A stretch of DNA of 64,000 bases. Source: Alkalicoccus daliensis (GTDB lineage: Bacteria; Bacillota; Bacilli; Bacillales; Salisediminibacteriaceae). The DNA is taken from positions 1 to 64,000 of the forward strand of contig NZ_FNIL01000003.1 of assembly GCF_900103955.1 (NCBI RefSeq), read 5' to 3'. Positions within the stretch are counted from its first letter, which is position 1; every line of letters starts with the position of its first letter. Positions 1 to 64,000 of the stretch are shown here, in pieces. The notes beneath the pieces were generated by a model. It was not told where the DNA came from, did not search any database, and saw nothing but the letters and a program-made list of their open reading frames with translations. A program made the position numbers and the translations under genes.

Positions 1-154
1 CTGGAAGGCAGGTTGCCCACGTGTTACTCACCCGTCCGCCGCTCATTCCACAGGCGTCCCCCCGAAGGGTTCTGCCTGTTTCCTGCGCTCGACTTGCATG
101 TATTAGGCACGCCGCCAGCGTTCGTCCTGAGCCAGGATCAAACTCTCCAATAAA
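1..154 (-). rRNA. rrs: 16S ribosomal RNA, 5' end (partial)
   Basis: Read on the minus strand this is the 5' terminus of a bacterial 16S rRNA: the universal AGAGTTTGATCCTGGCTCAG priming region lies at 129-148, followed by the GACGAACGCTGGCGGCGTGC helix and the variable V1 region. The mature 5' end is placed near 154 by analogy with the B. subtilis start, which begins TTTAT/C-GGAGAG. The rest of the gene is beyond the left edge of the window. The V1 sequence is typical of Bacillaceae. Confidence 0.97.
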
Positions 155-321
155 TGGTAGAAGTCTGAACTTCTGACGTTCAAAACTGAATCTGGCTAAA
201 GATTCTTTGCTTGCTTAAAAAAATTGACAGAGAATGATTCATTCTCTTTACCTTCTTCTTCGTCTTTTGTTTAGTTTTCAAAGAGCAAATATGAATGCCG
301 CTCGTTTTTGGCGACTTTATT
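155..321 (-). other. 16S rRNA leader with boxA-like antitermination site
   Basis: This transcribed leader lies between promoter P2 and the 16S 5' end. On the minus strand it contains GCTCTTTGAAAACTAAAC (about 269-286), a match to the Bacillus rrn boxA/NusB-NusE site. A small hairpin AGAGAATGA-ttc-ATTCTCT follows downstream, where processing stems usually start. Function is assigned from the known leader architecture. Confidence 0.7.
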
Positions 322-350
322 AATATATCACTAACTTAATATAGAGTCAA
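322..350 (-). promoter_or_regulatory. rrn promoter P2 (proximal)
   Basis: On the minus strand there is a -35 TTGACT (345-350), a 17-bp spacer and a -10 TATATT (322-327), directed into the rRNA leader. The near-consensus hexamers and location fit a sigma-A rRNA promoter. It shares the AGT..TGATATATTAATAA context with the upstream promoter, which suggests duplication. Confidence 0.75.
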
Positions 351-416
351 TAAATTTTATTAATAAATTCCGCTGATCAACTTTGTTAATGTTGTATCTC
401 GTTTGCGACGATTATT

Positions 417-446
417 AATATATCATAATAATTTTCAGGTTGGCAA
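417..446 (-). promoter_or_regulatory. rrn promoter P1 (distal)
   Basis: On the minus strand there is a -35 TTGCCA (441-446), an 18-bp spacer and a -10 TATATT (417-422), about 95 bp upstream of P2. Tandem P1-P2 promoters are normal for Bacillus rrn operons. AT-rich sequence further upstream (447-500) could act as an UP element. Confidence 0.6.
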
Positions 447-655
447 TAGATTTATAATATTTTTTTATAATTTCCTTGTTTATCAAATTTATAAACAAAA
501 AATTTAACAGCGCAACGATCCTGCCTCCAGTTTGGTTCGAACCTTTCCCTTAAGATAGACTCTTTTTCAGAAATCCTCATTATAAAGTCAATAGATTCTT
601 ACGCAAACTTAGTGAAAAGAAGATTCATCTTACAAATTCACTTTTTACGTAAGAG

Positions 656-1250
656 CCCAGTCTGATATCGATATAAAAAAGGTACGTCTGTCAGGGAGAA
701 ATCCTTCAGCTTTCCTCTTCTTCAGATTCACAAAAGGGAAAGCGAAACATAAACCGAAGGGCACTTTTTTAGGAAGAGCATAACAGTCATCCTAAAAAGA
801 CCATAAAAATGACTTCAGGATCATTTAAACGGCTGCACCAATGTTTCCGGCTTTAATAATTCACCCACCTCGGGAAAAAACTTCGCTGCGGACTCTTCCC
901 AGCGAAGTTTTTTCCCGTAAACGATGAACATTAACAGAGACACTCATTCAAAATTTTTGCACCATGAAGTATGAAAATTAATACTGCTGTGTAACAAAGG
1001 AGAGGACGCCCAAAGGACTAGCGCAGTTGGAGAATACAAGTAATCTTCTGTAAGATAACGAAGAATTAGCGGAATCGATGCTGGTTCTTAAAAACATCAT
1101 GGCGGTCTTCGTCCTGCTGTCTGTGGATCGATGGAAGCCGTGCCTTTAGAGAAATTAATCGAGAACCATCCCTTGGGTAAGTATCTTCGAAAGTTCAGCG
1201 GTATTACTTCTTTTTTTAACAAAACTTTATTTTCAAGACAGCTAATTAAA
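656..1250 (+). repeat. Family I intergenic repeat, composite copy A
   Basis: This non-coding stretch shares two modules with 25816-26548. The left part (AAGGTACG... to about 925) ends with the ACATTAACAGAG end seen in the intact copy at 48 kb. The right part (about 926-1250) contains GCACCATGAAGTATGAAAAT and TGTGGATCGATGGAAGCCGTG, almost identical to 26248-26440. No credible reading frame is present. The left end is diverged. It lies between the rrn promoters and ygxA; the remaining bases 447-655 and 1251-1355 show only AT-rich sequence. Confidence 0.75.
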
Positions 1251-1355
1251 AAGAAACTGTATAAATCGATATAGAGCCTTTAACAAATTTATTTAAGAAA
1301 TAATTCAATAACAAGGTTAGAAATCACATAACAGTCCTCTATATAAATGAAATTA

Positions 1356-2246
1356 TTATAAAGCAGCATGCTGCATAAATTTATTCACAAAATACTTTCT
1401 GTGATTAATAGTTTTCCCTCTGGTTTCTTCAAGCTTTATGTCTACCAGTCCTTTTTTAACAAGAAATTCCAACAGCATGCTTAAGTCCAGAGAATAATCA
1501 TGAAAAGAAACTCTCTCTTTAAGTTCTTCCACACTCCATGCTTCTTCTTTTTCTTCCATAATCGATAATAAATGCGCGCTGCCCAATTTTAATTTAGTAG
1601 CCAGTTCAAATTCATTGGCCAGCAGCAGCAGTTCCAATCTTTTTTCAATAGGTTCCCGGCCTGTTACTAATTCAGAGTATAGCTTGTGAATTTCCGGCTC
1701 CACCTGTTTCACCTGCTGCCAAACTGTAACTTCAGGATAATATCCTCTTTCAATAACAGCCAGCCTTGCAAGATGATGAAGTGCATGTACAATTTGATTA
1801 AAGGAATCGAGATAATGCCCTTCATAATAAAGAGACTTTCCATCTGCGAATCTGCGTACAAGCTTTGAAAATTCCATTCCTATACGAATTTGTCGTTCAT
1901 TTTCCGGAAAATGGATCAGTCTTTCTTTAAAATTTTTCATGTACTCATTCCGGTCAAAGATAACCTTGCCGTTCATTAACCAGTTAACTGCTCTTCTATT
2001 GGTACTCTGGGAAAGCCATTGCTGAATTTGTGTGGTATTCACAATGTGCATCGCTGCTTTTTGGTCTTTATACTCATAATGCTTTATTTCCCAGTTTTTA
2101 CTTCGTTCATTTTTAATAACAAGCAGTATCCCATCAAAGTAATCTGTGGCTGCATCTTCCAGAGCACTCTTTTTCACCACAATTACTGCAAGAGTATCCG
2201 GGTCTCCTGTACGATCCTGATAAAGCTCGCGCATAAATTCATCCAT
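1356..2246 (-). CDS. ygxA: YgxA-like nucleotidyltransferase-fold protein
   Basis: This 296-residue protein of unknown function belongs to the YgxA family (nucleotidyltransferase-like N-terminal domain plus helical C-terminal part). The N-terminal half holds the DYFDGILLVI strand (residues about 35-44), reminiscent of the acidic strand of Pol-beta-type folds. The last 70 residues look like a winged helix (SVEELKERVS...LLEFLVKKGLV). The start ATG is preceded by GGGGGCTGCGCT. Position between an rrn operon and ygzB-perR is as in B. subtilis and is the main support for the name. No reaction has been established for the family, and I cannot tell whether the catalytic acidic residues are complete. 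Confidence 0.85.
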   Translation of the reverse strand: MDEFMRELYQDRTGDPDTLAVIVVKKSALEDAATDYFDGILLVIKNERSKNWEIKHYEYKDQKAAMHIVNTTQIQQWLSQSTNRRAVNWLMNGKVIFDRNEYMKNFKERLIHFPENERQIRIGMEFSKLVRRFADGKSLYYEGHYLDSFNQIVHALHHLARLAVIERGYYPEVTVWQQVKQVEPEIHKLYSELVTGREPIEKRLELLLLANEFELATKLKLGSAHLLSIMEEKEEAWSVEELKERVSFHDYSLDLSMLLEFLVKKGLVDIKLEETRGKTINHRKYFVNKFMQHAAL

Positions 2247-2633
2247 AGCGCAGCCCCCTTCATTTAAAAACTGTAAAAATTATTAAGGTACTGATATACC
2301 CGCTGATTAAAAAGCCTTTGCATTTCATTCGGTTTGCTGTACCGCAGGTTAATAACATATACTGCTGAAACATACCAGGTCTTCATTTGTTCAAAAGTCT
2401 GTAAATATAAAGCCTGAAAGCTAAAAAGTTTTGCCCGCATCAGTTTTGAGTTCTCTTTCAAATAACACCATTACTAACATTATTACGACCGTCTGCCTCA
2501 AACACTGCTAACTTAAATGTTCGACAGCAGTATTGAAATTCCTGCTGTATCGTAACAAATGTTCAATACTTTTTCATATATTTCACTTAATTTATTATGC
2601 TATACTATTCTGGTAGAAAGGCGTGATGAATTA

Positions 2634-2996
2634 TTGTTAAACTTCACAAGTAAAATAAATAAAATACGAACTTTCGCTCTTGTTTTAATTTTCGGCGGTA
2701 TTATCATTATGTATGTCGGTTTATTTTTCCAAGCTCATCCGTTAGTGATGACTTTGTTTATGCTGCTCGGTTTTCTCGCTATTATTGCCAGTACCGTAAT
2801 CTATTTCTGGATAGGAATGCTTTCTTCCAAAGCAGTTCAGGTTACATGTCCTGAATGCAATAAACCTACAAAAATGCTGGGGCGGGTAGATGCCTGTATG
2901 CATTGTAATGAACCATTAACACTGGATCCTGATCTCGAAGGAAAAGAGTTTGACCAGGCTTATAATTCAAAGAAAAAGAGTAAGGACGGGGAGTAA
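2634..2996 (+). CDS. ygzB: YgzB family membrane protein with C-terminal zinc-ribbon-like motif
   Basis: Two hydrophobic segments (about residues 14-35 and 40-65) are followed by a cytosolic tail with CPECNK...CMHCNE, a four-cysteine zinc-ribbon-like motif, as in B. subtilis YgzB (117 residues; UPF0295 family). I place the start at the TTG at 2634, behind AAAGGCGTGATGAA, which gives 120 residues and matches the family; an ATG at 2559 would add 25 residues with no similarity. A -10-like TATACT is at 2601-2606. Convergent with perR, with which it shares a terminator. Function unknown. Confidence 0.85.
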
Positions 2997-3017
2997 TTCT
3001 CCTTCCTTACTCTTTTT
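2973..3017. terminator. Bidirectional intrinsic terminator, ygzB / perR
   Basis: A long stem AAAGAGTAAGGA...TCCTTACTCTTT closes over the stop codon of ygzB, with T-runs on the plus strand and A-runs (T on the minus strand) on the other side. It can serve ygzB and the convergent perR. Confidence 0.8.
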
Positions 3018-3062
3018 AAATATTTAAGGGCTGATAAAAATGCTGCGCGGAAAGGCTCAGCT

Positions 3063-3509
3063 TTAATTCGCCAGTTTTTTTTGGCAGTCAGGGCATGTAC
3101 CGTAAACTTCCATACGATGATCACGTACATTGAAACCTGCAATATGCTTAGCTAGTGTTTCAACTTCATCCAGACCTGGATAATGGAAGTCGACAATTTT
3201 TCCGCAATCATCACAGATAACGTGATAATGGTCAGAAGTATTACTGTCAAATCTGCTGGAAGAATCCCCATAGGTTAATTCCCGCACCAGTCCTGCATCT
3301 TTGAAAACACGCAGGTTATTGTAAACGGTAGCCACACTCATGTTTGGAAACTTATCTTCAAGCGCTTTATAAATTTCGTCAGCTGTCGGATGCTGCTCAC
3401 AGTCGAATAAAAATTCCAGAATAGCATGTCTCTGCGGAGTCATCCGAACTTTTGTGCTTTTTAATGATTGAAGTGCTTCGCGTAGTTCTGTATTTTCCAA
3501 TGTTCTCAC
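3063..3509 (-). CDS. perR: Peroxide-responsive repressor PerR (Fur family)
   Basis: A 148-residue Fur-family metal-dependent repressor. The winged-helix DNA-binding domain occupies residues 1-85 ([24 protein letters not shown]). The regulatory metal ligands of B. subtilis PerR (H37, D85, H91, H93, D104) map with a constant +3 offset to H40, D88, H94, H96 and D107. The structural zinc cysteines are C99, C102, C139 and C142. The Asp at position 88 is the PerR-type residue that allows metal-catalysed His oxidation. It is expected to repress catalase, ahpCF, heme and zinc-uptake genes. The promoter upstream carries a PerR box, so it should be autoregulated. Confidence 0.97.
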
Positions 3510-3599
3510 CTCTCTATTCTCTATGACTCTTCTCTTTCAAGCAGGTGAATTAACGGGATGGCAATAGTAGATATTTAGCAGCAAGAAGAGATTCTTATA

Positions 3600-3646
3600 T
3601 AATAATGGTTATAAACAGTATACCGATAACAAGCATATTCTGTCAA
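3600..3646 (-). promoter_or_regulatory. perR promoter with PerR box
   Basis: On the minus strand there is -35 TTGACA (3641-3646), an 18-bp spacer and -10 TATACT (3617-3622). Immediately downstream, TTATAACCATTATTA (3600-3614) matches the PerR box consensus TTATAATNATTATAA at 13 of 15 positions and covers the expected start point. The layout predicts autorepression. Confidence 0.8.
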
Positions 3647-3946
3647 TTAGTGTGGTTGGGTGACAAAAGGCATACTGTCCTTAACATCTATCATAAATGA
3701 AATATATCGGTGTGAGCTGTCTTTCGATTTTCCTCTTTTAGCTTCATAATCGAGACAGATACTTCTCATTTCCTGACTCAGCTGTTCCACATCTTCTTCT
3801 GCGACTCCGATTAAAAAGGTCGTACTTCCTTTTTTAAGGAACCCGCCGCTGCTGGAAAACTCTGTCATACGGTAGTTTGCCTTTTTTAATCCTTCCTCCA
3901 TAATATCCCGGTAACGATTCTCTACGATACATATCATTAACTTCAT
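3647..3946 (-). CDS. PII-like cyclic-di-AMP receptor, DarA (YaaQ) family
   Basis: A 99-residue protein of the DarA/YaaQ (DUF970) family, small trimeric PII-like proteins that bind c-di-AMP. The signature is MKLMICIVENR at the N terminus and SGGFLKKGSTTFLIGV (residues 33-48), the nucleotide-binding loop of DarA. The housekeeping darA of Bacillaceae normally sits by tmk near the origin, so this is probably a second, diverged paralogue. The middle loop and C terminus differ from typical DarA. Start ATG follows GGGGGAGAAGACC. It sits between perR and a hydroxyacid dehydrogenase; 16 bases separate it from the latter, suggesting co-transcription. Confidence 0.75.
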   Translation of the reverse strand: MKLMICIVENRYRDIMEEGLKKANYRMTEFSSSGGFLKKGSTTFLIGVAEEDVEQLSQEMRSICLDYEAKRGKSKDSSHRYISFMIDVKDSMPFVTQPH

Positions 3947-3962
3947 GGTCTTCTCCCCCTTT

Positions 3963-4913
3963 TTAATAACCTTTGGATGGATCTACTTTGTTAATGTATT
4001 CCCCTTTACCTGAACGATATACCTGCAGGTTATGATGAAAGATTTCCATTGCCCTCGGCTGATATTGAGGAGAGATACCTGATAGATGCGGTGTTACTGT
4101 TATCTTCTTATGAGACCAGAAAGGGTGCTCCGGAGGCAGTGGTTCTTCATTAAACACATCCAGTACCGCATGTTTAAGCTCCTGAACATCCAGCGCCCTG
4201 AGGAGAGCTTGCTCATCCACTACATTTCCTCTGCCCATATTAATGAAGACAGCTTCACTGTTCATACTTTTAAAAGCATCCCGGGAAAAAATATTGTTAG
4301 TTGCTTTCATTTTTGGAAGGACCGAAACCACAAAATCAGCTTTCCCCAGGACATCATGTAAATTTTCAATAGTGCTGATTTCGCAAAAAGGATCAACATT
4401 TCTTCCAGATTTATTTACACCAATTGTATACATGTGAAACGCGTTGGAGAGCCTTGCAACTTCAGCACCGATAGCTCCTGCACCGATGACGGCCAGCGTC
4501 TTTCCGTGCAGCTCTGTCATTACAGGGGAACGATCCCATTTATGTTCTTTTTCCTGTTCCTGCACTACCTGCATCTGCCGGGCAGTATGAAGCATCATAT
4601 GAATTGCATATTCTCCCATCGGCACAGCATGTATGCCGCGCGCATTTGTAACAAGAATATGCTTTTCTGCTATTGCCTGAAACGGCATTTCATCCATTCC
4701 CGCTGAGACAACCATGATCCAGCGCAGATTTTCCGCTTTATAAATATGATCTTCCGTCAGATCTTCTCCATAAGTAATAATTGCCTCAGCTTCATATAGA
4801 GACTCTTCTGCTTCTTCTATATTTTTATACCATCGAAAATCCACATCGCTGAACTTTTCTGTGAAATTTTTAGTAATGCTATATGCAATGTTTCCAGTAG
4901 ATACTACTATCAC
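3963..4913 (-). CDS. D-isomer-specific 2-hydroxyacid dehydrogenase, NAD-binding
   Basis: A 316-residue cytosolic oxidoreductase that should interconvert a D-2-hydroxy acid and its 2-keto acid with NAD(P)H. The Rossmann motif GAGAIG is near residue 140. The catalytic Arg is in NMGRGNVVDE, the Glu in FNEEPLPPEHPFW and the His in TVTPHLSG. I choose the GTG at 4913, which lies 7 bases after GAAAGGTGA; a TTG at 4931 would place the Shine-Dalgarno inside the gene. The sequence resembles phosphoglycerate/glyoxylate reductase-like members of Bacillaceae; the substrate cannot be read from the sequence. Confidence 0.88.
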   Translation of the reverse strand: MIVVSTGNIAYSITKNFTEKFSDVDFRWYKNIEEAEESLYEAEAIITYGEDLTEDHIYKAENLRWIMVVSAGMDEMPFQAIAEKHILVTNARGIHAVPMGEYAIHMMLHTARQMQVVQEQEKEHKWDRSPVMTELHGKTLAVIGAGAIGAEVARLSNAFHMYTIGVNKSGRNVDPFCEISTIENLHDVLGKADFVVSVLPKMKATNNIFSRDAFKSMNSEAVFINMGRGNVVDEQALLRALDVQELKHAVLDVFNEEPLPPEHPFWSHKKITVTPHLSGISPQYQPRAMEIFHHNLQVYRSGKGEYINKVDPSKGY

Positions 4914-4937
4914 TTTTTCCTCACCTTTCAACTGCTT

Positions 4938-5366
4938 TTAATCGTCTAAATTCAGACTGAACTGATACTGCGCGGATCTGCTTTCCTCTCCCCGCCAATT
5001 CACAAGAACCCGGGCTTCTATTTGATTTAGATTAGCACAGGGAAGGCATTCTTCAGAATAATCTACAGTCCCATCAAAATCAGCAAGCTCCAGTTCCTGA
5101 TAGAAAAAGCCAATGGTAGAGCTGTCTACAAAAAACTCTATGGCCTCTATATCTTCAGGATTAATAGTTTCCTCATTATGTTCCAGTCTGACGCCGATCT
5201 TATATTCGTCATTATCTTCGTCCACGTACAATACTGCATTCCAGAAGTCATCTGAACTTGAACTCCTGTATTCAGGATTGAAAGGACCCTCATAATCATC
5301 CTGCATAAAATACATTACTGCTCCAACCAGGAGAATAATTAATATAAATGGAAGAAACTGCTTCAA
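4938..5366 (-). CDS. Hypothetical membrane-anchored acidic protein
   Basis: A 142-residue protein I do not recognise. Residues 4-20 (FLPFILIILLVGAVMYF) form a single N-terminal hydrophobic segment, probably an uncleaved anchor. The rest is strongly acidic and predicted extracytoplasmic, with a ECLPC pair of cysteines near residue 106. It starts at a TTG preceded by AGGGTGGG. The stop lies 24 bases before the dehydrogenase start, so the two genes are likely co-transcribed. The acidic surface fits a salt-adapted or alkaliphilic cell. Confidence 0.6.
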   Translation of the reverse strand: MKQFLPFILIILLVGAVMYFMQDDYEGPFNPEYRSSSSDDFWNAVLYVDEDNDEYKIGVRLEHNEETINPEDIEAIEFFVDSSTIGFFYQELELADFDGTVDYSEECLPCANLNQIEARVLVNWRGEESRSAQYQFSLNLDD

Positions 5367-5671
5367 GCAAATCCCACCCTTCTACCACTATATTATCAGA
5401 CAAACAGCAATATTTCAGGTTTTTTCATTAGCTGCATATAATAAATATGCATATACACAATAATTAACAGTCCCTGTAAATCTGCCTCTTAAAAAACTTT
5501 CATTTTGAGGTGATCAACTGAAATTATCACTTGTAAAATTTACAAATCAGCTGCCGATATTAATTTATTTATTGGGAGCTGTGATACAATTTATCTAAAA
5601 TACTCAGGCTGGCAAAGTTTCCAGTAACATATTCCAGTCTTGTATTAAGTTAATTAAAAGGAGTTTTCTAT
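5367..5671. other. Intergenic region between divergent genes
   Basis: About 300 AT-rich bases separate the divergent hypothetical gene and gsaB. I see only a TACAAT -10-like hexamer at 5585-5590, without a convincing -35, and the gsaB ribosome binding site AAAAGGAG (5656-5663). Nothing else is apparent. Confidence 0.5.
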
Positions 5672-6961
5672 ATGGAATTTACAAAATCTGAACAGTTATA
5701 CAAAGAAGCAAATGAAGTGATTCTGGGAGGCGTAAACAGTCCTTCCCGAGCATATAAAGGTGTTGGCGGAGGCACACCTGTATTTATGGAAAAAGCGGAG
5801 GGCGCTTACTTCTGGGATGTGGACGGAAATAAATATATTGACTATTTAGCAGCATACGGACCGATAATTACAGGACACGCGCACCCTCACGTAACTAAAG
5901 CGATTCAGGATGCAGCAGCTGACGGCGTTCTTTACGGCACCCCTACGGTTTACGAAAATAAATTTGCTGCCATGCTTCAGGATGCTATGCCGGCACTTGA
6001 GCGTGTTCGATTCGTTAACTCCGGTACGGAAGCAGTGATGACTACGATACGGGTAGCCAGAGCTTATACAGGCAGAAATAAAATCATTAAATTTGCAGGC
6101 TGTTATCACGGACATTCTGATTTAGTACTCGTTGCAGCCGGATCTGGTCCCTCAACCACAGGAAACCCTGATTCTGCTGGAGTAACGAAAAACATAGCAG
6201 AAGAAGTAATTACGGTTCCCTTTAACGACCTAGATTCTCTGGAAAAAGCAATCGGACATTTTCATGATGAGATCGCTGCCGTTATGCTGGAGCCTATCGT
6301 TGGGAACTTCGGTATTGTAGAACCGGAACCGGGATTTTTAGAAGCTGTTAATGATTTAACACATGCAAATGGCTCACTGGTGATTTATGACGAAGTAATT
6401 ACTGCTTTTCGATTCATGTATGGCGGAGCGCAGGATTTACTGCAGATAAAACCTGATCTTACCGCAATGGGCAAAATCATCGGCGGTGGGCTTCCAATTG
6501 GAGCCTATGGTGGAAGAAAAGATATAATGGAACAAATCTCCCCTCTTGGACCGGCGTATCAGGCAGGGACTATGGCTGGAAATCCGGCTTCGATTCGTGC
6601 AGGAATTGCCTGCCTGGAAGTACTTCAGCAAAAAGAAACATACCAGGAACTGGACCGGCTTGGACAGAAACTGGAAGAAGGAATTGTAAAAGCAGCTGAC
6701 AAATATGAAATACCGGCTATTGTTAACCGTCTTCACGGAGCACTGACAGTATTTTTTGACGTTAAAGAAGTTAAGAATTTTGCTGACGCGGAAGCGAGCA
6801 GCACAGAATTGTTCGCCTCTTTTTTCAAAAAACTTCTTCAACGAGGGATCAATCTGGCTCCTTCTAAATTCGAAGCACTTTTTCTTACAATTGCTCATAC
6901 AGATGAGGATATTGATTATACAATCGAACAGATTGAACAGGTTTTCTCCGAAGGTCTTTAA
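5672..6961 (+). CDS. gsaB: Glutamate-1-semialdehyde 2,1-aminomutase
   Basis: A 429-residue PLP enzyme of the HemL/GsaB family that converts glutamate-1-semialdehyde to 5-aminolevulinate for tetrapyrrole synthesis. The PLP-binding Lys is K268 in [14 protein letters not shown]. The cofactor Asp is in [10 protein letters not shown] (residues 238-247), and NSGTEA lies at 116-121. Length equals that of B. subtilis GsaB. Its place next to perR and ygaE is the gsaB paralogue location, not the hemAXCDBL operon, so gsaB is the better symbol than hemL. AAAAGGAG precedes the ATG by about eight bases. Confidence 0.95.
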
Positions 6962-6973
6962 TTCCTTCCATTT

Positions 6974-7000
6974 CCTCCGCACAGCTGCGGAGGTTTTTTT
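6974..7000 (+). terminator. Intrinsic terminator of gsaB
   Basis: The stem CCTCCGCA / TGCGGAGG with loop CAGC is followed directly by seven T residues, 12 bases after the gsaB stop. Confidence 0.9.
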
Positions 7001-7241
7001 ATTTAATCTTTATCTGGCCGCAGAATTGCTTTTCCTCCTGTATTAATAATACATCTGAAAATATGAATTCAGCTGTCTTAACAATGAAAGCGATTCTATG
7101 AAAACTATAAAAAATTTCACTTTTCTGATCATATTTTTTAAATTTTTTATCTCCTTGAAATAGAGGGTTAAGAGGTGTATTATACATGGAGACTCTTACC
7201 AAATAAAATAATTTTAAATGAAGAAAGGAACATTATTTATC

Positions 7242-8321
7242 ATGAGGCTTGGAGCCCGAATATTTAAAACTGGGTTATCGGTTACATTTGCCCTCTATGT
7301 AGCAATGTGGCTGAATTTTGAAACCCCGGCCTTTGCAGGGTTAGCTGCCTTTTTCACAGTACAGCCTTCTGTATACAAAAGTTTAACTTTAATCTGGGAT
7401 CAAATACAGGCAAATATCATTAGTGCTGTTCTTGCGATTACGTTTGTACTGGCATTTGGCGCGGAACCTTTTGTGATCGGAGCAGTAGTGCTGCTTATCA
7501 TTGCAATTCATATCAGGTGGAAAAAAGAAGCCATTATTCCGCTGGCAGTGGTGACAGCAATACTTATTATGGGAAGCCCCTCAGATGACTTCTTTAACTT
7601 TGCTGCTGACAGATTTATATTAATCATGGTTGGAGTATTTTCTGCATTTGCAGTAAATATGGTGTTTCTCCCGCCGAAACATGAAAATCAGCTTTACCAC
7701 AAAGTATCCGGAATAAACGAAGAAATTATTCAGTGGATCCGTTTAATCCTTCATCATGAAATAGATTATGGAACACTCAAAGAAGATCAGAATAAAATAC
7801 GTTCTTCCATTGTAAAGCTGGAGACCCTCTATACGCTTTACAAAGAGGAGCGCAGCATTTTCCGAAGATCGGAATATTCAAGAATGAGAAAAATTGTTTT
7901 GTTCCGCCAGATGATCCGTGCAACAAGAAAGGCAGAAGATATTTTAAAAAGCCTCGCAAAGCACGACCATGTTACGCATCAGCTTCCGAATGAAATAGAG
8001 GAAATAATTCGTCACCAGCTGGATGATTTAACGAATTATCATGAACGTGTCATTTTGAAGTATGCAGGTAAAGTAAGAGCTCACTCTACCTCTGAATATT
8101 ATGATGAAGTGATGGATGGAAAAAAGAAATTAGTGCAGATATTTATGACTTATCAATCAGATAAAGAGTTTGATTATGAGGCCTGGATTCACTTCCTCCC
8201 GGTCATTGCTCTTGTTATTGAATACTCGGAGGAACTGGAACACATGGACAGACTGGTAGATGGATTCTTTACCTTTCACACCGAAGATAATGAAGTTGAT
8301 ATCGATAAGAAAGAGCTGTAA
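7242..8321 (+). CDS. ygaE: YgaE-like aromatic acid exporter family membrane protein
   Basis: An integral membrane protein of the FUSC/aromatic acid exporter superfamily. Four to five hydrophobic helices fill residues 10-145, followed by a long, charged cytoplasmic helical domain (about 145-355). FETPAFAGLAAFFTVQPSV is the conserved first-loop motif. The substrate is unknown. I prefer the ATG at 7242 (MRLGARIF, as in YgaE), behind GAAAGGA; an ATG at 7218 has no ribosome binding site. Downstream of gsaB, as in B. subtilis. Its stop codon lies within the stem of the terminator that is duplicated around the next repeat. Confidence 0.82.
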   Translation: MRLGARIFKTGLSVTFALYVAMWLNFETPAFAGLAAFFTVQPSVYKSLTLIWDQIQANIISAVLAITFVLAFGAEPFVIGAVVLLIIAIHIRWKKEAIIPLAVVTAILIMGSPSDDFFNFAADRFILIMVGVFSAFAVNMVFLPPKHENQLYHKVSGINEEIIQWIRLILHHEIDYGTLKEDQNKIRSSIVKLETLYTLYKEERSIFRRSEYSRMRKIVLFRQMIRATRKAEDILKSLAKHDHVTHQLPNEIEEIIRHQLDDLTNYHERVILKYAGKVRAHSTSEYYDEVMDGKKKLVQIFMTYQSDKEFDYEAWIHFLPVIALVIEYSEELEHMDRLVDGFFTFHTEDNEVDIDKKEL

Positions 8322-8344
8322 ACGCTATGTTTACAGCTCTTTCC
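8309..8344 (+). terminator. Intrinsic terminator of ygaE (left copy of a 36-bp direct repeat)
   Basis: A 14-bp stem AAAGAGCTGTAAAC / GTTTACAGCTCTTT encloses the loop GCTAT, and its left arm contains the ygaE stop codon. The same 36 bases recur at 8878-8913 with one mismatch in the loop, flanking a repeat element. Confidence 0.9.
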
Positions 8345-8877
8345 AGGCTGTTGAAAAATATTTTTTCTGTATAAGTATGCGCTTTTATGCTTTGTCTTCG
8401 AAGGTACGCTTTCCGGAGGGAACTCTCTCAGCTAACCTGCCTCCGGCAGGTGGATCTTCGAATCGTCCTAAATCCTCCCGGAGTCGACCTTTTGCGACTG
8501 CAGCATAATTAAGAGAGGCAATGATTTTTATACGAAACCGCAGAGATACGAACACTTTTTCTTCGGAAATAACTTTTCTCCATAGCGCCCGGCGGTGACA
8601 GCGGGATTCAAGCGCAGTCTGTGAGAGAATGCCCCAACGATTTTTCTGGACATTCTCTTAAAACATGAGGGAAGCCAGCCAGGGTTTTGCATTCATCTCG
8701 TATGCTTTTTCCGAGATGGATGTGGCTGCGTGGACACATGCTCTTCTTATTTGGTTGTATCCGGCAGGCATTGAAAATAGCTGAAGACCGGTCGGCAAGC
8801 TTCCGCCGGAAAGCGGAGGAGAACCCATCCACAGCAAATCATAAATATACAAAATTTCTTACTTTATAAACACTCTG
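8345..8877 (+). repeat. Family II repeat element, copy 1
   Basis: This 533-bp element without convincing genes recurs inverted at 32176-32663. Its left end reads CCAGGCTGTTGAAAA (overlapping the terminator by two bases) and the right end, reversed, CCAGAGTGTTTATAAAG, giving imperfect terminal inverted repeats. Shared internal blocks include GTATGCGCTTTTATGCTTTG near the left end, CTTCGAAGGTACGCTTTCCGG, and a core at about 8661-8747 with GCCAGCCAGGGTTTT and TGTGGCTGCGTGG. It is flanked on both sides by the same 36-bp terminator, which looks like a target duplication. No transposase is present, so any mobility would be in trans. Confidence 0.85.
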
Positions 8878-8913
8878 GAAAGAGCTGTAAACACTATGTT
8901 TACAGCTCTTTCC
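8878..8913 (+). terminator. Duplicated terminator (right copy of the 36-bp direct repeat)
   Basis: This sequence is identical to 8309-8344 except for one loop base (A instead of G). It should terminate in both directions with short T-runs (TTTCC). It is the right flank of the family II element. Confidence 0.85.
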
Positions 8914-9039
8914 AATGAGTATTGAATATCGAACATCTTTAACTATGGATTTAACTTCTTCTTACCTGTGGAAGCTTAGGGGCGTAGACTTTATAAGTTA
9001 TATAAACAATGCAGTATAACTGAGATGAAAAGATACTGT

Positions 9040-10296
9040 TTAAGCTTCTTTTTTAGAAAGCCGCAGCGCTTGTTTAATTCCATTTTTAAAGGAAAATTTC
9101 CCGTACATCAGTACCCCGCCTTTATAAACGCGTGCAGCAAGGAGGTTAATAAGTACAGCGCTGACAATTAAAATAGAAATAATCACCCATATTTCCCAAA
9201 CAGGCACTGTTCCCATTCCGATTCTAAGGAATAAAAGCTGCGGAGTGAAAAATGGGATATAGGATAGAACGCGGAATACAGTAAGCTCAGGCGCGTTTAG
9301 TGCAACGATCGACAAGAAAAAAGCAATCATCGCTAAGAAAATAAGCGGCTGAATCGCCTGATTTACTTCTTCTGCTCTGCTTACCAGAGCACCGACCATT
9401 GCTGCCATTCCCCCATACACAAAGTATCCCAGGAAAATAAATAACAGCGCGTAAAGAATTAAAGAAACTTCAATGACTTCAGTAAAAATAAAGTTGAAAA
9501 CCTCTTCTCCGCTCATAAATGCTCCAACTGCTACTGCTGCTACTAAAATTAGCAGGTTCAATGCTCCGGCTGCACCAATTCCAAGAAGTTTACCAAACAT
9601 CTGTGTGACAGGGCTTATACTGGATACGATCAGCTCCATTACCCGGGAAGACTTTTCCGTAGCAACTTCGGTGGCAATCATCGAACCAAAAGTAATCACA
9701 ATAAGATAAATTGCGAAGACCAGTCCGTACACCATCCAGTAGGAAGAAGAAAAAGCTTCTTCCGGCTCAGCACCTGCTTCTGCAGTAATTTCAGTAGAAA
9801 AAGTGACCGGAGCTGCTAACTCATTTACTTCCTGGTCAGATAAACCCAGCTGCCCCGCTGCCGTTGACATCTTAGCAGCCTCCACTTCTTCCTGCACCTG
9901 GCTTGTAAGCGCCATGCCTGGGTCTTCTCCGGAAAGTACTGCTTCAGCAGAGGCTGCACTGCCTGATAGCTGAAGTATATATGTACTGCTTTCCTCTTCT
10001 ATTTCCTGCAGCGTTTCGATAGTATCTCCAGAACGGTTCTCGTAAATTGGATTTATTTGTTCCAGCTCTTCCGCTAATGCTCCATTGAATTCAGTTTCAT
10101 CCAGTACATAAATGATGCGGTCTCCTCCAGCATCTTCTGAATCATCTCCACTAAATGTATCTATTAGTGTAGGAATATTAAAAATACCGATGATCAGCAC
10201 TGCCATAATCGCCGTTGAAATTGCAAAGGACCTGGATTTTATTCTTTTTACCACCGTATGGCTGAAAGTCGTCCAGAAATTACTCATTTGATTCAC
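9040..10296 (-). CDS. ABC transporter permease, YhaP/NatB type
   Basis: A 418-residue ABC-2-type permease. An N-terminal transmembrane helix (about 22-42) is followed by an acidic extracytoplasmic domain (50-180) and about six helices in the C-terminal half (185-400). This architecture is that of B. subtilis YhaP and NatB, which export sodium or other substrates together with one ATPase. Its start overlaps the end of the upstream ATPase gene by 17 bases, indicating translational coupling. Substrate is unknown; Na+ export is plausible by family but not shown. Confidence 0.85.
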   Translation of the reverse strand: MNQMSNFWTTFSHTVVKRIKSRSFAISTAIMAVLIIGIFNIPTLIDTFSGDDSEDAGGDRIIYVLDETEFNGALAEELEQINPIYENRSGDTIETLQEIEEESSTYILQLSGSAASAEAVLSGEDPGMALTSQVQEEVEAAKMSTAAGQLGLSDQEVNELAAPVTFSTEITAEAGAEPEEAFSSSYWMVYGLVFAIYLIVITFGSMIATEVATEKSSRVMELIVSSISPVTQMFGKLLGIGAAGALNLLILVAAVAVGAFMSGEEVFNFIFTEVIEVSLILYALLFIFLGYFVYGGMAAMVGALVSRAEEVNQAIQPLIFLAMIAFFLSIVALNAPELTVFRVLSYIPFFTPQLLFLRIGMGTVPVWEIWVIISILIVSAVLINLLAARVYKGGVLMYGKFSFKNGIKQALRLSKKEA

Positions 10297-11182
10297 CTCC
10301 TGCCTGATCTATGAAAATGTCATGAAGTGATGGCTCTTCAACTTCAAATTTACGAAGGAATCCTTTTTCTGCTGCTTCCCGAAAAATCACCTCTGCGATT
10401 TCTTCGCTTTCTACTTTTATATCTGTTTCAACTTTCGAGTTATGTAAATCTAGAACTCCCGGAATATTCTCTAAAAACTGCAGGTCAAAATCGGCCTTAA
10501 TTTTTACACTTTTCATTCCGTAGGAACGCTTGATGTCCTTTAAGTTCCCTTGCAGCAGTGCCTCCCCATGCTTTAACATAATTAAGTCATCGCATAATTC
10601 TTCTACATTTCTCATTTGATGACTTGAAAAAACGATCGTAGTGCCCTGCTTCTGCAGATCCAGTACTGCTTTTTTCAGCATATCGGAATTTACAGGATCG
10701 AGGCCGCTGAAGGGTTCGTCTAATATAAGCAGCTCAGGTTTATGGAGCACCGCGGCCATAAATTGGATTTTCTGCTGGTTCCCTTTTGATAATTCTTCTA
10801 CTTTTTTGTTTTCATATGATTCAATTTGAAAACGTTCCAGCCATTTGCGTAATTCCACAATAATATCCGGTTTTTTCATTTTATTCAGTTTCATTAAATA
10901 TATGAGCTGATCTTTCACAGTAAGCTTGGGATAAAGTCCTCTTTCTTCAGGCAGATAGCCAATCAGGTGTGTTCTGCTGTAATCTATGCGGGCTCCGTTC
11001 CAGGCCGCACTTCCGGAGGTAGGGTCAAGCAGTCCGAGGATCATTCGGAAAGTTGTAGTTTTGCCGGCTCCATTCGAACCAAGCATTCCAAACATCTGTC
11101 CTTCCTTTACAGACAAATTTATTCCTTTGACTGCTGTATGTTCGCCAAATTTTTTATGCAGATTTTCCAGTTCCAGTGTCAT
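10280..11182 (-). CDS. ABC transporter ATP-binding protein, YhaQ/NatA type
   Basis: A 300-residue ATPase that energises the adjoining permease. Walker A is GSNGAGKT (35-42), the signature LSKGNQQ (131-137) and Walker B LLILDE (151-156), followed by the D-loop SGLD and the switch His in FSSHQM. The C-terminal 85 residues form the extra domain seen in YhaQ/NatA-type ATPases. The pair matches yhaQ-yhaP by length and order. In B. subtilis this pair lies elsewhere, so it is an insertion in the ygaE-ygaD interval. Confidence 0.9.
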   Translation of the reverse strand: MTLELENLHKKFGEHTAVKGINLSVKEGQMFGMLGSNGAGKTTTFRMILGLLDPTSGSAAWNGARIDYSRTHLIGYLPEERGLYPKLTVKDQLIYLMKLNKMKKPDIIVELRKWLERFQIESYENKKVEELSKGNQQKIQFMAAVLHKPELLILDEPFSGLDPVNSDMLKKAVLDLQKQGTTIVFSSHQMRNVEELCDDLIMLKHGEALLQGNLKDIKRSYGMKSVKIKADFDLQFLENIPGVLDLHNSKVETDIKVESEEIAEVIFREAAEKGFLRKFEVEEPSLHDIFIDQAGGESNE

Positions 11183-11447
11183 TTTGCAGTTCGCTCCTTC
11201 AAAATTTTCATCTAATGTTCTTAATCATTTATGTACAAGTCAGATACAACAGGCTATTCTTTAAGTAACCTTTAATTAATTCCTATATATTTACAGTAGC
11301 ACACCAAAAACAGCAGAGCAATAAGACTTCTGTTTATTGTGGTTCACCAGCTCGATAAACTATTACAGTTTTTAAAAACGGGATCTGACGAGTCCCAGGA
11401 GATATAATATCTAATTTTGGTATTTTACAAATCATACTTTGGAACAT
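11183..11447. other. Intergenic region without genes
   Basis: AT-rich sequence between the ATPase start and the ygaD terminator. I find no reading frame, repeat or clear promoter that I can defend. It must contain the promoter of the ABC-2 operon on the minus strand. Confidence 0.4.
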
Positions 11448-11483
11448 AAAAAAGAAACTGCCTTCGAAAAATCGAAGACAGTC
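11448..11483 (-). terminator. Intrinsic terminator of ygaD
   Basis: On the minus strand ACTGTCTTCGAT-tttt-CGAAGGCAGT forms a stem with T-rich sequence TTCTTTTTT downstream, 40 bases after the ygaD stop. Confidence 0.8.
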
Positions 11484-11523
11484 CTCAGGCGGACGAAATA
11501 TTATTTTTAATAACATTTCCGGA

Positions 11524-13263
11524 TCAGCTTAATTTTTGAATGCTGAATAACTGCTTATACTTTCCTTCCCGCTGCATTAATTCACTATGTGAACCAATTT
11601 CAGCGATTTTCCCATTTTCCATAACGATAATTTTATCTGCATGCGTCACTGTTGATAACCGGTGTGCTACGATAAAAGTCGTTCTGTTTTGCGCAAGCCG
11701 TTCAATTGATTCCTGAATCAGCTTCTCACTTTCAAGATCCAGCGCACTCGTTGCTTCGTCAAAAATAAGAATTCTCGGATTTTTCAAAAATACTCTGGCA
11801 ATCGCAATTCTCTGCTTTTGACCACCTGAAAGTTTTACTCCCCGCTCTCCTACTTTCGTTTCATATCCTTCCGGCAGCTCTGAAATAAAGTCATGCGCAT
11901 TAGCAGCTTTTGCCGCTTCATAAACTTCTTCCTTTGTTGCTTCCGGTTTCCCCATTTTAATGTTAAACATGATGGAGTCGCTGAATATGATATTATCCTG
12001 CAGCACCATTCCAATTCTGTCCCGAAGCGAACGCACCTGATAATCACGCACATCTTTACCGTCTACTTTCAGTGCGCCCTCATTCACTTCGTAAAAGCGG
12101 GGGATCAGACTCATTATGGTACTTTTCCCCCCGCCGCTCATACCTACAACTGCCACAGTTTCTCCGCTGTAGGCACGGAAACTTACGTCATGCAGGACTT
12201 CTTCATTTTCGTATGAGAAGGACACCCGGTCAAATTCGACTTCTCCTTCACCAAACGTATATGGAACAGCGTCTTTTCTGTCGGTAATGTCATAATTTTC
12301 GTCAATTAGTTCAAATACACGGTCCATAGAAGCGATGGACTGTACAAGCTGTGTAGAGGAATTCACCAGACGCCGCAGCGGACTGTAGAGTCTTTCCATA
12401 TACGTAGCAAATGCTACCATCGTTCCCACTGTCAGATCAGCTTGAATTACCATTACCGCCGCAGCAAAAATAACAATCAGCGGTGCCAGGTCTGTAATAG
12501 TATTTACTACTGCAAAAGTTTTCGCATTCCAGCGTGTATGATCGATCGCTCTATTTAAAAAATTATCGTTTTGATCGTTAAACTGCTTTTGTTCATGGTT
12601 TTCCAACGCAAAGCTTTTAATTACACTGATTCCCTGCAGCCTTTCATGCAAATGTCCCTGTACATCCGCAAGCGCCTGTGACCGTTTTCTTGTTAAATCC
12701 CGAAGTTTTGCAAAAAAGAACTTAATGGAAAATCCGTAAAAAGGAAGCAGCACAACAGCTGCTAAAGTCAGCCACGGGTCCATTGTATACAGAATGATAA
12801 TTGTTACGATGATCGTAAAGGAATCGATCCATATATTCATCATTCCGGTCATAATGAAATTTTTTGTCTGCTCTACATCATTAATTACACGGGAAATTAC
12901 TTCTCCTGCTTTTCTATTCGCATAAAAACTCAGGCTCAGCTTTTGTAAGTGGGTAAACAGCTGCTCCCGGATATCATATAAAATTTTATTTCCTGTCCAC
13001 TGCGCAAAATACTGTCTGTAGTATTCAATCGGAGGACGCAGGAAAATAAAAATGAAAAATGCCCCTCCCATAACCCAGAAAAGCATATTCATCTGTTCTG
13101 CCGTTGTCAGATTCTCTCCCCCAATAACATCATCTATTACATAACGTAATATTAAAGGTATCAGGAGAGGGATACCGAACTTCAGCATTCCGATGAAAAC
13201 AGTGATTAATATCTGCTTCCAATAAGGTTTCACAAATTTTAAATACCGCTTCATACTTTCCAT
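11524..13263 (-). CDS. ygaD: ABC exporter YgaD (fused membrane and ATPase domains)
   Basis: A 579-residue half-transporter, likely a homodimeric multidrug or lipid exporter. Six membrane helices occupy about residues 15-300. Walker A (GMSGGGKST) is at 374-382, LSGGQ at 478-482 and Walker B ILIFDE at 498-503. The ATG at 13263 is chosen because AAAGGAGGG precedes it by five bases; the longer frame from 13287 would bury that site. Order ygaD-ygaC is as in B. subtilis. Substrate unknown. Confidence 0.9.
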   Translation of the reverse strand: MESMKRYLKFVKPYWKQILITVFIGMLKFGIPLLIPLILRYVIDDVIGGENLTTAEQMNMLFWVMGGAFFIFIFLRPPIEYYRQYFAQWTGNKILYDIREQLFTHLQKLSLSFYANRKAGEVISRVINDVEQTKNFIMTGMMNIWIDSFTIIVTIIILYTMDPWLTLAAVVLLPFYGFSIKFFFAKLRDLTRKRSQALADVQGHLHERLQGISVIKSFALENHEQKQFNDQNDNFLNRAIDHTRWNAKTFAVVNTITDLAPLIVIFAAAVMVIQADLTVGTMVAFATYMERLYSPLRRLVNSSTQLVQSIASMDRVFELIDENYDITDRKDAVPYTFGEGEVEFDRVSFSYENEEVLHDVSFRAYSGETVAVVGMSGGGKSTIMSLIPRFYEVNEGALKVDGKDVRDYQVRSLRDRIGMVLQDNIIFSDSIMFNIKMGKPEATKEEVYEAAKAANAHDFISELPEGYETKVGERGVKLSGGQKQRIAIARVFLKNPRILIFDEATSALDLESEKLIQESIERLAQNRTTFIVAHRLSTVTHADKIIVMENGKIAEIGSHSELMQREGKYKQLFSIQKLS

Positions 13264-13290
13264 TTTTATCCCTCCTTTATACTGCATGAG

Positions 13291-13343
13291 AAAAGAGATG
13301 TCTTAAAAAGCCGGTAAAACGACTTTTCTGAGACATCTCTTTT
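13291..13343 (-). terminator. Putative terminator between ygaC and ygaD
   Basis: The arms AAAAGAGATGTCT and AGACATCTCTTTT pair across a 26-base loop, ending in TTTTC on the minus strand, directly after ygaC. The long loop makes it a weaker call; it would separate or attenuate ygaD transcription. Confidence 0.55.
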
Positions 13344-13352
13344 CATCACTTT

Positions 13353-13880
13353 TTATCGATGCTGTAAGAAACGTTCATACCAGTACTCAATGAATCCTGG
13401 CTCAAATGGTCCCTTTTGGGAGCTGATCCATGAAATAAGTTCATCTACAGCTTTCCTTAAAATAATTTCCACTTCTGCCGGATAGTTCATTTGTTTTTTA
13501 TGAAGCGCAAATTCATCTTCATCTAAAAGTTTGTAGGTCATATCTGGAAAAACCTTTATATCGAGGTCGTAATCAATATATTTTAAAGCTTCGGAGTCGT
13601 AGGTAAAGGGCGTTCCAAGATTACAGTAATAATAAATACCGTCGTTACGAATCATTCCTATTACGTTAAACCAGCTGTTCGCCGTAAAATAGCAGATAGC
13701 CGGCTCTCTTGTGCGCCAATGCCTGCCGTCAGACTCCTGAACTAATATACGATCATTGCCTCCGATGACTTCCTGCGTGGTTCCTTTCAAAATAACCGTC
13801 TCTTCCCACACACGGTGGAGACTGCCGTTATGTTTATAGCTTTGCACTTCAATAGTGCTTCCTACCGTCGGAAAATCCAC
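13353..13880 (-). CDS. ygaC: YgaC, DUF402 nucleoside tri-/diphosphatase family
   Basis: A 175-residue protein of the UPF0374/DUF402 family. The Staphylococcus homologue Ntdp hydrolyses nucleoside tri- and diphosphates in vitro. Conserved blocks are [16 protein letters not shown] near the start, [23 protein letters not shown] (residues about 65-87, metal/nucleotide pocket) and [10 protein letters not shown] with acidic metal ligands. It is followed 17 bases upstream by the DUF3939-like gene, with which it is probably co-transcribed. Position next to ygaD supports the symbol. Confidence 0.9.
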
Positions 13881-13897
13881 ATGACATCTCCTTTCCT

Positions 13898-14362
13898 TTA
13901 CTTTTCCGCCGGCTTTCGGTGTGTAACCATCCGGTCTTCCGGATGAAGAAATAAGTCAAATGGGGGTTCTTCCTTTAAATAATTTTTTAATTTAAAATAA
14001 TTAATTTTCCCGGAACTGTCTCCCGGGGCTACCGGATGCTCACCCTTTTCCAGAAAATATTGGTCACATGCTATCTGCGCACGATCAATGTGTCTCGCAA
14101 AATCCGGATCTGCGAATATGTCAAATGTTTCTTTTGACATATAGAAAGGTCTGTCCGGAACTCCACCTAAGTAGTCGTGGAGAAAAGAAAAATCAATTTT
14201 ATTATCCGCGTTAATGATAGCTCTTAATGACAGTCTGTCATCCGCATCCTTCATAAACAGGCTTACTGCCCCGCGAACGTCATCAATTGAGCATTCAATG
14301 ATATCCGGTTCCTTGTTTTCCTGATCTTTTTCCGGATTCCCCTTTCTTTTTCGTCCGAACAT
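13898..14362 (-). CDS. DUF3939-like hypothetical protein
   Basis: A 154-residue soluble protein. The N terminus is very basic ([12 protein letters not shown]). It is followed by an acidic domain with [36 protein letters not shown] and [11 protein letters not shown], which I recall from the DUF3939 family of Bacillales; this is from memory and not checked. The ATG at 14362 is set by GGGGGAAGAACC just upstream; an upstream in-frame start at 14494 has no such site. In B. subtilis this slot holds the unrelated small gene ygaB. Function unknown. Confidence 0.7.
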
Positions 14363-14514
14363 CTGGTTCTTCCCCCTTGTACAAAAGACTTTTGTCACCC
14401 GATTGCCAACAGCGAAATATAAATTTATCTGTGCTTTCTCATCATCTATTATACTATTCTTTTGCTTAATGTACACGGGAGACTTCTGAACCACTCTTAT
14501 AGAGGGAAATTGTA

Positions 14515-15312
<798 letters not shown>

Positions 15313-15511
15313 TTAAAAGAAATGATAACGGGCCGCGCTTTGGGATAAGCCTGCCTGGGGCTTGTTTCCGCCTGATTTCTCTCAAAGTACTGCACCCATC
15401 GATGTACAGCAGAGCTTATTTTCATCTTTTAAGGAGCAGCTTTTTCTGCAGGTAAGTTTTTTGATATATTTCGCTGTTATTATAGGAGACTCCGATGCAG
15501 CTTCACTCTAT

Positions 15512-16042
15512 CTATGACAAAAATAAAGCGCCGTACAGTAACGCTCCGGCAATCACAAACGCCGGATGAATTTTTCGTATTTCAAGCAAGTAATAACTGA
15601 GGCCCAGTAAGAAAATAGTCTGCATAATGCCGCTGTCGTCATAAGAAACCGTCATAAAACGAAGCGTCATTACTCCTAAAAGTACTGCTATAGTAGGTCT
15701 TACAATAGAAGATAGTTTTTTAACCTTCGGAGAATCCTTAAATCTAAGTAATATACTTAACAATACGATCATCAGAATCAAGGAAGGTGCGACAGTGGCA
15801 AAAAGTGCAACAAATGCTCCCAGAACTCCGCCTTCCACAAATCCTATATAGCCGGCCATTTTAGTTGCTATTGGTCCGGGCAGCGCATTTCCAAGCGCTA
15901 ACACTTCTCCGAATTCTTCAATACTCATCCAATCATACCGATGGACAACCTCATATTCAATGAGAGGAATAGTTGCCGGACCGCCCCCGTAACCGACAAT
16001 TCCCGGAATGAAAAAAGCTAGGAATATTTCCCAATAGATCAT
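15512..16042 (-). CDS. Chromate transporter, second half-size subunit (YwrA/YwrB type)
   Basis: A 176-residue CHR-family membrane protein with about five hydrophobic segments. The conserved FFIPGIVGYGGGPATIPLIE and GNALPGPIATKMAGYIGF motifs are shared with the adjoining subunit. Short-chain CHR proteins work as pairs of oppositely oriented halves that export chromate. The start overlaps the stop of the upstream subunit in an ATGA. The last step of the pair is followed by a gap of 250 bases to fabL in which I see nothing. Chromate as substrate is inferred from family only. Confidence 0.9.
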   Translation of the reverse strand: MIYWEIFLAFFIPGIVGYGGGPATIPLIEYEVVHRYDWMSIEEFGEVLALGNALPGPIATKMAGYIGFVEGGVLGAFVALFATVAPSLILMIVLLSILLRFKDSPKVKKLSSIVRPTIAVLLGVMTLRFMTVSYDDSGIMQTIFLLGLSYYLLEIRKIHPAFVIAGALLYGALFLS

Positions 16043-16593
16043 ATAGGCTCCTCCTCTTTCGGCTGAGGCTTTAAAAATACAAAAATAATCAGTGCAGCAA
16101 TAAGAATGGCAGGGTGAATGTTTAAAAATTCAATGAATGCAATGGAAATTATAAGAAGAAAAATTACGTAGGACCACCCGAGATCCTGTTTTGATTTTTT
16201 AATAAATCCCCAGGTAAGCATACCGAGCATTACAGCTACTACAGGCAGGACGCCCTGGGTCATTCCCTGTACCCAGGCATATTCACGAAAAGCTGAAAGA
16301 GAAACAAGAAAAATAATCATTAAAATTACTGTAGGGACAATCGAGGCAACGATTGCATTGATAAGACCAAGCACACCTGCTACTCGATACCCTATATATC
16401 CTGCCATCTTAGTAATAATTGGTCCTGGAAGTGTATTTCCTATCGCCAGAATATCTGAAAATTCTTCATCTGTTAACCATTTATATGTATCTACCGCTTC
16501 CTTTTGAACCAGGGGAATAGCTGCCGGTCCACCTCCAAAACCAAGCATACCGACACGCATAAATGCCCAAAATATGTCATAATGTGTCTTCAT
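16039..16593 (-). CDS. Chromate transporter, first half-size subunit (YwrA/YwrB type)
   Basis: A 184-residue short CHR protein with five to six membrane helices. It carries FWAFMRVGMLGFGGGPAAIP near the N terminus and GNTLPGPIITKMAGYIGY (residues about 50-67), the two CHR signatures. The ATG at 16593 lies seven bases after AGGGAGG; the GTG at 16599 is too close. It is translationally coupled to the second half. In B. subtilis ywrA-ywrB are close to the glutamyltransferase homologue ywrD, the same neighbourhood as here. Confidence 0.9.
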   Translation of the reverse strand: MKTHYDIFWAFMRVGMLGFGGGPAAIPLVQKEAVDTYKWLTDEEFSDILAIGNTLPGPIITKMAGYIGYRVAGVLGLINAIVASIVPTVILMIIFLVSLSAFREYAWVQGMTQGVLPVVAVMLGMLTWGFIKKSKQDLGWSYVIFLLIISIAFIEFLNIHPAILIAALIIFVFLKPQPKEEEPI

Positions 16594-16802
16594 TATCACC
16601 CCTCCCTTCTTAATTTATCCTTTATTCGTTTAATAACAAAGTACGATATTGAGTATTTTATCTATATACATTCTGTCTACCCGCTGGACTTCACTAAAAA
16701 ACAACTGATCAAACAAGAATCACTCGCCATTTAGAACAGCTTCCATATTTAGATTAAATCCTGCTTGCTTAAGAAAGATGCCCAGTATTTTAAACATTAA
16801 AA

Positions 16803-16838
16803 GAAAACGCCCTTTCCAATATACAGGAAAAGACGCTT
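16803..16838 (-). terminator. Putative terminator after the glutamyltransferase gene
   Basis: On the minus strand GCGTCTTTTCC and GGAAAGGGCG pair across TGTATATT and are followed by TTTTCTTTTAA. It lies 36 bases after the stop of the gene at 16875. The stem has mismatches. Confidence 0.5.
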
Positions 16839-16874
16839 CATAAGAACATTCATCTTCAAAAACATTATACTTAA

Positions 16875-18488
16875 TTAATATACCGCCACAGCACCATCAG
16901 CTCTTGGCTCTGTTCCCCCAGCCAGGACTCCGGTATGAGGGTCCCGCCAGATAATCTGCCCGCGGCCGAAATGACCTGCCTCGTGTGTTACCTGGATGTT
17001 ATGCCCTCTGCGGGTAAGTGCCATGGCAATATGATTTGGTACCTCTTGCTCCAGCAGCACCTGCATTCCTTTCATCCACTGCCAGCGTGGTGCATCTAAA
17101 GCTGACTGCGGATTCATCCCAAAATCAATTGAATTCATTACTACCTGAAGATGCCCCTGCGGCTGCATAAAGCCTCCCATTACTCCAAAAGGACCAACCG
17201 CTTCATTGCCTTTCGTCAAAAAACCGGGAATTATTGTGTGATATGTTCTTTTCCCTGGTGCCAGTGCATTATCGTGGGAAGGATCCATACTGAAATTATG
17301 CCCTCTGTTTTGAAGAGCAATACCCGTATCCGGCACGACCAGACCGGACCCAAAACCTATATAATTACTTTGAATAAATGAAACCATGTTTCCTTCTCCA
17401 TCCGCTGCTGCAAGGTATACCGTGCCTGAAGAAGCTGGGTCCCCCGCTTCAGGAATCAGCGCATCTTCTCCAATTTCGGCTCTTCTTTTCTTCCCATAAG
17501 CGTCACTCAGCATATCTTTCACCTGCTGGGACATATGCTTTTTCTCGGTAATATACTTTTCTCCGTCTGCAAATGCTAACTTTATCGCTTCAATCTGCTT
17601 ATGATATGTATCGTCATTTTCCCGGGAAGAAAACGTGTCGTCTTTCAACGTATTCAACGCCATTAATGCAACAAGGCCTTGTCCATTTGGGGGAATTTCC
17701 CACACGTCATATCCTTTATAATTTACAGAGATAGGATCCACCCACTCGGGCTTGAAAGATGCTAAATCCTCTTTTCTTATATACCCATCATATTTTTTTG
17801 AAAAAGCGTCAATTTTATCTGCAATCTTTCCCTCGTAAAAGGAAGTTCCATTTGTATCCCCGATTTCCTCCAATGTCTGTGCGTGGTCTTCCGACTTCCA
17901 GAGTTCTCCTACAGAAGGCACCTTGCCGTTTGGCGCAAATGTTTCGAACCAGTGCTGGAACTCTTCCCCGGTCAGCGTTTGTTTAAAAACTTTCGCAGCT
18001 TTTTCCCAGAAATATGCGAGTGTGGGAGTTAAGGGGAATCCTTCTCTTGCATATTGAATTGCAGGCGCTAATGCTTCTTTTAAAGATAACTTTCCGAATT
18101 TTTGAGAAAGCTCAGCCCAGGCTGCCGGCGTTCCGGGAACCGTGACAGGAGTGAAACCGAACTTAGGAATTTCTTTGATTCCTTTTTCTTTTAACGCATC
18201 TATCGATAGCGAAGCAGGAGCAGGACCGCTTGCGTTTAAGCCGTGCAGCTTGTTATTTACCCAAACAAGCGCAAAAGCATCACTGCCGATACCATTTGAC
18301 GTGGGTTCCACCACGGTGAGGGCTGCGGCTGTGGCAATCGCTGCATCAATTGCATTTCCTCCTTGCTTCATGATATCTATTCCTGCCTGGGCAGCCAGGG
18401 GCTGGGACGTGGCTACCATTCCATTTTTGCTGTACGTTACATTTCTTTGTGAGGTATACGGATAATTCATTGCACTCTGATGGTCCAT
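16875..18488 (-). CDS. Gamma-glutamyltransferase family protein (YwrD-like)
   Basis: A 537-residue N-terminal nucleophile hydrolase of the gamma-glutamyltranspeptidase family, which cleaves gamma-glutamyl bonds of glutathione-like or poly-gamma-glutamate compounds. The nucleophile is Thr356 in SSGTVYLAAADGEGN, where self-cleavage would produce the two subunits. The N-terminal subunit has AIDAAIATAAALTVVEP and the C-terminal GPFGVMGGFMQPQGHLQV. There is no signal peptide, so it is cytosolic like B. subtilis YwrD. AAAGGATGA precedes the start. Confidence 0.88.
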   Translation of the reverse strand: MDHQSAMNYPYTSQRNVTYSKNGMVATSQPLAAQAGIDIMKQGGNAIDAAIATAAALTVVEPTSNGIGSDAFALVWVNNKLHGLNASGPAPASLSIDALKEKGIKEIPKFGFTPVTVPGTPAAWAELSQKFGKLSLKEALAPAIQYAREGFPLTPTLAYFWEKAAKVFKQTLTGEEFQHWFETFAPNGKVPSVGELWKSEDHAQTLEEIGDTNGTSFYEGKIADKIDAFSKKYDGYIRKEDLASFKPEWVDPISVNYKGYDVWEIPPNGQGLVALMALNTLKDDTFSSRENDDTYHKQIEAIKLAFADGEKYITEKKHMSQQVKDMLSDAYGKKRRAEIGEDALIPEAGDPASSGTVYLAAADGEGNMVSFIQSNYIGFGSGLVVPDTGIALQNRGHNFSMDPSHDNALAPGKRTYHTIIPGFLTKGNEAVGPFGVMGGFMQPQGHLQVVMNSIDFGMNPQSALDAPRWQWMKGMQVLLEQEVPNHIAMALTRRGHNIQVTHEAGHFGRGQIIWRDPHTGVLAGGTEPRADGAVAVY

Positions 18489-18550
18489 ATAAACTAATCA
18501 TCCTTTGCAGTAATTTTTAGTTTAGTGTAACATACTTCGACAGGCGAAAT

Positions 18551-18597
18551 AACGCCTTTCCTTAATTTCCTTCAGTTAAAAGAGGCGTTGTTTTTAT
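18551..18597 (-). terminator. Putative terminator downstream of the mutY-SDR operon
   Basis: The arms AACGCCT and AGGCGTT flank a 25-base loop 36 bases after the SDR stop, with short T-rich flanks on both sides. Weak but in the right place. Confidence 0.45.
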
Positions 18598-18632
18598 CCT
18601 TTTTAAGCATGCTTACCTGCGCACTTCTTCCA

Positions 18633-19391
18633 TTAGAAATTTGATTTGGACTGTCCGCCGTCTACATTGATGGAAGCCCCGATAATCCAGGAGGCCTTTT
18701 CAGAAGCCAGGAACACTACTGTATTTGCTACTTCTTCCACCGTTCCGAATCTCCCTGCAGGAATCTGGTCTTCTACGAACTTATTTATTTGCTCTGGATT
18801 CTCATCGAGTTTCTTCTGCCAGTTGCCTGTCGGGTGCAGAATGGATCCTGGAGCAATACTGTTCACACGAATCCCATCTTTCACAACTTCATCTGCTAAA
18901 GATTTAGTTGTACTGATCATCGCTGCTTTTGCACTGTTATAAGTAGGCTTTCCGCCTGATTCCCGGCCAAAGATAGAAGAAATATTTACAATTGCCCCAT
19001 TTTTGTATTTTTTCATATCAGTTACTGCAAGCTGCGATAAATGCACTGCAGAAAAATAATTCAGGAGCATTGCTTCTTCAAACTGCGCAATCGTAGTTTC
19101 CATTGTTTTACCACCGCTTGAGCCTCCGGCGTTATTTACAAGAATATCTATTCTGCTGAACGTTTCTAAAAATTCATTAAAAGCACGTGTGCGGTCTTCT
19201 TCTAAGGTAACATCAGCCTGAATTGTTTTAAGTGAAGGCATTTCTTTTTTCGCCTGATTAAGTGCTTCTTTTCCGCGTCCCAAAATAGCGACTTCTGCAC
19301 CTTCTTCCAGAAACGCTTTTGCAATCCCTTTTCCAATTCCTTTCGAACCGCCTGTAACTAAAACTTTTTTTCCTTTTAATTGAAGATCCAT
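18633..19391 (-). CDS. SDR family NAD(P)-dependent oxidoreductase
   Basis: A 252-residue classical short-chain dehydrogenase. The cofactor motif TGGSKGIG is at residues 13-20, NNAGG near 88-92 and the catalytic Ser in NISSIFG and Y-x3-K in YNSAKAA near residue 155. The C terminus carries the usual GASINVDGG. It resembles 3-oxoacyl-ACP reductase/glucose dehydrogenase-like SDRs, but the substrate cannot be deduced. Its start codon abuts the mutY stop directly (one base apart), implying a shared transcript with mutY. Confidence 0.88.
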   Translation of the reverse strand: MDLQLKGKKVLVTGGSKGIGKGIAKAFLEEGAEVAILGRGKEALNQAKKEMPSLKTIQADVTLEEDRTRAFNEFLETFSRIDILVNNAGGSSGGKTMETTIAQFEEAMLLNYFSAVHLSQLAVTDMKKYKNGAIVNISSIFGRESGGKPTYNSAKAAMISTTKSLADEVVKDGIRVNSIAPGSILHPTGNWQKKLDENPEQINKFVEDQIPAGRFGTVEEVANTVVFLASEKASWIIGASINVDGGQSKSNF

Positions 19392-20450
19392 TTAATATTC
19401 CTCCTCTATTTTTTCTACAATCTTCTGGTGTGAGACCGGAAATACAAGTTCCTTTAATAAGGAAGGAGTTAAAACCTGCTGATTTTCTGCTGGAGTCAGG
19501 TGATTTACTTCAACAGTATAAACATCAATTTCCCAGACAAGGTGAGTAAATGCCTGACGGATATGTTCTTTATACTCCACCTGCTCCAGATCGATTCCCC
19601 ATTGTTGAAGAAATGCAGCAAATTCACCATCCTTTTCCGTTTCCAGGAATGGAAACTGCCAGAACTTTGCAAGAAGACCTGTATCCGGCCGTCTTTCCAC
19701 TAAATATTCTCCCTGTGTATTTTTCAGCACAATTGCTTTCAGGAAAACAGACCTTGCAGCTTTTTTCTTTGCTTTGACAGGAAGCATCTCCTGTACCCCC
19801 TCTTCCCTCGCTGCACAGTGGGAGGCTACAGGACACAACAGACACGCAGGACTTGTCGGGGTGCATATTAATGCACCAAGCTCCATCATAGCCTGATTAA
19901 AGTCGGAAGCTCTTTCTTCAGCGATAGTATCTCTGACTATCTGCTCGAATTTTTTACGCGTTGTATCTTTCCCTATATCATCATATATCGTAAATATTCT
20001 GGAAAGAACACGCATCACATTTCCATCTACTGCAGGAGCCGGTACGTTGTAGGCAATTGAAAGAATAGCACCGGCAGTATAAGGTCCCACTCCTTTTAAG
20101 CTTTTAATTTCTTTTTCCGTATCCGGTACGATTCCTCCATACTGATCTCTGACTTCTTTTACAGCTGCATGCAGATTTCTCGCCCGGGAATAATAGCCGA
20201 GACCTTCCCAGGCTTTCAGCACTTCGTCTTCTTCCGCTTCTGCTAAATCAAGCAGCGTTGGGAATTTTTCCATGAAATTATAGAAGTAGGGAATCACTGC
20301 TGCTACCTTTGTCTGCTGAAGCATAATTTCCGATACCCAGATGCGGTAAGGATCATTTTCTTTCCGCCAGGGCAGATCTCGTTTTTCGTAATCGTACCAG
20401 CTCAGTAAATCTTTTTGAAAAGAAATTGTATCTAATACTTTCACTTGCAA
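19392..20450 (-). CDS. mutY: A/G-specific adenine glycosylase MutY
   Basis: A 352-residue DNA repair glycosylase that removes adenine mispaired with 8-oxoguanine. The helix-hairpin-helix GPD fold covers residues 10-215. The catalytic Glu is E41 (SEIMLQQTKV) and the Asp D142 (VDGNVMRV). The [4Fe-4S] ligands are C196-x6-C203-x2-C206-x5-C212. The C-terminal NUDIX-like domain (230-350) recognises 8-oxoG. All catalytic residues are intact. Position beside fabL and yfhP is conserved in Bacillus. Confidence 0.97.
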   Translation of the reverse strand: MQVKVLDTISFQKDLLSWYDYEKRDLPWRKENDPYRIWVSEIMLQQTKVAAVIPYFYNFMEKFPTLLDLAEAEEDEVLKAWEGLGYYSRARNLHAAVKEVRDQYGGIVPDTEKEIKSLKGVGPYTAGAILSIAYNVPAPAVDGNVMRVLSRIFTIYDDIGKDTTRKKFEQIVRDTIAEERASDFNQAMMELGALICTPTSPACLLCPVASHCAAREEGVQEMLPVKAKKKAARSVFLKAIVLKNTQGEYLVERRPDTGLLAKFWQFPFLETEKDGEFAAFLQQWGIDLEQVEYKEHIRQAFTHLVWEIDVYTVEVNHLTPAENQQVLTPSLLKELVFPVSHQKIVEKIEEEY

Positions 20451-20524
20451 AACTCCTCTTTTGAAACATTAAAAAAACGGGTAAAATGTATGTATTGCTA
20501 TAAATCGATGGAGGGACATTTCTT

Positions 20525-21511
20525 ATGGACACAGCTACTCACGTAGTAATGGGCGTAGCAATCGGCGGATTGGCAACACTGGATCCAGTAGTGGCAGAAA
20601 ATCCTGCGATGACACAGGCTGTCATGATAGGTGCACTCGTCGGCTCGCAGGCCCCTGACTTTGATACAGTACTTAAGCTGAAAAATAACGCTGTTTATAT
20701 ACGGAATCACAGAGGGGTGACCCACTCTATTCCATTCTGGTTTATCTGGCCGACACTCATTACCTTATTTTTATATTTTATCATGCCTCCTCTGAATTTG
20801 TTTCATTTGTGGCTCTGGACTTTTTTCGCTGTTTTTTTACATGTATTTATAGATATATTCAATGCGTACGGTACAAAAGCTTTTTCTCCTATATATGAGA
20901 AATGGCTGGCCCTGGGTATTATAAACATATTTGATCCGTTTATTTTCATTGCTCATATAGCTGCAATATTAGCCTGGAGATTCGGTGCTGATCCCGGGTG
21001 GACATTTTTAATTATGTTCGCGGTTGTTTTCGTTTATTATTTATGGCGGATCCACGAACAGAGGAAAGTGTACAAAAGCGTGCACGAAAATCATCCTGAT
21101 GCTACACACATATTCACCTCACCTACGTTCCGATGGAACCGGTGGCACATTGTAGTAAGAACCGAATCACTGATGTATGTTGCGGAAGCGAAAAATGGCT
21201 ATATCAATTATTTTGAGACTTATCCATTTGAACCCATACCGGATGATCCGGTAATAGATGCTGCGAAAAAAGACAAAAATCTGGAAGCTTTTCTTTCTTT
21301 TTCCCCTGCCTACAGGTGGGCAGTATCTATTGAACCTCATGGGTATTCCGTAAAGTTTATTGACCTCCGTTACAGGAGTAAAGGGTATTATCCTTTCGTT
21401 GCTATAGTCCGGCTGGACGAAGACTTAAATATTTTAAGTTCCTATACTGGATGGATTTATAATACGGATACGCTTAAACGTAAACTCACCTATGCGTCCT
21501 CTTCCGGATAA
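20525..21511 (+). CDS. yfhP: YfhP membrane-bound metal-dependent hydrolase family protein
   Basis: A 328-residue member of the YdjM/YfhP (DUF457) family. The N-terminal half has about four hydrophobic helices and the family motifs MDTATHVVMG, GSQAPDFDTV and NHRGVTHS, whose His/Asp residues are thought to bind metal. The C-terminal 140 residues are soluble. In B. subtilis YfhP regulates or neighbours the yfhQ (mutY) locus, consistent with the divergent mutY here. Start ATG is preceded by GGAGGGAC. The biochemical activity has not been shown for the family. Confidence 0.88.
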   Translation: MDTATHVVMGVAIGGLATLDPVVAENPAMTQAVMIGALVGSQAPDFDTVLKLKNNAVYIRNHRGVTHSIPFWFIWPTLITLFLYFIMPPLNLFHLWLWTFFAVFLHVFIDIFNAYGTKAFSPIYEKWLALGIINIFDPFIFIAHIAAILAWRFGADPGWTFLIMFAVVFVYYLWRIHEQRKVYKSVHENHPDATHIFTSPTFRWNRWHIVVRTESLMYVAEAKNGYINYFETYPFEPIPDDPVIDAAKKDKNLEAFLSFSPAYRWAVSIEPHGYSVKFIDLRYRSKGYYPFVAIVRLDEDLNILSSYTGWIYNTDTLKRKLTYASSSG

Positions 21512-21526
21512 ATCGATTCAGCGCAT

Positions 21527-21562
21527 AAAAGAGAGCTGGAATTGCAATTCCAGCTCTCTTTT
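21527..21562. terminator. Bidirectional terminator between yfhP and yfhJ
   Basis: A nearly perfect 36-bp palindrome, AAAAGAGAGCTGGAATTG and its complement, lies between convergent genes with A- and T-tracts on the two sides. Confidence 0.9.
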
Positions 21563-21596
21563 AGTATATCAAATTCAATTTAATTTAAAACATATT

Positions 21597-21863
21597 TTAA
21601 TGGTAGAATTTTTTCTGATCAAACCATTTCTGGTAGCGCGGATTGTTTTTTAATACTTCGTGAAGCTGTTCCCCATAATTATCAATCCACTGCTGCAGCA
21701 CCTTCGCTGTCATATCCTGTCCTTTATACTTATGTCCTGCTTTCGCATATGTTGCTTCAAAGTCTTCCCACAGCAGTTCTACCCAGGTCCGGGCTTCCGC
21801 ATAGGAAAGCTGATCATTTTTTTCAAGCAGGCGGTTTGTAAGGTTCTCGATACGTTCATGCAC
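21597..21863 (-). CDS. yfhJ: YfhJ family protein (WVELL motif)
   Basis: An 88-residue soluble protein. TWVELLWEDFEATYAKAGHKY (starting near residue 26) is the WVELL signature of the YfhJ family, which is confined to Bacillales. GGAGGGG precedes the ATG. It is directly downstream of yfhH (14 bases) and both are probably one transcript. The family has no known function. Confidence 0.9.
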   Translation of the reverse strand: MHERIENLTNRLLEKNDQLSYAEARTWVELLWEDFEATYAKAGHKYKGQDMTAKVLQQWIDNYGEQLHEVLKNNPRYQKWFDQKKFYH

Positions 21864-21877
21864 CGGTCTCCCCTCCT

Positions 21878-22195
21878 TTACTGCATTCTGTTTTCCAGAA
21901 TAGAAATAGGAACTGCTTCCAGCTTCGAAGCATCATTTCTATGACCCCAGGCAAAGACACCATTTAGATATCTTATCGTAAACACTTCTTCAGGAGTACC
22001 TTTAATCTGATATTTCTCTCTGGGCTTAAACATTGCCGGATCAAGCAGATAAGCTTCGGCCATAATTATTTTTCTTTCGTGCACCGCATATTCATTTATC
22101 ATTCCCTTTGCTTCTGCTTTTTGGGCAAGAACACGAAGCTCAGCAATTTCTTCTTCAATTTCCTTCGGGCTCATGCGGCTGTACTGCTTATCCAT
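21878..22195 (-). CDS. yfhH: YfhH family protein (DUF1811)
   Basis: A 105-residue protein of the YfhH/DUF1811 family. An N-terminal helix with YSRMSPKEIEEEIAELR is followed by an HERKIIMAEAYLLDP helix and a C-terminal SH3-like beta domain (EVFTIRYLNGVFAWGHR). The ATG at 22195 is chosen because AAAGGTTGG lies just upstream and because homologues start there; the longer frame from 22246 adds unrelated residues. Function unknown. Placed between recX and yfhJ as in B. subtilis. Confidence 0.9.
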   Translation of the reverse strand: MDKQYSRMSPKEIEEEIAELRVLAQKAEAKGMINEYAVHERKIIMAEAYLLDPAMFKPREKYQIKGTPEEVFTIRYLNGVFAWGHRNDASKLEAVPISILENRMQ

Positions 22196-22343
22196 ATATA
22201 GCCAACCTTTCTTATATTCCCGTAATGATGAGTATAGGAATTTCATAATTCTAATCTCTTTAATAATTTATAAAAATTCCTTATAAATTCAATGCAGTGG
22301 TCTTACTTATATTATATAACGATCTCTCGTTCTTTCAAAGAAT

Positions 22344-23159
22344 CTATTCTTCTTCCATCTCTTTTTCATCTATCCATTGATCTATCAGATCTCCTGGAAA
22401 ACCTCTTCTGTACAGTGCCTGCTTAATTTTCTGCCGACGTTTGTACGGCGCTTCTGATTCGAATTTTCTCCAGGATTTTTCTCCCCACCCGCTGATTGCC
22501 TCCTGCTGTTCGTCTTCATCATTATCAATATCAGCTTCTTTTAAAGCTTCTGCAGCTACGCTGTGAGAAAAACCTTTTTGAACCAAAAACTGCACCAGTT
22601 TCTGTTCTTTCTGCCTCGTAGATTCTTTTTTGTAAGACCGCTGCTTCTTTTCCGCAAGCTCAATTGCAAGATCCAGCTGTTCTTCCGGGGTATACTGATC
22701 AAGGGATTTATTCATAATATTTTCTTCCACTCCTTTTTGTTTTAATTCCTGCCGTATAATATTCGGTCCTTTTTTCGACTGATCGCGTTTTGTCCTGACA
22801 AAAGCATCGGCAAAGCGCTGATCATTTATAAAGTCCAGCCTCCGGAGTTTCTCAATCATATGAGAAATTTCTTCTTCCGGAACTTCCTGCTCCTTCAGAT
22901 AAACGGCTACTTCTTTTTCAGAACGCATACGGTAAGAAAGATAATTTAAAGCTCTCTGATATGCTTTATCCAGTTCATCAGAATGACGCAGCCGGTCTAT
23001 ATCTTCTTTCGTTAATTCTTTTCCTTTAAACAGATCTTCCTGAATTAAAATATCCTCGGAAACAGAAAAGCTGTATTCTGCTCTGCCTTCCTCTTCCAGA
23101 TGTATATGATATCTGGCTTTCGTTTTTTTTGCAGCTTGAATTTTATCTATTTTTGGCAT
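22344..23159 (-). CDS. recX: Recombination regulator RecX
   Basis: A 271-residue, all-helical modulator of RecA filaments. It has the three-helix tandem repeats of RecX: ALNYLSYRMRSEKEVAVYL (about 90-109), RLDFINDQRFADAFVRTKR (about 125-143) and LVQKGFSHSVAAEALKEAD. Length agrees with B. subtilis RecX (264). Codon use and charge are like the neighbours. Divergent from yfhF, as in Bacillus. The control region of about 90 bases holds no recognisable LexA box. Confidence 0.93.
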   Translation of the reverse strand: MPKIDKIQAAKKTKARYHIHLEEEGRAEYSFSVSEDILIQEDLFKGKELTKEDIDRLRHSDELDKAYQRALNYLSYRMRSEKEVAVYLKEQEVPEEEISHMIEKLRRLDFINDQRFADAFVRTKRDQSKKGPNIIRQELKQKGVEENIMNKSLDQYTPEEQLDLAIELAEKKQRSYKKESTRQKEQKLVQFLVQKGFSHSVAAEALKEADIDNDEDEQQEAISGWGEKSWRKFESEAPYKRRQKIKQALYRRGFPGDLIDQWIDEKEMEEE

Positions 23160-23247
23160 CTGATATCTCCTTTCTCTCTATACTACACGTTTCAAGACCT
23201 TTGATAAAAGGAATACTACCCACAAGATTAAACCAGGAGGGGTTATA

Positions 23248-24150
23248 ATGAAAGTGGCAATCGCTGGAGGAACAGGATTAATAGGAACATCACTTACTAA
23301 ACAACTTATAAATAAGGGACATGAGGTACTTATTCTTACCCGGAACCCTGCTGATAAAAAATCAGGAGAAGGTGTCAGTTATATAGAATGGCTCACTCCG
23401 CAGTCCGCACCTGAAAAAGAATTGGAAGGTATTGATGCATTTATAAATCTCGCTGGAGAAAGCCTGAACAGCGGCCGGTGGACCGATCAGAAGAAACAGG
23501 AAATTCTGGACAGCCGCATTGATGTAACCAGAGAATCAGTAAGAATTCTTCACGTATTGGAGAAAACGCCTCAGGTGCTTATCAATGGTTCAGCTGTTGG
23601 ATTTTACGGTACTTCTTTCGAAAAAGCTTTTACAGAAGCGGATACTACTCCTGCAGAAGATTTTCTTGGAGATGTAGTAGTTCAATGGGAAGAAGAAGCC
23701 GATAAAGCCCCGAAAAATGTAAGAGTGGTGAAAAGCAGATTCGGTGTCATCTTATCCGGGGAAGACGGAGCATTAAAAAAAATGCTTCCCCCCTTCAAAA
23801 TGGGGATAGGCGGAAAGCTTGGCACAGGAGAACAGTGGATGTCCTGGATTCATGTAGACGATGCTGCAAAAGCATTAATATACTGCCTGGAGCATGATGA
23901 TATGGAGGGACCTGTAAACGTTACGTCTCCTACGCCTGAAAGAATGAAAGTATTCGGACGCACTCTGGCAGATGTACTGAACCGCCCTTTCTGGGCACCT
24001 GTACCATCGAATGTATTAAAGGCAGCGCTCGGAGAAATGAGTGTATTAATATTGGAAGGCCAGCAGGTAGTACCGCAGAAGCTTCTTGATCATGGATTCG
24101 AATTTAAATATCCTAATCTTTATGAAGCGCTGTATGAGCTGGTTGGTTAG
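23248..24150 (+). CDS. yfhF: TIGR01777 family epimerase (YfhF)
   Basis: A 300-residue extended-SDR protein of the SDR39U1 family. The N-terminal cofactor motif is GGTGLIGTSL (residues 7-16), INLAGESLNSGRW lies at about 75-87 and GSAVGFYG replaces the classical YxxxK region. A C-terminal DUF1731 segment has the motif VVPQKLLDHGFEFKYPNLYEA. The reaction is unknown; members include cell-division and sugar-nucleotide-like enzymes. AGGAGGGG precedes the start by six bases. Confidence 0.9.
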   Translation: MKVAIAGGTGLIGTSLTKQLINKGHEVLILTRNPADKKSGEGVSYIEWLTPQSAPEKELEGIDAFINLAGESLNSGRWTDQKKQEILDSRIDVTRESVRILHVLEKTPQVLINGSAVGFYGTSFEKAFTEADTTPAEDFLGDVVVQWEEEADKAPKNVRVVKSRFGVILSGEDGALKKMLPPFKMGIGGKLGTGEQWMSWIHVDDAAKALIYCLEHDDMEGPVNVTSPTPERMKVFGRTLADVLNRPFWAPVPSNVLKAALGEMSVLILEGQQVVPQKLLDHGFEFKYPNLYEALYELVG

Positions 24151-24152
24151 CA

Positions 24153-24200
24153 TAAAAAAATTCCCTCTTTTTATTTTTATTAAAAAGAGGGAATTTTTTA
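24153..24200. terminator. Bidirectional terminator between yfhF and araR
   Basis: The stem AAATTCCCTCTTTTTA / TAAAAAGAGGGAATTT with flanking A- and T-runs lies at the junction of the convergent genes and overlaps the last base pairs of araR. Confidence 0.9.
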
Positions 24201-25328
24201 TATGCTCTGTATACTTGTGTTTACTTTCGATGCATAAGGAGCAGTAGAATTTCTTATTATTAATTTTGTCTTATAGGTAACAGATTCCATAACAGTAAGT
24301 TTGACTTTATTTTTATTTATAATCATTTGATGAATAAGCTCTGCTGCCTGGAGCCCCATTTTTTCTTTTGGATGTGAAATTGTAGTGAACTTCACTTCTG
24401 AAGCAAGTGATAAAATTGAATCATCAAATCCAATAATAGAAATATCATCCGGCACAGTCAATTTATGTTCCCTGAGGGCATCCAGCAGTTTCAATGCCAG
24501 TTCATCATTATAGCAGACAATTGCAGTAGGAACTGATGATATACTCTTCAACCTTTCCTTCAATTCAATCATAGGCTTTACATTTTTATCTTCCGTTGAA
24601 TAAGCTATGATACTGTCTGGCTTCACAGGGATTTTTTTATCCCTGTGCGCTTGAATAAATCCCTTCATTCTCTTAGAGCCCTGCGCATCATCATTTTTGA
24701 AAAATCCAATAATTCCCCGATGGTTTAAATTCAGTAAATGCTCTGCTTGCAAATACCCACCTTCAAAATCGTCAGCAATTAAATGAGGAGGCTCCAGTTC
24801 TTCATAATAAGCATTTATCATTAAGTAAGGGATATTTAAACGTTCGAGGTCCAGATAGTAATTGATGTTCGGATTAGGTAAAGCGCTTTTTGTAGGTTCA
24901 ATTATTAAGCCGTCAAATTGTTGAGAAATTACAGATTCCAGACAGCGCCTTTCCTGGTCCAGGTCATTATTTGTGCTAAAAACAGTCATTTGATAACCAC
25001 TTTCACTTAAATGCTTCTCAATACCTCTAATAATAGATGGAAAAATATAATCTGAAAAATAAGTGGTGATCACCGCAATATTTTTTCCGTTTAAGGGTGG
25101 AGAAAAGGGAAGAGTATCTCGTTCTGCACAAAAAGTTCCAGCCCCTTGCTTTTTAAACAGCCAGCCATCTCTCACTAAATCTTCTACGGCTTTTCTAACA
25201 GTGTGACGGCTTACATTGTGGAGTCTCATCAGTTCACTTTCAGAGTCTATTTTTTCATTCACTTGAAATTTCCCGGATATTATACTGGATTTAATACCTT
25301 CTTTTACCACCTTATATTTTGCAGCCAT
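24198..25328 (-). CDS. araR: AraR-type arabinose repressor (GntR HTH, LacI effector domain)
   Basis: A 376-residue chimeric repressor. Residues 1-75 are a GntR winged helix (SESELMRLHNVSRHTVRKAV). Residues 80-365 are a LacI/GalR-type sugar-binding domain (FSPPLNGKNIAVITTYFSD, DDISIIGFDDS, QAAELIHQM). This combination is diagnostic for AraR, which is released from DNA by L-arabinose. It is downstream of a sugar ABC transporter whose promoter has two AraR-like operators, so that transporter is the likely target. The ATG follows GAGGTGTAAC. Arabinose as effector is by family; xylose or galactose cannot be excluded. Confidence 0.88.
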   Translation of the reverse strand: MAAKYKVVKEGIKSSIISGKFQVNEKIDSESELMRLHNVSRHTVRKAVEDLVRDGWLFKKQGAGTFCAERDTLPFSPPLNGKNIAVITTYFSDYIFPSIIRGIEKHLSESGYQMTVFSTNNDLDQERRCLESVISQQFDGLIIEPTKSALPNPNINYYLDLERLNIPYLMINAYYEELEPPHLIADDFEGGYLQAEHLLNLNHRGIIGFFKNDDAQGSKRMKGFIQAHRDKKIPVKPDSIIAYSTEDKNVKPMIELKERLKSISSVPTAIVCYNDELALKLLDALREHKLTVPDDISIIGFDDSILSLASEVKFTTISHPKEKMGLQAAELIHQMIINKNKVKLTVMESVTYKTKLIIRNSTAPYASKVNTSIQSI

Positions 25329-25815
25329 TGTTACACCTCATTTGAACTGATTCGCAAGAGTGAACATTTATTCAAAATGTACTTTCAATGTTCAGTTTTT
25401 AAGTGAGATCCGATGTGAGATAAGATCAGCCTCTAGGGATTCAGCTTAGTCTGAAGATCCAATTTGATAAGAAGCCTCTGGACCTGTTTAATTGAAAAAA
25501 AGACTATAAAACTTATCCATTTAAAATAGAGATTCATCAATTACTTGTGCTTTTCCATATGCGTAAGTGTTTGTATTTTATTAATCAGTTTAATTAATAA
25601 TACACTCCCACGTTACTGCCAACGAGAACTTTCCAGCGAAAAAAATGCTGCATATCGGGAACTTTTAAAGCAGGTTCGCTTTGAGTTAAGTTACTGCAGA
25701 ATTTTTTCACTGGAGCAATCATTTGACCTATTTAAAAAGCATAGTTATTTTTGAACTTAACTATTGAAAAAATAAATTTGATTTTATAACATTTTTAAAA
25801 ATTTTTATTAATAGT
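25329..25815. other. AT-rich intergenic region upstream of araR
   Basis: About 490 bases without a credible gene. It must hold the araR promoter on the minus strand. An imperfect ATGTACTTTCAATGTTCA stretch near 25377 may be a weak operator. A short open frame at 25545-25754 has no ribosome binding site and unusual composition. No repeat copy is recognised here. Confidence 0.4.
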
Positions 25816-26548
25816 GCTCTGATAAATTATGATGTTGATGTTAGAAAAATACACCTTCGGCTCCTTTTTCTGTGCTTGCCGCAGAGAAACCCCACAGCTA
25901 TCCCCTTCGAAATCATCAGGATTCCGCGCAGCCAATTCAAGCAAGACAAATTTCGTCTTGTTTGAATTTAAGGTCCCGGCTGGCTGCACACCTGCTTTAC
26001 GAGTTCTTCTGCAGTTCGAGCCGAACTTTCGATCTTCACGCTTTCTTTTTCGGCAGGCGTCTACACCGCCTTGTCTTCATTTTGTTGATAGAAAAACTTG
26101 TATTAGAGACAATCTCTTTCTTTTATTACGCAAAGTGAAAACCGGCCCGTGGAAGAACGAGCTGAGAAGCTCGTTCACGGCAGGTCTGTGGCAGCGAAGT
26201 TTTCTCTTATCATCAATGAGCATTAACAGAGACACTCATGCAAAATTTTTGCACCATGAAGTATAAAAATTAATACTGCTGTGTAACGAAGGAGAGGACG
26301 CCCAAAGGATGAGCGCAGTTGGAGAATCCAAGTGACCTTCTGGAAGGTCACGAAGCACGAGCGGAATCGATCCTGGTTTTTAAAGACAGCATGGCGGTCT
26401 CTGTCATGCTGTCTGTGGATCGATGGAAGCCGTGCCCTGTGAGAGAAATTAGTCGAGAACAAGCCCTTGAGCAAGCCTCTCCGAAAGTGAAGCAGCAATA
26501 TTACTTCTTTTTAGCGGAACTTTTATTTTCAAGGTAGCAATTAATATA
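25816..26548 (+). repeat. Family I intergenic repeat, longest composite copy B
   Basis: The left module (25816 to about 26235) begins GCTCTGATAAATTATGATG, related to the left end of the intact 48-kb copy, and ends with GCATTAACAGAG. The right module (about 26236-26548) matches 930-1250 closely over GCGCAGTTGGAGAATCCAAG and GTGGATCGATGGAAGCCGTG. It contains a strong hairpin ATCGATCC...GGATCGAT near 26367-26420 with an inner GACAGCATG / CATGCTGTC stem. An extra AAATTCAAACAAGACG palindrome occurs near 25935-25970. It separates the transporter genes from araR. Open frames inside are fortuitous. Confidence 0.8.
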
Positions 26549-26583
26549 TACTGCTCATTTAAATATTGAAACTAATTTACCTT

Positions 26584-27750
26584 TTAAGAATTCCCCTTAT
26601 TTTTATTTATGACATCGAAGGCTACCGCTCCTAAAAGTACTAAACCTTTAATTGCCTGCTGCCAGTCTGTACCAATTCCCATTAGCGACATACCATTATT
26701 TAATACACCCATAACTAATGCCCCTATTACTGCACCAAATATAGTACCAACTCCTCCTGTAAAAGAAGCTCCTCCAATAACTGCTGCAGCAATAGCATCT
26801 AATTCAAAAAGCTGACCCGCCTGAGGAGTTGCTGCATTCAGTCTCGCCGTAAAAACTACTCCGGCTAAACCAGCTAAAAACCCCATGTTTACAAATGCTA
26901 AAAACTTCATCTTTTTCGTTCTCACACCTGAAAGCTGAGCAGCCTTCATATTTCCTCCGACCGCGTAAATGTGTCGGCCAATTATGGTTTTATTCATTAC
27001 AAAGGTGTAGCTTATAATTAGGACTATTAAAATAATCAACACGATCGGCACTCCCTGGTACTGAGCTAGTACATATGTAAAAGCATTAAGCGTTAATACG
27101 AGCAGTACCAGTTTGGTAACAAATAGTCCAAACGCGGGAACTTTAAAGCTGTAGAAACTTGCTATCTTTCTTTGTCTAATTTCATAAGTTACATATAATA
27201 ACGATGCTGCAATCCCAATTATTATTGTTAATAGCTTTAATTCTCCTCCTGTGAACACTTCTGGGAGGAACGCTGAACTTAGTCCTCTGAACTCATTAGG
27301 AAAAGGAGCAATAGTTCTTCCTCCCATAACTACTAAAGTTAACCCCCTGAAAATCAGCATTCCTGCGAGAGTAACTACAAAGGAAGGGATTTTCATATAA
27401 GCAACCCAGAAGCCCTGCCATGCACCTATTAACGCTCCTAAGATTAAACACAGAAAAACACCCAAAAATACAGGCATATTCATCGTAGCAATCAAAACAC
27501 CTGCGATGGCTCCTACAAAAGCTGCAACCGAACCTACAGACAAGTCTATTTCTCCGGTGATAATAATAATCATCATACCAATTGCAAGAATAATAATATA
27601 ACTGTTCTGCATAATGATATTTGTAACATTTAACGGTGTTAAAAGAGAGCCTCCTGTTAAAATTTGAAAAAGTATTATTATACCTATTAAAGCAATAATC
27701 ATACCAAATTTTTGTAAATTATTAGTTACAATTTTTTTTACTGCATCCAT
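26584..27750 (-). CDS. Sugar ABC transporter permease (GguB/MmsB/XylH type)
   Basis: A 388-residue integral membrane protein of the carbohydrate-uptake-2 family, with about ten hydrophobic helices. Conserved motifs are ITGEIDLSVGSVAAFVGA (about residues 62-79) and YAVGGNMKAAQLSGVRTKK plus AAAVIGGASFTGGVGT near the C terminus, the classic permease family-2 blocks. It takes a monosaccharide from the binding protein encoded at 29392. The start codon overlaps the stop of the ATPase gene. The length with an inserted loop matches multiple-sugar GguB and XylH rather than RbsC. Confidence 0.92.
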   Translation of the reverse strand: MDAVKKIVTNNLQKFGMIIALIGIIILFQILTGGSLLTPLNVTNIIMQNSYIIILAIGMMIIIITGEIDLSVGSVAAFVGAIAGVLIATMNMPVFLGVFLCLILGALIGAWQGFWVAYMKIPSFVVTLAGMLIFRGLTLVVMGGRTIAPFPNEFRGLSSAFLPEVFTGGELKLLTIIIGIAASLLYVTYEIRQRKIASFYSFKVPAFGLFVTKLVLLVLTLNAFTYVLAQYQGVPIVLIILIVLIISYTFVMNKTIIGRHIYAVGGNMKAAQLSGVRTKKMKFLAFVNMGFLAGLAGVVFTARLNAATPQAGQLFELDAIAAAVIGGASFTGGVGTIFGAVIGALVMGVLNNGMSLMGIGTDWQQAIKGLVLLGAVAFDVINKNKGNS

Positions 27751-29285
27751 TAGTTTGACCCTCCACTTTTAGTCATAAGTGTCATTAACTTTTCTTGATC
27801 TGCTTCTGCAGCTGGCAACTCCCCAGTGATTTTCCCTTCATTTAATGTATAAATCCTGTCACTTATCCCAAGTAACTCAGGAAGTTCTGATGAAATTACA
27901 ATAATACTTTTACCACTTTCCGCCAGATCATTTATCAATTTATAAATTTCGAATTTAGCTCCCACGTCGATCCCACGGGTAGGTTCATCAAGAATAAGTA
28001 CATCCGGGTTAGTGTTAATCCACTTACCTAGTACGACCTTCTGCTGGTTACCCCCGCTTAAGTTCCCTGTAATCTGCTCTATAGAAGGTGTTTTTACATT
28101 CATTTTTTCCTTTAAAGATTCAGCGAGCTTTACTTCTTTATGGAGATTTAGAACATTTCTTTTTGCTATGCTTTTTAAATTAGCAATAGATAAGTTTTTT
28201 CTGACACTGTCCATTAAAATTAAGCCAAATTCTTTTCGGTCTTCCGATACGTAAGCTAAGCCATTTTCAATTGCTTTATCTACTGTACTTACATTGATTT
28301 CCTTACCATCTTTAATAACTTTTCCGGTAATTCCACGCCCGTATGACCTTCCAAATACGCTCATAGCCAATTCGGTTCTTCCAGCTCCCATTAAGCCTGC
28401 AAGTCCTACAATTTCACCTTTGTGAACATTCAGATTAATGTTTGTTAACAATGGGCGGTCTCCATCCAGTGGATGAAAAGCCGACCAGTCTTTAATTTCA
28501 AAGTTAATTTCGCCGATTTGAGGATGTCTTTCCGGATATAAGTTTGTAAGTTCCCGACCAACCATGTTTTTGATTATTACGTTTTGATCTACTGTTTCTT
28601 TTTTAGGATCAAGTTTTGCCACAGTCTGACCATCCCGAAGTATCGTGAACTCATCTGCAATACTTAACAGCTCTTTTAATTTATGAGAAATTAAAATGGA
28701 TGTCATTCCCTGCTTTTGAAATTCTCTTAACAACTGCAATAGATTTTTACTGTCAGTTTCATTCAAAGAAGCAGTGGGTTCATCCAGAATTAAGAGATCT
28801 ACATTTTTAGATAAGGCTTTTGAGATTTCTACCAGCTGCTGCTGGCCAACACCAATATCCTTAACTTTTGTAAGAGGATCAATTTTCAGTCCTACTTTTT
28901 CTAATAATCCTACTGTTTTTTTTATAGTTTCATTCCAATTCACTATTCCTTTTGAAGCCTGTTCGTTCCCTAAAAATATATTTTCAGCAATTGATAATTC
29001 AGGAATAAGTGCTAATTCCTGATGAATAATTACAATCCCTTTTGCTTCACTTTCATTTATATTTTTAAAAGTACATACTTCTTCATCGTACAATATATCG
29101 CCTTCATATGTTCCATAGGGATATACTCCACTTAAAACCTTCATTAACGTAGATTTACCAGCCCCATTTTCTCCTATAAGTGCATGAATAGAGCCTTCTT
29201 TTACTTGTATATTTACATTGTCTAATGCTTTTACTCCTGGAAATCTTTTTGTGATTTTTTTCATTTCTAATAGTGTCTTTGTCAT
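27750..29285 (-). CDS. Sugar ABC transporter ATP-binding protein (GguA/MmsA type, two NBDs)
   Basis: A 511-residue fused double ATPase of the carbohydrate-uptake-2 family. The first domain has Walker [10 protein letters not shown] (near residue 38) and [11 protein letters not shown]. The second domain has the degenerate Walker [12 protein letters not shown] (around 300), a signature [14 protein letters not shown] and Walker [13 protein letters not shown], as typical. It energises the permease encoded next. AGAAAGGATG precedes the ATG. The gap of 106 bases to the binding-protein gene has a T-rich stretch that may adjust stoichiometry. Confidence 0.93.
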
Positions 29286-29391
29286 AGGAAGGCATCCTTT
29301 CTCCTAAATCAATAAAAACATTTCCTATCAAAAAATTAGCAGGTAGAATAAATAAGTTGCTAATTATTCTGCCTGCTAAAACCATTTTAAA

Positions 29392-30495
29392 TTACTGAAG
29401 ATCTTCTTCTGAGTAATAACCTGTTTCTACTAGCACTTCTTCGTAGTTATCAATATCTACTGAAATTGGTTCTAAAAGATAAGCAGGTACAACTTTAGAA
29501 TTATTATCATAAGTTTCTGTATCATTTACTTCAGGCTCTTCATCGTTTAAGATTGCGTGCCCCATATTTACTGCTTGTTCCGCTAAAGCTCTCGTATCCT
29601 TAAAAATTGTCATTGTCTGCTCTCCAGAAATAATAGCTCTGACAGATGCTTCTTCTGCATCCTGCCCAGTGATTATCGGCATTGGCTGACTATCGCTGCC
29701 GTAACCAATGGAAGACAGGGAAGAAATAACTCCTCGGCTGATTCCATCGAATGGAGAATAAACTACATCCAGGTTTTCATCTGAGTAATTTGCGCTTAAA
29801 ATGTTGTCCATTCTTTCCTGAGCTAAGGATGCATCCCATCTCATTGTAGAAGCCTGCTCAAAATCTGTCTGACCACTTTGAACTACTAATTGTCCTTCTT
29901 CAATGTAAGGTTCTAATACTGACATAGCACCATCCCAGAAGAAATAAGCATTATTATCATCTGGTGATCCTCCGAATAATTCGATATTAAAAGGACCTTC
30001 ACCTTCATCCAGACTTAGAGCACTTTCAATATATTCCCCTTGCTGAACTCCCACTTCGTAGTTATCAAATGTGGCATAATAACTCACGTGCTCACTGTTC
30101 ATTATTAATCTATCATATGCAATAACTGGAATGTCAGTAGCTTCTGCCATTTCTAGTACTGAGGTTAAAGCTTCTCCATCTATAGAAGCAATTACAAGTA
30201 GATCCACTTCCTGTGTAATCATATTTTCAATTTGAGAAACTTGATTTTGGACGTCATCTTCTCCATATTGCATTTCTACTTCATACCCTAATTCCTCAAA
30301 TTGTTCAGCCATATTTTCCCCATCTCTCACCCAACGTTCTGATGATTGTGTCGGCATAGCCAAACCAACAGTTAAACCGTTTGCTTCTGTTCCACTATTA
30401 TTTGCCGTTCCTTCTGCTTCGTTCTCAGAATTACCACCGCAGGCAGCCAACAATCCCAGTCCAGCAAAAGCTAACACACTTAATTTCTTCTTCAC
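29392..30495 (-). CDS. chvE: Sugar-binding lipoprotein of ABC transporter (ChvE type)
   Basis: A 367-residue substrate-binding protein. The N-terminal signal ends with a lipobox, LLAAC, so Cys19 should be lipid-modified. An acidic linker (GNSENEAEGTANNSG) follows, then a periplasmic-binding fold with VGLAMPTQSSERWVRDG and the hinge segments ITGQDAEEASVRAIISGEQ. This matches the multiple-monosaccharide binding proteins ChvE/XylF rather than RbsB. It is the first gene of the operon and lies under AraR-like operators and a cre site. The sugar is inferred to be arabinose or another plant-wall pentose. Confidence 0.9.
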   Translation of the reverse strand: MKKKLSVLAFAGLGLLAACGGNSENEAEGTANNSGTEANGLTVGLAMPTQSSERWVRDGENMAEQFEELGYEVEMQYGEDDVQNQVSQIENMITQEVDLLVIASIDGEALTSVLEMAEATDIPVIAYDRLIMNSEHVSYYATFDNYEVGVQQGEYIESALSLDEGEGPFNIELFGGSPDDNNAYFFWDGAMSVLEPYIEEGQLVVQSGQTDFEQASTMRWDASLAQERMDNILSANYSDENLDVVYSPFDGISRGVISSLSSIGYGSDSQPMPIITGQDAEEASVRAIISGEQTMTIFKDTRALAEQAVNMGHAILNDEEPEVNDTETYDNNSKVVPAYLLEPISVDIDNYEEVLVETGYYSEEDLQ

Positions 30496-30516
30496 GATAA
30501 ATCCCCCTTATAATTT

Positions 30517-30530
30517 AGTAAGCGCTTACT
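30517..30530. promoter_or_regulatory. cre (CcpA binding) site
   Basis: AGTAAGCGCTTACT is a perfect 14-bp palindrome around the GCGC centre and fits the CcpA consensus (WTGNAANCGNWNNCW-like). It lies 22 bases upstream of the binding-protein start codon, where it would block transcription in the presence of preferred sugars. Confidence 0.7.
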
Positions 30531-30543
30531 TGTTAATAAAAAA

Positions 30544-30557
30544 ATTATACGAACAAG
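30544..30557. promoter_or_regulatory. AraR-like operator, proximal
   Basis: ATTATACGAACAAG is the reverse complement of the distal site except at one base, and matches the TTGTNCGTA(C/T)AA core known for AraR operators. Its centre is 43 bases from that of the distal site, close to four helical turns. Confidence 0.65.
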
Positions 30558-30586
30558 TTACACAAATAATGTTCATCAATGGATTG

Positions 30587-30600
30587 CTTGTTCGTATAAG
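30587..30600. promoter_or_regulatory. AraR-like operator, distal
   Basis: CTTGTTCGTATAAG matches the AraR operator core. Together with the proximal site it forms an in-phase pair, suggesting cooperative AraR binding and looping at the transporter promoter. Confidence 0.65.
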
Positions 30601-31000
30601 AAGTTTAACTTATTATATATTTGCCAAACATGTAAAAGCAAGTTATTTTTTTGAAAAATAACAAATTTTCAGACTTTATTTATACGGACCATTGTCCCAA
30701 TACAACTTTCCCAAAATTTATTTACGTACATTATAAATTTTCTTCAAAAATAATGTTCCAAATACACATACAGTGAGTCCTATTTTAAATTTCTGCTTTA
30801 TAATTCATTTGCAATTTCGATATCACTAAATTGAAAATATGTGCTTTCAAATTTAAAGTTTAATTTATTATTAATTTTGAAGTTCTACTGTTTAAATTAT
30901 GTATTGTCTCTTCTTTTTCAAACAAAATATATACTATCCTACACATTCTCTCCTATTAACGTTAAGATAGAGATAGACCTTCAAAAGGAGTCGAGTTAAT
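30601..31000. other. AT-rich intergenic region
   Basis: Four hundred bases of very AT-rich sequence upstream of two divergent transcription units. I see no gene or repeat. The last part contains the ribosome binding site AAAAGGAG at 30984-30991 for the small membrane protein gene. Confidence 0.4.
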
Positions 31001-31231
31001 ATGACGGGTACGATGATGGAAGGGTTTAATTTATTCAATTCCGGTTTTCTCGTGATAGTTCTACTTTTCTTCGCTCTCATATTTATTTTAAATATCATCA
31101 CCAGCATATGGGCGTACCGCGATTCTCTGCGAAAAGGAAACAGTAAAGAATTTGCTATTGTGATACTACTCGGAACACTTTTCTTTCCAGTCATCGGATT
31201 GATTATTTATTTAATTATTCGAAACGATTAA
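31001..31231 (+). CDS. Small membrane protein, PLDc_N-like
   Basis: A 76-residue protein with two hydrophobic helices (about 15-38 and 51-73) joined by SIWAYRDSLRKGNSKEF. This resembles the PLDc_N (cardiolipin synthase N-terminal) domain found alone in many small Bacillota proteins. AAAAGGAGTCGAGTTAAT precedes the start. The following gene starts 39 bases downstream with its own strong site. Function unknown; possibly a partner of a membrane enzyme or immunity-like protein. Confidence 0.7.
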   Translation: MTGTMMEGFNLFNSGFLVIVLLFFALIFILNIITSIWAYRDSLRKGNSKEFAIVILLGTLFFPVIGLIIYLIIRND

Positions 31232-31269
31232 GCACAGGGCACCACCTTACGAAAGGAGAGGAGCTACAC

Positions 31270-32136
31270 ATGCCAGTATTACCACCACCATGTTTTTTAG
31301 GAAAAAAAGTTTTCACAGATGAGGCGCAGAAAGAGCATTATATCGTAAAATATGAGGATAAAACCGGTAAAAGATCGGTTGATGTTCTGCTGTTTGACCA
31401 TGAGAACCCAATTATCTTTGCCACCCTTGACTATGAGGGGAATTTTTTGGAGTCCTTTTACCTTTCAAGTAAAACCACAAAAGCTTCAGGAGAAGCGACT
31501 GAAGCGTATAAGCTGCTCAATGCACGAAAAAAAGAGCACCGCATTACACAGGATGATTTAAAGGATGCACTGAAATCACGGAAAAATGCGAAGAAAAAAA
31601 ATAAAAAAATCTTAAAGCTGCTTCGGGATGAGCATCTGGAGGATATTAAAAACCGCTGGCCCTCCCGCATGATTACGTTACAGCGTGAGCAGGAGGGGGA
31701 AGAAGATTCGCTTATTATGGAGACTTTGGAAGAAGCGGTAGAAACAGCGAATCCTAAAAAAGCTTATATCTTCCTTAAAAACCACCGGGTAGATTCTCTT
31801 ATTCCAAAGCTTGGTTCAAGCATGGACGAACACCCTGAGCTTTTGGAGAAGATGGCCAAGGATTATTTTGATGTACAGGACGGCTTGATTTTTCAATCAT
31901 TCCTTTTAAATGCAGCACCTGTAGTGCCGCTGGAAAACTACAAGCTGATTGAAGAACTCCTTTATCATGCGGAACAGATAGATCAGGTGTATCATACAGA
32001 TACATTAAAGCTTCTTCTTAAGAAAATGTCACGCAGAGTAAAAGAGGAAAGTGAATTTTCCATGAGAGAATGGCTTTCCAAAGTTACAGTAGATAGAAAG
32101 CTTAAAAGAGCAGTAGTAGATTCATTAAAAAAATAA
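31270..32136 (+). CDS. Hypothetical charged helical protein
   Basis: A 288-residue soluble protein that I do not recognise. The N-terminal 75 residues look like mixed alpha/beta (KVFTDEAQKEHYIVKYEDK, VLLFDHENPIIFATLDYEGN). The middle (75-125) is very basic (KNAKKKNKKILKLL) and the rest (130-288) strongly helical with many acidic residues. GAAAGGAGAGG precedes the ATG. It is expressed together with the preceding membrane gene. It ends just before a terminator that borders a family II repeat. No transfer signs in composition. Confidence 0.55.
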   Translation: MPVLPPPCFLGKKVFTDEAQKEHYIVKYEDKTGKRSVDVLLFDHENPIIFATLDYEGNFLESFYLSSKTTKASGEATEAYKLLNARKKEHRITQDDLKDALKSRKNAKKKNKKILKLLRDEHLEDIKNRWPSRMITLQREQEGEEDSLIMETLEEAVETANPKKAYIFLKNHRVDSLIPKLGSSMDEHPELLEKMAKDYFDVQDGLIFQSFLLNAAPVVPLENYKLIEELLYHAEQIDQVYHTDTLKLLLKKMSRRVKEESEFSMREWLSKVTVDRKLKRAVVDSLKK

Positions 32137-32142
32137 CCTTTT

Positions 32143-32175
32143 AAAAAAAGAGCTGCTTTTGTGCAGCTCTTTTTT
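32143..32175. terminator. Terminator, left copy, flanking family II repeat
   Basis: AAAAAGAGCTGC-TTTTG-TGCAGCTCTTTTTT, an intrinsic terminator 6 bases after the preceding stop. A near copy with a different loop lies at 32664-32694, on the other side of the repeat. Confidence 0.9.
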
Positions 32176-32663
32176 CAGCGTGTTTATAAAGTAAGAAATT
32201 ACTCATATTTATTATATGCTATGTATAAGGTTCTCCTTCGCTTGCCGGCGGAAGCTTGCCTGCCCGTCTTCAGTTATTTTGCAACAACAAAATAATAAGA
32301 GCATGGGTCCACGCAGCCACATCTATCTCGGAAAAAGCATGGGGGATGGATGTAAAACCCTGGCTGGCTTCCCTCATGCTTTAAATCCCGCAATCACCGC
32401 CGGACGCTGTGGAGAAAAGTTATTTTCGAAGAAAAAGTGTAACTTCTTCAGCTGTTTCCTACAAAAACCATTGTTTCTCTCATATATGCTGCAGTCGTGG
32501 AAGGTCGACTCCGGGACGAATCAGGACGAGCAGAAGATCCATTTCTTCCGGCAGGAGGGAGGAAGAAATTAGCTGAGGCCGGCCCGCCCGGAAAGCGTAC
32601 CTTCGAAGGCAAAGCATAAAAGCGCATGCTTATACAGAAAAAATTTTGTTTCAATAGCCTGGT
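32176..32663 (-). repeat. Family II repeat element, copy 2 (inverted relative to copy 1)
   Basis: 488 bp that match copy 1 at 8345-8877 in reverse orientation. In the minus-strand reading it begins CCAGGCTATTGAAAC, then TGCGCTTTTATGCTTTGCCT, CTTCGAAGGTACGCTTTCCGG and ends with TTTCTTACTTTATAAACACG. The conserved core is at 32302-32386 (plus strand CGCAGCCACATCTATCTCGG and CCCTGGCTGGCTTCCCTCAT). Differences are spread over the whole length, and an internal segment near 8605-8660 of copy 1 is shortened here. No gene. Confidence 0.85.
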
Positions 32664-32694
32664 AAAAGAGCTGCTATTAATGCAGCTCTTTTTT
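32664..32694. terminator. Terminator, right copy, flanking family II repeat
   Basis: AAAAGAGCTGC-TATTAA-TGCAGCTCTTTTTT has the same stem and T-run as 32143-32175 and a different loop. It can also terminate the treA-treR unit from the other side. Confidence 0.85.
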
Positions 32695-32763
32695 AATGGA
32701 ATCCATAAGAGCATATTACTGCGAGGCAGCAATATGCTCTTTCTAAATACTTATTTTAATAAG

Positions 32764-33480
32764 TTAAACGGAACTTCTTCTGGCAAAATCAACAAATTTA
32801 AAGCGATCCGGCCGGTGCCTGGATTCTGTGTACTGAAATAAACTTGCATCATCAAAGTACACATAATTCTTCACTACGACTATATTCGAAAACCCTTCTA
32901 GATCCAGATATTTTCTGTCCTCATCAGTTGGCTCCCCTACGGTAATTTCTTTTTTAGCAAAGCTGATCATCATATGCAGTTCATTCTCAATATAATCATA
33001 TATAGAGTTCCGGCAGATCTCTTCTGTTAATTTTTCCACATACATCTGCTTAAAAAAGTCTTTATCAAGGATAATTCGTTCGTTTTCTATCTCCCGCACC
33101 CTGTGAACTTCCCATATTCCCTCCTGGGGCAAGGCATGAAGCTGCGTTTGCAGAAAATCGTCTGGTTCTATTAAAGCCAGCTTCTCTACATACGTTTTAT
33201 GGGACTCCCCGAGGTTGTCTGCCAATTCTTTAAAACTGACCAGACCCGATACTGGAAAATCAAATTTCTGCGTGTCCAGTACGATGGAACCCTTCCCCTG
33301 CACTTTTTGAATATATCCATTCTGCGCTAACTGGTTCAGTGCTTTGCGGATGGTTTCCCGGGAGGTCGAATAAGTCTGGACGAGTTCGTGTTCAGAAGGC
33401 AGCTTCTCTCCTGCTTTGAAAGTGCCTGCTTGTATTTTATCTGCGATCTCTCTGTAAATTAACAAATATTTATTCTGCAT
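32764..33480 (-). CDS. treR: Trehalose operon repressor TreR
   Basis: A 238-residue GntR/HutC-family repressor. Residues 1-70 form the winged helix (GEKLPSEHELVQTYSTSRET with REIADKIQAGTF in front), and 80-238 the UTRA effector domain (EIENERIILDKDFF, YFDDASLFQYTESRHRPDRF). TreR responds to trehalose-6-phosphate. The gene is 18 bases downstream of treA. The palindrome upstream of treA is the known operator type, which supports the assignment. Confidence 0.94.
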   Translation of the reverse strand: MQNKYLLIYREIADKIQAGTFKAGEKLPSEHELVQTYSTSRETIRKALNQLAQNGYIQKVQGKGSIVLDTQKFDFPVSGLVSFKELADNLGESHKTYVEKLALIEPDDFLQTQLHALPQEGIWEVHRVREIENERIILDKDFFKQMYVEKLTEEICRNSIYDYIENELHMMISFAKKEITVGEPTDEDRKYLDLEGFSNIVVVKNYVYFDDASLFQYTESRHRPDRFKFVDFARRSSV

Positions 33481-33498
33481 TTTCTCACCGTCTTCGGA

Positions 33499-35184
33499 TT
33501 ATTTCTTTTCAGTCAGTCGATAAACGAAGGATTCATAAGGTCTTAGTTCCATTTTAGTGTCCCACGCTGTATCCTGATAATTTGAGATAAGTTTTTCTGC
33601 ATCCATGTGCTGGAGTTCTTCTGGAATTTTAAAATCAACCTCTCCCGAATAAAAGTGATTTACTACGAGGAGTTTATCATTCTTCCATGACCGCAGATAA
33701 ACAAATAAATTCGAATCTTCTGCGAGGAGTAATTCATAGTCTCCAAAAGTAATGATGTCAAATTCTTTTCGCAGCTGGATAAGCTTTTTATAATGGTAAT
33801 AGATGGAATCATAATCTTCTACAGCTGCTTTAGCATTGATAGTATTGTAATTTGCAGCTACTGGAATCCAGGGGGTCCCAGTGGTAAAACCGGCATTTTC
33901 CTCACTTGTCCACTGGACAGGTGTTCTCGAATTATCACGGGATTTTGCCTGAATTAGAGGAAGAATTTCTTCATCAGCCCAGCCTGCTTCTTTTTTTGTA
34001 TTGTAGAAATTTAATGTTTCCACGTCACGATAGGAATCGATGGAGGTGAATTTTGGATCTGTCATTCCAAATTCTTCTCCCTGGTAAATATACGGGGTAC
34101 CCTGCATCATATGAATGGTGGTAGCAAGCATCTTTGCTGATTTATTATGATATTCTTGATCGTTTCCGTAGCGGGTTACTACTCTCGGCTGGTCATGGTT
34201 ACACCAGAACAGTGCATTCCATCCTCCACCTTCATGCATTTTCACCTGCCAGGTTGATAAAATATCCTTTAGCGCCAGAAAATCAAAATCAGCAATCGCC
34301 CACTTTTCCCCCTGTGGATAGTCCACCTTTAAATGATGGAAATTAAAGGTCATACTTAGTTCATTTCGTTCAGGCTTTGTATACTTTATACAGTGTTCGA
34401 TAGTAGTAGAGCTCATTTCCCCTACTGTCATTGCATCGTACTCCGAAAAAACTTCCCTGTTCATTTCATGCATAAATTCGTGTACACGGGGCCCATCCGT
34501 ATAAAATTTCCTGCCGTCTCCCGGAGCTTTTGATCCGTCATCATTTGGAATATCCTGATCTTTGGAAATCAGATTAATTACGTCCAGCCGAAAACCATCT
34601 ACACCCTTTTTAAACCAGAAGTGCATCATTTCGTAAACATCATTCCGTACCTGTTCATTCTCCCAGTCAAGATCTGCCTGCGTCACATCGAATAAATGCA
34701 GATAGTACTGACCGGTTTTTTCATCATATTCCCAGGCATTTCCTCCAAATTTCGACTGCCAGTTTGTTGGTTCTTTCCCATCCACAGGATCTTTCCAAAT
34801 GTAATAATTACGGTAAGGGTTATCTTTTGAAGACTGTGATTCCTGAAACCAGGCATGTTCTGTAGAAGTATGATTCACCACTATATCCATAATGACTTTG
34901 ATATCCCGTCCATGCGCTTCTTCTAAAAGTGCATCAAAGTCCTTCATTGTTCCATATTCTTCATGAATGTTATAATAGTCACTGATATCATAACCGTTAT
35001 CTTTCTGCGGAGAAGTATAAGGCGGCGTCAGCCAGATCACGTCTACTCCCAAGTCTTTTAAATAATCAAGCTTTTCAATAATTCCCTGCAGATCTCCTAC
35101 TCCAGTTCCCATTGTGTCATTAAAGCTTTTAGGGTATATCTGATAAACTACCGCTTTTCTCCACCATTCCTGCATCGCACTCAT
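33499..35184 (-). CDS. treA: Alpha,alpha-phosphotrehalase TreA
   Basis: A 561-residue GH13 enzyme that hydrolyses trehalose-6-phosphate to glucose and glucose-6-phosphate in the cytosol. The (beta/alpha)8 motifs are DIVVNHT (100-106), the nucleophile Asp201 in GFRLDV, acid/base Glu256 in VGEMSS and Asp331 in NHDQPR. The ATG at 35184 is fixed by AAAAGGAGGC six bases upstream; a longer frame from 35208 buries it. treP, the PTS transporter, is absent from this operon, so trehalose must enter via a protein encoded elsewhere. Confidence 0.95.
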   Translation of the reverse strand: MSAMQEWWRKAVVYQIYPKSFNDTMGTGVGDLQGIIEKLDYLKDLGVDVIWLTPPYTSPQKDNGYDISDYYNIHEEYGTMKDFDALLEEAHGRDIKVIMDIVVNHTSTEHAWFQESQSSKDNPYRNYYIWKDPVDGKEPTNWQSKFGGNAWEYDEKTGQYYLHLFDVTQADLDWENEQVRNDVYEMMHFWFKKGVDGFRLDVINLISKDQDIPNDDGSKAPGDGRKFYTDGPRVHEFMHEMNREVFSEYDAMTVGEMSSTTIEHCIKYTKPERNELSMTFNFHHLKVDYPQGEKWAIADFDFLALKDILSTWQVKMHEGGGWNALFWCNHDQPRVVTRYGNDQEYHNKSAKMLATTIHMMQGTPYIYQGEEFGMTDPKFTSIDSYRDVETLNFYNTKKEAGWADEEILPLIQAKSRDNSRTPVQWTSEENAGFTTGTPWIPVAANYNTINAKAAVEDYDSIYYHYKKLIQLRKEFDIITFGDYELLLAEDSNLFVYLRSWKNDKLLVVNHFYSGEVDFKIPEELQHMDAEKLISNYQDTAWDTKMELRPYESFVYRLTEKK

Positions 35185-35223
35185 GAATCTGCCTCCTTTT
35201 AATTCCATATTGGTATTTTATTA

Positions 35224-35252
35224 ATTATAACTTGTATATACAAGATAGTAAA
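35224..35252 (-). promoter_or_regulatory. treA promoter with TreR operator in the spacer
   Basis: On the minus strand -35 TTTACT (35247-35252) and -10 TATAAT (35224-35229) are 17 bp apart. The perfect palindrome CTTGTATATACAAG (35231-35244) sits inside that spacer. It contains the TTGTATATACAA core of TreR operators. Repressor binding would directly exclude RNA polymerase. Confidence 0.85.
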
Positions 35253-35272
35253 CCGAAGCAATGACAGTATAG

Positions 35273-35307
35273 AAAAAACCCTGGCATCAGCAGGCCAAGG
35301 TTTTTTT
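35273..35307. terminator. Bidirectional terminator after glcF
   Basis: CCCTGGC and GCCAAGG pair around ATCAGCAG and are flanked by six A and seven T residues. It separates the glycolate oxidase operon from the tre promoter. Confidence 0.75.
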
Positions 35308-35455
35308 AGTATACAGCCGGGAAACTTCGCGACTCTATTCATAGGTCGTTTGCGAAGAACAGAATTGTATGCACAAAACTGTTTTTTGTGTTTCTTTTCC
35401 TCTTGGAAAGCAATTTTAAACTTCGCTGAAGTTAGCTGTTTTCCCGGAAGCGCAT

Positions 35456-36784
35456 TTAATTTGTATCTGGTGCATCCTGTCCTTTTCGTACAGCTTCTGC
35501 CAGAAAATCCACGATGTGAAGAGCTTCTATTTCGCTGTGCATACCTTCCCGTTCAATACCTGCTTTCATCTGAAGCAGACACCCAGGATTGGAAGTTACC
35601 AGCTTGGAAGCTTTCGTTAATTTTACATCCGTCATCTTTTTATCCAGAATCTGCATTGCCATTTTTGGCTGGACGAGATTATAAATTCCCGCCGAGCCGC
35701 AGCAGTGCTCTTTTTCAGGCATTGCCACATATTTTACTCCATTTACCTTTCGGAGAAGCTCTTCTACATAGCCTTTTTCCTTCATAACATTTTCCAGATG
35801 ACAGGAAGGCTGGTATGTCACAAGTGTATCTTCACTTTTCATATCTGGTAAATCAAGACTCGCTAAGAGTGTACAAATATCCACTGTTTTCTCTGAAAAA
35901 GCTTTGGCTCTCTCCACCCAGCCGGCTTCTTCTCTTAAAAGGAAAGGATAGTTCTTTAAGCCTGCTCCGCAGCCCCCGGCATTTGAAACTATGGCGTCTA
36001 CTTCTAATTCTTCAAAAGCCGCAATATTCTTCTTAGCCAGCAGTTTCGCCTGCTCAGTTTCGCCGCCATGTGCATGAAGAGCCCCACAGCATTCCTGCTT
36101 CTCCGGCGTGATAATATCACAGCCTGCCTGTTTTAATAAATACCGGGTGGAGTCGTTGGTTTCAGAAAACATTGTACTCATCAAACATCCTCTGAAGAAA
36201 GCTACCCTTTTTACCGATTTTTTAGGGGAAGGCTCAAATTCTTTCTCTCTTTTTATTGCCGTTGGTGCTGCAGCTTTTGGAAGTACTCTTTCCATTAAAG
36301 CGGCTTCTCCTGGGAGCAGCTGAAGCATTTTTGTTTTTCTCATCACCTGCTGTGCTGGTGTTTTTTCATACCAATAACGAAGGGTATGCATTTTTTGCAT
36401 ACGTTTATGAGACATAAACATCCAGTCAAACACGGCTTTCCTTACTATTTTTACCCCGGGCGAATGTTTTTTATGTTTCTGCACCACGCTTCTTGCCTGT
36501 TCCAGCAGGTGTCCATAATTTACACCGGACGGACAGGCAGGTTCACAGGCACGGCAGCCTAAACATTCATTCAGCTGAGCTTCTACTTCTTCGTCGGGCG
36601 CTTTCCTGCCGTCGGCAACTGCTTTCATTAAAGCGATCCGGCCGCGTGGCGAACTCGCTTCGTTGCCTCCTGTCTGCAGATACGTAGGGCAGGCCGGCAG
36701 ACAAAAACCGCATCTGGTACAGTTCATTATTTCTTCATAATCAATTGTTTCCTGAAAAGACTGCTGGAGTTTTCCTGTTTTCAT
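35456..36784 (-). CDS. glcF: Glycolate oxidase iron-sulfur subunit GlcF (YsfD-like)
   Basis: A 442-residue Fe-S protein. Two ferredoxin-type clusters are coordinated by C22-x2-C25-x2-C28-x3-C32 and C74-x2-C77-x2-C80-x3-C84. Two CCG domains follow (QECCGALHAHGG and KEHCCGSAGIYN), typical of GlcF and heterodisulfide reductase-type subunits. With GlcD it passes electrons from glycolate or lactate to the membrane. Its start overlaps the glcD stop in an ATGA. Corresponds to B. subtilis ysfD. Symbols are by homology; glycolate and D-lactate cannot be told apart here. Confidence 0.9.
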   Translation of the reverse strand: MKTGKLQQSFQETIDYEEIMNCTRCGFCLPACPTYLQTGGNEASSPRGRIALMKAVADGRKAPDEEVEAQLNECLGCRACEPACPSGVNYGHLLEQARSVVQKHKKHSPGVKIVRKAVFDWMFMSHKRMQKMHTLRYWYEKTPAQQVMRKTKMLQLLPGEAALMERVLPKAAAPTAIKREKEFEPSPKKSVKRVAFFRGCLMSTMFSETNDSTRYLLKQAGCDIITPEKQECCGALHAHGGETEQAKLLAKKNIAAFEELEVDAIVSNAGGCGAGLKNYPFLLREEAGWVERAKAFSEKTVDICTLLASLDLPDMKSEDTLVTYQPSCHLENVMKEKGYVEELLRKVNGVKYVAMPEKEHCCGSAGIYNLVQPKMAMQILDKKMTDVKLTKASKLVTSNPGCLLQMKAGIEREGMHSEIEALHIVDFLAEAVRKGQDAPDTN

Positions 36785-38202
36785 TGGTTTGCTCCTCCAA
36801 TCGTCACCCGTTTACGAGTTTCTTTTGCAAATATCTTTCCGGGATTTAATATGTTATGCGGATCAAGTGCCTGCTTTACAGCAAGCATTGCTTCTACTCC
36901 CGCATCTCCCAGCTTCCATGCTAGATATGGGGATTTCATTTCCCCCACCCCATGTTCTCCCGTAATCGTCCCTCCGAGAGAAACAGCTTTAGAAAATATT
37001 TCTGCAAAAGCTTCTTCGACTCTGTGCATCTCTTCCTTATCCCTGACATCGGTCATACAGGTAGGATGAAGGTTTCCATCCCCTGCATGACCGAAAGTAC
37101 AAATCTCTACACTGTACTTTTCTGCAGTCTGCTCTATAAAACGTACCATTTCAGCCAGTTTTGACCTGGGAACGGTAGCATCCTCCAGCATGGTCGTCGG
37201 ACGTCTTCTCGCAAGTGCTGTAAGTGCAGACCTTCTTGCTTCTGTAAGCGCTTCCGCTTCTGCCTTGCTTTCTGCTTTTCTTATCGAAACAGCACCTTCC
37301 TCTTCACATATCTGCTTCATTAAATTCATATGTTCTGAAACTACCTGTTCATTCCCATCCTGCTCTATTAAGAGAACTGCTCCCGCTTCAGTAGGCAGGC
37401 CAATTTTTGCATACTCTTCCACCGCTGCGATCGTTGGCTGGTCTAAAAATTCCAGCGTTGCAGGTATAATCTTTGCGGCAATAATAGCCGAGACGGCTTT
37501 TGCAGCAGACTCCATATCATGAAAAAGTGTAAGCATCGTCTGTTTCGTCTCCGGTGGTGGAAGGAGTTTCATAACAGCTTCTGTAACAATTCCCAGTGTT
37601 CCTTCCGCTCCTGTAATAAGCTTAGTGAAATCATATCCGGCAACGTCTTTCGCAAGCTTCCCACCCGTACGTATAACTTCACCATTCGCAAGTACTACTT
37701 CTAATCCAAGCACATAATCTTTCGTAACACCATACTTCAGACCACGCAGCCCTCCGGAATTTTCATTTATATTTCCTCCGATGGTGGATATTTTCATGGA
37801 ACTCGGATCCGGCGGGTAGAAAAAACCCTCCTCCTCTGCCCGCTTCATCACCTGAAATGTTGTAACACCCGGCTGCACAGTCAGCGTCATATTCTCCTTA
37901 TCCACTTCTATGATTTTATCTAATTTTGAAAATAACATTACGATTCCACCCTGGGTTGGTGTAGTTCCAGCACATAAATTCGTTCCGGATCCCCGAGGAA
38001 TAATCGGAATGTTAAACTCCGAACATACTTTCACGATTTCCTGGATTTCCACTGTGTCGGCAGGACGTATAACACCATCAGGTTCTGCCTGAAATCCCGG
38101 AGTGGCATCATAAGAGTAAACAATTTTCTGTTCTTCCGTATCAGAGAATCCAGCTTTTCCAACGATGTCTATCAGCTTTTGCTTCACTTCTGCTGTAAGC
38201 AT
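36781..38202 (-). CDS. glcD: Glycolate oxidase FAD-linked subunit GlcD (YsfC-like)
   Basis: A 473-residue flavoprotein of the VAO/PCMH family that oxidises a 2-hydroxy acid. The FAD-binding segment is IPRGSGTNLCAGTTPTQGG (residues about 75-93) with PDPSSMKISTIGGNINENSGG and the C-terminal TFGHAGDGNLHP and EHGVGEMKSPYL. The ATG at 38202 follows GAAGGAGGGCG; the frame extends 23 codons further upstream without support. It lies 69 bases downstream of the regulator gene and is coupled to glcF. Matches ysfC in the ysfBCD arrangement. Confidence 0.92.
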   Translation of the reverse strand: MLTAEVKQKLIDIVGKAGFSDTEEQKIVYSYDATPGFQAEPDGVIRPADTVEIQEIVKVCSEFNIPIIPRGSGTNLCAGTTPTQGGIVMLFSKLDKIIEVDKENMTLTVQPGVTTFQVMKRAEEEGFFYPPDPSSMKISTIGGNINENSGGLRGLKYGVTKDYVLGLEVVLANGEVIRTGGKLAKDVAGYDFTKLITGAEGTLGIVTEAVMKLLPPPETKQTMLTLFHDMESAAKAVSAIIAAKIIPATLEFLDQPTIAAVEEYAKIGLPTEAGAVLLIEQDGNEQVVSEHMNLMKQICEEEGAVSIRKAESKAEAEALTEARRSALTALARRRPTTMLEDATVPRSKLAEMVRFIEQTAEKYSVEICTFGHAGDGNLHPTCMTDVRDKEEMHRVEEAFAEIFSKAVSLGGTITGEHGVGEMKSPYLAWKLGDAGVEAMLAVKQALDPHNILNPGKIFAKETRKRVTIGGANQ

Positions 38203-38271
38203 ATAAAAACGCCCTCCTTCTGCTATTTTTATTATAAAGCAGAGAAGGACGAATTTATATGTATGAATCAA

Positions 38272-39360
38272 CTAATAATTAGAGATAATAAAATCATTTT
38301 TTGTATGATCATCTAAAATCTTTGACGATATCAGCAGCAAGCTTAAATGATTTACGTTTTTACAAGAATATCCGCTCAGCTGTTCCAGCTTTTTTAAACG
38401 GTAATGCAGCGTATTTACGTGGATATGCAGCGCTTTTGCAGTTTCTTTCACCGATAACTGATTTTCTGCAAATTCCCGGAACGTAGCTAACAGTTCAGGA
38501 TCCCGAAAGGCTTTTACGTCCTTAAGTAATTTTCTTTTCGTTGTCTCTGACAAATCTTTAATAATTAACTCCAATGATAAATCCTGAAAATAAACCGGAT
38601 GCTGAATAGAATATGTTAACGCGGCTTCTGCTTCTTCATACGCCCGGGGGAGATCATGAGTAATATTACTTACCCCTATTTTATCTACAGCTGCTCCATG
38701 CTGATGAAAATAATTACTCATTCTTTCCAGAAATCCTTCTAAAAATGATGCTTCAATTTCCGGGATTAGAAGTATAAATTGACGTGCGCCCCATTTTGAT
38801 AAGAGAGCATCCTGCAGAAAATCAGGATAAGGCACATCCCGCTCCAGATTTTCTTTTGCCTCAATAATTACCAAAGAATACTTCTCCCCTAGCTGAAGAC
38901 CAAGCAGTGCCGCACGATTCCTGGTATCCTCCGACCATTCTTTCGTATGAAATAATTCGTGCAGCATTCCTTCTAGTGCTCGCCATTTGGCACTTGTGGT
39001 TTCAGCTGCATACACCTGTTCTATAATCAGTTCTGTTAATCGCTGCAGCAGCAGAGCGTAGGCTCCTACCTTTGACTCGGTGCCAGTTATACCGATTACA
39101 CCTATAGTTTTTTCCTGAAATTTCAGAGGAAGTACAATCCCCGCCCGCACTTTCTCATATAATTCTGCCTCTTCACTCGATATTACACGTTTTCTTCCAT
39201 CAGTTATTACCATCGAGGAAGGCGGATGGTAATCCCCTATTCGTGAGGGAACAGTAGCTGCAATAATTTCCGCATCTTTATTGATTACTACTATGTCTTC
39301 TTCCATTACCTGGGATGCTTCCACCACAATTCTTTCTGCCAACGCTGCTGATAATATCAT
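38272..39360 (-). CDS. CdaR family transcriptional regulator (YsfB-like)
   Basis: A 362-residue regulator of the CdaR/PucR type. The N-terminal sugar-diacid recognition domain spans 1-130 (MILSAALAERIVVEASQVM). A GGDEF-like degenerate middle region follows. The C-terminal HTH_30 is at about 300-345 (NQLSVKETAKALHIHVNTLHYRLKKLE). CdaR proteins activate genes for glycerate, glucarate or glycolate use. As first gene before glcDF, and with a glycerate kinase gene divergent on the other side, it probably senses glycolate or glycerate. AGAAGGAAACAG precedes the ATG. Confidence 0.9.
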   Translation of the reverse strand: MILSAALAERIVVEASQVMEEDIVVINKDAEIIAATVPSRIGDYHPPSSMVITDGRKRVISSEEAELYEKVRAGIVLPLKFQEKTIGVIGITGTESKVGAYALLLQRLTELIIEQVYAAETTSAKWRALEGMLHELFHTKEWSEDTRNRAALLGLQLGEKYSLVIIEAKENLERDVPYPDFLQDALLSKWGARQFILLIPEIEASFLEGFLERMSNYFHQHGAAVDKIGVSNITHDLPRAYEEAEAALTYSIQHPVYFQDLSLELIIKDLSETTKRKLLKDVKAFRDPELLATFREFAENQLSVKETAKALHIHVNTLHYRLKKLEQLSGYSCKNVNHLSLLLISSKILDDHTKNDFIISNY

Positions 39361-39989
39361 TCTGTTTCCTTCTTTCTTCGTCCTATATTAGAGTAATTCA
39401 ATTATTTTCATTTTAATTGGAAACAGCAGGCACTGCTGCTATCAAACCTGTGTGTGTTTACAGTACACTATAACAAATTACAGCACAGTTGAAATGACTA
39501 TTACTTATATCGACATAATTATAGGTAAATTCAAGGCTTACACCTGATTATTTTCAATAAATTTACTGCCAATATCGCTTCAATGCTTTTGTCCGGCTGT
39601 GTTTAAACTGTATTTTTCTTTTAATAAATCCTTTAATATGGAAATAAGACTTTTTCAAGAGGCGCTTTCAAACGGTAAAGTACGGATAATAAAGAGAATC
39701 TCGGCAGCAGACCGATGACTTTGCAGACAATCTTAAGCGAAGTAAACTAAGAAAGTATCAGGTATTCCTCGATATTCAGACTGCCCATATATTATTAGTC
39801 CTTATCACGACTTTGAAGATTTTTGTAAAAACTGTCTTAAAAATAAAATCTTCGTTAGAGAAACGTAATACCACTGCTTCACTTTTAAACATTAATAAAG
39901 ACACTTATACAAATTTCCGCACCATAAAGTGTGAAAAATAATATTGCACTTGGCTCAAGTAAACCTCTTATATGAAAGGCTGTGAAAAC
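39361..39989. other. Long intergenic region with decayed family I repeat
   Basis: This 630-base region separates the divergent cdaR and glycerate kinase genes. Near 39880-39955 the string AACATTAATAAAGACACTTA and CACCATAAAGTGTGAAAAAT resembles 912-975 and 26221-26275, so a degraded family I copy is present. The part between 39600 and 39880 has no clear relation to the other copies, but shows a faint ATCTTCGTTAGAG block. There is no gene. Confidence 0.5.
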
Positions 39990-41135
39990 ATGAGAATAGT
40001 AATCGCTGCTGATTCTTTTAAAGAAACTTTATCTTCAAAAGAAGTCGGGGAAGCAATTTCAACCGGCCTGAAAAGATCCATTCCTTCATCCACCATCACT
40101 GTTCGCCCAATGGCTGACGGCGGCGAAGGTACTCTTGCCGCATTAATAGATGCTTCCCATGGGAAATACATATACAAAAATGTTACTGGCCCTTTGGGAA
40201 ATAGCCTGGAAGCAGTGTACGGAATTTCTGGAAATGAAAAAGAAGCTTTTATTGAAATCGCTTCAGCTTCCGGAATTCATTTAACTAATAAGAAATCTAA
40301 AGATATAAATATTGCTACTACTTACGGCACAGGCGAACTAATTCTGGACGCACTTAATAAAGGGATAAGATCTTTTATAATAGGAATTGGCGGCAGCGGT
40401 ACAAATGATGGCGGCGCAGGTATGCTGCAGGCATTGGGTGCTTCTTTTTTAGACAGTTCAGGAAAAGAACTTTCGTTTGGAGGAAGCTCACTTAAACAAT
40501 TAGCGAGAATAGATCGAACCAATTTTGATAAGCGGATAGAGAATTCTTTTTTTCGCATTGCGTGTGACGTTGATAATCCTTTAACAGGTGAATTAGGTGC
40601 TTCGGCTGTTTATGGCCCGCAAAAAGGTGCAGTTCCAGCAGATGTAATAAATTTAGATCTCGCCCTTGCTCATTATGCCGGTATGGTAAAAAGCACATTC
40701 GGAATAGAAATAGACAACATTCCTGGTGCTGGAGCTGCTGGAGGTATGGGAGCCGCGTTCCTCGGGTTTTTCCCTGCCAGGCTGGAAAAAGGAGCAGTTA
40801 TAGTGTCTGAGGTGACAAAATTAAAATCTTATCTTGAGCAGGCGGATCTTGTTATTACAGGAGAAGGTGGAATAAACAATCAGTCAATTTTCGGGAAGAC
40901 GCCTGTTTATGTGGCTCAGCTCACAAAAGCCGTGTCTCCTTCTATCCCGGTAATTGCGGTATGCGGAAGCATCGGTGAAAATTATGAGGCTGTATTTGAT
41001 GCAGGAATAGATGCGGTTTTTAGTACCATTTCAGAAATCACTTCATTTGAAGAGTTAAAAAAGAATTCAGGAAATAATGTGGTACAGACTGCAGAGAATA
41101 TCGGCAGGTTAATTCAATTAAATATTCATGGTTGA
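39990..41135 (+). CDS. Glycerate kinase (GarK/GlxK type)
   Basis: A 381-residue kinase of glycerate kinase family 1, which makes 2-phosphoglycerate. Conserved blocks are VIAADSFKETLSSKEVGEAI (residues 4-23), PMADGGEGT, GIGGSGTNDGGAGMLQALGA (about 130-149), GAGAAGGMGAAFLGFFPA and VITGEGGINNQSIFGKTP. The ATG at 39990 is chosen over 39972 because homologues start MRIVIA and only it follows GAAAGGCTGTG. Close to cdaR and glcDF, it would complete the route glycolate-glyoxylate-tartronate semialdehyde-glycerate, whose other enzymes are outside the window. Confidence 0.93.
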   Translation: MRIVIAADSFKETLSSKEVGEAISTGLKRSIPSSTITVRPMADGGEGTLAALIDASHGKYIYKNVTGPLGNSLEAVYGISGNEKEAFIEIASASGIHLTNKKSKDINIATTYGTGELILDALNKGIRSFIIGIGGSGTNDGGAGMLQALGASFLDSSGKELSFGGSSLKQLARIDRTNFDKRIENSFFRIACDVDNPLTGELGASAVYGPQKGAVPADVINLDLALAHYAGMVKSTFGIEIDNIPGAGAAGGMGAAFLGFFPARLEKGAVIVSEVTKLKSYLEQADLVITGEGGINNQSIFGKTPVYVAQLTKAVSPSIPVIAVCGSIGENYEAVFDAGIDAVFSTISEITSFEELKKNSGNNVVQTAENIGRLIQLNIHG

Positions 41136-41188
41136 TTACACTTGATTTTGAGCTGAAATTCCCTAAAGCTTACGAACGAAAAACATTA

Positions 41189-41227
41189 AAAAGAAGCAGA
41201 CCACATTATTAAGCGGCTGCTTCTTTA
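41189..41227. terminator. Bidirectional terminator between glycerate kinase and chemoreceptor genes
   Basis: AAGAAGCAG and CTGCTTCTT flank a 17-base loop between the convergent genes, with A-rich and T-rich flanks. Confidence 0.75.
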
Positions 41228-41246
41228 CACGTTTTGAAATAGTTAA

Positions 41247-42116
41247 TTAAGAGACATCAAGCATCGTTCTTACAGAAGTGTTCATTTCTTTATTTAACTG
41301 ATCCAGCTCCTCACTTACTCTGGAAAAATTATCGACCAGCTCTGCATTGCTGTCCACTGATTGATCTACAGTGTTAAAGGAAGTAATTAACTGATCGATT
41401 GTTCCTTTAATCGCTTCCACATAATTCTTTATCTTTTCAGAAGCTTTCACTGTTTCACTGGCAAGCTTTCTTACTTCATCCGCCACAACACTGAATCCTC
41501 TTCCGTGCTCCCCTGCACGGGCAGCCTCGATGGAAGCGTTCAGCCCGAGAATATTTGTCTGGGACGAGACTTTATCGATAATCTGCAGAACTCCATCTAT
41601 ATTTTTAATGCTTTCATTTACTTCTTTCGTTTGATTTTCAAGGCTGTCATTAGACCTTTCCAGCATAGAGGCTGATTTTTCTATTTCTTCAATGTAATTT
41701 TTCACTTTAGAAAGCACAGCTTCCGTCTGGACCAGTTTTTCTTCAATCTGAATCAAACCTTCAATGTTGTAGCCTATCCCCAGTACTCCGATTACTTTCC
41801 CTTTTCCATTTTTAATCGGAAGTGTTTTTCCCAGAAAGTGAGTATTATAAACTTCAAAAGGAGGTCTTCCCACCTGAGGCTCTCCCTGCAGGGCACGCTG
41901 CACGACAGGATCGTTTGCAGGGACAGGCCCGCCGACGTCCCCTTCAACATCTATTGTTTTCCCAGGAAAATGTGCCAGCCAGGTATCCTGCGAAAAAATA
42001 TCCATCATAAAGTCATCTTTTGAAATTTCCTGAAAAAATGGGGCAGCCACCTCTAATGCTTCAAATATTTCCTCATCTGTCATTGTATTTAATTTACTCT
42101 GCGCTAAACCCAGCAT
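41247..42116 (-). CDS. Soluble methyl-accepting chemotaxis protein
   Basis: A 289-residue cytoplasmic chemoreceptor without membrane helices, of the size of B. subtilis YfmS. The N-terminal PAS-like sensor (to residue 125) contains [23 protein letters not shown]. The signalling coiled coil has its hairpin tip in [20 protein letters not shown] (about 187-206) followed by [13 protein letters not shown], which binds CheA/CheW. The adaptation helices are shortened. The ATG at 42116 is preferred over the GTG at 42125, which overlaps the GGGAG site. The sensed signal is unknown. Confidence 0.88.
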
Positions 42117-42211
42117 ATGTAACACTCTCCCGTCGTTATAATTACCTATTTAGATTATAGTATATTAGAAGGAGATGTGTTAGTTTTTTCTCTAGGTATA
42201 TTCCACCTTTT

Positions 42212-43318
42212 TTACACAAGTTTCATCATTCGCTCAATTGCTTCCCTGGCGAAATAAGCAGTTTCCTCTTTGACTTTTATTTGATGCACCATCCTGCCAC
42301 TAACAATCTCATCCAGCACCCATACAAAATGAGGGAGATCAATCCGGTTCATAGTAAGGCAGGGACACATCTGCGGATTCAGCGAAACAATTGACTGCTC
42401 TGGATGATGCAGAGCCAGCCGCTTCACCAGATTCATTTCGGTTCCAATTGCCCATTTCGTTCCCGGCGCTGCATTTTTCACCTGATCGATAATGTATTTT
42501 GTCGATCCGGATTTGTCAGAAGCCTGTGTTACTTCCCAGGAACATTCCGGATGTACGAGAATTTTTCGGTCAGGTTCATAACGCCGGATATTTTCCACAT
42601 GAATCATGCGGAAGTTTTCATGCACGGAACAATGCCCTTTCCACAGCAGAAGCTTTGCTTTACTTATCTCTGTGCCAGCGATGTCCGGCTGTAATTCATT
42701 CGTTATCTGATTCCAGACAACCATTTCTTCCCGGGGCATCCCTGCAGCATAAGCAGTATTTCTGCCCAGATGCTGATCAGGCAGAAACAGCACCCTTTCT
42801 TTTTGAGTATACGCCCATTTCATTACTTCAGCTGCGTTCGATGAAGTAACTGTTGCTCCCCCGTGCTTGCCTACAAAAGCTTTCACGTCCGCTGAAGAGT
42901 TGACATAAGTGACTGGAATTATCGTTTCCCCGTAAAACTCAGTCAAAGTTTCCCAGGCAGCTTCACACTGCTTTTGTGTAGCCATATCCGCCATGGAACA
43001 CCCGGCTCTCAGATCAGGGAGAATAACCTTCTGCCTCTCCGGCGTAATAATATCTGCTGTTTCCGCCATAAAATGTACACCCAGAAAAACAATAACTTCA
43101 GCTTCTGGTCTGCTGGCCGACTGCTGCGCCAGCTGCAGGGAGTCCCCTGTCACATCTGCAAATTGAATAACTTCTTCCCGCTGATAATGATGTCCTGGAA
43201 TAAATACTTTACTGCCCAATATCTTTTTTCGTTCACGTGCCTGCATTATAAGATCTTCTGTTGCGGCGTTCTTCCACGTATCCGGCAATACAGGGGGAAG
43301 TGTGTCAAATAAATTCAT
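42212..43318 (-). CDS. nadA: Quinolinate synthase NadA
   Basis: A 368-residue [4Fe-4S] enzyme that condenses iminoaspartate and dihydroxyacetone phosphate to quinolinate. The three cluster ligands are C107 (AGCSMAD), C230 (GHCSVHE) and C320 (CPCLTM); the last two have exactly the B. subtilis numbering. Total length is also the same as B. subtilis NadA. The ATG at 43318 follows AAAGGAAGA and overlaps the nadC end by 14 bases. It is third in the nadB-nadC-nadA operon and so under NiaR control. Confidence 0.96.
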   Translation of the reverse strand: MNLFDTLPPVLPDTWKNAATEDLIMQARERKKILGSKVFIPGHHYQREEVIQFADVTGDSLQLAQQSASRPEAEVIVFLGVHFMAETADIITPERQKVILPDLRAGCSMADMATQKQCEAAWETLTEFYGETIIPVTYVNSSADVKAFVGKHGGATVTSSNAAEVMKWAYTQKERVLFLPDQHLGRNTAYAAGMPREEMVVWNQITNELQPDIAGTEISKAKLLLWKGHCSVHENFRMIHVENIRRYEPDRKILVHPECSWEVTQASDKSGSTKYIIDQVKNAAPGTKWAIGTEMNLVKRLALHHPEQSIVSLNPQMCPCLTMNRIDLPHFVWVLDEIVSGRMVHQIKVKEETAYFAREAIERMMKLV

Positions 43319-44192
43319 AGTTTTTCTTCCTTTCTGCATCAGCATGTTGTGAATCATCATTTCGCATGGTCAGCAATAGACTCATATCTAAAATTCCGGC
43401 TGAATGGGTAAGAGCACCGATGGAGAGAAAATCCACCCCTGTCTCTGCTGCTTCCCGCAGCATTCCTGGTGCAAGCCCTCCGGAAATTTCAGTGTTAATT
43501 TCTTCAGGGACGAGCAGTGCCCATTTTTTAGCCTGTGCAGGTGTACAGTTATCAAACATAATGACGTCTGGAGAAGCTTCCACTGCTTCCAGAACTTCTT
43601 TTTCATTTTCCACTTCCACTTCTATTTTCAGCATGTGCCCAGCTCTTTTTTTCGCTTTATAAACAGCTTCTTTTATGGAACCCGCTGCAGCAATATGATT
43701 TTCCTTAATTAACAGTGCATCATCGAGCCGTGCTCTATGATTTTTTCCCCCGCCTGCCCGGACTGCTGCTTTTTCCATCATGCGGAGTCCCGGAGTTGTC
43801 TTTCTCGTATCTGTGATTTGCACTCCGGTGCCCTCCACTTCCTCTACTGCAGCACGAGTGAAGGTAGCAATACCGGAAAGGCGCTGAATAAGATTTAAAA
43901 TTACTCGTTCCCCCGTTAATATGGAACGGCAGGAGCCGGTTATTTCTGCAACAGCCTCATGGGATACCACCTCTTCTCCATCTCTTTTATAAAATTGAAT
44001 TTCCAGAGAAGGGTCTATCAGTGCAAATCCTTCCTTGATTATTAATTCACCAAAAAACACCCCTGGTTCTTTTACAATAATCTGCGCTCCGCCTATTTCA
44101 TTATTTAACACTGCTTCTGCAGTTATATCTCCAAAGCCAATATCTTCATTAAAATATTCTTTTAATTTTTCCCGCAGGCTAATTAAGTTCAT
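43305..44192 (-). CDS. nadC: Nicotinate-nucleotide pyrophosphorylase NadC
   Basis: A 295-residue quinolinate phosphoribosyltransferase that makes nicotinate mononucleotide. The motifs are GDITAEAVL, ITDTRKTTPGLRMMEKAAVRAGGGKNHR (split: TRKTTPG near 137 and GGGKNHR near 156), EVEVEN and DNCTPAQ with the phosphoribosyl loop SIGALTHS. AAAGGAGAAGG lies just ahead of the ATG within nadB. It overlaps both neighbours by 14 bases. Confidence 0.95.
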   Translation of the reverse strand: MNLISLREKLKEYFNEDIGFGDITAEAVLNNEIGGAQIIVKEPGVFFGELIIKEGFALIDPSLEIQFYKRDGEEVVSHEAVAEITGSCRSILTGERVILNLIQRLSGIATFTRAAVEEVEGTGVQITDTRKTTPGLRMMEKAAVRAGGGKNHRARLDDALLIKENHIAAAGSIKEAVYKAKKRAGHMLKIEVEVENEKEVLEAVEASPDVIMFDNCTPAQAKKWALLVPEEINTEISGGLAPGMLREAAETGVDFLSIGALTHSAGILDMSLLLTMRNDDSQHADAERKKNYEFI

Positions 44193-45663
44193 GGGTAACC
44201 TTCTCCTTTGTGTTTGTACTATCTGCCCTGAAGTGCGCCCCCAGTGATTCAGTGTTCTTCAAAGCAGCTTCACAAATAATATGTGCACTGATGATCATGT
44301 TTCTTTTCTCCTGTACCTCCGGGCTTGCTGCCAGAGATGGTATATATAAATATGGGTCTGACCATTTTAAAAATTCTCTCAGTTTCCCGCTGTCTCTTAT
44401 AACCCCAAGTGCTTCTGTTACTTTATTTTTAATTTCTTGTTTCTCCGGCAGCTCCGCTTTATTTTCTCTGCTCCTGAAACTAAGAAATTTCTCCCTGTTT
44501 ATTGGAGCTTTTTCATTTATGTTGTTTTTAATAACCAATGCACATCTTCTGGCAAAAACTAAGGCCTCCAGCAGAGAATTGCTTGCGAGTCTATTTGCTC
44601 CATGTACACTTGTACATGCAGTTTCTCCGATCGCATACAAATTATTTAAAGAAGTCCTGCCCCACTTGTCAGCCTGTATTCCGCCCATATGAAAATGAGC
44701 ACCAGTCTCTACAGGTATTTTTCCGTTTTCCAGGATTATTTTTTCTTCCATACACATCTTGGCAACCTGGGGGAACCTTGTTTTAAAATGAGGGACATTC
44801 GATATATCCAAATATACTTTTTTCCCCGCCAATGTGTGCCGGAATACTTCTCGCGCAACAACATCGCGTGCAGCAAGACTCCCGCCGGGAATATGTTTCA
44901 TCAGTCTTTCTCCGTCTTCGAGTATCAACTCTGCGCCTGCACCACGGATAGCTTCTGTAATCAGTCCCCTGCCTCCAGCCAGTAATGTAGGATGAAACTG
45001 TATGTATTCTAAATCCTGCAGTTTCACACCTGATCTCCAGGCCATCGCCAGGCCATCTCCAGTAGATTGAATATCATTGGAAGTATTTAAAAATAAGCCG
45101 CCGATCCCGCCTGTTGCTAAAATCACTGCGTCCGCTTTCAGCCAGTGACAGACGTTTTGTTTATCCTGAACAATAAGCCCCCTGCACTGCCCTTTTTCTG
45201 TAAGAAGATCCATCACCATTGTGTCCTCCATTACAGAAACTGCCGGGTTCAGTTTGGAAGTTAAAAATTCCATCAGCTTTCTTCCCGTCTGATCCCCTCC
45301 CGCGTGAAGCACACGTGGGAAGCTGTGTGCACCCTCTTTGCCCAGCAGTACATTTCCTTCGTTATCTCTATCAAATAAACTTCCCGCCTGTTCCAGCTCC
45401 TGGAGCAGTTCACGGCCTTCCTTTATAAAATCTTTGACCATCTGCAGGTCATTCAGGAAACAGCCTGCCTTCATCGTATCCTGCACATGACTTTTCAAGC
45501 TGTCTTCAGGAGAAACTGCACCCGCTATTCCTCCCTGAGCAAGCCATGAGTTTCCCCTGTTGCGTTTTCCTTTCATTATCAGCGTAACGTCTGCATACTC
45601 CGCTAGATAGTTTGCTGCAGTAAGCGCCGCTGCACCGCCTCCGGCAATATAAATTTTATGCAT
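44179..45663 (-). CDS. nadB: L-aspartate oxidase NadB
   Basis: A 494-residue FAD enzyme that oxidises aspartate to iminoaspartate for NAD synthesis. The FAD motif is AGGGAAALTAANYLAEYA near residue 7. The substrate loop has NSWLAQGGIAGAVSPEDS (about 43-60). HFHMGGIQAD and GETACTSVHGANRLASNSLLE are typical of the succinate-dehydrogenase/NadB family. It is first of the operon and begins 17 bases downstream of the NiaR palindrome. Confidence 0.95.
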   Translation of the reverse strand: MHKIYIAGGGAAALTAANYLAEYADVTLIMKGKRNRGNSWLAQGGIAGAVSPEDSLKSHVQDTMKAGCFLNDLQMVKDFIKEGRELLQELEQAGSLFDRDNEGNVLLGKEGAHSFPRVLHAGGDQTGRKLMEFLTSKLNPAVSVMEDTMVMDLLTEKGQCRGLIVQDKQNVCHWLKADAVILATGGIGGLFLNTSNDIQSTGDGLAMAWRSGVKLQDLEYIQFHPTLLAGGRGLITEAIRGAGAELILEDGERLMKHIPGGSLAARDVVAREVFRHTLAGKKVYLDISNVPHFKTRFPQVAKMCMEEKIILENGKIPVETGAHFHMGGIQADKWGRTSLNNLYAIGETACTSVHGANRLASNSLLEALVFARRCALVIKNNINEKAPINREKFLSFRSRENKAELPEKQEIKNKVTEALGVIRDSGKLREFLKWSDPYLYIPSLAASPEVQEKRNMIISAHIICEAALKNTESLGAHFRADSTNTKEKVTHELN

Positions 45664-45680
45664 TATGTTTCACCTGTCTT

Positions 45681-45702
45681 TATAAGTGTCTTGACACTTA
45701 TA
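45681..45702. promoter_or_regulatory. NiaR operator in the nadBCA / nadS-niaR divergent promoter
   Basis: A perfect inverted repeat with two 10-base arms (TATAAGTGTC and GACACTTATA) around TT. It contains the TGTC-N2-GACA heart of NiaR (YrxA) sites. The right arm includes a TTGACA that can be the -35 of nadS (18 bp to TAAACT at 45715-45720). One operator would control both operons in response to nicotinate. Confidence 0.82.
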
Positions 45703-45759
45703 TTTACACATTATTAAACTAATAACAAGATATTATATTAAAAACTGAAGGAGATACTA

Positions 45760-46902
45760 ATGATATATTTAGATTGTGCAGCTACTGCTCCAATGAGTAC
45801 GGAAGCCAAAAAAGCATGGGTTTATGCCGCAGAAGATTTTTTCGCAAATTCCAGCAGCCTTCACGAACCTGGAGAAGCAGCAAGAAATTTACTGGAATCC
45901 AGCCGCAGCTCTATTGCGGAAGCACTGGAAGCTGAACCAGATGCAATACATTTTACAAGTGGAGGTTCTGAAGCGAATCTGCTCAGTCTGGAAAGTTTAT
46001 TTGCTGCAAATCCTGGAACTCATTTGATCACATCCGTTGTAGAACATCCCTCTGTAATGGGTTTTTTTAAGCGGAAAGAGACAGAAGGGATACGTGTTAC
46101 CTATGTGGGAGTAAACAAAGAAGGCAGGGTTTCTGCAGAAGAAATTATTTCCCTTGCTGAACAGGAAAAAACTGCCTTGATTTCGATTCAGTATGTAAAT
46201 AGCGAGACAGGAGTTCTTCAGCCAGTAAAAGAAATCGCAACCACCCTTCAAGACAGTGGTACCATTATCCATACGGATTTAGTGCAGGGATTTGGAAAAC
46301 TTGTTTTTAGTGTAAAGGACTGTCCGGTCGATGCCCTGTCTGTTTCCGCCCATAAAATTGGAGGTCCAAAAGGCAGCGGTGCCGTTTATTTTAAAAATCC
46401 TTCTATCTGGAAAAGCCTTTATCCGCTGACGAGCCATGAAAGTGGCTTTCGCCCCGGGACACCGGACACTCCCTCTGCTGCAGCCTTTGCCACTGCTGTA
46501 ATGAATATAAAAAATAAAGATCAGTTACTATTGGAGGCCTGGAAAAAGCGAGAAGAATTTTTACGTTCTCTTTCTTCCTTAGCAGAAATTATGACAATTG
46601 AAGGTGGAGCAGCGCAAAAACACCAGTCCCCGTATATAATAGGCTTAGGCTTTGAAGGGGTGCAGGGCCAGTATCTGCTTGCCGGACTCGACAGGTACGG
46701 AATATGCATCTCTACTGGCAGTGCCTGTAAACAGGGGGAAACCGATGCCTCGCCAATGATGCATGCGCTTTACGAATCTCAAGATGAAAGAAACAGATTC
46801 ATCCGCATCTCTTTTAATATTGAGACTCCCGTATCAGATTTAATCACTGCCGGGATAAAAATAGTGGAAATCGTTAATGCTGCAAGGAGGATAAGTATAT
46901 GA
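45760..46902 (+). CDS. nadS: Cysteine desulfurase NadS (NifS-like)
   Basis: A 380-residue PLP enzyme that mobilises sulfur from cysteine, here for the Fe-S cluster of NadA. The PLP Lys is in SVSAHKIGGPKGSG (near residue 200). The catalytic Cys is in STGSACKQGET (near residue 325). The N terminus MIYLDCAATAPMS is standard. Location divergent from nadBCA and coupled to niaR identifies it as NadS and not IscS. AAAACTGAAGGAGATACTA precedes the ATG. Confidence 0.94.
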   Translation: MIYLDCAATAPMSTEAKKAWVYAAEDFFANSSSLHEPGEAARNLLESSRSSIAEALEAEPDAIHFTSGGSEANLLSLESLFAANPGTHLITSVVEHPSVMGFFKRKETEGIRVTYVGVNKEGRVSAEEIISLAEQEKTALISIQYVNSETGVLQPVKEIATTLQDSGTIIHTDLVQGFGKLVFSVKDCPVDALSVSAHKIGGPKGSGAVYFKNPSIWKSLYPLTSHESGFRPGTPDTPSAAAFATAVMNIKNKDQLLLEAWKKREEFLRSLSSLAEIMTIEGGAAQKHQSPYIIGLGFEGVQGQYLLAGLDRYGICISTGSACKQGETDASPMMHALYESQDERNRFIRISFNIETPVSDLITAGIKIVEIVNAARRISI

Positions 46903-47447
46903 AGAAAAAGTGGTACGGGGAGGAAAGGCGCCTGAAAATGGTGAGCCTCCTGAAAGAAAACGAGGAAGCGATAAAAGGGGGCGCTCTGGCAGATCTCCTT
47001 GGTGTGAGCCGGCAGGTAATTGTACAGGATGTAACGCTGTTAAAAGCTCATAACTATCCCATTACTGCTACAAGCCAGGGTTATCTCTGGACAGAGGAAG
47101 ACCTTAAAACAAGCAGCTTCACTAAAGTGGTAGCCTGTATTCATACCCCGGAGAGGACAGAAGAGGAATTAAATATGCTTGTGGATAACGGAATCCGTGT
47201 AAAAGATGTACTTGTGGAACACCCGGTTTATGGAGACCTGCGTGCCAGCATCGGGGTGAAAAACCGGAAGCAGGTACAGCAGTTTCTTACCCGTGTAAAA
47301 GAAACGCAGGCCAGCTATCTATCAGAACTCACGGGAGGAGTACACCTACACACGCTGGAGGCTGATTCCAAAGAAGATATCGATGATGGCGTAAAGGCGT
47401 TAAAAGAAGCAGGCTTTCTTGTAGAGGACAAACAGGACATGAAATAA
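46899..47447 (+). CDS. niaR: NAD biosynthesis repressor NiaR (YrxA)
   Basis: A 182-residue repressor. The N-terminal HTH_11 covers about 8-60 (GALADLLGVSRQVIVQDVTLLKA). The C-terminal 3H domain (75-180) binds nicotinic acid and has the three conserved histidines in VACIHTPE, VEHPVYG and GGVHLHT. Its start overlaps the nadS stop in an ATGA. It should repress nadBCA and nadS through the palindrome at 45681. Confidence 0.95.
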   Translation: MKKKWYGEERRLKMVSLLKENEEAIKGGALADLLGVSRQVIVQDVTLLKAHNYPITATSQGYLWTEEDLKTSSFTKVVACIHTPERTEEELNMLVDNGIRVKDVLVEHPVYGDLRASIGVKNRKQVQQFLTRVKETQASYLSELTGGVHLHTLEADSKEDIDDGVKALKEAGFLVEDKQDMK

Positions 47448-47456
47448 TGAAAAATT

Positions 47457-47496
47457 AAAAGATAATTATTCTCTAAAGACCGTGTTATCTTCTTTT
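47457..47496 (+). terminator. Putative terminator after niaR
   Basis: AAAAGATAA and TTATCTTCTTTT form a stem across a 21-base loop just after the niaR stop. It is AT-rich and thus weak. Confidence 0.45.
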
Positions 47497-47583
47497 GAGG
47501 CCATTCTTATGGTTCAGTATTTTATTCTGTTCTCTCTTATGCTAATCTTAGAGACGGAATGAAAAATAAAGGAGACCAGCTTC

Positions 47584-48075
47584 ATGAAATCACGCTTAAC
47601 GGCGATAGGAATCTATGCGGTTCTTTTAACAGCTGCGATAGTTTTTTATCTTACGAATATTATTGAACACGTACATTATATCGAAGGAACTGCGGCAGCA
47701 ATAGCAGCTTGTATTACTACTGCTTTTTTTCTTACCATTGTTTTTACTCCAAACAGAATGAGAATATTTAAGTTAATTACCGGGAGTTTATTTGCTGCGC
47801 TGGTGCTTGTATCTATTACTGCCATGCTCGTCCGTCCCTATCAGGCGATAAACACAGAAATCCCGGAAAGAATGGCACTGTTAGAGGAACACCTTGCAGA
47901 GCAGTATCCTGAGCGTGAATGGGAAGTGGAGAGATCAGCTCCTGGAGAACATTCGCTTTATACTATGCTCGTCACTTTTGAAGATGAGCCGGAGCAGATT
48001 TACTTATATGACATGAACGATGCAGTCGTAGATGGTGATGAAGAAATTCACGCAGAGGAAACGTTAGAAAACTAA
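47584..48075 (+). CDS. Hypothetical membrane protein with acidic C-terminal domain
   Basis: A 163-residue protein with three hydrophobic helices (about 5-25, 34-53, 62-82), followed by an acidic domain of 80 residues (EIPERMALLEEHLAEQYPEREW), probably outside the membrane. I do not recognise a family, though the tail resembles PepSY-like folds only vaguely. AAAGGAGACCAGCTTC precedes the start. It is followed by a terminator and the intact family I repeat. No link with the nad genes is evident. Confidence 0.65.
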   Translation: MKSRLTAIGIYAVLLTAAIVFYLTNIIEHVHYIEGTAAAIAACITTAFFLTIVFTPNRMRIFKLITGSLFAALVLVSITAMLVRPYQAINTEIPERMALLEEHLAEQYPEREWEVERSAPGEHSLYTMLVTFEDEPEQIYLYDMNDAVVDGDEEIHAEETLEN

Positions 48076-48090
48076 CATACTTCCTTCTTT

Positions 48091-48125
48091 TAATTCTCAG
48101 CATTTTTTCAGTGCTGAGAATTTGT
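48091..48125 (+). terminator. Intrinsic terminator
   Basis: ATTCTCAGCA and TGCTGAGAAT pair around TTTTTTCAG, followed by TTTGTT, 17 bases after the preceding stop. It lies only four bases from the direct repeat that flanks the family I element. Confidence 0.75.
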
Positions 48126-48138
48126 TAACTTAATTTAA

Positions 48139-48502
48139 GGCTCTGTTAAAGCTGGGGTTGATATAAGAAAGGTACGCCTGCGGCTCTTTTTTCTTCGCTT
48201 GCCGCGGAGAAATCCTTCAGCTATCCCTTCCTTGCGTCCAGGATGATCTTCACGCTTTCTTTTTCCGCAGGCGTCTTGAAAAATCACCTTGGCTTCGTTT
48301 TTTATGAAGAAGAAAGTAAGAAACAGCCCCTTTCTTTTGTTTTACAAATTAAGAACGAAGCGGAAACCGGCGGACGCCTGTGGAAGAAGGAGGTCGGAAG
48401 ATCCCGGAAGACGTTAGTCTGAGGAAGCTGGAGATCTCCTCCACGGCAAGCCTGCCGAGTTGCAGCGATGTTTTCTAATACCAACAATGAACATTAACAG
48501 AG
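48139..48502 (+). mobile_element. MITE-like family I element, intact short copy
   Basis: A 364-bp segment with inverted ends: left GGCTCTGTTAAAGC and right, reversed, CTCTGTTAATGTTC. It is flanked by the 10-base direct repeat CTTAATTTAA at 48129-48138 and 48503-48512. The interior has AAGGTACGCCTGCGGCTC, CTTGCCGCGGAGAAATCC and TCTTCACGCTTTCTTTTTCC, which recur in the copies at 0.7 and 25.8 kb. There is no open frame that looks like a gene. The inverted ends and target duplication identify it as a non-autonomous transposable element. Confidence 0.8.
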
Positions 48503-48510
48503 CTTAATTT

Positions 48511-48550
48511 AAAGGAGCTGCCCTGCATCAGCGGGGACAGCTCCTTTTTT
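48511..48550. terminator. Bidirectional intrinsic terminator
   Basis: AAAGGAGCTGTCC-type arms (AAAGGAGCTGCCCTGC and GCGGGGACAGCTCCTTT) pair around ATCA and end with six T. It serves the converging genes and directly borders the family I element. Confidence 0.85.
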
Positions 48551-48683
48551 AAAATCAGCTCTATTAAAGTGAACCATTGATAAAAGAACAGATGGTTCTT
48601 TTGCGCTAACTTCCGAGAAGCTAAACTTTCTCACAGCTTATATAGAGAAATAATCTGATCCGCTGATAGTGAAATTACTCCTC

Positions 48684-49148
48684 TCAGGACAGCTGCTGCA
48701 TTTGATCGAGTGTAGTTCCTACCACGCTTAACATTTCTGCATAGCTGACAAACACGTATACACCGATAAATAATGCAATACCATAAGTAGCCACTAATCC
48801 AGCTATTTTAAGTGGAGAAGATGCCTCCACGCGGGCCACATAAAGTGATACCCCTGCAGCGATAAACAGCAGCAGCACACTCGACCCTGCTGCCCTGTCC
48901 ATCTGGTCTATTTGTGTAAGACCGACATTTACCAGGATCAATTCGCTTTGATCCAGTTCCGCACGGTTGATTTCAAACGTTTCTGTATTCCATGCCCCTC
49001 TATCTACAGTAACAATTTCCTCATTCTCCTCATAGGAAACAGCTCCAGGATATATATTGCCTGCCTGCACGAGCAGCAGCATAATTAACCCTAATAAAGT
49101 TACTGCACAAATAAGTGTAATATACAATTTTCTGCTCTTAATGATCAT
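48684..49148 (-). CDS. Hypothetical membrane protein
   Basis: A 154-residue protein with three predicted helices (about 7-28, 88-103 and 112-134). Between the first two is an extracytoplasmic segment with many acidic residues (SYEENEEIVTVDRGAWNTETFE). I do not recognise a family. I start at the ATG 49148, preceded by GGGGAGCTTAAAATA; the frame stays open upstream to 49271 but enters the next gene. It is 59 bases downstream of the YwaF-like gene and may be co-transcribed with it. Confidence 0.65.
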   Translation of the reverse strand: MIIKSRKLYITLICAVTLLGLIMLLLVQAGNIYPGAVSYEENEEIVTVDRGAWNTETFEINRAELDQSELILVNVGLTQIDQMDRAAGSSVLLLFIAAGVSLYVARVEASSPLKIAGLVATYGIALFIGVYVFVSYAEMLSVVGTTLDQMQQLS

Positions 49149-49206
49149 TATTTTAAGCTCCCCTGCTGTATGTTTTCCATCAGCTACTTTATCACGAACT
49201 TTCCTT

Positions 49207-49914
49207 TCAAGAAAGCCTCTTTCTTCTCTTCCCGTTTCCAAAAAGAAATACAAGCAGAAGGAATATAACAACAGCCGATGCTTCCATACCTAAAATATAC
49301 CATGGATGATCTCCAAAAAAGTCCACAAGACTGTCTCCCTCCGGCTTTTCCATAATAAACCAGTAGTTGCCGCCCGTGAGCACATTCACCATCCAGATAA
49401 ACGGAAGCAGTACATTTAAAAATACCATTGCCTTCCACACACTGCTGTAGGTTAATGTAAAACCGCGATTCCATAAGAAGTAAAATACTGCCCATATGAC
49501 AGCTATATGCGTATAAAAAAAGTGAACAAAGCGAAAATGCGGCCAACCAAAGCTTAACACCGGAGTGATTACCGCTTGAATTGCTCCTCCTATTCCTACG
49601 AGAAATGTTATTTCAAAAAGTAATTTATTTGGTTTTATTAATAATACCACCGCGAGTATCACGCTGATATTGCTTAATTCCAAAGGAAGTGCATGATGAA
49701 GCGCCCATCGGTCTGTGAAAATCAGCCATGCCTGGTACCATGCCTCGAACAGCAAAAGGGACACTGCAAATAATATTTCTGCAGAACGGGGCACTGATAA
49801 TTTTCTTATTAAATAAATTATGAAAATTCCTGTAAAAAGCAACAGTATCATCAAGATATGCTGTAAACTGAACATAGAAAATGGTGCTGCTGAGGCGTCT
49901 CCTCCAAATAACAT
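49207..49914 (-). CDS. TIGR02206 family integral membrane protein (YwaF-like)
   Basis: A 235-residue membrane protein with seven predicted helices, matching the YwaF/TIGR02206 family. Recognisable parts are FSLQHILMILLLF, RWALHHALPLELSNISVILA (histidine-rich, about 70-90) and FRFVHFFYTHIAVIWAVFYF, ending in MVNVLTGGNYWFIMEKPEGDSLVD-like family text. The transported or modified compound is unknown. AAAGGAGGAATTAA precedes the ATG. Divergent from the zinc-ribbon membrane gene at 49989. Confidence 0.85.
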   Translation of the reverse strand: MLFGGDASAAPFSMFSLQHILMILLLFTGIFIIYLIRKLSVPRSAEILFAVSLLLFEAWYQAWLIFTDRWALHHALPLELSNISVILAVVLLIKPNKLLFEITFLVGIGGAIQAVITPVLSFGWPHFRFVHFFYTHIAVIWAVFYFLWNRGFTLTYSSVWKAMVFLNVLLPFIWMVNVLTGGNYWFIMEKPEGDSLVDFFGDHPWYILGMEASAVVIFLLLVFLFGNGKRRKRLS

Positions 49915-49988
49915 TTAATTCCTCCTTTATTATTCATAATAATTAACTTTTACAACACTAACTGCTATTGAAAGAAAGGTGTATTATT

Positions 49989-50351
49989 TTGTCAAAACCG
50001 ATTATATGCTCCTACTGCGGGAAACCTGTGGGCTCCCGCGCAGAACTAACAACAGCCGCAAAGCTCGGTAAAATTAATGCTTATCATAATAAGTGCTACG
50101 CTGACTATATTCCCGGCCAAAAGACATTCTTTTTAAATGAGTATCCAATCAACGGCTTTTCCGGCAATGTCAGCATACTTGTTTCTTTTGGCGCAGTCAT
50201 ATTTTTATCTGTATATTTAGAACCCTGGCAGACAGCTCTCATCGCCGCAATCGCATTTCTCACTCTTGTATACAGACTTCTTTCTTATTTTATTCACGAA
50301 AAACCTTTACCTAAAACAAGAGAAATCCCTTCGGAAGGAGCCGAACAATGA
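49989..50351 (+). CDS. Hypothetical zinc-ribbon-like membrane protein
   Basis: A 120-residue protein. Residues 6-10 hold CSYCGKPVG and a later HNKCYADY, a possible zinc site. Two hydrophobic helices follow (about 56-74 and 78-96) and a basic tail. The start is a TTG eight bases after AAAGGTG; the alternative TTG at 49968 lacks a ribosome binding site. Its stop overlaps the start of the oxidoreductase gene in an ATGA, indicating coupling. Function not known. Confidence 0.65.
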   Translation: MSKPIICSYCGKPVGSRAELTTAAKLGKINAYHNKCYADYIPGQKTFFLNEYPINGFSGNVSILVSFGAVIFLSVYLEPWQTALIAAIAFLTLVYRLLSYFIHEKPLPKTREIPSEGAEQ

Positions 50352-51343
50352 ATATTGCCACAATTGGAACCGGATTTATTGTAGAAAGATTTTTAAAAGC
50401 TGCTGCTCTTACTGATAATGTAACTATTACAGCTATGTATTCACGAAAACATGAAAATGCCAGGCCGCTTGCCGAAACATTTAATATTCCTTCTATCTTT
50501 ACCAGTCTGGAAGAAATGCTTACAGATCCTTCCATTGATGCTGTATACATAGCATCACCGAACAGCATGCATTTTTTACACACAGAGAAAGCGCTGCTTG
50601 CAGGAAAACATGTACTTTGCGAAAAGCCGTTTGCTTCCAATCAATCGGAAGCAGAAAAAATGATCAGGCTTGCAGAGGAAAATGAACTTATTTTAATGGA
50701 AGCAATTACTACAATACATTTACCGAATTTTTTAGAACTTTCTCCTCTCCTTAAAGAAGTGGGCCCTATCCGCCTTGTAAAATGCAGTTACAGTCAGTAC
50801 TCCAGCCGCTACGACAAACTGCTGAATGGAGAAACAACCAATGTGTTCAATACAGAGTTTTCAGGCGGCGCTTTAATGGATATCAACGTATACAACCTCC
50901 ATTTTGTAATTCGTCTTTTCGGAGCTCCTGAATCTGTAACCTATCATGCCAATAAGCACGAAAACGGAATTGATACCTCGGGCATTGCATTATTAAGCTA
51001 TCCTTCCTTTCAGGCAGAGTGCACTGGCAGTAAAGATACAGCTGGATTTAATGCTGCTTTTATTCAGGGCGAAAAAGGATGGATCCATGTTATTGATGGA
51101 GTAAACGGCTGCCGCAGAATTGAGCTGCATGCTAAAGACACTAACAAAACGGTAGAAGTAAACAGAGAAGAAAATCTTATGTACGAAGAATTACTTGTCT
51201 TCAAAAAGCTTGTCACTGATCATAACTTATCTGCCGCAATGGAGCTTCTTTCACATTCACGCAAGGTGATGAAAGTCCTTGATCAAGCTAGAAAAAGTGC
51301 AGATATTCGTTTTCCTGCAGATAAATTAAATGGTTCATTATAA
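50348..51343 (+). CDS. Gfo/Idh/MocA family oxidoreductase
   Basis: A 331-residue NAD(P)-dependent oxidoreductase. The N-terminal Rossmann domain has IGTGFIVERFLKAA (residues 5-18), YIASPNSMHF and GKHVLCEKPFASN, the EKP motif of the Gfo/Idh/MocA family near residue 97. The C-terminal domain is the GFO_IDH_MocA alpha/beta fold, with SGGALMDINVYNLHFVIRLF. Such enzymes act on sugars or inositol; the substrate cannot be named. Resembles YrbE/YhhX-type proteins more than inositol dehydrogenase. Confidence 0.88.
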   Translation: MNIATIGTGFIVERFLKAAALTDNVTITAMYSRKHENARPLAETFNIPSIFTSLEEMLTDPSIDAVYIASPNSMHFLHTEKALLAGKHVLCEKPFASNQSEAEKMIRLAEENELILMEAITTIHLPNFLELSPLLKEVGPIRLVKCSYSQYSSRYDKLLNGETTNVFNTEFSGGALMDINVYNLHFVIRLFGAPESVTYHANKHENGIDTSGIALLSYPSFQAECTGSKDTAGFNAAFIQGEKGWIHVIDGVNGCRRIELHAKDTNKTVEVNREENLMYEELLVFKKLVTDHNLSAAMELLSHSRKVMKVLDQARKSADIRFPADKLNGSL

Positions 51344-51439
51344 AAACAGCAGTGGGCTGCTTTTCTTTCAGCGATGGCATGCCAAGTTCTTGTATCCTAA
51401 AATGCTGTACGAGCGAAATTGATACTGCTGATGGCTATG

Positions 51440-51535
51440 CTCCAGGATCAATTCCGCTCGTGCTTACGAATGCTGCTTGGATTTCCAGACTGCGCCTGAT
51501 CTTCGCTTCTGCTCTGCAGCTTTAATGAATTTACT
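51440..51535 (-). repeat. Family I repeat remnant, inverted
   Basis: On the minus strand the segment GCACGAGCGGAATTGATCCT and GCGCAGTCTGGAAATCCAAG corresponds to 26308-26376 of copy B. It extends into a hairpin (CGAGCGGAATTGAT...ATCAATTTCGCTCG) that equals the ATCGATCC hairpin of copy B. The rest has been lost. Confidence 0.6.
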
Positions 51536-51628
51536 GTATGAAAGGCAATTTCATGTTTTAATTTTACCGTGAATGGTTATAGTGTAACATCAGTGAAATA
51601 TTACAAACATCATGAAAGGAGTGGTCAC

Positions 51629-51811
51629 ATGGAAAAGCAATACTCGCTAATTGTGCTGGACGCTGAAGGTGAAATGCAAGATATTATGGACCCTCGAAAC
51701 GGAGAAGCACTGGATGAAATTATGACAAAAGATCTTGACTCTGCAAAAAATTATTACGATGAATTAAAGAATTCTTATAAAGACTTCTCTGTTAAAATGC
51801 TCCTTAAATAA
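51629..51811 (+). CDS. Small hypothetical protein
   Basis: A 60-residue acidic protein (MEKQYSLIVLDAEGEMQD at the N terminus, C-terminal SYKDFSVKMLLK). I place the start at the ATG 51629 because AAAGGAGTGGTCAC is just upstream; the longer frame from 51569 lacks support. No family is recognised. The gene is isolated, between a repeat remnant and a terminator. Good ribosome binding site and normal codon use argue that it is real. Confidence 0.65.
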   Translation: MEKQYSLIVLDAEGEMQDIMDPRNGEALDEIMTKDLDSAKNYYDELKNSYKDFSVKMLLK

Positions 51812-51862
51812 AGTTGAGCATAAGGAATCCTTTTATATTAATGCACTTATTGATTCCATCGA

Positions 51863-51902
51863 GGGACGCCACTTGAAGAGATTTCAGGCAGCGTCCTTTT
51901 TT
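51863..51902 (+). terminator. Intrinsic terminator
   Basis: GGGACGCC and GGCAGCGTCC pair over a 20-base loop and lead into TTTTTT, 52 bases after the small gene. Confidence 0.65.
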
Positions 51903-51928
51903 CAATACCCGTTATTATTAAAGCAGCA

Positions 51929-51972
51929 AACAAATGCCCTGTACGCTTATTAGTCCGCACAGGGCATTTGTT
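51929..51972. terminator. Hairpin, possible terminator
   Basis: A 14-bp perfect stem AACAAATGCCCTGT / ACAGGGCATTTGTT with loop ACGCTTATTAGTCCGC. The T-run after it is poor. It is followed after nine bases by a family I repeat copy. Confidence 0.55.
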
Positions 51973-51981
51973 ATTTGTTAA

Positions 51982-52290
51982 GCTCTATTATAGTCTGGTT
52001 TTGCTATGAAGAAGTACGCTGCGGCTCTTTTTCATTGCTTTTTATTGTAGAAAGTTCGCCATCGAAACAAGTATCTGCTTCAGTTCTCCAAAGGAAAGAA
52101 CGAAGCACGATCGGAATTTCAATCCTGGTTCTTAAAAGGCAGCAGCGCAGTCTCTGCCCAGCTTTCTATGGTTCGGTAGAAACCGTGTTCTGCAGAAGAA
52201 CAAGCCTTTGAGCAAGCATCTCCGAAAGTGCAGCAGCGCTTTCACTTCTTTTATACTAAATTTTATTATTAAGGCAGGCATTAATTAAAA
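51982..52290 (+). repeat. Family I repeat, shortened copy D
   Basis: It begins GCTCTATTATAGTCTGGTTT, related to the left end of the intact element, followed by AAGTACGCTGCGGCTCTTTT. After about 60 bases it jumps into the right module (AACGAAGCACGATCGGAATT, GAACAAGCCTTTGAGCAAGC, GTGCAGCAGCGCTTTCACTT), then ends AAGGCAGGCATTAATTAA as in copies A and B. The middle seen in other copies is missing, including the ACATTAACAGAG joint. Confidence 0.7.
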
Positions 52291-52400
52291 ATTTTAGTAT
52301 TGAAGATCATACTAACAGTTTTTGAATGCAGAAATTATTACGGGAGTTTAATCAATTATATGGAAAAGAAGTGTGTGAAATAACCTGGTTAAATTTCAAG

Positions 52401-52751
52401 CTAATCGTTTACAATCAATGTATCTATCCCGCCCTGTGGAGGATTGGTGGTAATGATTTCTTCATTCACAAGCCAAACTTCTACCTCCATGCCTGCTCTT
52501 AAAGCTTCAAGAGGGATTTGTTCTTTATTGCTGTCATACATTTCTGCTTCCACATGTTCCCGAAGCCATACATTATCTATATCCTCTATGCCTTCACTTA
52601 TTTCAACTTCTACTCCCCCATACTGGACGCTCACCTCTTTAATTATCCCCTTTACCTCAGGTTCACGATCCGGCATCATTGGCGAAGAAGAAAGATATCC
52701 ACATCCACTGAGTACAATCAACATAAAAATACAGTAAAAACAATTCCGCAT
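52401..52751 (-). CDS. Small lipoprotein, DUF3221-like
   Basis: A 116-residue exported lipoprotein. The signal peptide ends with LSGC, so Cys17 should be the modified residue. The mature part has an OB-like pattern (VKGIIKEVSVQYGGVEVEIS, GMEVEVWLVNEEIITTNPPQ), seen in DUF3221-type lipoproteins of Bacillus; the family call is tentative. AAGGGGGGTTTAATA precedes the ATG. No operon partner, although the frameshifted gene upstream lies on the same strand. Confidence 0.75.
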   Translation of the reverse strand: MRNCFYCIFMLIVLSGCGYLSSSPMMPDREPEVKGIIKEVSVQYGGVEVEISEGIEDIDNVWLREHVEAEMYDSNKEQIPLEALRAGMEVEVWLVNEEIITTNPPQGGIDTLIVND

Positions 52752-52854
52752 ATTATTAAACCCCCCTTACACTGTTTTAGGATTCCCTTAATCATCTTCT
52801 CTTACACATGCGCTGCTCAAGTGCTCATATTATGTAATCCCGCCTGTTTATTTA

Positions 52855-53056
52855 TTATTCCAGCAGTCCAATATAAAGAACTTTCTTATCCCCTGTTATC
52901 ACAATCAGCTGCTTAATACCGTCTTCATTTGACTCAAAAATTTCCGCACCAATCGGACGCATATTCGCATCCCCCCCCTTCAGACAACCGGGAACTATGC
53001 TTGGATTTCTTAATAGTTTCTAATTTTTCTCCTGTAATATACGCTTCTTCTTTCAT
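52855..53056 (-). pseudogene. Frameshifted small gene with a G8 tract
   Basis: On the minus strand a frame from the ATG at 53056 reads MKEEAYITGEKLETIKKS and so on for about 28 codons up to a run of eight G (52971-52978). A second frame beyond the run reads MRPIGAEIFESNEDGIKQ and on to YIGLLE and a TAA at 52855. Both parts have coding-like composition, and removing one G would join them into about 66 residues. The second part alone (52855-52962, 35 residues) has an ATG eight bases after the G-run, which could also serve as ribosome binding site. Thus it is either a decayed gene, a slippage-prone gene or a 35-residue gene. Not recognised. Confidence 0.45.
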
Positions 53057-53480
53057 CCAGTTAAACTTTCTGCATTTGCCTTAACAAGACCGTTACTTTA
53101 TTAAAAATCATTTACCCCGGGCTAGTTATAAAGAATCTCTTCTGCTGGAGAATGGGACTTTGCTGACTACAGGCTCCTCCTGTCAGACTCAGCATTATTA
53201 AAAATTGAAATGCAAATATAATCTGAGCCCTTTCAAATAAGTTCTGCTATATATAGCAACGTATGAATTTCCAAAAAGTTTCAATTTACAGGAAATTTGT
53301 TTCCATTGTTTTAAATTTTTCTGTTTGGCCGCATTAATATTTCTTTTACTAATCAAAAAAACATAAATAGATGGATCTTTGCTGCTTTTTAACTTTTTAA
53401 AGAAGAAAAGCAGGAGTTTTTATATTTCTATGGAAGAAAGTAATAAGAAAGAGAGAAATTTGGAAAGCGAGGAATTTAAA
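53057..53480. other. Intergenic region
   Basis: About 420 bases without a recognised gene. A hairpin GCTGACTACAGG-ctcc-CCTGTCAGACTCAGC occurs near 53162-53192. The remainder is AT-rich and must hold the promoter of the oxidoreductase gene at 53481. An open extension of that gene upstream to 53379 is not supported by a ribosome binding site. Confidence 0.4.
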
Positions 53481-54464
53481 ATGAGTCAAATCAGATGGGG
53501 TATATTAAGCAGTGCAGGGATAGCAAAAACACAAATGGTACCTGCAATTAAGGAAGCAGATAATGCAGTTCTCCAGGCAGTAGCAAGTGTAAGCGGGAAA
53601 GCACAGTCTACAGCTGAAGAATGGGGCGCAGCTTCTGCCCACGATTCCTACGAAGCTTTATTAAACGATCCGGAGGTAGATGCTGTCTATATTCCCTTAC
53701 CTAATAATATGCACAAAGAATGGGTAATTAAAGCAATGCATCATGGCAAGCACGTGCTTGTTGAAAAACCGGCGGCACTTAATACTGAAGAGATCCGTGA
53801 AATCCGTGAAGCCGGAAAAGAGACAGGTATGACCTGGATGGAAGGATTTATGTATCAATTCCATCCGCAGCATGCTTATGTGAAAGAATTAATCGCAAAT
53901 GGTGCCGTCGGTAAAGTGAAACGAATCCGAGCTTCATTTTCATTTGCTTTAGATTTAAATAGTGATAATATCCGGCTTGACGCTTCACTCGGTGGAGGAA
54001 GTCTGTATGACGTGGGGTGTTACTGTGTGCATGCATGCCGGTATATCCTTGAGCAGGAGCCTGAAAGAGTCATCAGTACAGGCAGACGCTTAACAGCAGA
54101 TGGTGTTGATATTTCAACATCCGGGCTTCTGACGTTTAAGGACATAGACGGGGTTATTGACTGCAGTTTTAATGAGGCTGCTTTAAATCGATATGAGGTT
54201 ATCGGAGAGGAAGGCAGGATCGAAGTACCTTATGCTTTCAGACCAGATCAAAATCCCAATGATGGTTTAGGCGAAGTTATTTTAAAAGACCAGCAGGGCG
54301 CTTTAAAAGAACAGAAAACATTTGCCGGCAACCAGTTTACGGAGCAGATTACACATTTTTCCCAGTCGATTATAAATGGCACAAAGCCTTTATATTCTCC
54401 TGAAAGCACCTATAATAATATGAAAGTAATCGAGGCGTTGTATGCTTCGCAGGAGCAGGCCTGA
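53481..54464 (+). CDS. Gfo/Idh/MocA family oxidoreductase
   Basis: A 327-residue NAD(P)-dependent oxidoreductase. The Rossmann part has WGILSSAGIAKTQMVPAI (residues 5-22), YIPLPNNMHKEWVIKAM and GKHVLVEKPAALN with the EKP motif near residue 94. The C-terminal half includes LGGGSLYDVGCYCVHACRY. It resembles dihydrodiol/xylose dehydrogenase-like members. The ATG at 53481 is set by GCGAGGAATTTAAA. It is only distantly similar to the protein encoded at 50348, so not a recent duplicate. Confidence 0.88.
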   Translation: MSQIRWGILSSAGIAKTQMVPAIKEADNAVLQAVASVSGKAQSTAEEWGAASAHDSYEALLNDPEVDAVYIPLPNNMHKEWVIKAMHHGKHVLVEKPAALNTEEIREIREAGKETGMTWMEGFMYQFHPQHAYVKELIANGAVGKVKRIRASFSFALDLNSDNIRLDASLGGGSLYDVGCYCVHACRYILEQEPERVISTGRRLTADGVDISTSGLLTFKDIDGVIDCSFNEAALNRYEVIGEEGRIEVPYAFRPDQNPNDGLGEVILKDQQGALKEQKTFAGNQFTEQITHFSQSIINGTKPLYSPESTYNNMKVIEALYASQEQA

Positions 54465-54652
54465 TCCTGCGAAGTCACTTTTCATTTAAGTTCTCAAAAC
54501 AAATGGTGCTCCCTTTTTATTTTTATAAGATTGTTAACTTCATCTCTAGTGAACCATTCGCCCTTTCACCGTACCAGCATTCAGGAAGATATCTTATTAA
54601 TATATAATCATTAAAGTTTGTTAAGCTCCCAAAAAAAATTGGGCGATACTAT

Positions 54653-54685
54653 CAGCTCTCACCAAATTGGTGAGAGCTGTTTTGT
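54653..54685 (+). terminator. Intrinsic terminator
   Basis: CAGCTCTCACC and GGTGAGAGCTG pair around AAATT and are followed by TTTTGTT. It lies 190 bases after the oxidoreductase stop; the bases between (54465-54652) and from 54686 to 54848 show nothing else. Confidence 0.75.
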
Positions 54686-54848
54686 TGATAAAAGGGCCTT
54701 CTTTTTTCACTCTCAAAATGAAAATAACCCTTCAACAAACTCCGTCTGAATATAATCTGCACTTATCTGTAGAGCCGTTTTTAAATATCAGGTAATAAAA
54801 CCCCGATTATATATTATTGCTTAAAAATGAAGCTCCTAAAATATTAAC

Positions 54849-54912
54849 ATTCAAATATACATTTGAATATAATGACTCTATAAGATATAATACAATCAAA
54901 TATATATTTGAA
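54849..54912 (+). promoter_or_regulatory. cadCA promoter with two CadC operators
   Basis: -35 TTGAAT (54863-54868) and -10 TATAAT (54886-54891) are 17 bp apart. ATTCAAATATACATTTGAAT (54849-54868) covers the -35, and the perfect palindrome TCAAATATATATTTGA (54897-54912) covers the transcription start region. Both are of the ArsR/SmtB 12-2-12 type used by CadC. Binding would block polymerase until Cd, Zn or Pb is present. Confidence 0.85.
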
Positions 54913-54927
54913 TAAGGATGGTGCTCT

Positions 54928-55290
54928 ATGAAAAGGGATGACCAGTGTGAGATTTTTACTTTTGATGAAGCAAAGGTATCAAGACTGCAGGAAGAAATTT
55001 TATCTGAAGATGTAGATATGATGGCCGGGATGTTTAAAGCGCTGGCTGATAAAACCCGTATGCATATTGCTTATGCACTCAGTCTGGAACCAGAACTATG
55101 TGTATGTGATATTGCCCAGATCACAAATACTTCCAGTGCAACCGCCTCCCACCACCTCCGTACGCTGAAGAAGCTGGGTCTTGCCCGGCACCGTAAACAG
55201 GGAAAGCTTGCTTTTTATTCACTGGAAGATGGTCATATCCGGCAAATGATAAAAATGGCTTATGAACACAGCCAGGAAGAACGAGTTTAA
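54928..55290 (+). CDS. cadC: Metal-responsive repressor CadC (ArsR/SmtB family)
   Basis: A 120-residue winged-helix repressor. ELCVCD in the recognition region is the metal box. Cys7, Cys58 and Cys60 coincide with the numbering of the Cd/Pb ligands of staphylococcal CadC, while Cys11 of that protein is replaced by Thr. The alpha5 zinc site is also kept: D101, H103, H114 and E117. It should leave its operators when Cd, Pb or Zn binds. AAGGATGG precedes the ATG. The ATPase gene follows 31 bases downstream. Confidence 0.95.
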   Translation: MKRDDQCEIFTFDEAKVSRLQEEILSEDVDMMAGMFKALADKTRMHIAYALSLEPELCVCDIAQITNTSSATASHHLRTLKKLGLARHRKQGKLAFYSLEDGHIRQMIKMAYEHSQEERV

Positions 55291-55321
55291 ATATATGAGC
55301 TGCTCGAAAGGGGGTTGAGAC

Positions 55322-57433
55322 ATGAGTGATCATCCTGTAACAACATATCGGATTGAAGGATTTACCTGAGCAAACTGTGCAAAAACGTTCGAAGAGAACG
55401 TGCAGCGCCTGGATGGTGTTGAAGATGCAAGAGTAAACTTTGGTGCTGCTAAAATAACCGTTTTTGGAGCAGTATCTAAAGAAAAAGTAGAAGAAGCAGG
55501 AGCTTTTGAAAATTTAAAGCTGCGGGAGCTCTCCGAAAGGTCTTCTTCCCGCAGACCTTTTTGGAAACAAAAACAAAACATCCGCCTTTACTTAGCAGCT
55601 TTGTTATTACTAATTAGTCTCGCAGCCAGCTATACCCTCCCTGCTGATCATGTTTTGCCTGTTTTTGGCTATACAGCTTCCATAATTATAGGAGGCTGGA
55701 CGCTTTTTCAAAAAGGATTTAAAAATCTTGTTCAGGCTAAATTTGACATGAACACATTGATGACGATTGCAGTTATCGGTGCGGCTATTATCGGAGAATG
55801 GATCGAGGGCGCAGTAGTAGTTATTTTATTCGCTGTAAGCGAGGCGCTCGAACGTTATTCCATGGATAAAGCGCGACAGTCTATTTCTTCGCTTATGGAT
55901 ATCGCACCAGATAAAGCGCTTATCAAACGTAATAATGAAGAAATGACCGTTCCTACTGCTGATATTCAAATTGGAGATATTTTAATCATTAAACCAGGGG
56001 AAAAAGTAGCTATGGATGGCTCTGTGACAAAAGGAGACTCTTCGATTAACGAAGCTGCTATTACCGGCGAAAGTATCCCTGCTGCAAAAACACCAGGAGA
56101 TGAAGTATACGCAGGCACTTTAAATGAAGAAGGTCTTCTGGAAGCAGTAGTAACAAAAAGAGTAGAAGATACGACCATTGCAAAAATTATTCACCTGGTA
56201 GAAGAAGCGCAGGCAGAAAAAGCTCCTTCGCAGGCGTTTGTAGATCAATTCGCACAATATTACACTCCTTTTATCATTATTATTGCTTTTTTCACTGCAA
56301 TGCTGCCTCCCTTAGTAATGAACGCTCCCTGGAGTGAGTGGGTGTATTTAGGACTTGCAGTGCTTGTGGTAGGCTGTCCCTGTGCCTTGGTGATTTCCAC
56401 GCCGATCGCAGTTGTTACAGCTATCGGCAATGCAGCTAAAAATGGTGTGCTGATAAAGGGCGGCGTCCATCTGGAAACTGCAGGTGCGATCAGCGCAGCA
56501 GCATTTGATAAAACAGGTACACTGACCGAAGGAGTTCCCGTTGTTACTGACATTGTCTCATTTAATACGAATGAGAAGGAAATGCTTTCAGTGCTGGCGG
56601 CGATCGAAAAAGGCTCCCAGCACCCTCTCGCCTCCTCGATTATTAAGAAAGCTGATTCATTAAAAATTAATTATCATCTCTGGGAAATCGATAATTTTCA
56701 ATCCCTGACTGGCTTAGGCCTTCAGGCAACTGTGAACGGAACCATTTATTATGCGGGAAGCCCGAATTTGTTTAAGCAGCTTCACGGTTCGCTTTCCAGG
56801 GAGACCGAGGAATTAATTTCAGCAAAAGAAACCGAAGGAAATACGGTAATACTTCTTGGAGATACACACGAATTACAGTTAATAGTTTCTATAAGTGATC
56901 AAATAAGAGATACCGCAAAGCGCACTTTAACAGAGCTGAATAATATGGGTATAAAAACAATTATGCTGACTGGTGATAATGAAAGAACAGCGAAATCTAT
57001 TGGCTCAAAAGCAGGCGTTACAGACATACGGGCAGGACTGCTCCCAGAAAGCAAACTTTCTTATATCAAAGAATACGTGAATGCAGACAAAAAGGTAGCT
57101 ATGATAGGAGATGGAGTAAACGATGCCCCGGCCCTTGCAGCTGCTTCAGTAGGAATCGCAATGGGCGGTGCCGGTACGGATACTGCACTGGAAACAGCAG
57201 ATATTGCTTTAATGGCAGACGATTTAGATAAACTCCCTTATACTATTAAACTCAGCAGGAAAGCTTTAAAAATTATCAAACAAAATATAACATTCTCTTT
57301 AGCTATTAAAGCAGCTGCGCTGCTTCTCGTTATCCCAGGGTGGTTAACGCTGTGGATTGCTATTGCTGCAGATATGGGCGCAACCCTGCTTGTCACACTT
57401 AACAGCCTGAGACTCTTAAAAACTAAAAAATAA
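55322..57433 (+). CDS. cadA: Cd/Zn-transporting P1B-ATPase CadA with in-frame UGA at the HMA Cys codon
   Basis: A heavy-metal P-type ATPase that exports Cd(II), Zn(II) and Pb(II). From ATG 55322 (behind AAAGGGGG) the frame spans 703 codons, the usual CadA length. Codon 16 is UGA (55367-55369), in YRIEGFT-[UGA]-ANCAKTFEENV, exactly the first Cys of the CxxC metal-binding motif of the N-terminal HMA domain. Downstream everything is intact: TGES (248-251), CPC (352-354), DKTGT (396-400), the HP motif in SQHPLAS, GDGVNDAPA and eight membrane helices. Possible readings are selenocysteine insertion, UGA readthrough, a nonsense mutation with reinitiation at GTG 55400 (giving a protein lacking the HMA domain), or a sequencing error. 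A hairpin follows the UGA (see next entry). Confidence 0.85.
55385..55401 (+). other. Hairpin downstream of the cadA UGA, bacterial SECIS-like
   Basis: ACGTTC-GAAGA-GAACGT is a 6-bp stem with a five-base loop that begins with G. The loop starts 21 bases after the UGA. An additional TGC/GCA pairing is possible on the outside with a four-base bulge. Stem, distance and loop G satisfy the loose published criteria for bacterial SECIS elements, but the same bases encode the common TFEEN sequence, so chance cannot be excluded. Confidence 0.4.
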
Positions 57434-57446
57434 ATTATGTAATAGC

Positions 57447-57487
57447 AGAGTAAGGGAATCCATTCTGGGAGTCCTTACTCTTTCTTC
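57447..57487 (+). terminator. Intrinsic terminator of cadCA
   Basis: AGAGTAAGG and CCTTACTCT pair over a 17-base loop and end in TTCTT, 13 bases after the cadA stop. Confidence 0.8.
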
Positions 57488-57594
57488 TGTCGAATGTTTT
57501 TAAGACAACTTGACTTATTTAATTAACTAAATTATAATTACTTACATAAAGTTAATAAGTAATTAATTAATAGTTATTAAAAGGAGGAACTAAC

Positions 57595-58146
57595 ATGTCT
57601 ACATTAAATATCGGAATTATTCTTGGCAGCACAAGACAGGGAAGAGTCAGTCCGCAGGTTGGTGCATGGGTTAAAAATATAGCTGACAAGCGGGGAGATG
57701 CAAATTATGAAATTATTGATATTGCAGATTTTAACCTTCCTTTTCTTGGAGAAGAAGAAGCACCAGGTATTGCTCGGTGGAACGAAAAACTGAACGAGAT
57801 GGATGGTTTCGTGTTTATCGTCCAGGAATACAATCACAGTCTCACTGCAGCACTGAAGAATGCCCTGGATTCTGCTCGTGAAGCCTGGCATGATAAGGCA
57901 GCTGGTATAGTAAGCTACGGTTCTACAGGCGGTGCAAGAGCTGCAGAACATTTACGCGGCATATTAGGAGAACTAAAAATTGCAGACGTCCGTGTACACC
58001 CGACACTCTCCCTTTTTCATGATTTTGAAAACTTCAGCGATTTTAAGCCGCAGGAACTTCACGAAGAAAATATAAATATGATGCTTGATCAAGTAAATCA
58101 ATGGAGCGGCGCACTGCAGACCCTTCGTCATCCGGCAAACGCATAA
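57595..58146 (+). CDS. NADPH-dependent FMN reductase family protein
   Basis: A 183-residue flavodoxin-fold protein. The FMN phosphate loop is GSTRQGRVSPQVGAWV (residues 11-26), and VQEYNHSLTAALKNALD (about 78-94) with SYGSTGGARAAEHLR (about 108-122) are family motifs. Such proteins reduce FMN, quinones, azo dyes or chromate. AAAAGGAGGAACTAAC precedes the ATG. It is monocistronic after the cadCA terminator; the physiological substrate is unknown. Confidence 0.88.
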   Translation: MSTLNIGIILGSTRQGRVSPQVGAWVKNIADKRGDANYEIIDIADFNLPFLGEEEAPGIARWNEKLNEMDGFVFIVQEYNHSLTAALKNALDSAREAWHDKAAGIVSYGSTGGARAAEHLRGILGELKIADVRVHPTLSLFHDFENFSDFKPQELHEENINMMLDQVNQWSGALQTLRHPANA

Positions 58147-58510
58147 GATCTTAACCTATAATTCAGGCGTATCTTTAAAAAGGAGAATCACTGGTCACTA
58201 AAGAGTATTTTTCCTATAATATTTGTTTCAATAACTACAGCGGACTGTTCCATACAGTTCGTTTTTTATTTGCTCTTCTGCGTGGATATTTTAATTTTAT
58301 AAATAACTTATATTACAGAAAAGCTTATAAAAAGAGATATTTTAGGTCTTTCAAACTACTAAAAATAAATTATTCTCTAAATAGAATCTATTCGATTTCT
58401 TTTTTATGAAAGATCAAGTAAAATAGTATCTATGTATTAGTTTTTTTATACTATCATAGTTATTTATACCTAAAATATAATAATTTATTATAAAGAAAGC
58501 GAGTGGCGCC
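58147..58510. other. AT-rich intergenic region
   Basis: Around 360 bases without a recognised gene. A frame starting at CTG 58192 behind AAAAAGGAG stays open for about 70 codons, but its composition is dominated by Phe, Tyr, Asn and Lys as expected of AT-rich chance sequence. The region precedes the diguanylate cyclase gene. Confidence 0.4.
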
Positions 58511-59317
58511 ATGAAGCTGCCTGAAAGTTACTTAACTTCCCTCTTTTTCATATACTTAAGTTTTGGAATTATTGTAGGTGTCGCCTTTACTATGCTTGTC
58601 CCGCTTCTCATCCCTATTCCTGAAAATTTAATAACCGCGTTTGCCATCATGTCAGTCGTCGCAGGTATTTTACTTGGCTGCCTGAATTATTTTGTATGTA
58701 AACAATTTATCAGATTCTGTACAGAAAAATTTAAAAAAGTGCTGACCCAGGTTCGCATAGGGGACTATTCTGCCCGTGCCTTGTATCAGGGAACAGATAT
58801 TATAGGAGCATTTACAAATGCATTAAATCATACAATTGCGGAATTAGAAGAAAAAGACCGAATTTCAAAACAGGATCTTCTTACAGGACTGCCAAATCGG
58901 TTCGCATTAGAAGAATATTTCCGCAGACTTGAATTAATTAAAGAACAACAGACACTTTATTTTGTAGATATGGATCGCTTTAAATCAATTAACGATCAGT
59001 ATGGGCATAGTGCAGGAGATAAAGTACTGCAGGAAGTGGCTGTGCGCCTTCGACAGTTTGATGCAAAAACCCAGAGCAGATCTTATCGTTACGGTGGGGA
59101 TGAGTTTGTAATTATCAGTGATTCTTATTCTTCAGAAGCTTCACTCCAGGAAGATTTGGATAAAATATTTTCAGATCCTGTAATTGTTGATGGAGTTTCC
59201 TTTCCTTTAAGCTGGAGTGTGGGCAGTCAGACATTTGTTCCGGGAACTGCAGATATTGAAGAAGTGCTGATCCAGGCAGATTCCCTTATGTATGTGGAAA
59301 AAGCGAAAACAAGGTAG
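58511..59317 (+). CDS. Membrane-anchored diguanylate cyclase (GGDEF)
   Basis: A 268-residue protein that should make c-di-GMP. Two N-terminal helices (about 11-31 and 42-62) enclose a very short outer loop. A HAMP-like linker (70-118) leads to the GGDEF domain (122-268) with DLLTGLPNRFALEEYF, FVDMDRFKSINDQYGHSAGD and the active site GGDEF at 195-199. An RQFD sequence (181-184) resembles the inhibitory I-site but is five residues too far away. There is no evident external sensor domain. GAAAGCGAGTGGCGCC precedes the ATG. Confidence 0.92.
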   Translation: MKLPESYLTSLFFIYLSFGIIVGVAFTMLVPLLIPIPENLITAFAIMSVVAGILLGCLNYFVCKQFIRFCTEKFKKVLTQVRIGDYSARALYQGTDIIGAFTNALNHTIAELEEKDRISKQDLLTGLPNRFALEEYFRRLELIKEQQTLYFVDMDRFKSINDQYGHSAGDKVLQEVAVRLRQFDAKTQSRSYRYGGDEFVIISDSYSSEASLQEDLDKIFSDPVIVDGVSFPLSWSVGSQTFVPGTADIEEVLIQADSLMYVEKAKTR

Positions 59318-59372
59318 CACCCCTTCTTTCGGTTTTACAAATTATTCCTTACTCTGCTCGGCTGCAACAATT

Positions 59373-59423
59373 AAAAACCGTCCTCCCCCATCTGACAATT
59401 AGGATCAGAGGAAAGGAGGATGA
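59373..59423 (-). terminator. Putative terminator of the YhfP-like gene
   Basis: On the minus strand CATCCTCC and GGAGGACG pair across a 32-base loop and lead into GTTTTTAATT, 27 bases after the stop. The loop is long. Confidence 0.45.
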
Positions 59424-59449
59424 TTCAAACAAGTATTCATTCTCAAAAA

Positions 59450-60433
59450 TTAATGCAGTCTTAAGATAACCCGTCCTTTTACTTTACTGTTAAGAATATC
59501 ATTCAGTGCTCCCTGCAGTCCATCCAGCGATACTTCCTGTGCGATGTCATCAAGATGTTCTGGTTTCAGATCACTTGCTGCACGAGTCCAGATCGCTTCT
59601 CTGAGATCCATCGGGCACTGAACTGAATCGATGCCCATCAGCTCCACACCCCGCAGGATAAATGGAATCACGCTTGTCGGCACTTCCACGCCTGCGGTCA
59701 GTCCGCTGACTGCTACTCCTCCGCCGCGTTTTGTAGCGCTGAGTATAGAAGCTAATGGTTTCCCTCCGGTCGGATCAACTGCAGCTGCCCATCGTTCACT
59801 TTGAATTAACGGCAGTTCTTCCGGTGTTACCTCTTCTCTTGTCACGATATCATCAGCACCAAGTTTTCTTAGAAAATCATATTCATCGCTTTTCCCTGTG
59901 CTTGCTGTAACGGAATAGCCATTTTTGGAAAGCATGTCAACTGCCATACTGCCTACCCCGCCGGAGGCGCCTGTAACAAGTATAGGCTCATCACTTCGCT
60001 GCAATCCGTGATCCTCCAGCTTATGAATCGACAAAGCTGCGGTGAATCCTGCAGTTCCGATTATCATTGCTTCTCTCGTAGTCAAGCCTTCCGGAAGAGG
60101 GACTACCCAGTCTGACGGCACTCTTGCATATTGGCTGTAGCCTCCATCCTGTCCTGTTCCAAGGTCATAGCTTGTAACAATTACTTTATCTCCTGCCTTA
60201 AATTTGGCTGTAGTTGATTCCACTACTTCGCCAGCTAAATCAATCCCGGGGACAATTGGATATTCCTTTACGATTTTCGCATCACTATTCAGCGCCATTC
60301 CATCTTTATAATTTACGCTGGAATAGTGCACTTTGATTGTTACATCACCTGCCGGCAAGTCCTCCAGCGTCCGCGTAACAACTTCACCTCTTCCATCTCC
60401 ATTTGTTACAAAAGCCTTGAATTCCTGTACCAT
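59450..60433 (-). CDS. YhdH/YhfP family quinone oxidoreductase (acryloyl-CoA reductase-like)
   Basis: A 327-residue zinc-independent medium-chain dehydrogenase/reductase. The N-terminal domain holds VHYSSVNYKDGMAL (residues 35-48) and GIDLAGEV. The cofactor domain has VTGASGGVGSMAVDMLSKNGY (about 152-172), with TGKSDEY fitting NADPH. The closest groups are B. subtilis YhfP and AcuI-type acryloyl-CoA reductases. The physiological substrate is not settled. AAGGAGGATGAAATT precedes the ATG. No partner genes nearby suggest propionate or acrylate use. Confidence 0.9.
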   Translation of the reverse strand: MVQEFKAFVTNGDGRGEVVTRTLEDLPAGDVTIKVHYSSVNYKDGMALNSDAKIVKEYPIVPGIDLAGEVVESTTAKFKAGDKVIVTSYDLGTGQDGGYSQYARVPSDWVVPLPEGLTTREAMIIGTAGFTAALSIHKLEDHGLQRSDEPILVTGASGGVGSMAVDMLSKNGYSVTASTGKSDEYDFLRKLGADDIVTREEVTPEELPLIQSERWAAAVDPTGGKPLASILSATKRGGGVAVSGLTAGVEVPTSVIPFILRGVELMGIDSVQCPMDLREAIWTRAASDLKPEHLDDIAQEVSLDGLQGALNDILNSKVKGRVILRLH

Positions 60434-60536
60434 AATTTCATCCTCCTTATTATTAAACTATTTCTTCCATTCCCATTTCTAATTCACTCTATTCATAAGA
60501 AGTACTTTCTTTTGTCCAAGTGCTGCCTCATTAAAA

Positions 60537-60570
60537 ATGAAAAACTGCCTCCATGGAAAGAGACAGTTTT
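60537..60570 (-). terminator. Intrinsic terminator of the DUF805 gene
   Basis: On the minus strand AAAACTG and CAGTTTT form a stem with T-rich downstream sequence TTTTTCATTTTTA, 14 bases after the stop. Confidence 0.6.
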
Positions 60571-60583
60571 ATTAAAAAACTAT

Positions 60584-60928
60584 TTAATATTTAGGACTCG
60601 GACCATATTTATTCGCAGATCTTTCAGAATCGGCTAACGCGAGTATAATAAAAATGATCCACCCTATAATAGGTATCAGATAAATCAATACCCAAAGTCC
60701 GCTTCTGCCAGTATCATGCATTCGTCTGACCGCTACGGCAATAGACGGAATTAATACAAATAATGAATAAATGCCTGAGATTATTGTTGGCAGCCCAATA
60801 AACGTTTCCAAAATACCTAGTGCAGAGACAATTAAAAAATTAACGAGGTAGAACATCCAGTATTCCATTCTGCGTGCTCTCCCCTGAAAATTTGCATAGT
60901 TTTGTATTACTTTCAAATACCACTGCAT
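60584..60928 (-). CDS. DUF805 family membrane protein
   Basis: A 114-residue inner-membrane protein with three to four helices. NFQGRARRMEYWMFYL (residues 13-28) is the aromatic/Arg-rich N-terminal motif, and AVAVRRMHDTGRSGLWVLIY (starting near residue 60) the central DUF805 signature. The tail ADSERSANKYGPSP is also typical. The ATG at 60928 lies after GGGAGGATCTT; an open extension to 61042 is not supported. Function unknown. Confidence 0.9.
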   Translation of the reverse strand: MQWYLKVIQNYANFQGRARRMEYWMFYLVNFLIVSALGILETFIGLPTIISGIYSLFVLIPSIAVAVRRMHDTGRSGLWVLIYLIPIIGWIIFIILALADSERSANKYGPSPKY

Positions 60929-61065
60929 AAGATCCTCCCGAAATTTGACGTCTTCTGTTTTTCTATTACACATTTCACTGCTGTTTAAACAAATGAATTC
61001 CATCATTCCACAGAAATTTTCAGCTATAATAAAGTCATTCACTACGAATGAAAGGAAGTTTTATA

Positions 61066-61590
61066 ATGCAGTCGAATTCCATAGGCGCTCATGTACTTGC
61101 AGTACTGGTACTTCCCTTTAATGTAACAATCTTGATCCCTCTGCTCATTATTCTTTTCTCTCCTTCCAATTTTATATGGGGCCTTTCTTTTCCTATCAAT
61201 CTTGCACTCGCTTTTGCAGCCTCCGGGCTGCTGACTGCCGGTTTTCTTCTCTTGGGAATGTCTATTTACAGCTTTAAAACAGCTGGAAAAGGGACTCTTG
61301 CTCCCTGGCACCCTACAAATAAATTGGTTGTTGACGGTCCCTACCGCTATACAAGAAATCCGATGATCAGCGGGGTCGGTTTTATTTTAATTGGAGAAAC
61401 CCTGCTTATCGGATCCTGGCTCATGCTTGTGTATGCTGCTTCTTTCCTGATCATAAACCATGTTTATTTTATTAAGGTGGAAGAACCTTATTTATCAAAA
61501 AAGTTCAGCAGCGATTATGACCTTTATAAAAACAATGTGCCCCGCTGGATACCGCGCCTAACTCCATTTTCTTTAAAGAGAGAAGATTAA
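61066..61590 (+). CDS. Isoprenylcysteine carboxyl methyltransferase-like membrane protein
   Basis: A 174-residue membrane protein with four to five helices. The motif GPYRYTRNPMISGVGFILIG (about residues 92-111), followed by VYFIKVEEPYLSKKFSSDYD, is that of the ICMT/PEMT superfamily, which transfers methyl groups from SAM to membrane substrates. The bacterial substrate is unknown. The ATG at 61066 is favoured over 61048 because AAAGGAAGTTTTATA precedes it. Downstream sequence to 61728 has no gene. Confidence 0.85.
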   Translation: MQSNSIGAHVLAVLVLPFNVTILIPLLIILFSPSNFIWGLSFPINLALAFAASGLLTAGFLLLGMSIYSFKTAGKGTLAPWHPTNKLVVDGPYRYTRNPMISGVGFILIGETLLIGSWLMLVYAASFLIINHVYFIKVEEPYLSKKFSSDYDLYKNNVPRWIPRLTPFSLKRED

Positions 61591-61728
61591 TTCATAATGT
61601 ACTTTTTACATCTTTTTAAAAAGAAAAAAACCTTCAATTGAAGTCAGCAAGATGCCGGCTTAATTAAAGGTATCTTTTGGTACTGCCTTTATTTTAAATG
61701 CTAAAAAGGCAAGCATGTTTTATTCGTT

Positions 61729-62193
61729 CTAGTAATTCCCTGCCGGATGCAGCCGGGACTGCATATGCAGTCTCTTTTTTACTAATCCTGCAAATTTCCG
61801 GCAGCGTTCTCTGTCAGCTTCCTGCGGCAGTAATTCCACCTTCAGCGTTACAGCCAGATCTGTATGCACATAAAATAATTCTTTCAGCTTGTCAACAGCC
61901 CCGCAGAAATGGGGATAAAAGCTGTCCCCGGTGCCGAAAGCTGCTGTCACCATGGTGCTTGATGCGTCTTTTTTAACAGCTTCCGTAATGGAGTACAGCT
62001 GTTTTGGCAGATCCCCGCTGCCCCACGTATAGGTGCCCAGAATCAGACCATCAAGCTCCGGAATTAATTCAAGCGGGAAGTTTTCCAGTGAATACTTTAC
62101 TACTGGAACTGCTTCTTCCTGCAGTTCCCCTTCAATCCAGTCTGCCAGCGTCGATGTATTTCCAGTCGAAGAATGATACACGAGCGCAATCAC
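61729..62193 (-). CDS. Flavodoxin
   Basis: A 154-residue flavodoxin. The FMN phosphate loop HSSTGNTSTLADWI is at residues 7-20. The isoalloxazine loops are GTYTWGSGDLPKQL (about 53-66) and FGTGDSFYPHFCGA (about 85-98). The start overlaps the stop of the ribonucleotide reductase beta gene by four bases, so it is made with that enzyme. It most likely supplies electrons for radical cofactor assembly or maintenance, comparable to NrdI, although the sequence is an ordinary flavodoxin and not the NrdI family. Confidence 0.88.
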   Translation of the reverse strand: MIALVYHSSTGNTSTLADWIEGELQEEAVPVVKYSLENFPLELIPELDGLILGTYTWGSGDLPKQLYSITEAVKKDASSTMVTAAFGTGDSFYPHFCGAVDKLKELFYVHTDLAVTLKVELLPQEADRERCRKFAGLVKKRLHMQSRLHPAGNY

Positions 62194-63224
62194 AGCTCAT
62201 CAAATCCGTTTTTCTCTGTAACTTTGGAATAAGTCCGGGATTTCTGCTCAAAGAAATCCGATTTCGTATCATTCATCATTTCATCACTGAAGACGTGAAT
62301 CCAAGGCATTGGATTGTCCCGTCCTTCATATAAATTCTGCAGGCCAAGCTGGCGCATTCTTTTATTTGCCAGATATTCCACATAGCCGTCGTACTCTTTT
62401 AAATCGATACCTTCAATCCCGCTCAATATATAATGTGCCCATTCTTTCTCCAGCTGGACTGCTTTATCAATCGTGTCATAAATATACTGTTTATTTTCTT
62501 CTGTCTGCAGTTCTTTATTTTCTTCCATCAGCAGTCTGATAAACTGCGAGACAAAGTAAGCATGCTGCATTTCATCCCGCTGAATATAGCTGATCATCGT
62601 ACTGGTTTTCACCATTTTCTGCTGGCGCGCAAGGTGATAGAAAAATGCAAAGCCTGCGTAGAAGTATATCCCTTCTAAATTAATCGAGTTTACACAGAGC
62701 TTAAACAGATTCTGAATAGATGGGTCTCTTCTGAACTCTTCATACGCATCCAGAATTAATGCATTTCTTTTTCTCACTAACGGATCATCTTTTGCCTCAT
62801 TAAATCTTTTTGTCTGTTCTGTACTTGATACGAGAGAGCTCAGCACATAAGAATAGGATTCATTATGCACGGCTTCCTGCTGTGCAATTACAGCAAAGAT
62901 TGCCTGGAAGCTTGGATCTGTCACATAGTCCATCACCTGCGCCATCGTCGGGGTCTGAAGACTGTCGAGTGAAGCAAGCTGTGTGTTGATTCGGAGAAAC
63001 ACATCCTTTTCCACTTCAGAAAGCTGGTCCCACTGCTTAATATCATCCTGCATATTAATTTCCTGGGCTTTCCAGAAATTAGAAAGAAGCGCCTGATACA
63101 CGTCATACATCTGTGGATAAGCAATGTCATTCCAATTTAAGATTCCTGATGCTTCCCCATTTACTATTCCGGTGGACTTGTTTGCAAACTGCGGTTGAAG
63201 CAGCTTCATTTTAGTTAAAGTCAT
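62190..63224 (-). CDS. nrdF: Ribonucleoside-diphosphate reductase beta subunit
   Basis: A 344-residue radical-generating subunit. Metal ligands are visible in QQEAVHNESYSYVL (E-x2-H, about 105-118) and RDEMQHAYF (E-x2-H, near 205); the Tyr beside the first site is the radical candidate. The sequence differs clearly from B. subtilis NrdF at the N terminus (LLQPQFANKSTGIVNGEASG), so the class Ia/Ib subtype and thus the symbol are uncertain. The ATG at 63224 follows AGAGGAGGAATTACAA. It is coupled to the flavodoxin and 19 bases downstream of the alpha gene. Confidence 0.88.
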   Translation of the reverse strand: MTLTKMKLLQPQFANKSTGIVNGEASGILNWNDIAYPQMYDVYQALLSNFWKAQEINMQDDIKQWDQLSEVEKDVFLRINTQLASLDSLQTPTMAQVMDYVTDPSFQAIFAVIAQQEAVHNESYSYVLSSLVSSTEQTKRFNEAKDDPLVRKRNALILDAYEEFRRDPSIQNLFKLCVNSINLEGIYFYAGFAFFYHLARQQKMVKTSTMISYIQRDEMQHAYFVSQFIRLLMEENKELQTEENKQYIYDTIDKAVQLEKEWAHYILSGIEGIDLKEYDGYVEYLANKRMRQLGLQNLYEGRDNPMPWIHVFSDEMMNDTKSDFFEQKSRTYSKVTEKNGFDEL

Positions 63225-63243
63225 ATTTGTAATTCCTCCTCTG

Positions 63244-64000
63244 TTATGAATGACAGCTCTCGCATTCTTCAATTTCCTGCTGAGAAGTACTGCGGATATA
63301 ATACGTAGTTTTCAGCCCCTGTCTCCAGGCTTCCAGGTGCAGATCCAGCAGCTCTTTTGCATGAATATCGTGACGCACGTACAGATTAAAACTGATCCCC
63401 TGATCTACATGGCGCTGTCTTGCAGCATTCTGGCGGATACTCCAGCGCTGATCGAGTTCATGACGCACACGCTGGTAGTAAGGATAGGTGACATGTGTTA
63501 AATCAGGAGGCGTTACCTTTAATTTGAAATTCTTTTTCTCTTCTGCATATTCCAGTGCATAAATTGGGTCAATTCCGTCCGTTGATCCAGCAATTTTCGC
63601 GGTAGAAGAGTTCGGTGCCACCGCCATCAGCCAGCCATTTCGAATCCCGGTGGTACTGATTTTTTCCTTTAATTCTTTCCACTTTCCAGATTGATAATTT
63701 CTTCTTTCAAAATACTCTCCATTTTCCCATTCAGAACCTGTAAATTTCGGGTAAGCACCTTTTTCTTCCGCCAGCTTTGCAGAAGCTTGAATTGCAGCAA
63801 AGGCAATCCGCTCATACACCTCGTCAGCTAACGTCACCGCTTCTTCCGACTCCCAGTAAATTCCCTGCTTTGCCAGCACATGATGCCAGCCGAATGTCCC
63901 GAGCCCGACAGCACGGTAATTTTTGTTCGTTGCTTCTGCCTGTCCTACAGAAAGCGTATTTAAATCAATAACGTTGTCGAGCATCCTTACCTGGATATCT
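63244..64000 (-). CDS. nrdE: Ribonucleoside-diphosphate reductase alpha subunit (C-terminal part)
   Basis: The last 251 codons of the large catalytic subunit; the reading frame runs off the window (the ATG at 63984 is internal). VRMLDNVIDLNTLSVGQA and YRAVGLGTFGWHHVL belong to the conserved barrel. AVAPNSSTAKIAGSTDGIDP is the substrate-phosphate loop. The C-terminal redox pair is CESC in IEECESCHS. With the beta subunit it reduces NDPs to dNDPs. The subtype (Ia or Ib) cannot be set from this fragment. Confidence 0.92.
   Translation of the reverse strand, partial: DIQVRMLDNVIDLNTLSVGQAEATNKNYRAVGLGTFGWHHVLAKQGIYWESEEAVTLADEVYERIAFAAIQASAKLAEEKGAYPKFTGSEWENGEYFERRNYQSGKWKELKEKISTTGIRNGWLMAVAPNSSTAKIAGSTDGIDPIYALEYAEEKKNFKLKVTPPDLTHVTYPYYQRVRHELDQRWSIRQNAARQRHVDQGISFNLYVRHDIHAKELLDLHLEAWRQGLKTTYYIRSTSQQEIEECESCHS

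Follow-up and report, generated by a model that had tools for sequence, protein, structure and literature searches.

The cad locus and its in-frame UGA

The window, by which we mean the whole stretch of 64,000 nucleotides of Alkalicoccus daliensis DNA that was analysed (contig NZ_FNIL01000003.1), carries on its plus strand a regulator gene, cadC, followed by a pump gene, cadA. The locus opens with two operator-like imperfect palindromes that can be read from the sequence, an upstream copy, ATTCAAATATACATTTGAATAT (54849-54870), and a copy adjoining cadC, AATCAAATATATATTTGAATA (54894-54914), both of which we take to resemble cad operators. The reading frame at 54928-55290 encodes a regulator of the ArsR/SmtB type (NCBIfam HTH_metalloreg, 87.7 bits with a cut-off of 55; Pfam HTH_5), which bears out the CadC-type neighbour described in the original prediction, and its product contains ELCVCD, presumably a meaningful motif in a regulator of this type. 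The ribosome-binding site of cadA, AAAGGGGG, lies at 55307-55314, and cadA itself extends from ATG 55322 to a stop codon ending at 57433, so that the gene was correctly described as complete from ribosome-binding site to stop, with 703 residues when UGA is translated as selenocysteine (Sec, U).

The frame is otherwise open, both in the sequence and in translation, and the one exception is codon 16 (55367-55369), which is UGA. Specifically, this codon replaces the first metal-binding Cys of the N-terminal HMA domain (residues 8-58, 55343-55495), where GFT-UGA-ANC stands for the usual GFTCxxC, while the second Cys is retained and the site reads U-A-N-C with TGA translated as U. The position had been predicted as such, and the sequence, its translation, the Pfam domain PF00403 and an alignment to 2AJ0 (a 'probable cadmium-transporting ATPase' with a solved N-terminal domain, the first CxxC Cys of which is matched by residue 16) all agree on it. 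The remainder of the protein is that of a CadA-type P1B ATPase: the HMA domain is followed by the E1-E2 ATPase (residues 195-374) and HAD hydrolase (390-608) domains found with Pfam (together 55904-57145), the CPC (within GCPCAL) and DKTGT motifs can be read in the translation, and the protein with U at residue 16 scores 606.2 bits with the heavy-metal ATPase subfamily TIGR01525 (cut-off 346.25) and 511.2 bits with the cadmium ATPase subfamily TIGR01512 (cut-off 313.5). Cd, Zn or Pb are its predicted substrates, to judge from the family and the cadC neighbour. Under the default genetic code the long frame starts at GTG 55400 and has 677 residues, and standard annotation may therefore misread cadA as truncated.

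UGA and cysteine alternate at a single codon

Homologues were collected by protein search, followed by reading of the loci at the DNA level, in a set of 60 genomes (the window's own genome and 59 relatives). The 49 aligned loci comprise 30 with UGA, from 28 genomes (G027 and G033 have two such loci apiece), and 19 with TGT or TGC, in each case exactly at the codon of the first HMA Cys. The motif scans of these loci, and of the order stretches described below, sought a stop or Cys alone at the codon; in the first reading of this set, all 30 of 30 loci had TGA, TGT or TGC there and none had TGG. A genome scan of GTDB gave the same picture for the best 80 of 147 relatives, 46 of them with UGA and 34 with Cys, as all 80 loci had TGA (46), TGT (24) or TGC (10) and TGG occurred in 0 of 80. 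The alternation of UGA and Cys that the original prediction had proposed to look for among homologues is thus found, and at exactly the codon-16 position.

An order-wide sample supplied 60 additional stretches (56 TGA-flagged and 4 stop-free rows), which give no estimate of frequency because the rows were chosen by their TGA flag. The motif was found in 57 of the 60, and G226, G249 and G117 also have UGA at the codon on separate reading; all 66 TGA rows among the 150 best order matches have their TGA at the codon-16 position (10 of these were already in the 60-genome reading). Carriers of UGA cadA include Alkalicoccus saliphilus, A. urumqiensis, Cytobacillus firmus, C. oceanisediminis, Schinkia azotoformans, Sporosarcina globispora, Bacillus timonensis, Peribacillus acanthi and Aneurinibacillus tyrosinisolvens. 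Pooling yielded 186 sequences (129 UGA, 57 Cys), or 159 distinct ones (105 UGA, 54 Cys), excluding G226, G249 and G117 and with some genomes shared between the sets. UGA at this codon lies far beyond chance and is no nonsense mutation peculiar to the window's genome.

In a phylum sample of 398 genomes, 51 genomes passed E 1e-180 and 15 of the 51 rows contained an internal TGA. Twelve TGA-flagged phylum rows lie outside the order, and 10 of these have UGA at the codon (G695 has TGC there and G741 gave no motif match); the Sec form of cadA is therefore not limited to Bacillales. One UGA cadA from another class (G811:C20:2771-4861) is 65% identical to that of the window, closer than many members of the order, which may point to a possible horizontal transfer. 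Two further observations concern the matches themselves: a second ATPase match in G043 (C1:3758668-3760602) lacks the HMA part and has two internal TGA codons, and the plasmid matches listed (15 and 25) are all heavy metal translocating P-type ATPases by annotation.

Intact frames, selection and repeated change

The length of the frame was examined in 129 loci (49 from the 60-genome set and 80 from the GTDB scan), 76 of them with UGA. No further disruption was seen in 73 of the 76, which continue for at least 600 codons without another stop, and in two others (L192 and L194) no stop occurs before the available sequence ends. The sole clearly damaged UGA copy is that of Neobacillus muris (L202), with a stop 78 codons past the UGA. 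Three close pairs of UGA cadA genes gave dN/dS values of 0.16, 0.11 and 0.07, and two pairs with dS above 2 gave 0.08 and 0.09; two pairs involving the window gene were saturated. The near-identical genes L016 (genome G011, TGT) and L019 (genome G027, UGA) differ by a dS of 0.002, and their ratio of 0.59 is meaningless because the pair is too similar.

A tree of 115 distinct cadA rows was built with FastTree from alignments excluding the HMA region; three short loci were dropped beforehand, as were 11 rows with a body identical to another, including L019, which is the UGA counterpart of L016. At least 16 changes between UGA and Cys are needed on this tree, at least seven of them forced by well-supported branches, although many of its branches are weak and the tool warned of long branches meeting. 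When the labels were shuffled, about 38 changes were needed on average, and 0 of 500 shuffles came as low as the observed number. The UGA/Cys label is clustered yet labile.

Selenocysteine machinery and other selenoproteins

The sel genes that the original prediction proposed to search for are all present in the window's own genome. A tRNA-Sec lies on contig C15 (424984-425076) with 59.2 bits, above the Rfam gathering score of 47, and ARAGORN calls the same locus tRNA-SeC with anticodon tca. It is adjoined by selB (387.3 bits, cut-off 242.25), and the same locus holds selA (518.5 bits, cut-off 267.9) and selD (407.9 bits, cut-off 125). The selD gene (L093:9448-10500, minus strand) itself has an in-frame UGA, in the context KKAG-UGA-GCK; an internal TGA is found in 41 of the 44 selD matches of the 60-genome set, with the codon itself read in the own selD only.

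Across the 60 genomes, tRNA-Sec exceeds the gathering score in 43 and SelB exceeds its cut-off in the same 43. Both are above cut-off in 27 of the 28 genomes with UGA cadA, and the exception, G034, is a genome 76% complete with 6% contamination, where even a wider search gave no tRNA-Sec. In the order sample, tRNA-Sec was found in 179 of 397 genomes. The cadA search matched 265 of these 397, and in the best 150 rows, which were analysed, tRNA-Sec was found in 61 of the 63 genomes that have a UGA copy and in 17 of the 68 whose copies in these rows are all stop-free (Fisher p 5e-19, uncorrected for relatedness). Among the genomes tested behind the GTDB-scan loci, it is present in 11 of 11 UGA carriers and three of seven Cys carriers. 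No tRNA-Sec was found in G200 and G065, wider search included, despite an intact UGA cadA; in both (L123 and L131, respectively) the gene is whole and next to a cadC-like ORF, a stop-free copy is also present, and the UGA copy can be read as a probable recent acquisition. Two side observations concern the tRNA gene: in G123 a UGA cadA (L100, about 6714-8830, minus strand) lies about 8 kb from a tRNA-Sec at about 16857 on the same contig, and five genomes (G083, G103, G166, G423 and G433) have two tRNA-Sec matches each.

Formate dehydrogenase was surveyed through Fdh-alpha matches (E up to 1e-100, a TGA being counted at any position). Such a match with an internal TGA occurs in 15 of the 60 genomes, so that UGA cadA is the commoner of the two (28 vs 15), and 15 of the 28 UGA cadA genomes, the window's own among them, have no TGA-bearing Fdh-alpha match. 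The own genome has three Fdh-alpha (formate dehydrogenase-like) matches, none with an internal stop, and within the families searched (cadA, selD, Fdh-alpha and UxxU metal-binding) it has UGA in selD and cadA only. Fourteen of the 43 tRNA-Sec genomes in the set have neither UGA cadA nor a TGA-bearing Fdh-alpha match; therefore further selenoproteins presumably exist, and we do not claim that CadA is the only client of the Sec machinery.

A SECIS-like hairpin follows the UGA

A feature absent from the original prediction is a SECIS-like hairpin at 55385-55401, with a 6-bp stem ACGUUC/GAACGU (55385-55390 with 55396-55401) that starts 15 nt past the UGA and an apical loop GAAGA (55391-55395) 21 nt past it. 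Its stem, loop, G and spacing agree with the bacterial SECIS model given in a figure legend of PMC13188914, namely an apical loop of 3-9 nt, an upper stem of 4-16 bp, a G in loop positions 1-2 and a spacing of 16-37 nt. A single consensus for all UGA sequences was rejected, as RNAalifold on 29 of them gave a short weak helix only; the reason is that the set combined two architectures with different registers, and the problem disappeared once the two were treated apart. The 105 distinct UGA sequences fall into class I, the window type (n=90), and class II (n=15), the commonest form of the latter being CUGCUC(G/A)-GUU-(C/U)GAGC(A/G)G with its loop 17 nt past the UGA.

Of the 90 class I sequences, 80 have G-C at pair 21/33, eight have A-T and two have G-T; pair 24/30 forms in 86 of them (C-G in 77, T-A in seven and T-G in two) and is unpaired in four. 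The four columns of these two covarying pairs all fall on third, synonymous codon positions. Seventeen of the 90 lack pair 20/34. Pair 20/24 of class II occurs as G-C in 10 sequences and as A-T in four, and is unpaired in one. Among the Cys sequences, pair 21/33 is formed in 37 of 54 and pair 24/30 in 29 of 54, with C-G at the latter in two. All six class I pairs are found in 69 of 105 UGA sequences vs two of 54 Cys sequences, and a looser pairing threshold is reached by 105 of 105 and 20 of 54, respectively, and part of the class I pairing is thus a product of codon constraint; most Cys homologues have no such hairpin or a weak one. All 105 UGA sequences have G as their first loop base, which in class I is no evidence, since that base opens an invariant Glu codon and is also G in 54 of 54 Cys sequences.

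For covariation, two alignments were shuffled, one of 16 class I sequences and one of 14 class II sequences. The observed score was reached by 0 of 500 (class I) and one of 500 (class II) shuffles, and every slid register scored lower. Pairs changed on both sides (two in class I, one in class II) were matched by 82 of 500 and 431 of 500 shuffles, and the further pair types by 500 of 500 and 464 of 500, respectively. Folding energy was compared with synonymous-codon shuffles that preserve the protein, and was significantly lower (p<0.05) for 20 of the 30 UGA loci and for one of the 19 Cys loci (median z -2.1 vs -0.1; Mann-Whitney p 9e-8), while the stem score was in excess in 18 of 30 and one of 19. 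For the window hairpin under the same shuffles, the free energy is significant (p 0.002, z -3.7) and the stem score is not (p 0.11); with dinucleotide shuffles the hairpin is unremarkable (z -1.5, 16 of 200). The UGA genes outside the order show short stems only, by a simple hairpin scan.

A few Cys forms retain the hairpin. Bacillus sp. MCCB 382 (L161), the genome of which has tRNA-Sec, keeps all six class I pairs, and two Alkalihalophilus loci (L154 and L160, including A. pseudofirmus OF4) keep five of the six, again with tRNA-Sec present; each looks like a fairly recent change from Sec to Cys. Across the relatives, the UGA, the hairpin that follows it and the Sec machinery go together.

Relation to known selenoproteins

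Sec-containing P1B heavy-metal ATPases with a UxxC motif are already listed as a selenoprotein family (COG2217/TIGR01525; example ABB15669.1), and a 2016 survey counts 32 genes in 25 organisms (PMC5029168). A 2006 count gives three selenoproteins in Bacillales (PMC1794560). The listed family shares with the window cadA its protein class (TIGR01525) and the UxxC motif (here U-A-N-C), and by these two features the window gene belongs to it. The selenocysteine claim is therefore right, in all probability, but less new than it might seem. The listed example differs in that we take it to come from the clostridial anaerobe Carboxydothermus, whereas the form in the window is spread through Bacillaceae and their neighbours. 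No description of a Sec-containing CadA in Bacillaceae was found in the titles and abstract openings of the papers listed, and the supplementary tables of PMC5029168 may name Bacillales carriers. The present analysis adds how widely Sec cadA is distributed among Bacillaceae, the occurrence of two SECIS architectures at the same codon, and pairs of Sec and Cys genes that exist in nature.

Ordinary CadA/ZntA P1B ATPases in the Cys form (e.g. 2AJ0) have the same domains and motifs as the window protein, which is 53-66% identical to 19 fetched Cys relatives, but they have Cys where the window has the proposed Sec at residue 16, and most of them show a weak hairpin or none. The UxxU metal-binding (seleno)protein NF041115 is HMA-like and, as at the window site, named for Sec in a metal motif; unlike the window ATPase, it is a small single-domain protein (a 74-position model). 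Membership of the window cadA in that family was rejected (27.5 bits with a cut-off of 95), and among the NF041115 matches listed for relatives none has an internal TGA. Sec-containing mercuric transport proteins, namely MerP and a putative mercuric transport protein, are listed as well in PMC2398784 and PMC13188914. They resemble the window cadA in placing Sec in heavy-metal handling and are otherwise different proteins. Neither MerP nor the putative mercuric transport protein is known to be an ATPase.

Selenocysteine and the alternatives

The sequence features by which a bacterial selenoprotein is recognized are found together here: an intact gene with UGA, Cys in the homologues, a SECIS-like hairpin, and SelA, SelB, SelD and tRNA-Sec. 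We therefore consider it very probable that the window's cadA codes for a selenoprotein in which Sec is inserted at the UGA, and the computational checks (machinery, UGA/Cys alternation and intact loci) support the original reading of the codon. A nonsense mutation would instead leave cadA broken, or would yield a shorter pump without the HMA site through restart at GTG 55400. Cys codons and UGA are one base change apart, the GTG opens the frame of 677 residues noted above, and such pumps can probably do without their HMA domains; but the UGA is conserved in tens of genomes with a downstream frame that is intact and under selection, and UGA cadA is tied to tRNA-Sec. The restart fares no better as a general explanation, since the Val codon at 55400 is GTG in only 54 of the 105 distinct UGA sequences and a GTG restart is thus not conserved. 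The pseudogene reading was rejected on the former grounds and a conserved restart on the latter, which leaves this explanation very improbable for the window gene.

It is also conceivable that the UGA is read as another amino acid independently of SelB, by near-cognate Trp or by an opal suppressor tRNA of the Cys type, and some bacteria do carry such suppressor tRNAs. The alternating residue is nevertheless Cys and never TGG (30 of 30 and 80 of 80 loci), the hairpin and tRNA-Sec accompany the UGA, and the UGA-reading tRNA found by ARAGORN, in part of the genome's tRNA set, is tRNA-Sec, so that such a reading is extremely unlikely. A different question is whether Sec, once inserted, might serve solely as a selenium-dependent gate on production of the pump, without any advantage in metal binding. 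With the UGA after only 15 codons there would be no full-length product without Sec, and Cys forms are common and intact, both of which suit a gate; against it, every long locus read has its internal UGA at the codon of the metal-ligand Cys, a placement that a mere gate does not need. We regard this explanation as unlikely, though less so than the other two.

A proposed selenolate ligand in a metal pump

If selenocysteine is indeed inserted, SelB with Sec-tRNA(Sec) would use the hairpin, whose stem starts 15 nt past the UGA, to place Sec at residue 16, giving a U-x-x-C metal site in the HMA domain. A selenolate, softer and more readily ionized than a thiolate, would then sit in the cytoplasmic metal-binding domain of the pump and bind soft metals (Cd, Pb, Zn and possibly Hg); alternatively, Sec may make the HMA site redox-responsive. 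With a UGA as early as codon 16, production of full-length pump would be tied to the supply of selenium. The physiological gain may lie in higher affinity for soft metals, faster exchange or redox control. More tentatively, and with rather more doubt than confidence on our part, the Sec machinery may in many Bacillaceae be kept largely for CadA, with a selenolate HMA ligand linking metal tolerance to the availability of selenium. Many Bacillaceae carry the same pump in either a Sec or a Cys version, the near-identical pair of G027 (UGA) and G011 (TGT) included, and such natural variants would make the role of Sec as a metal ligand directly testable.
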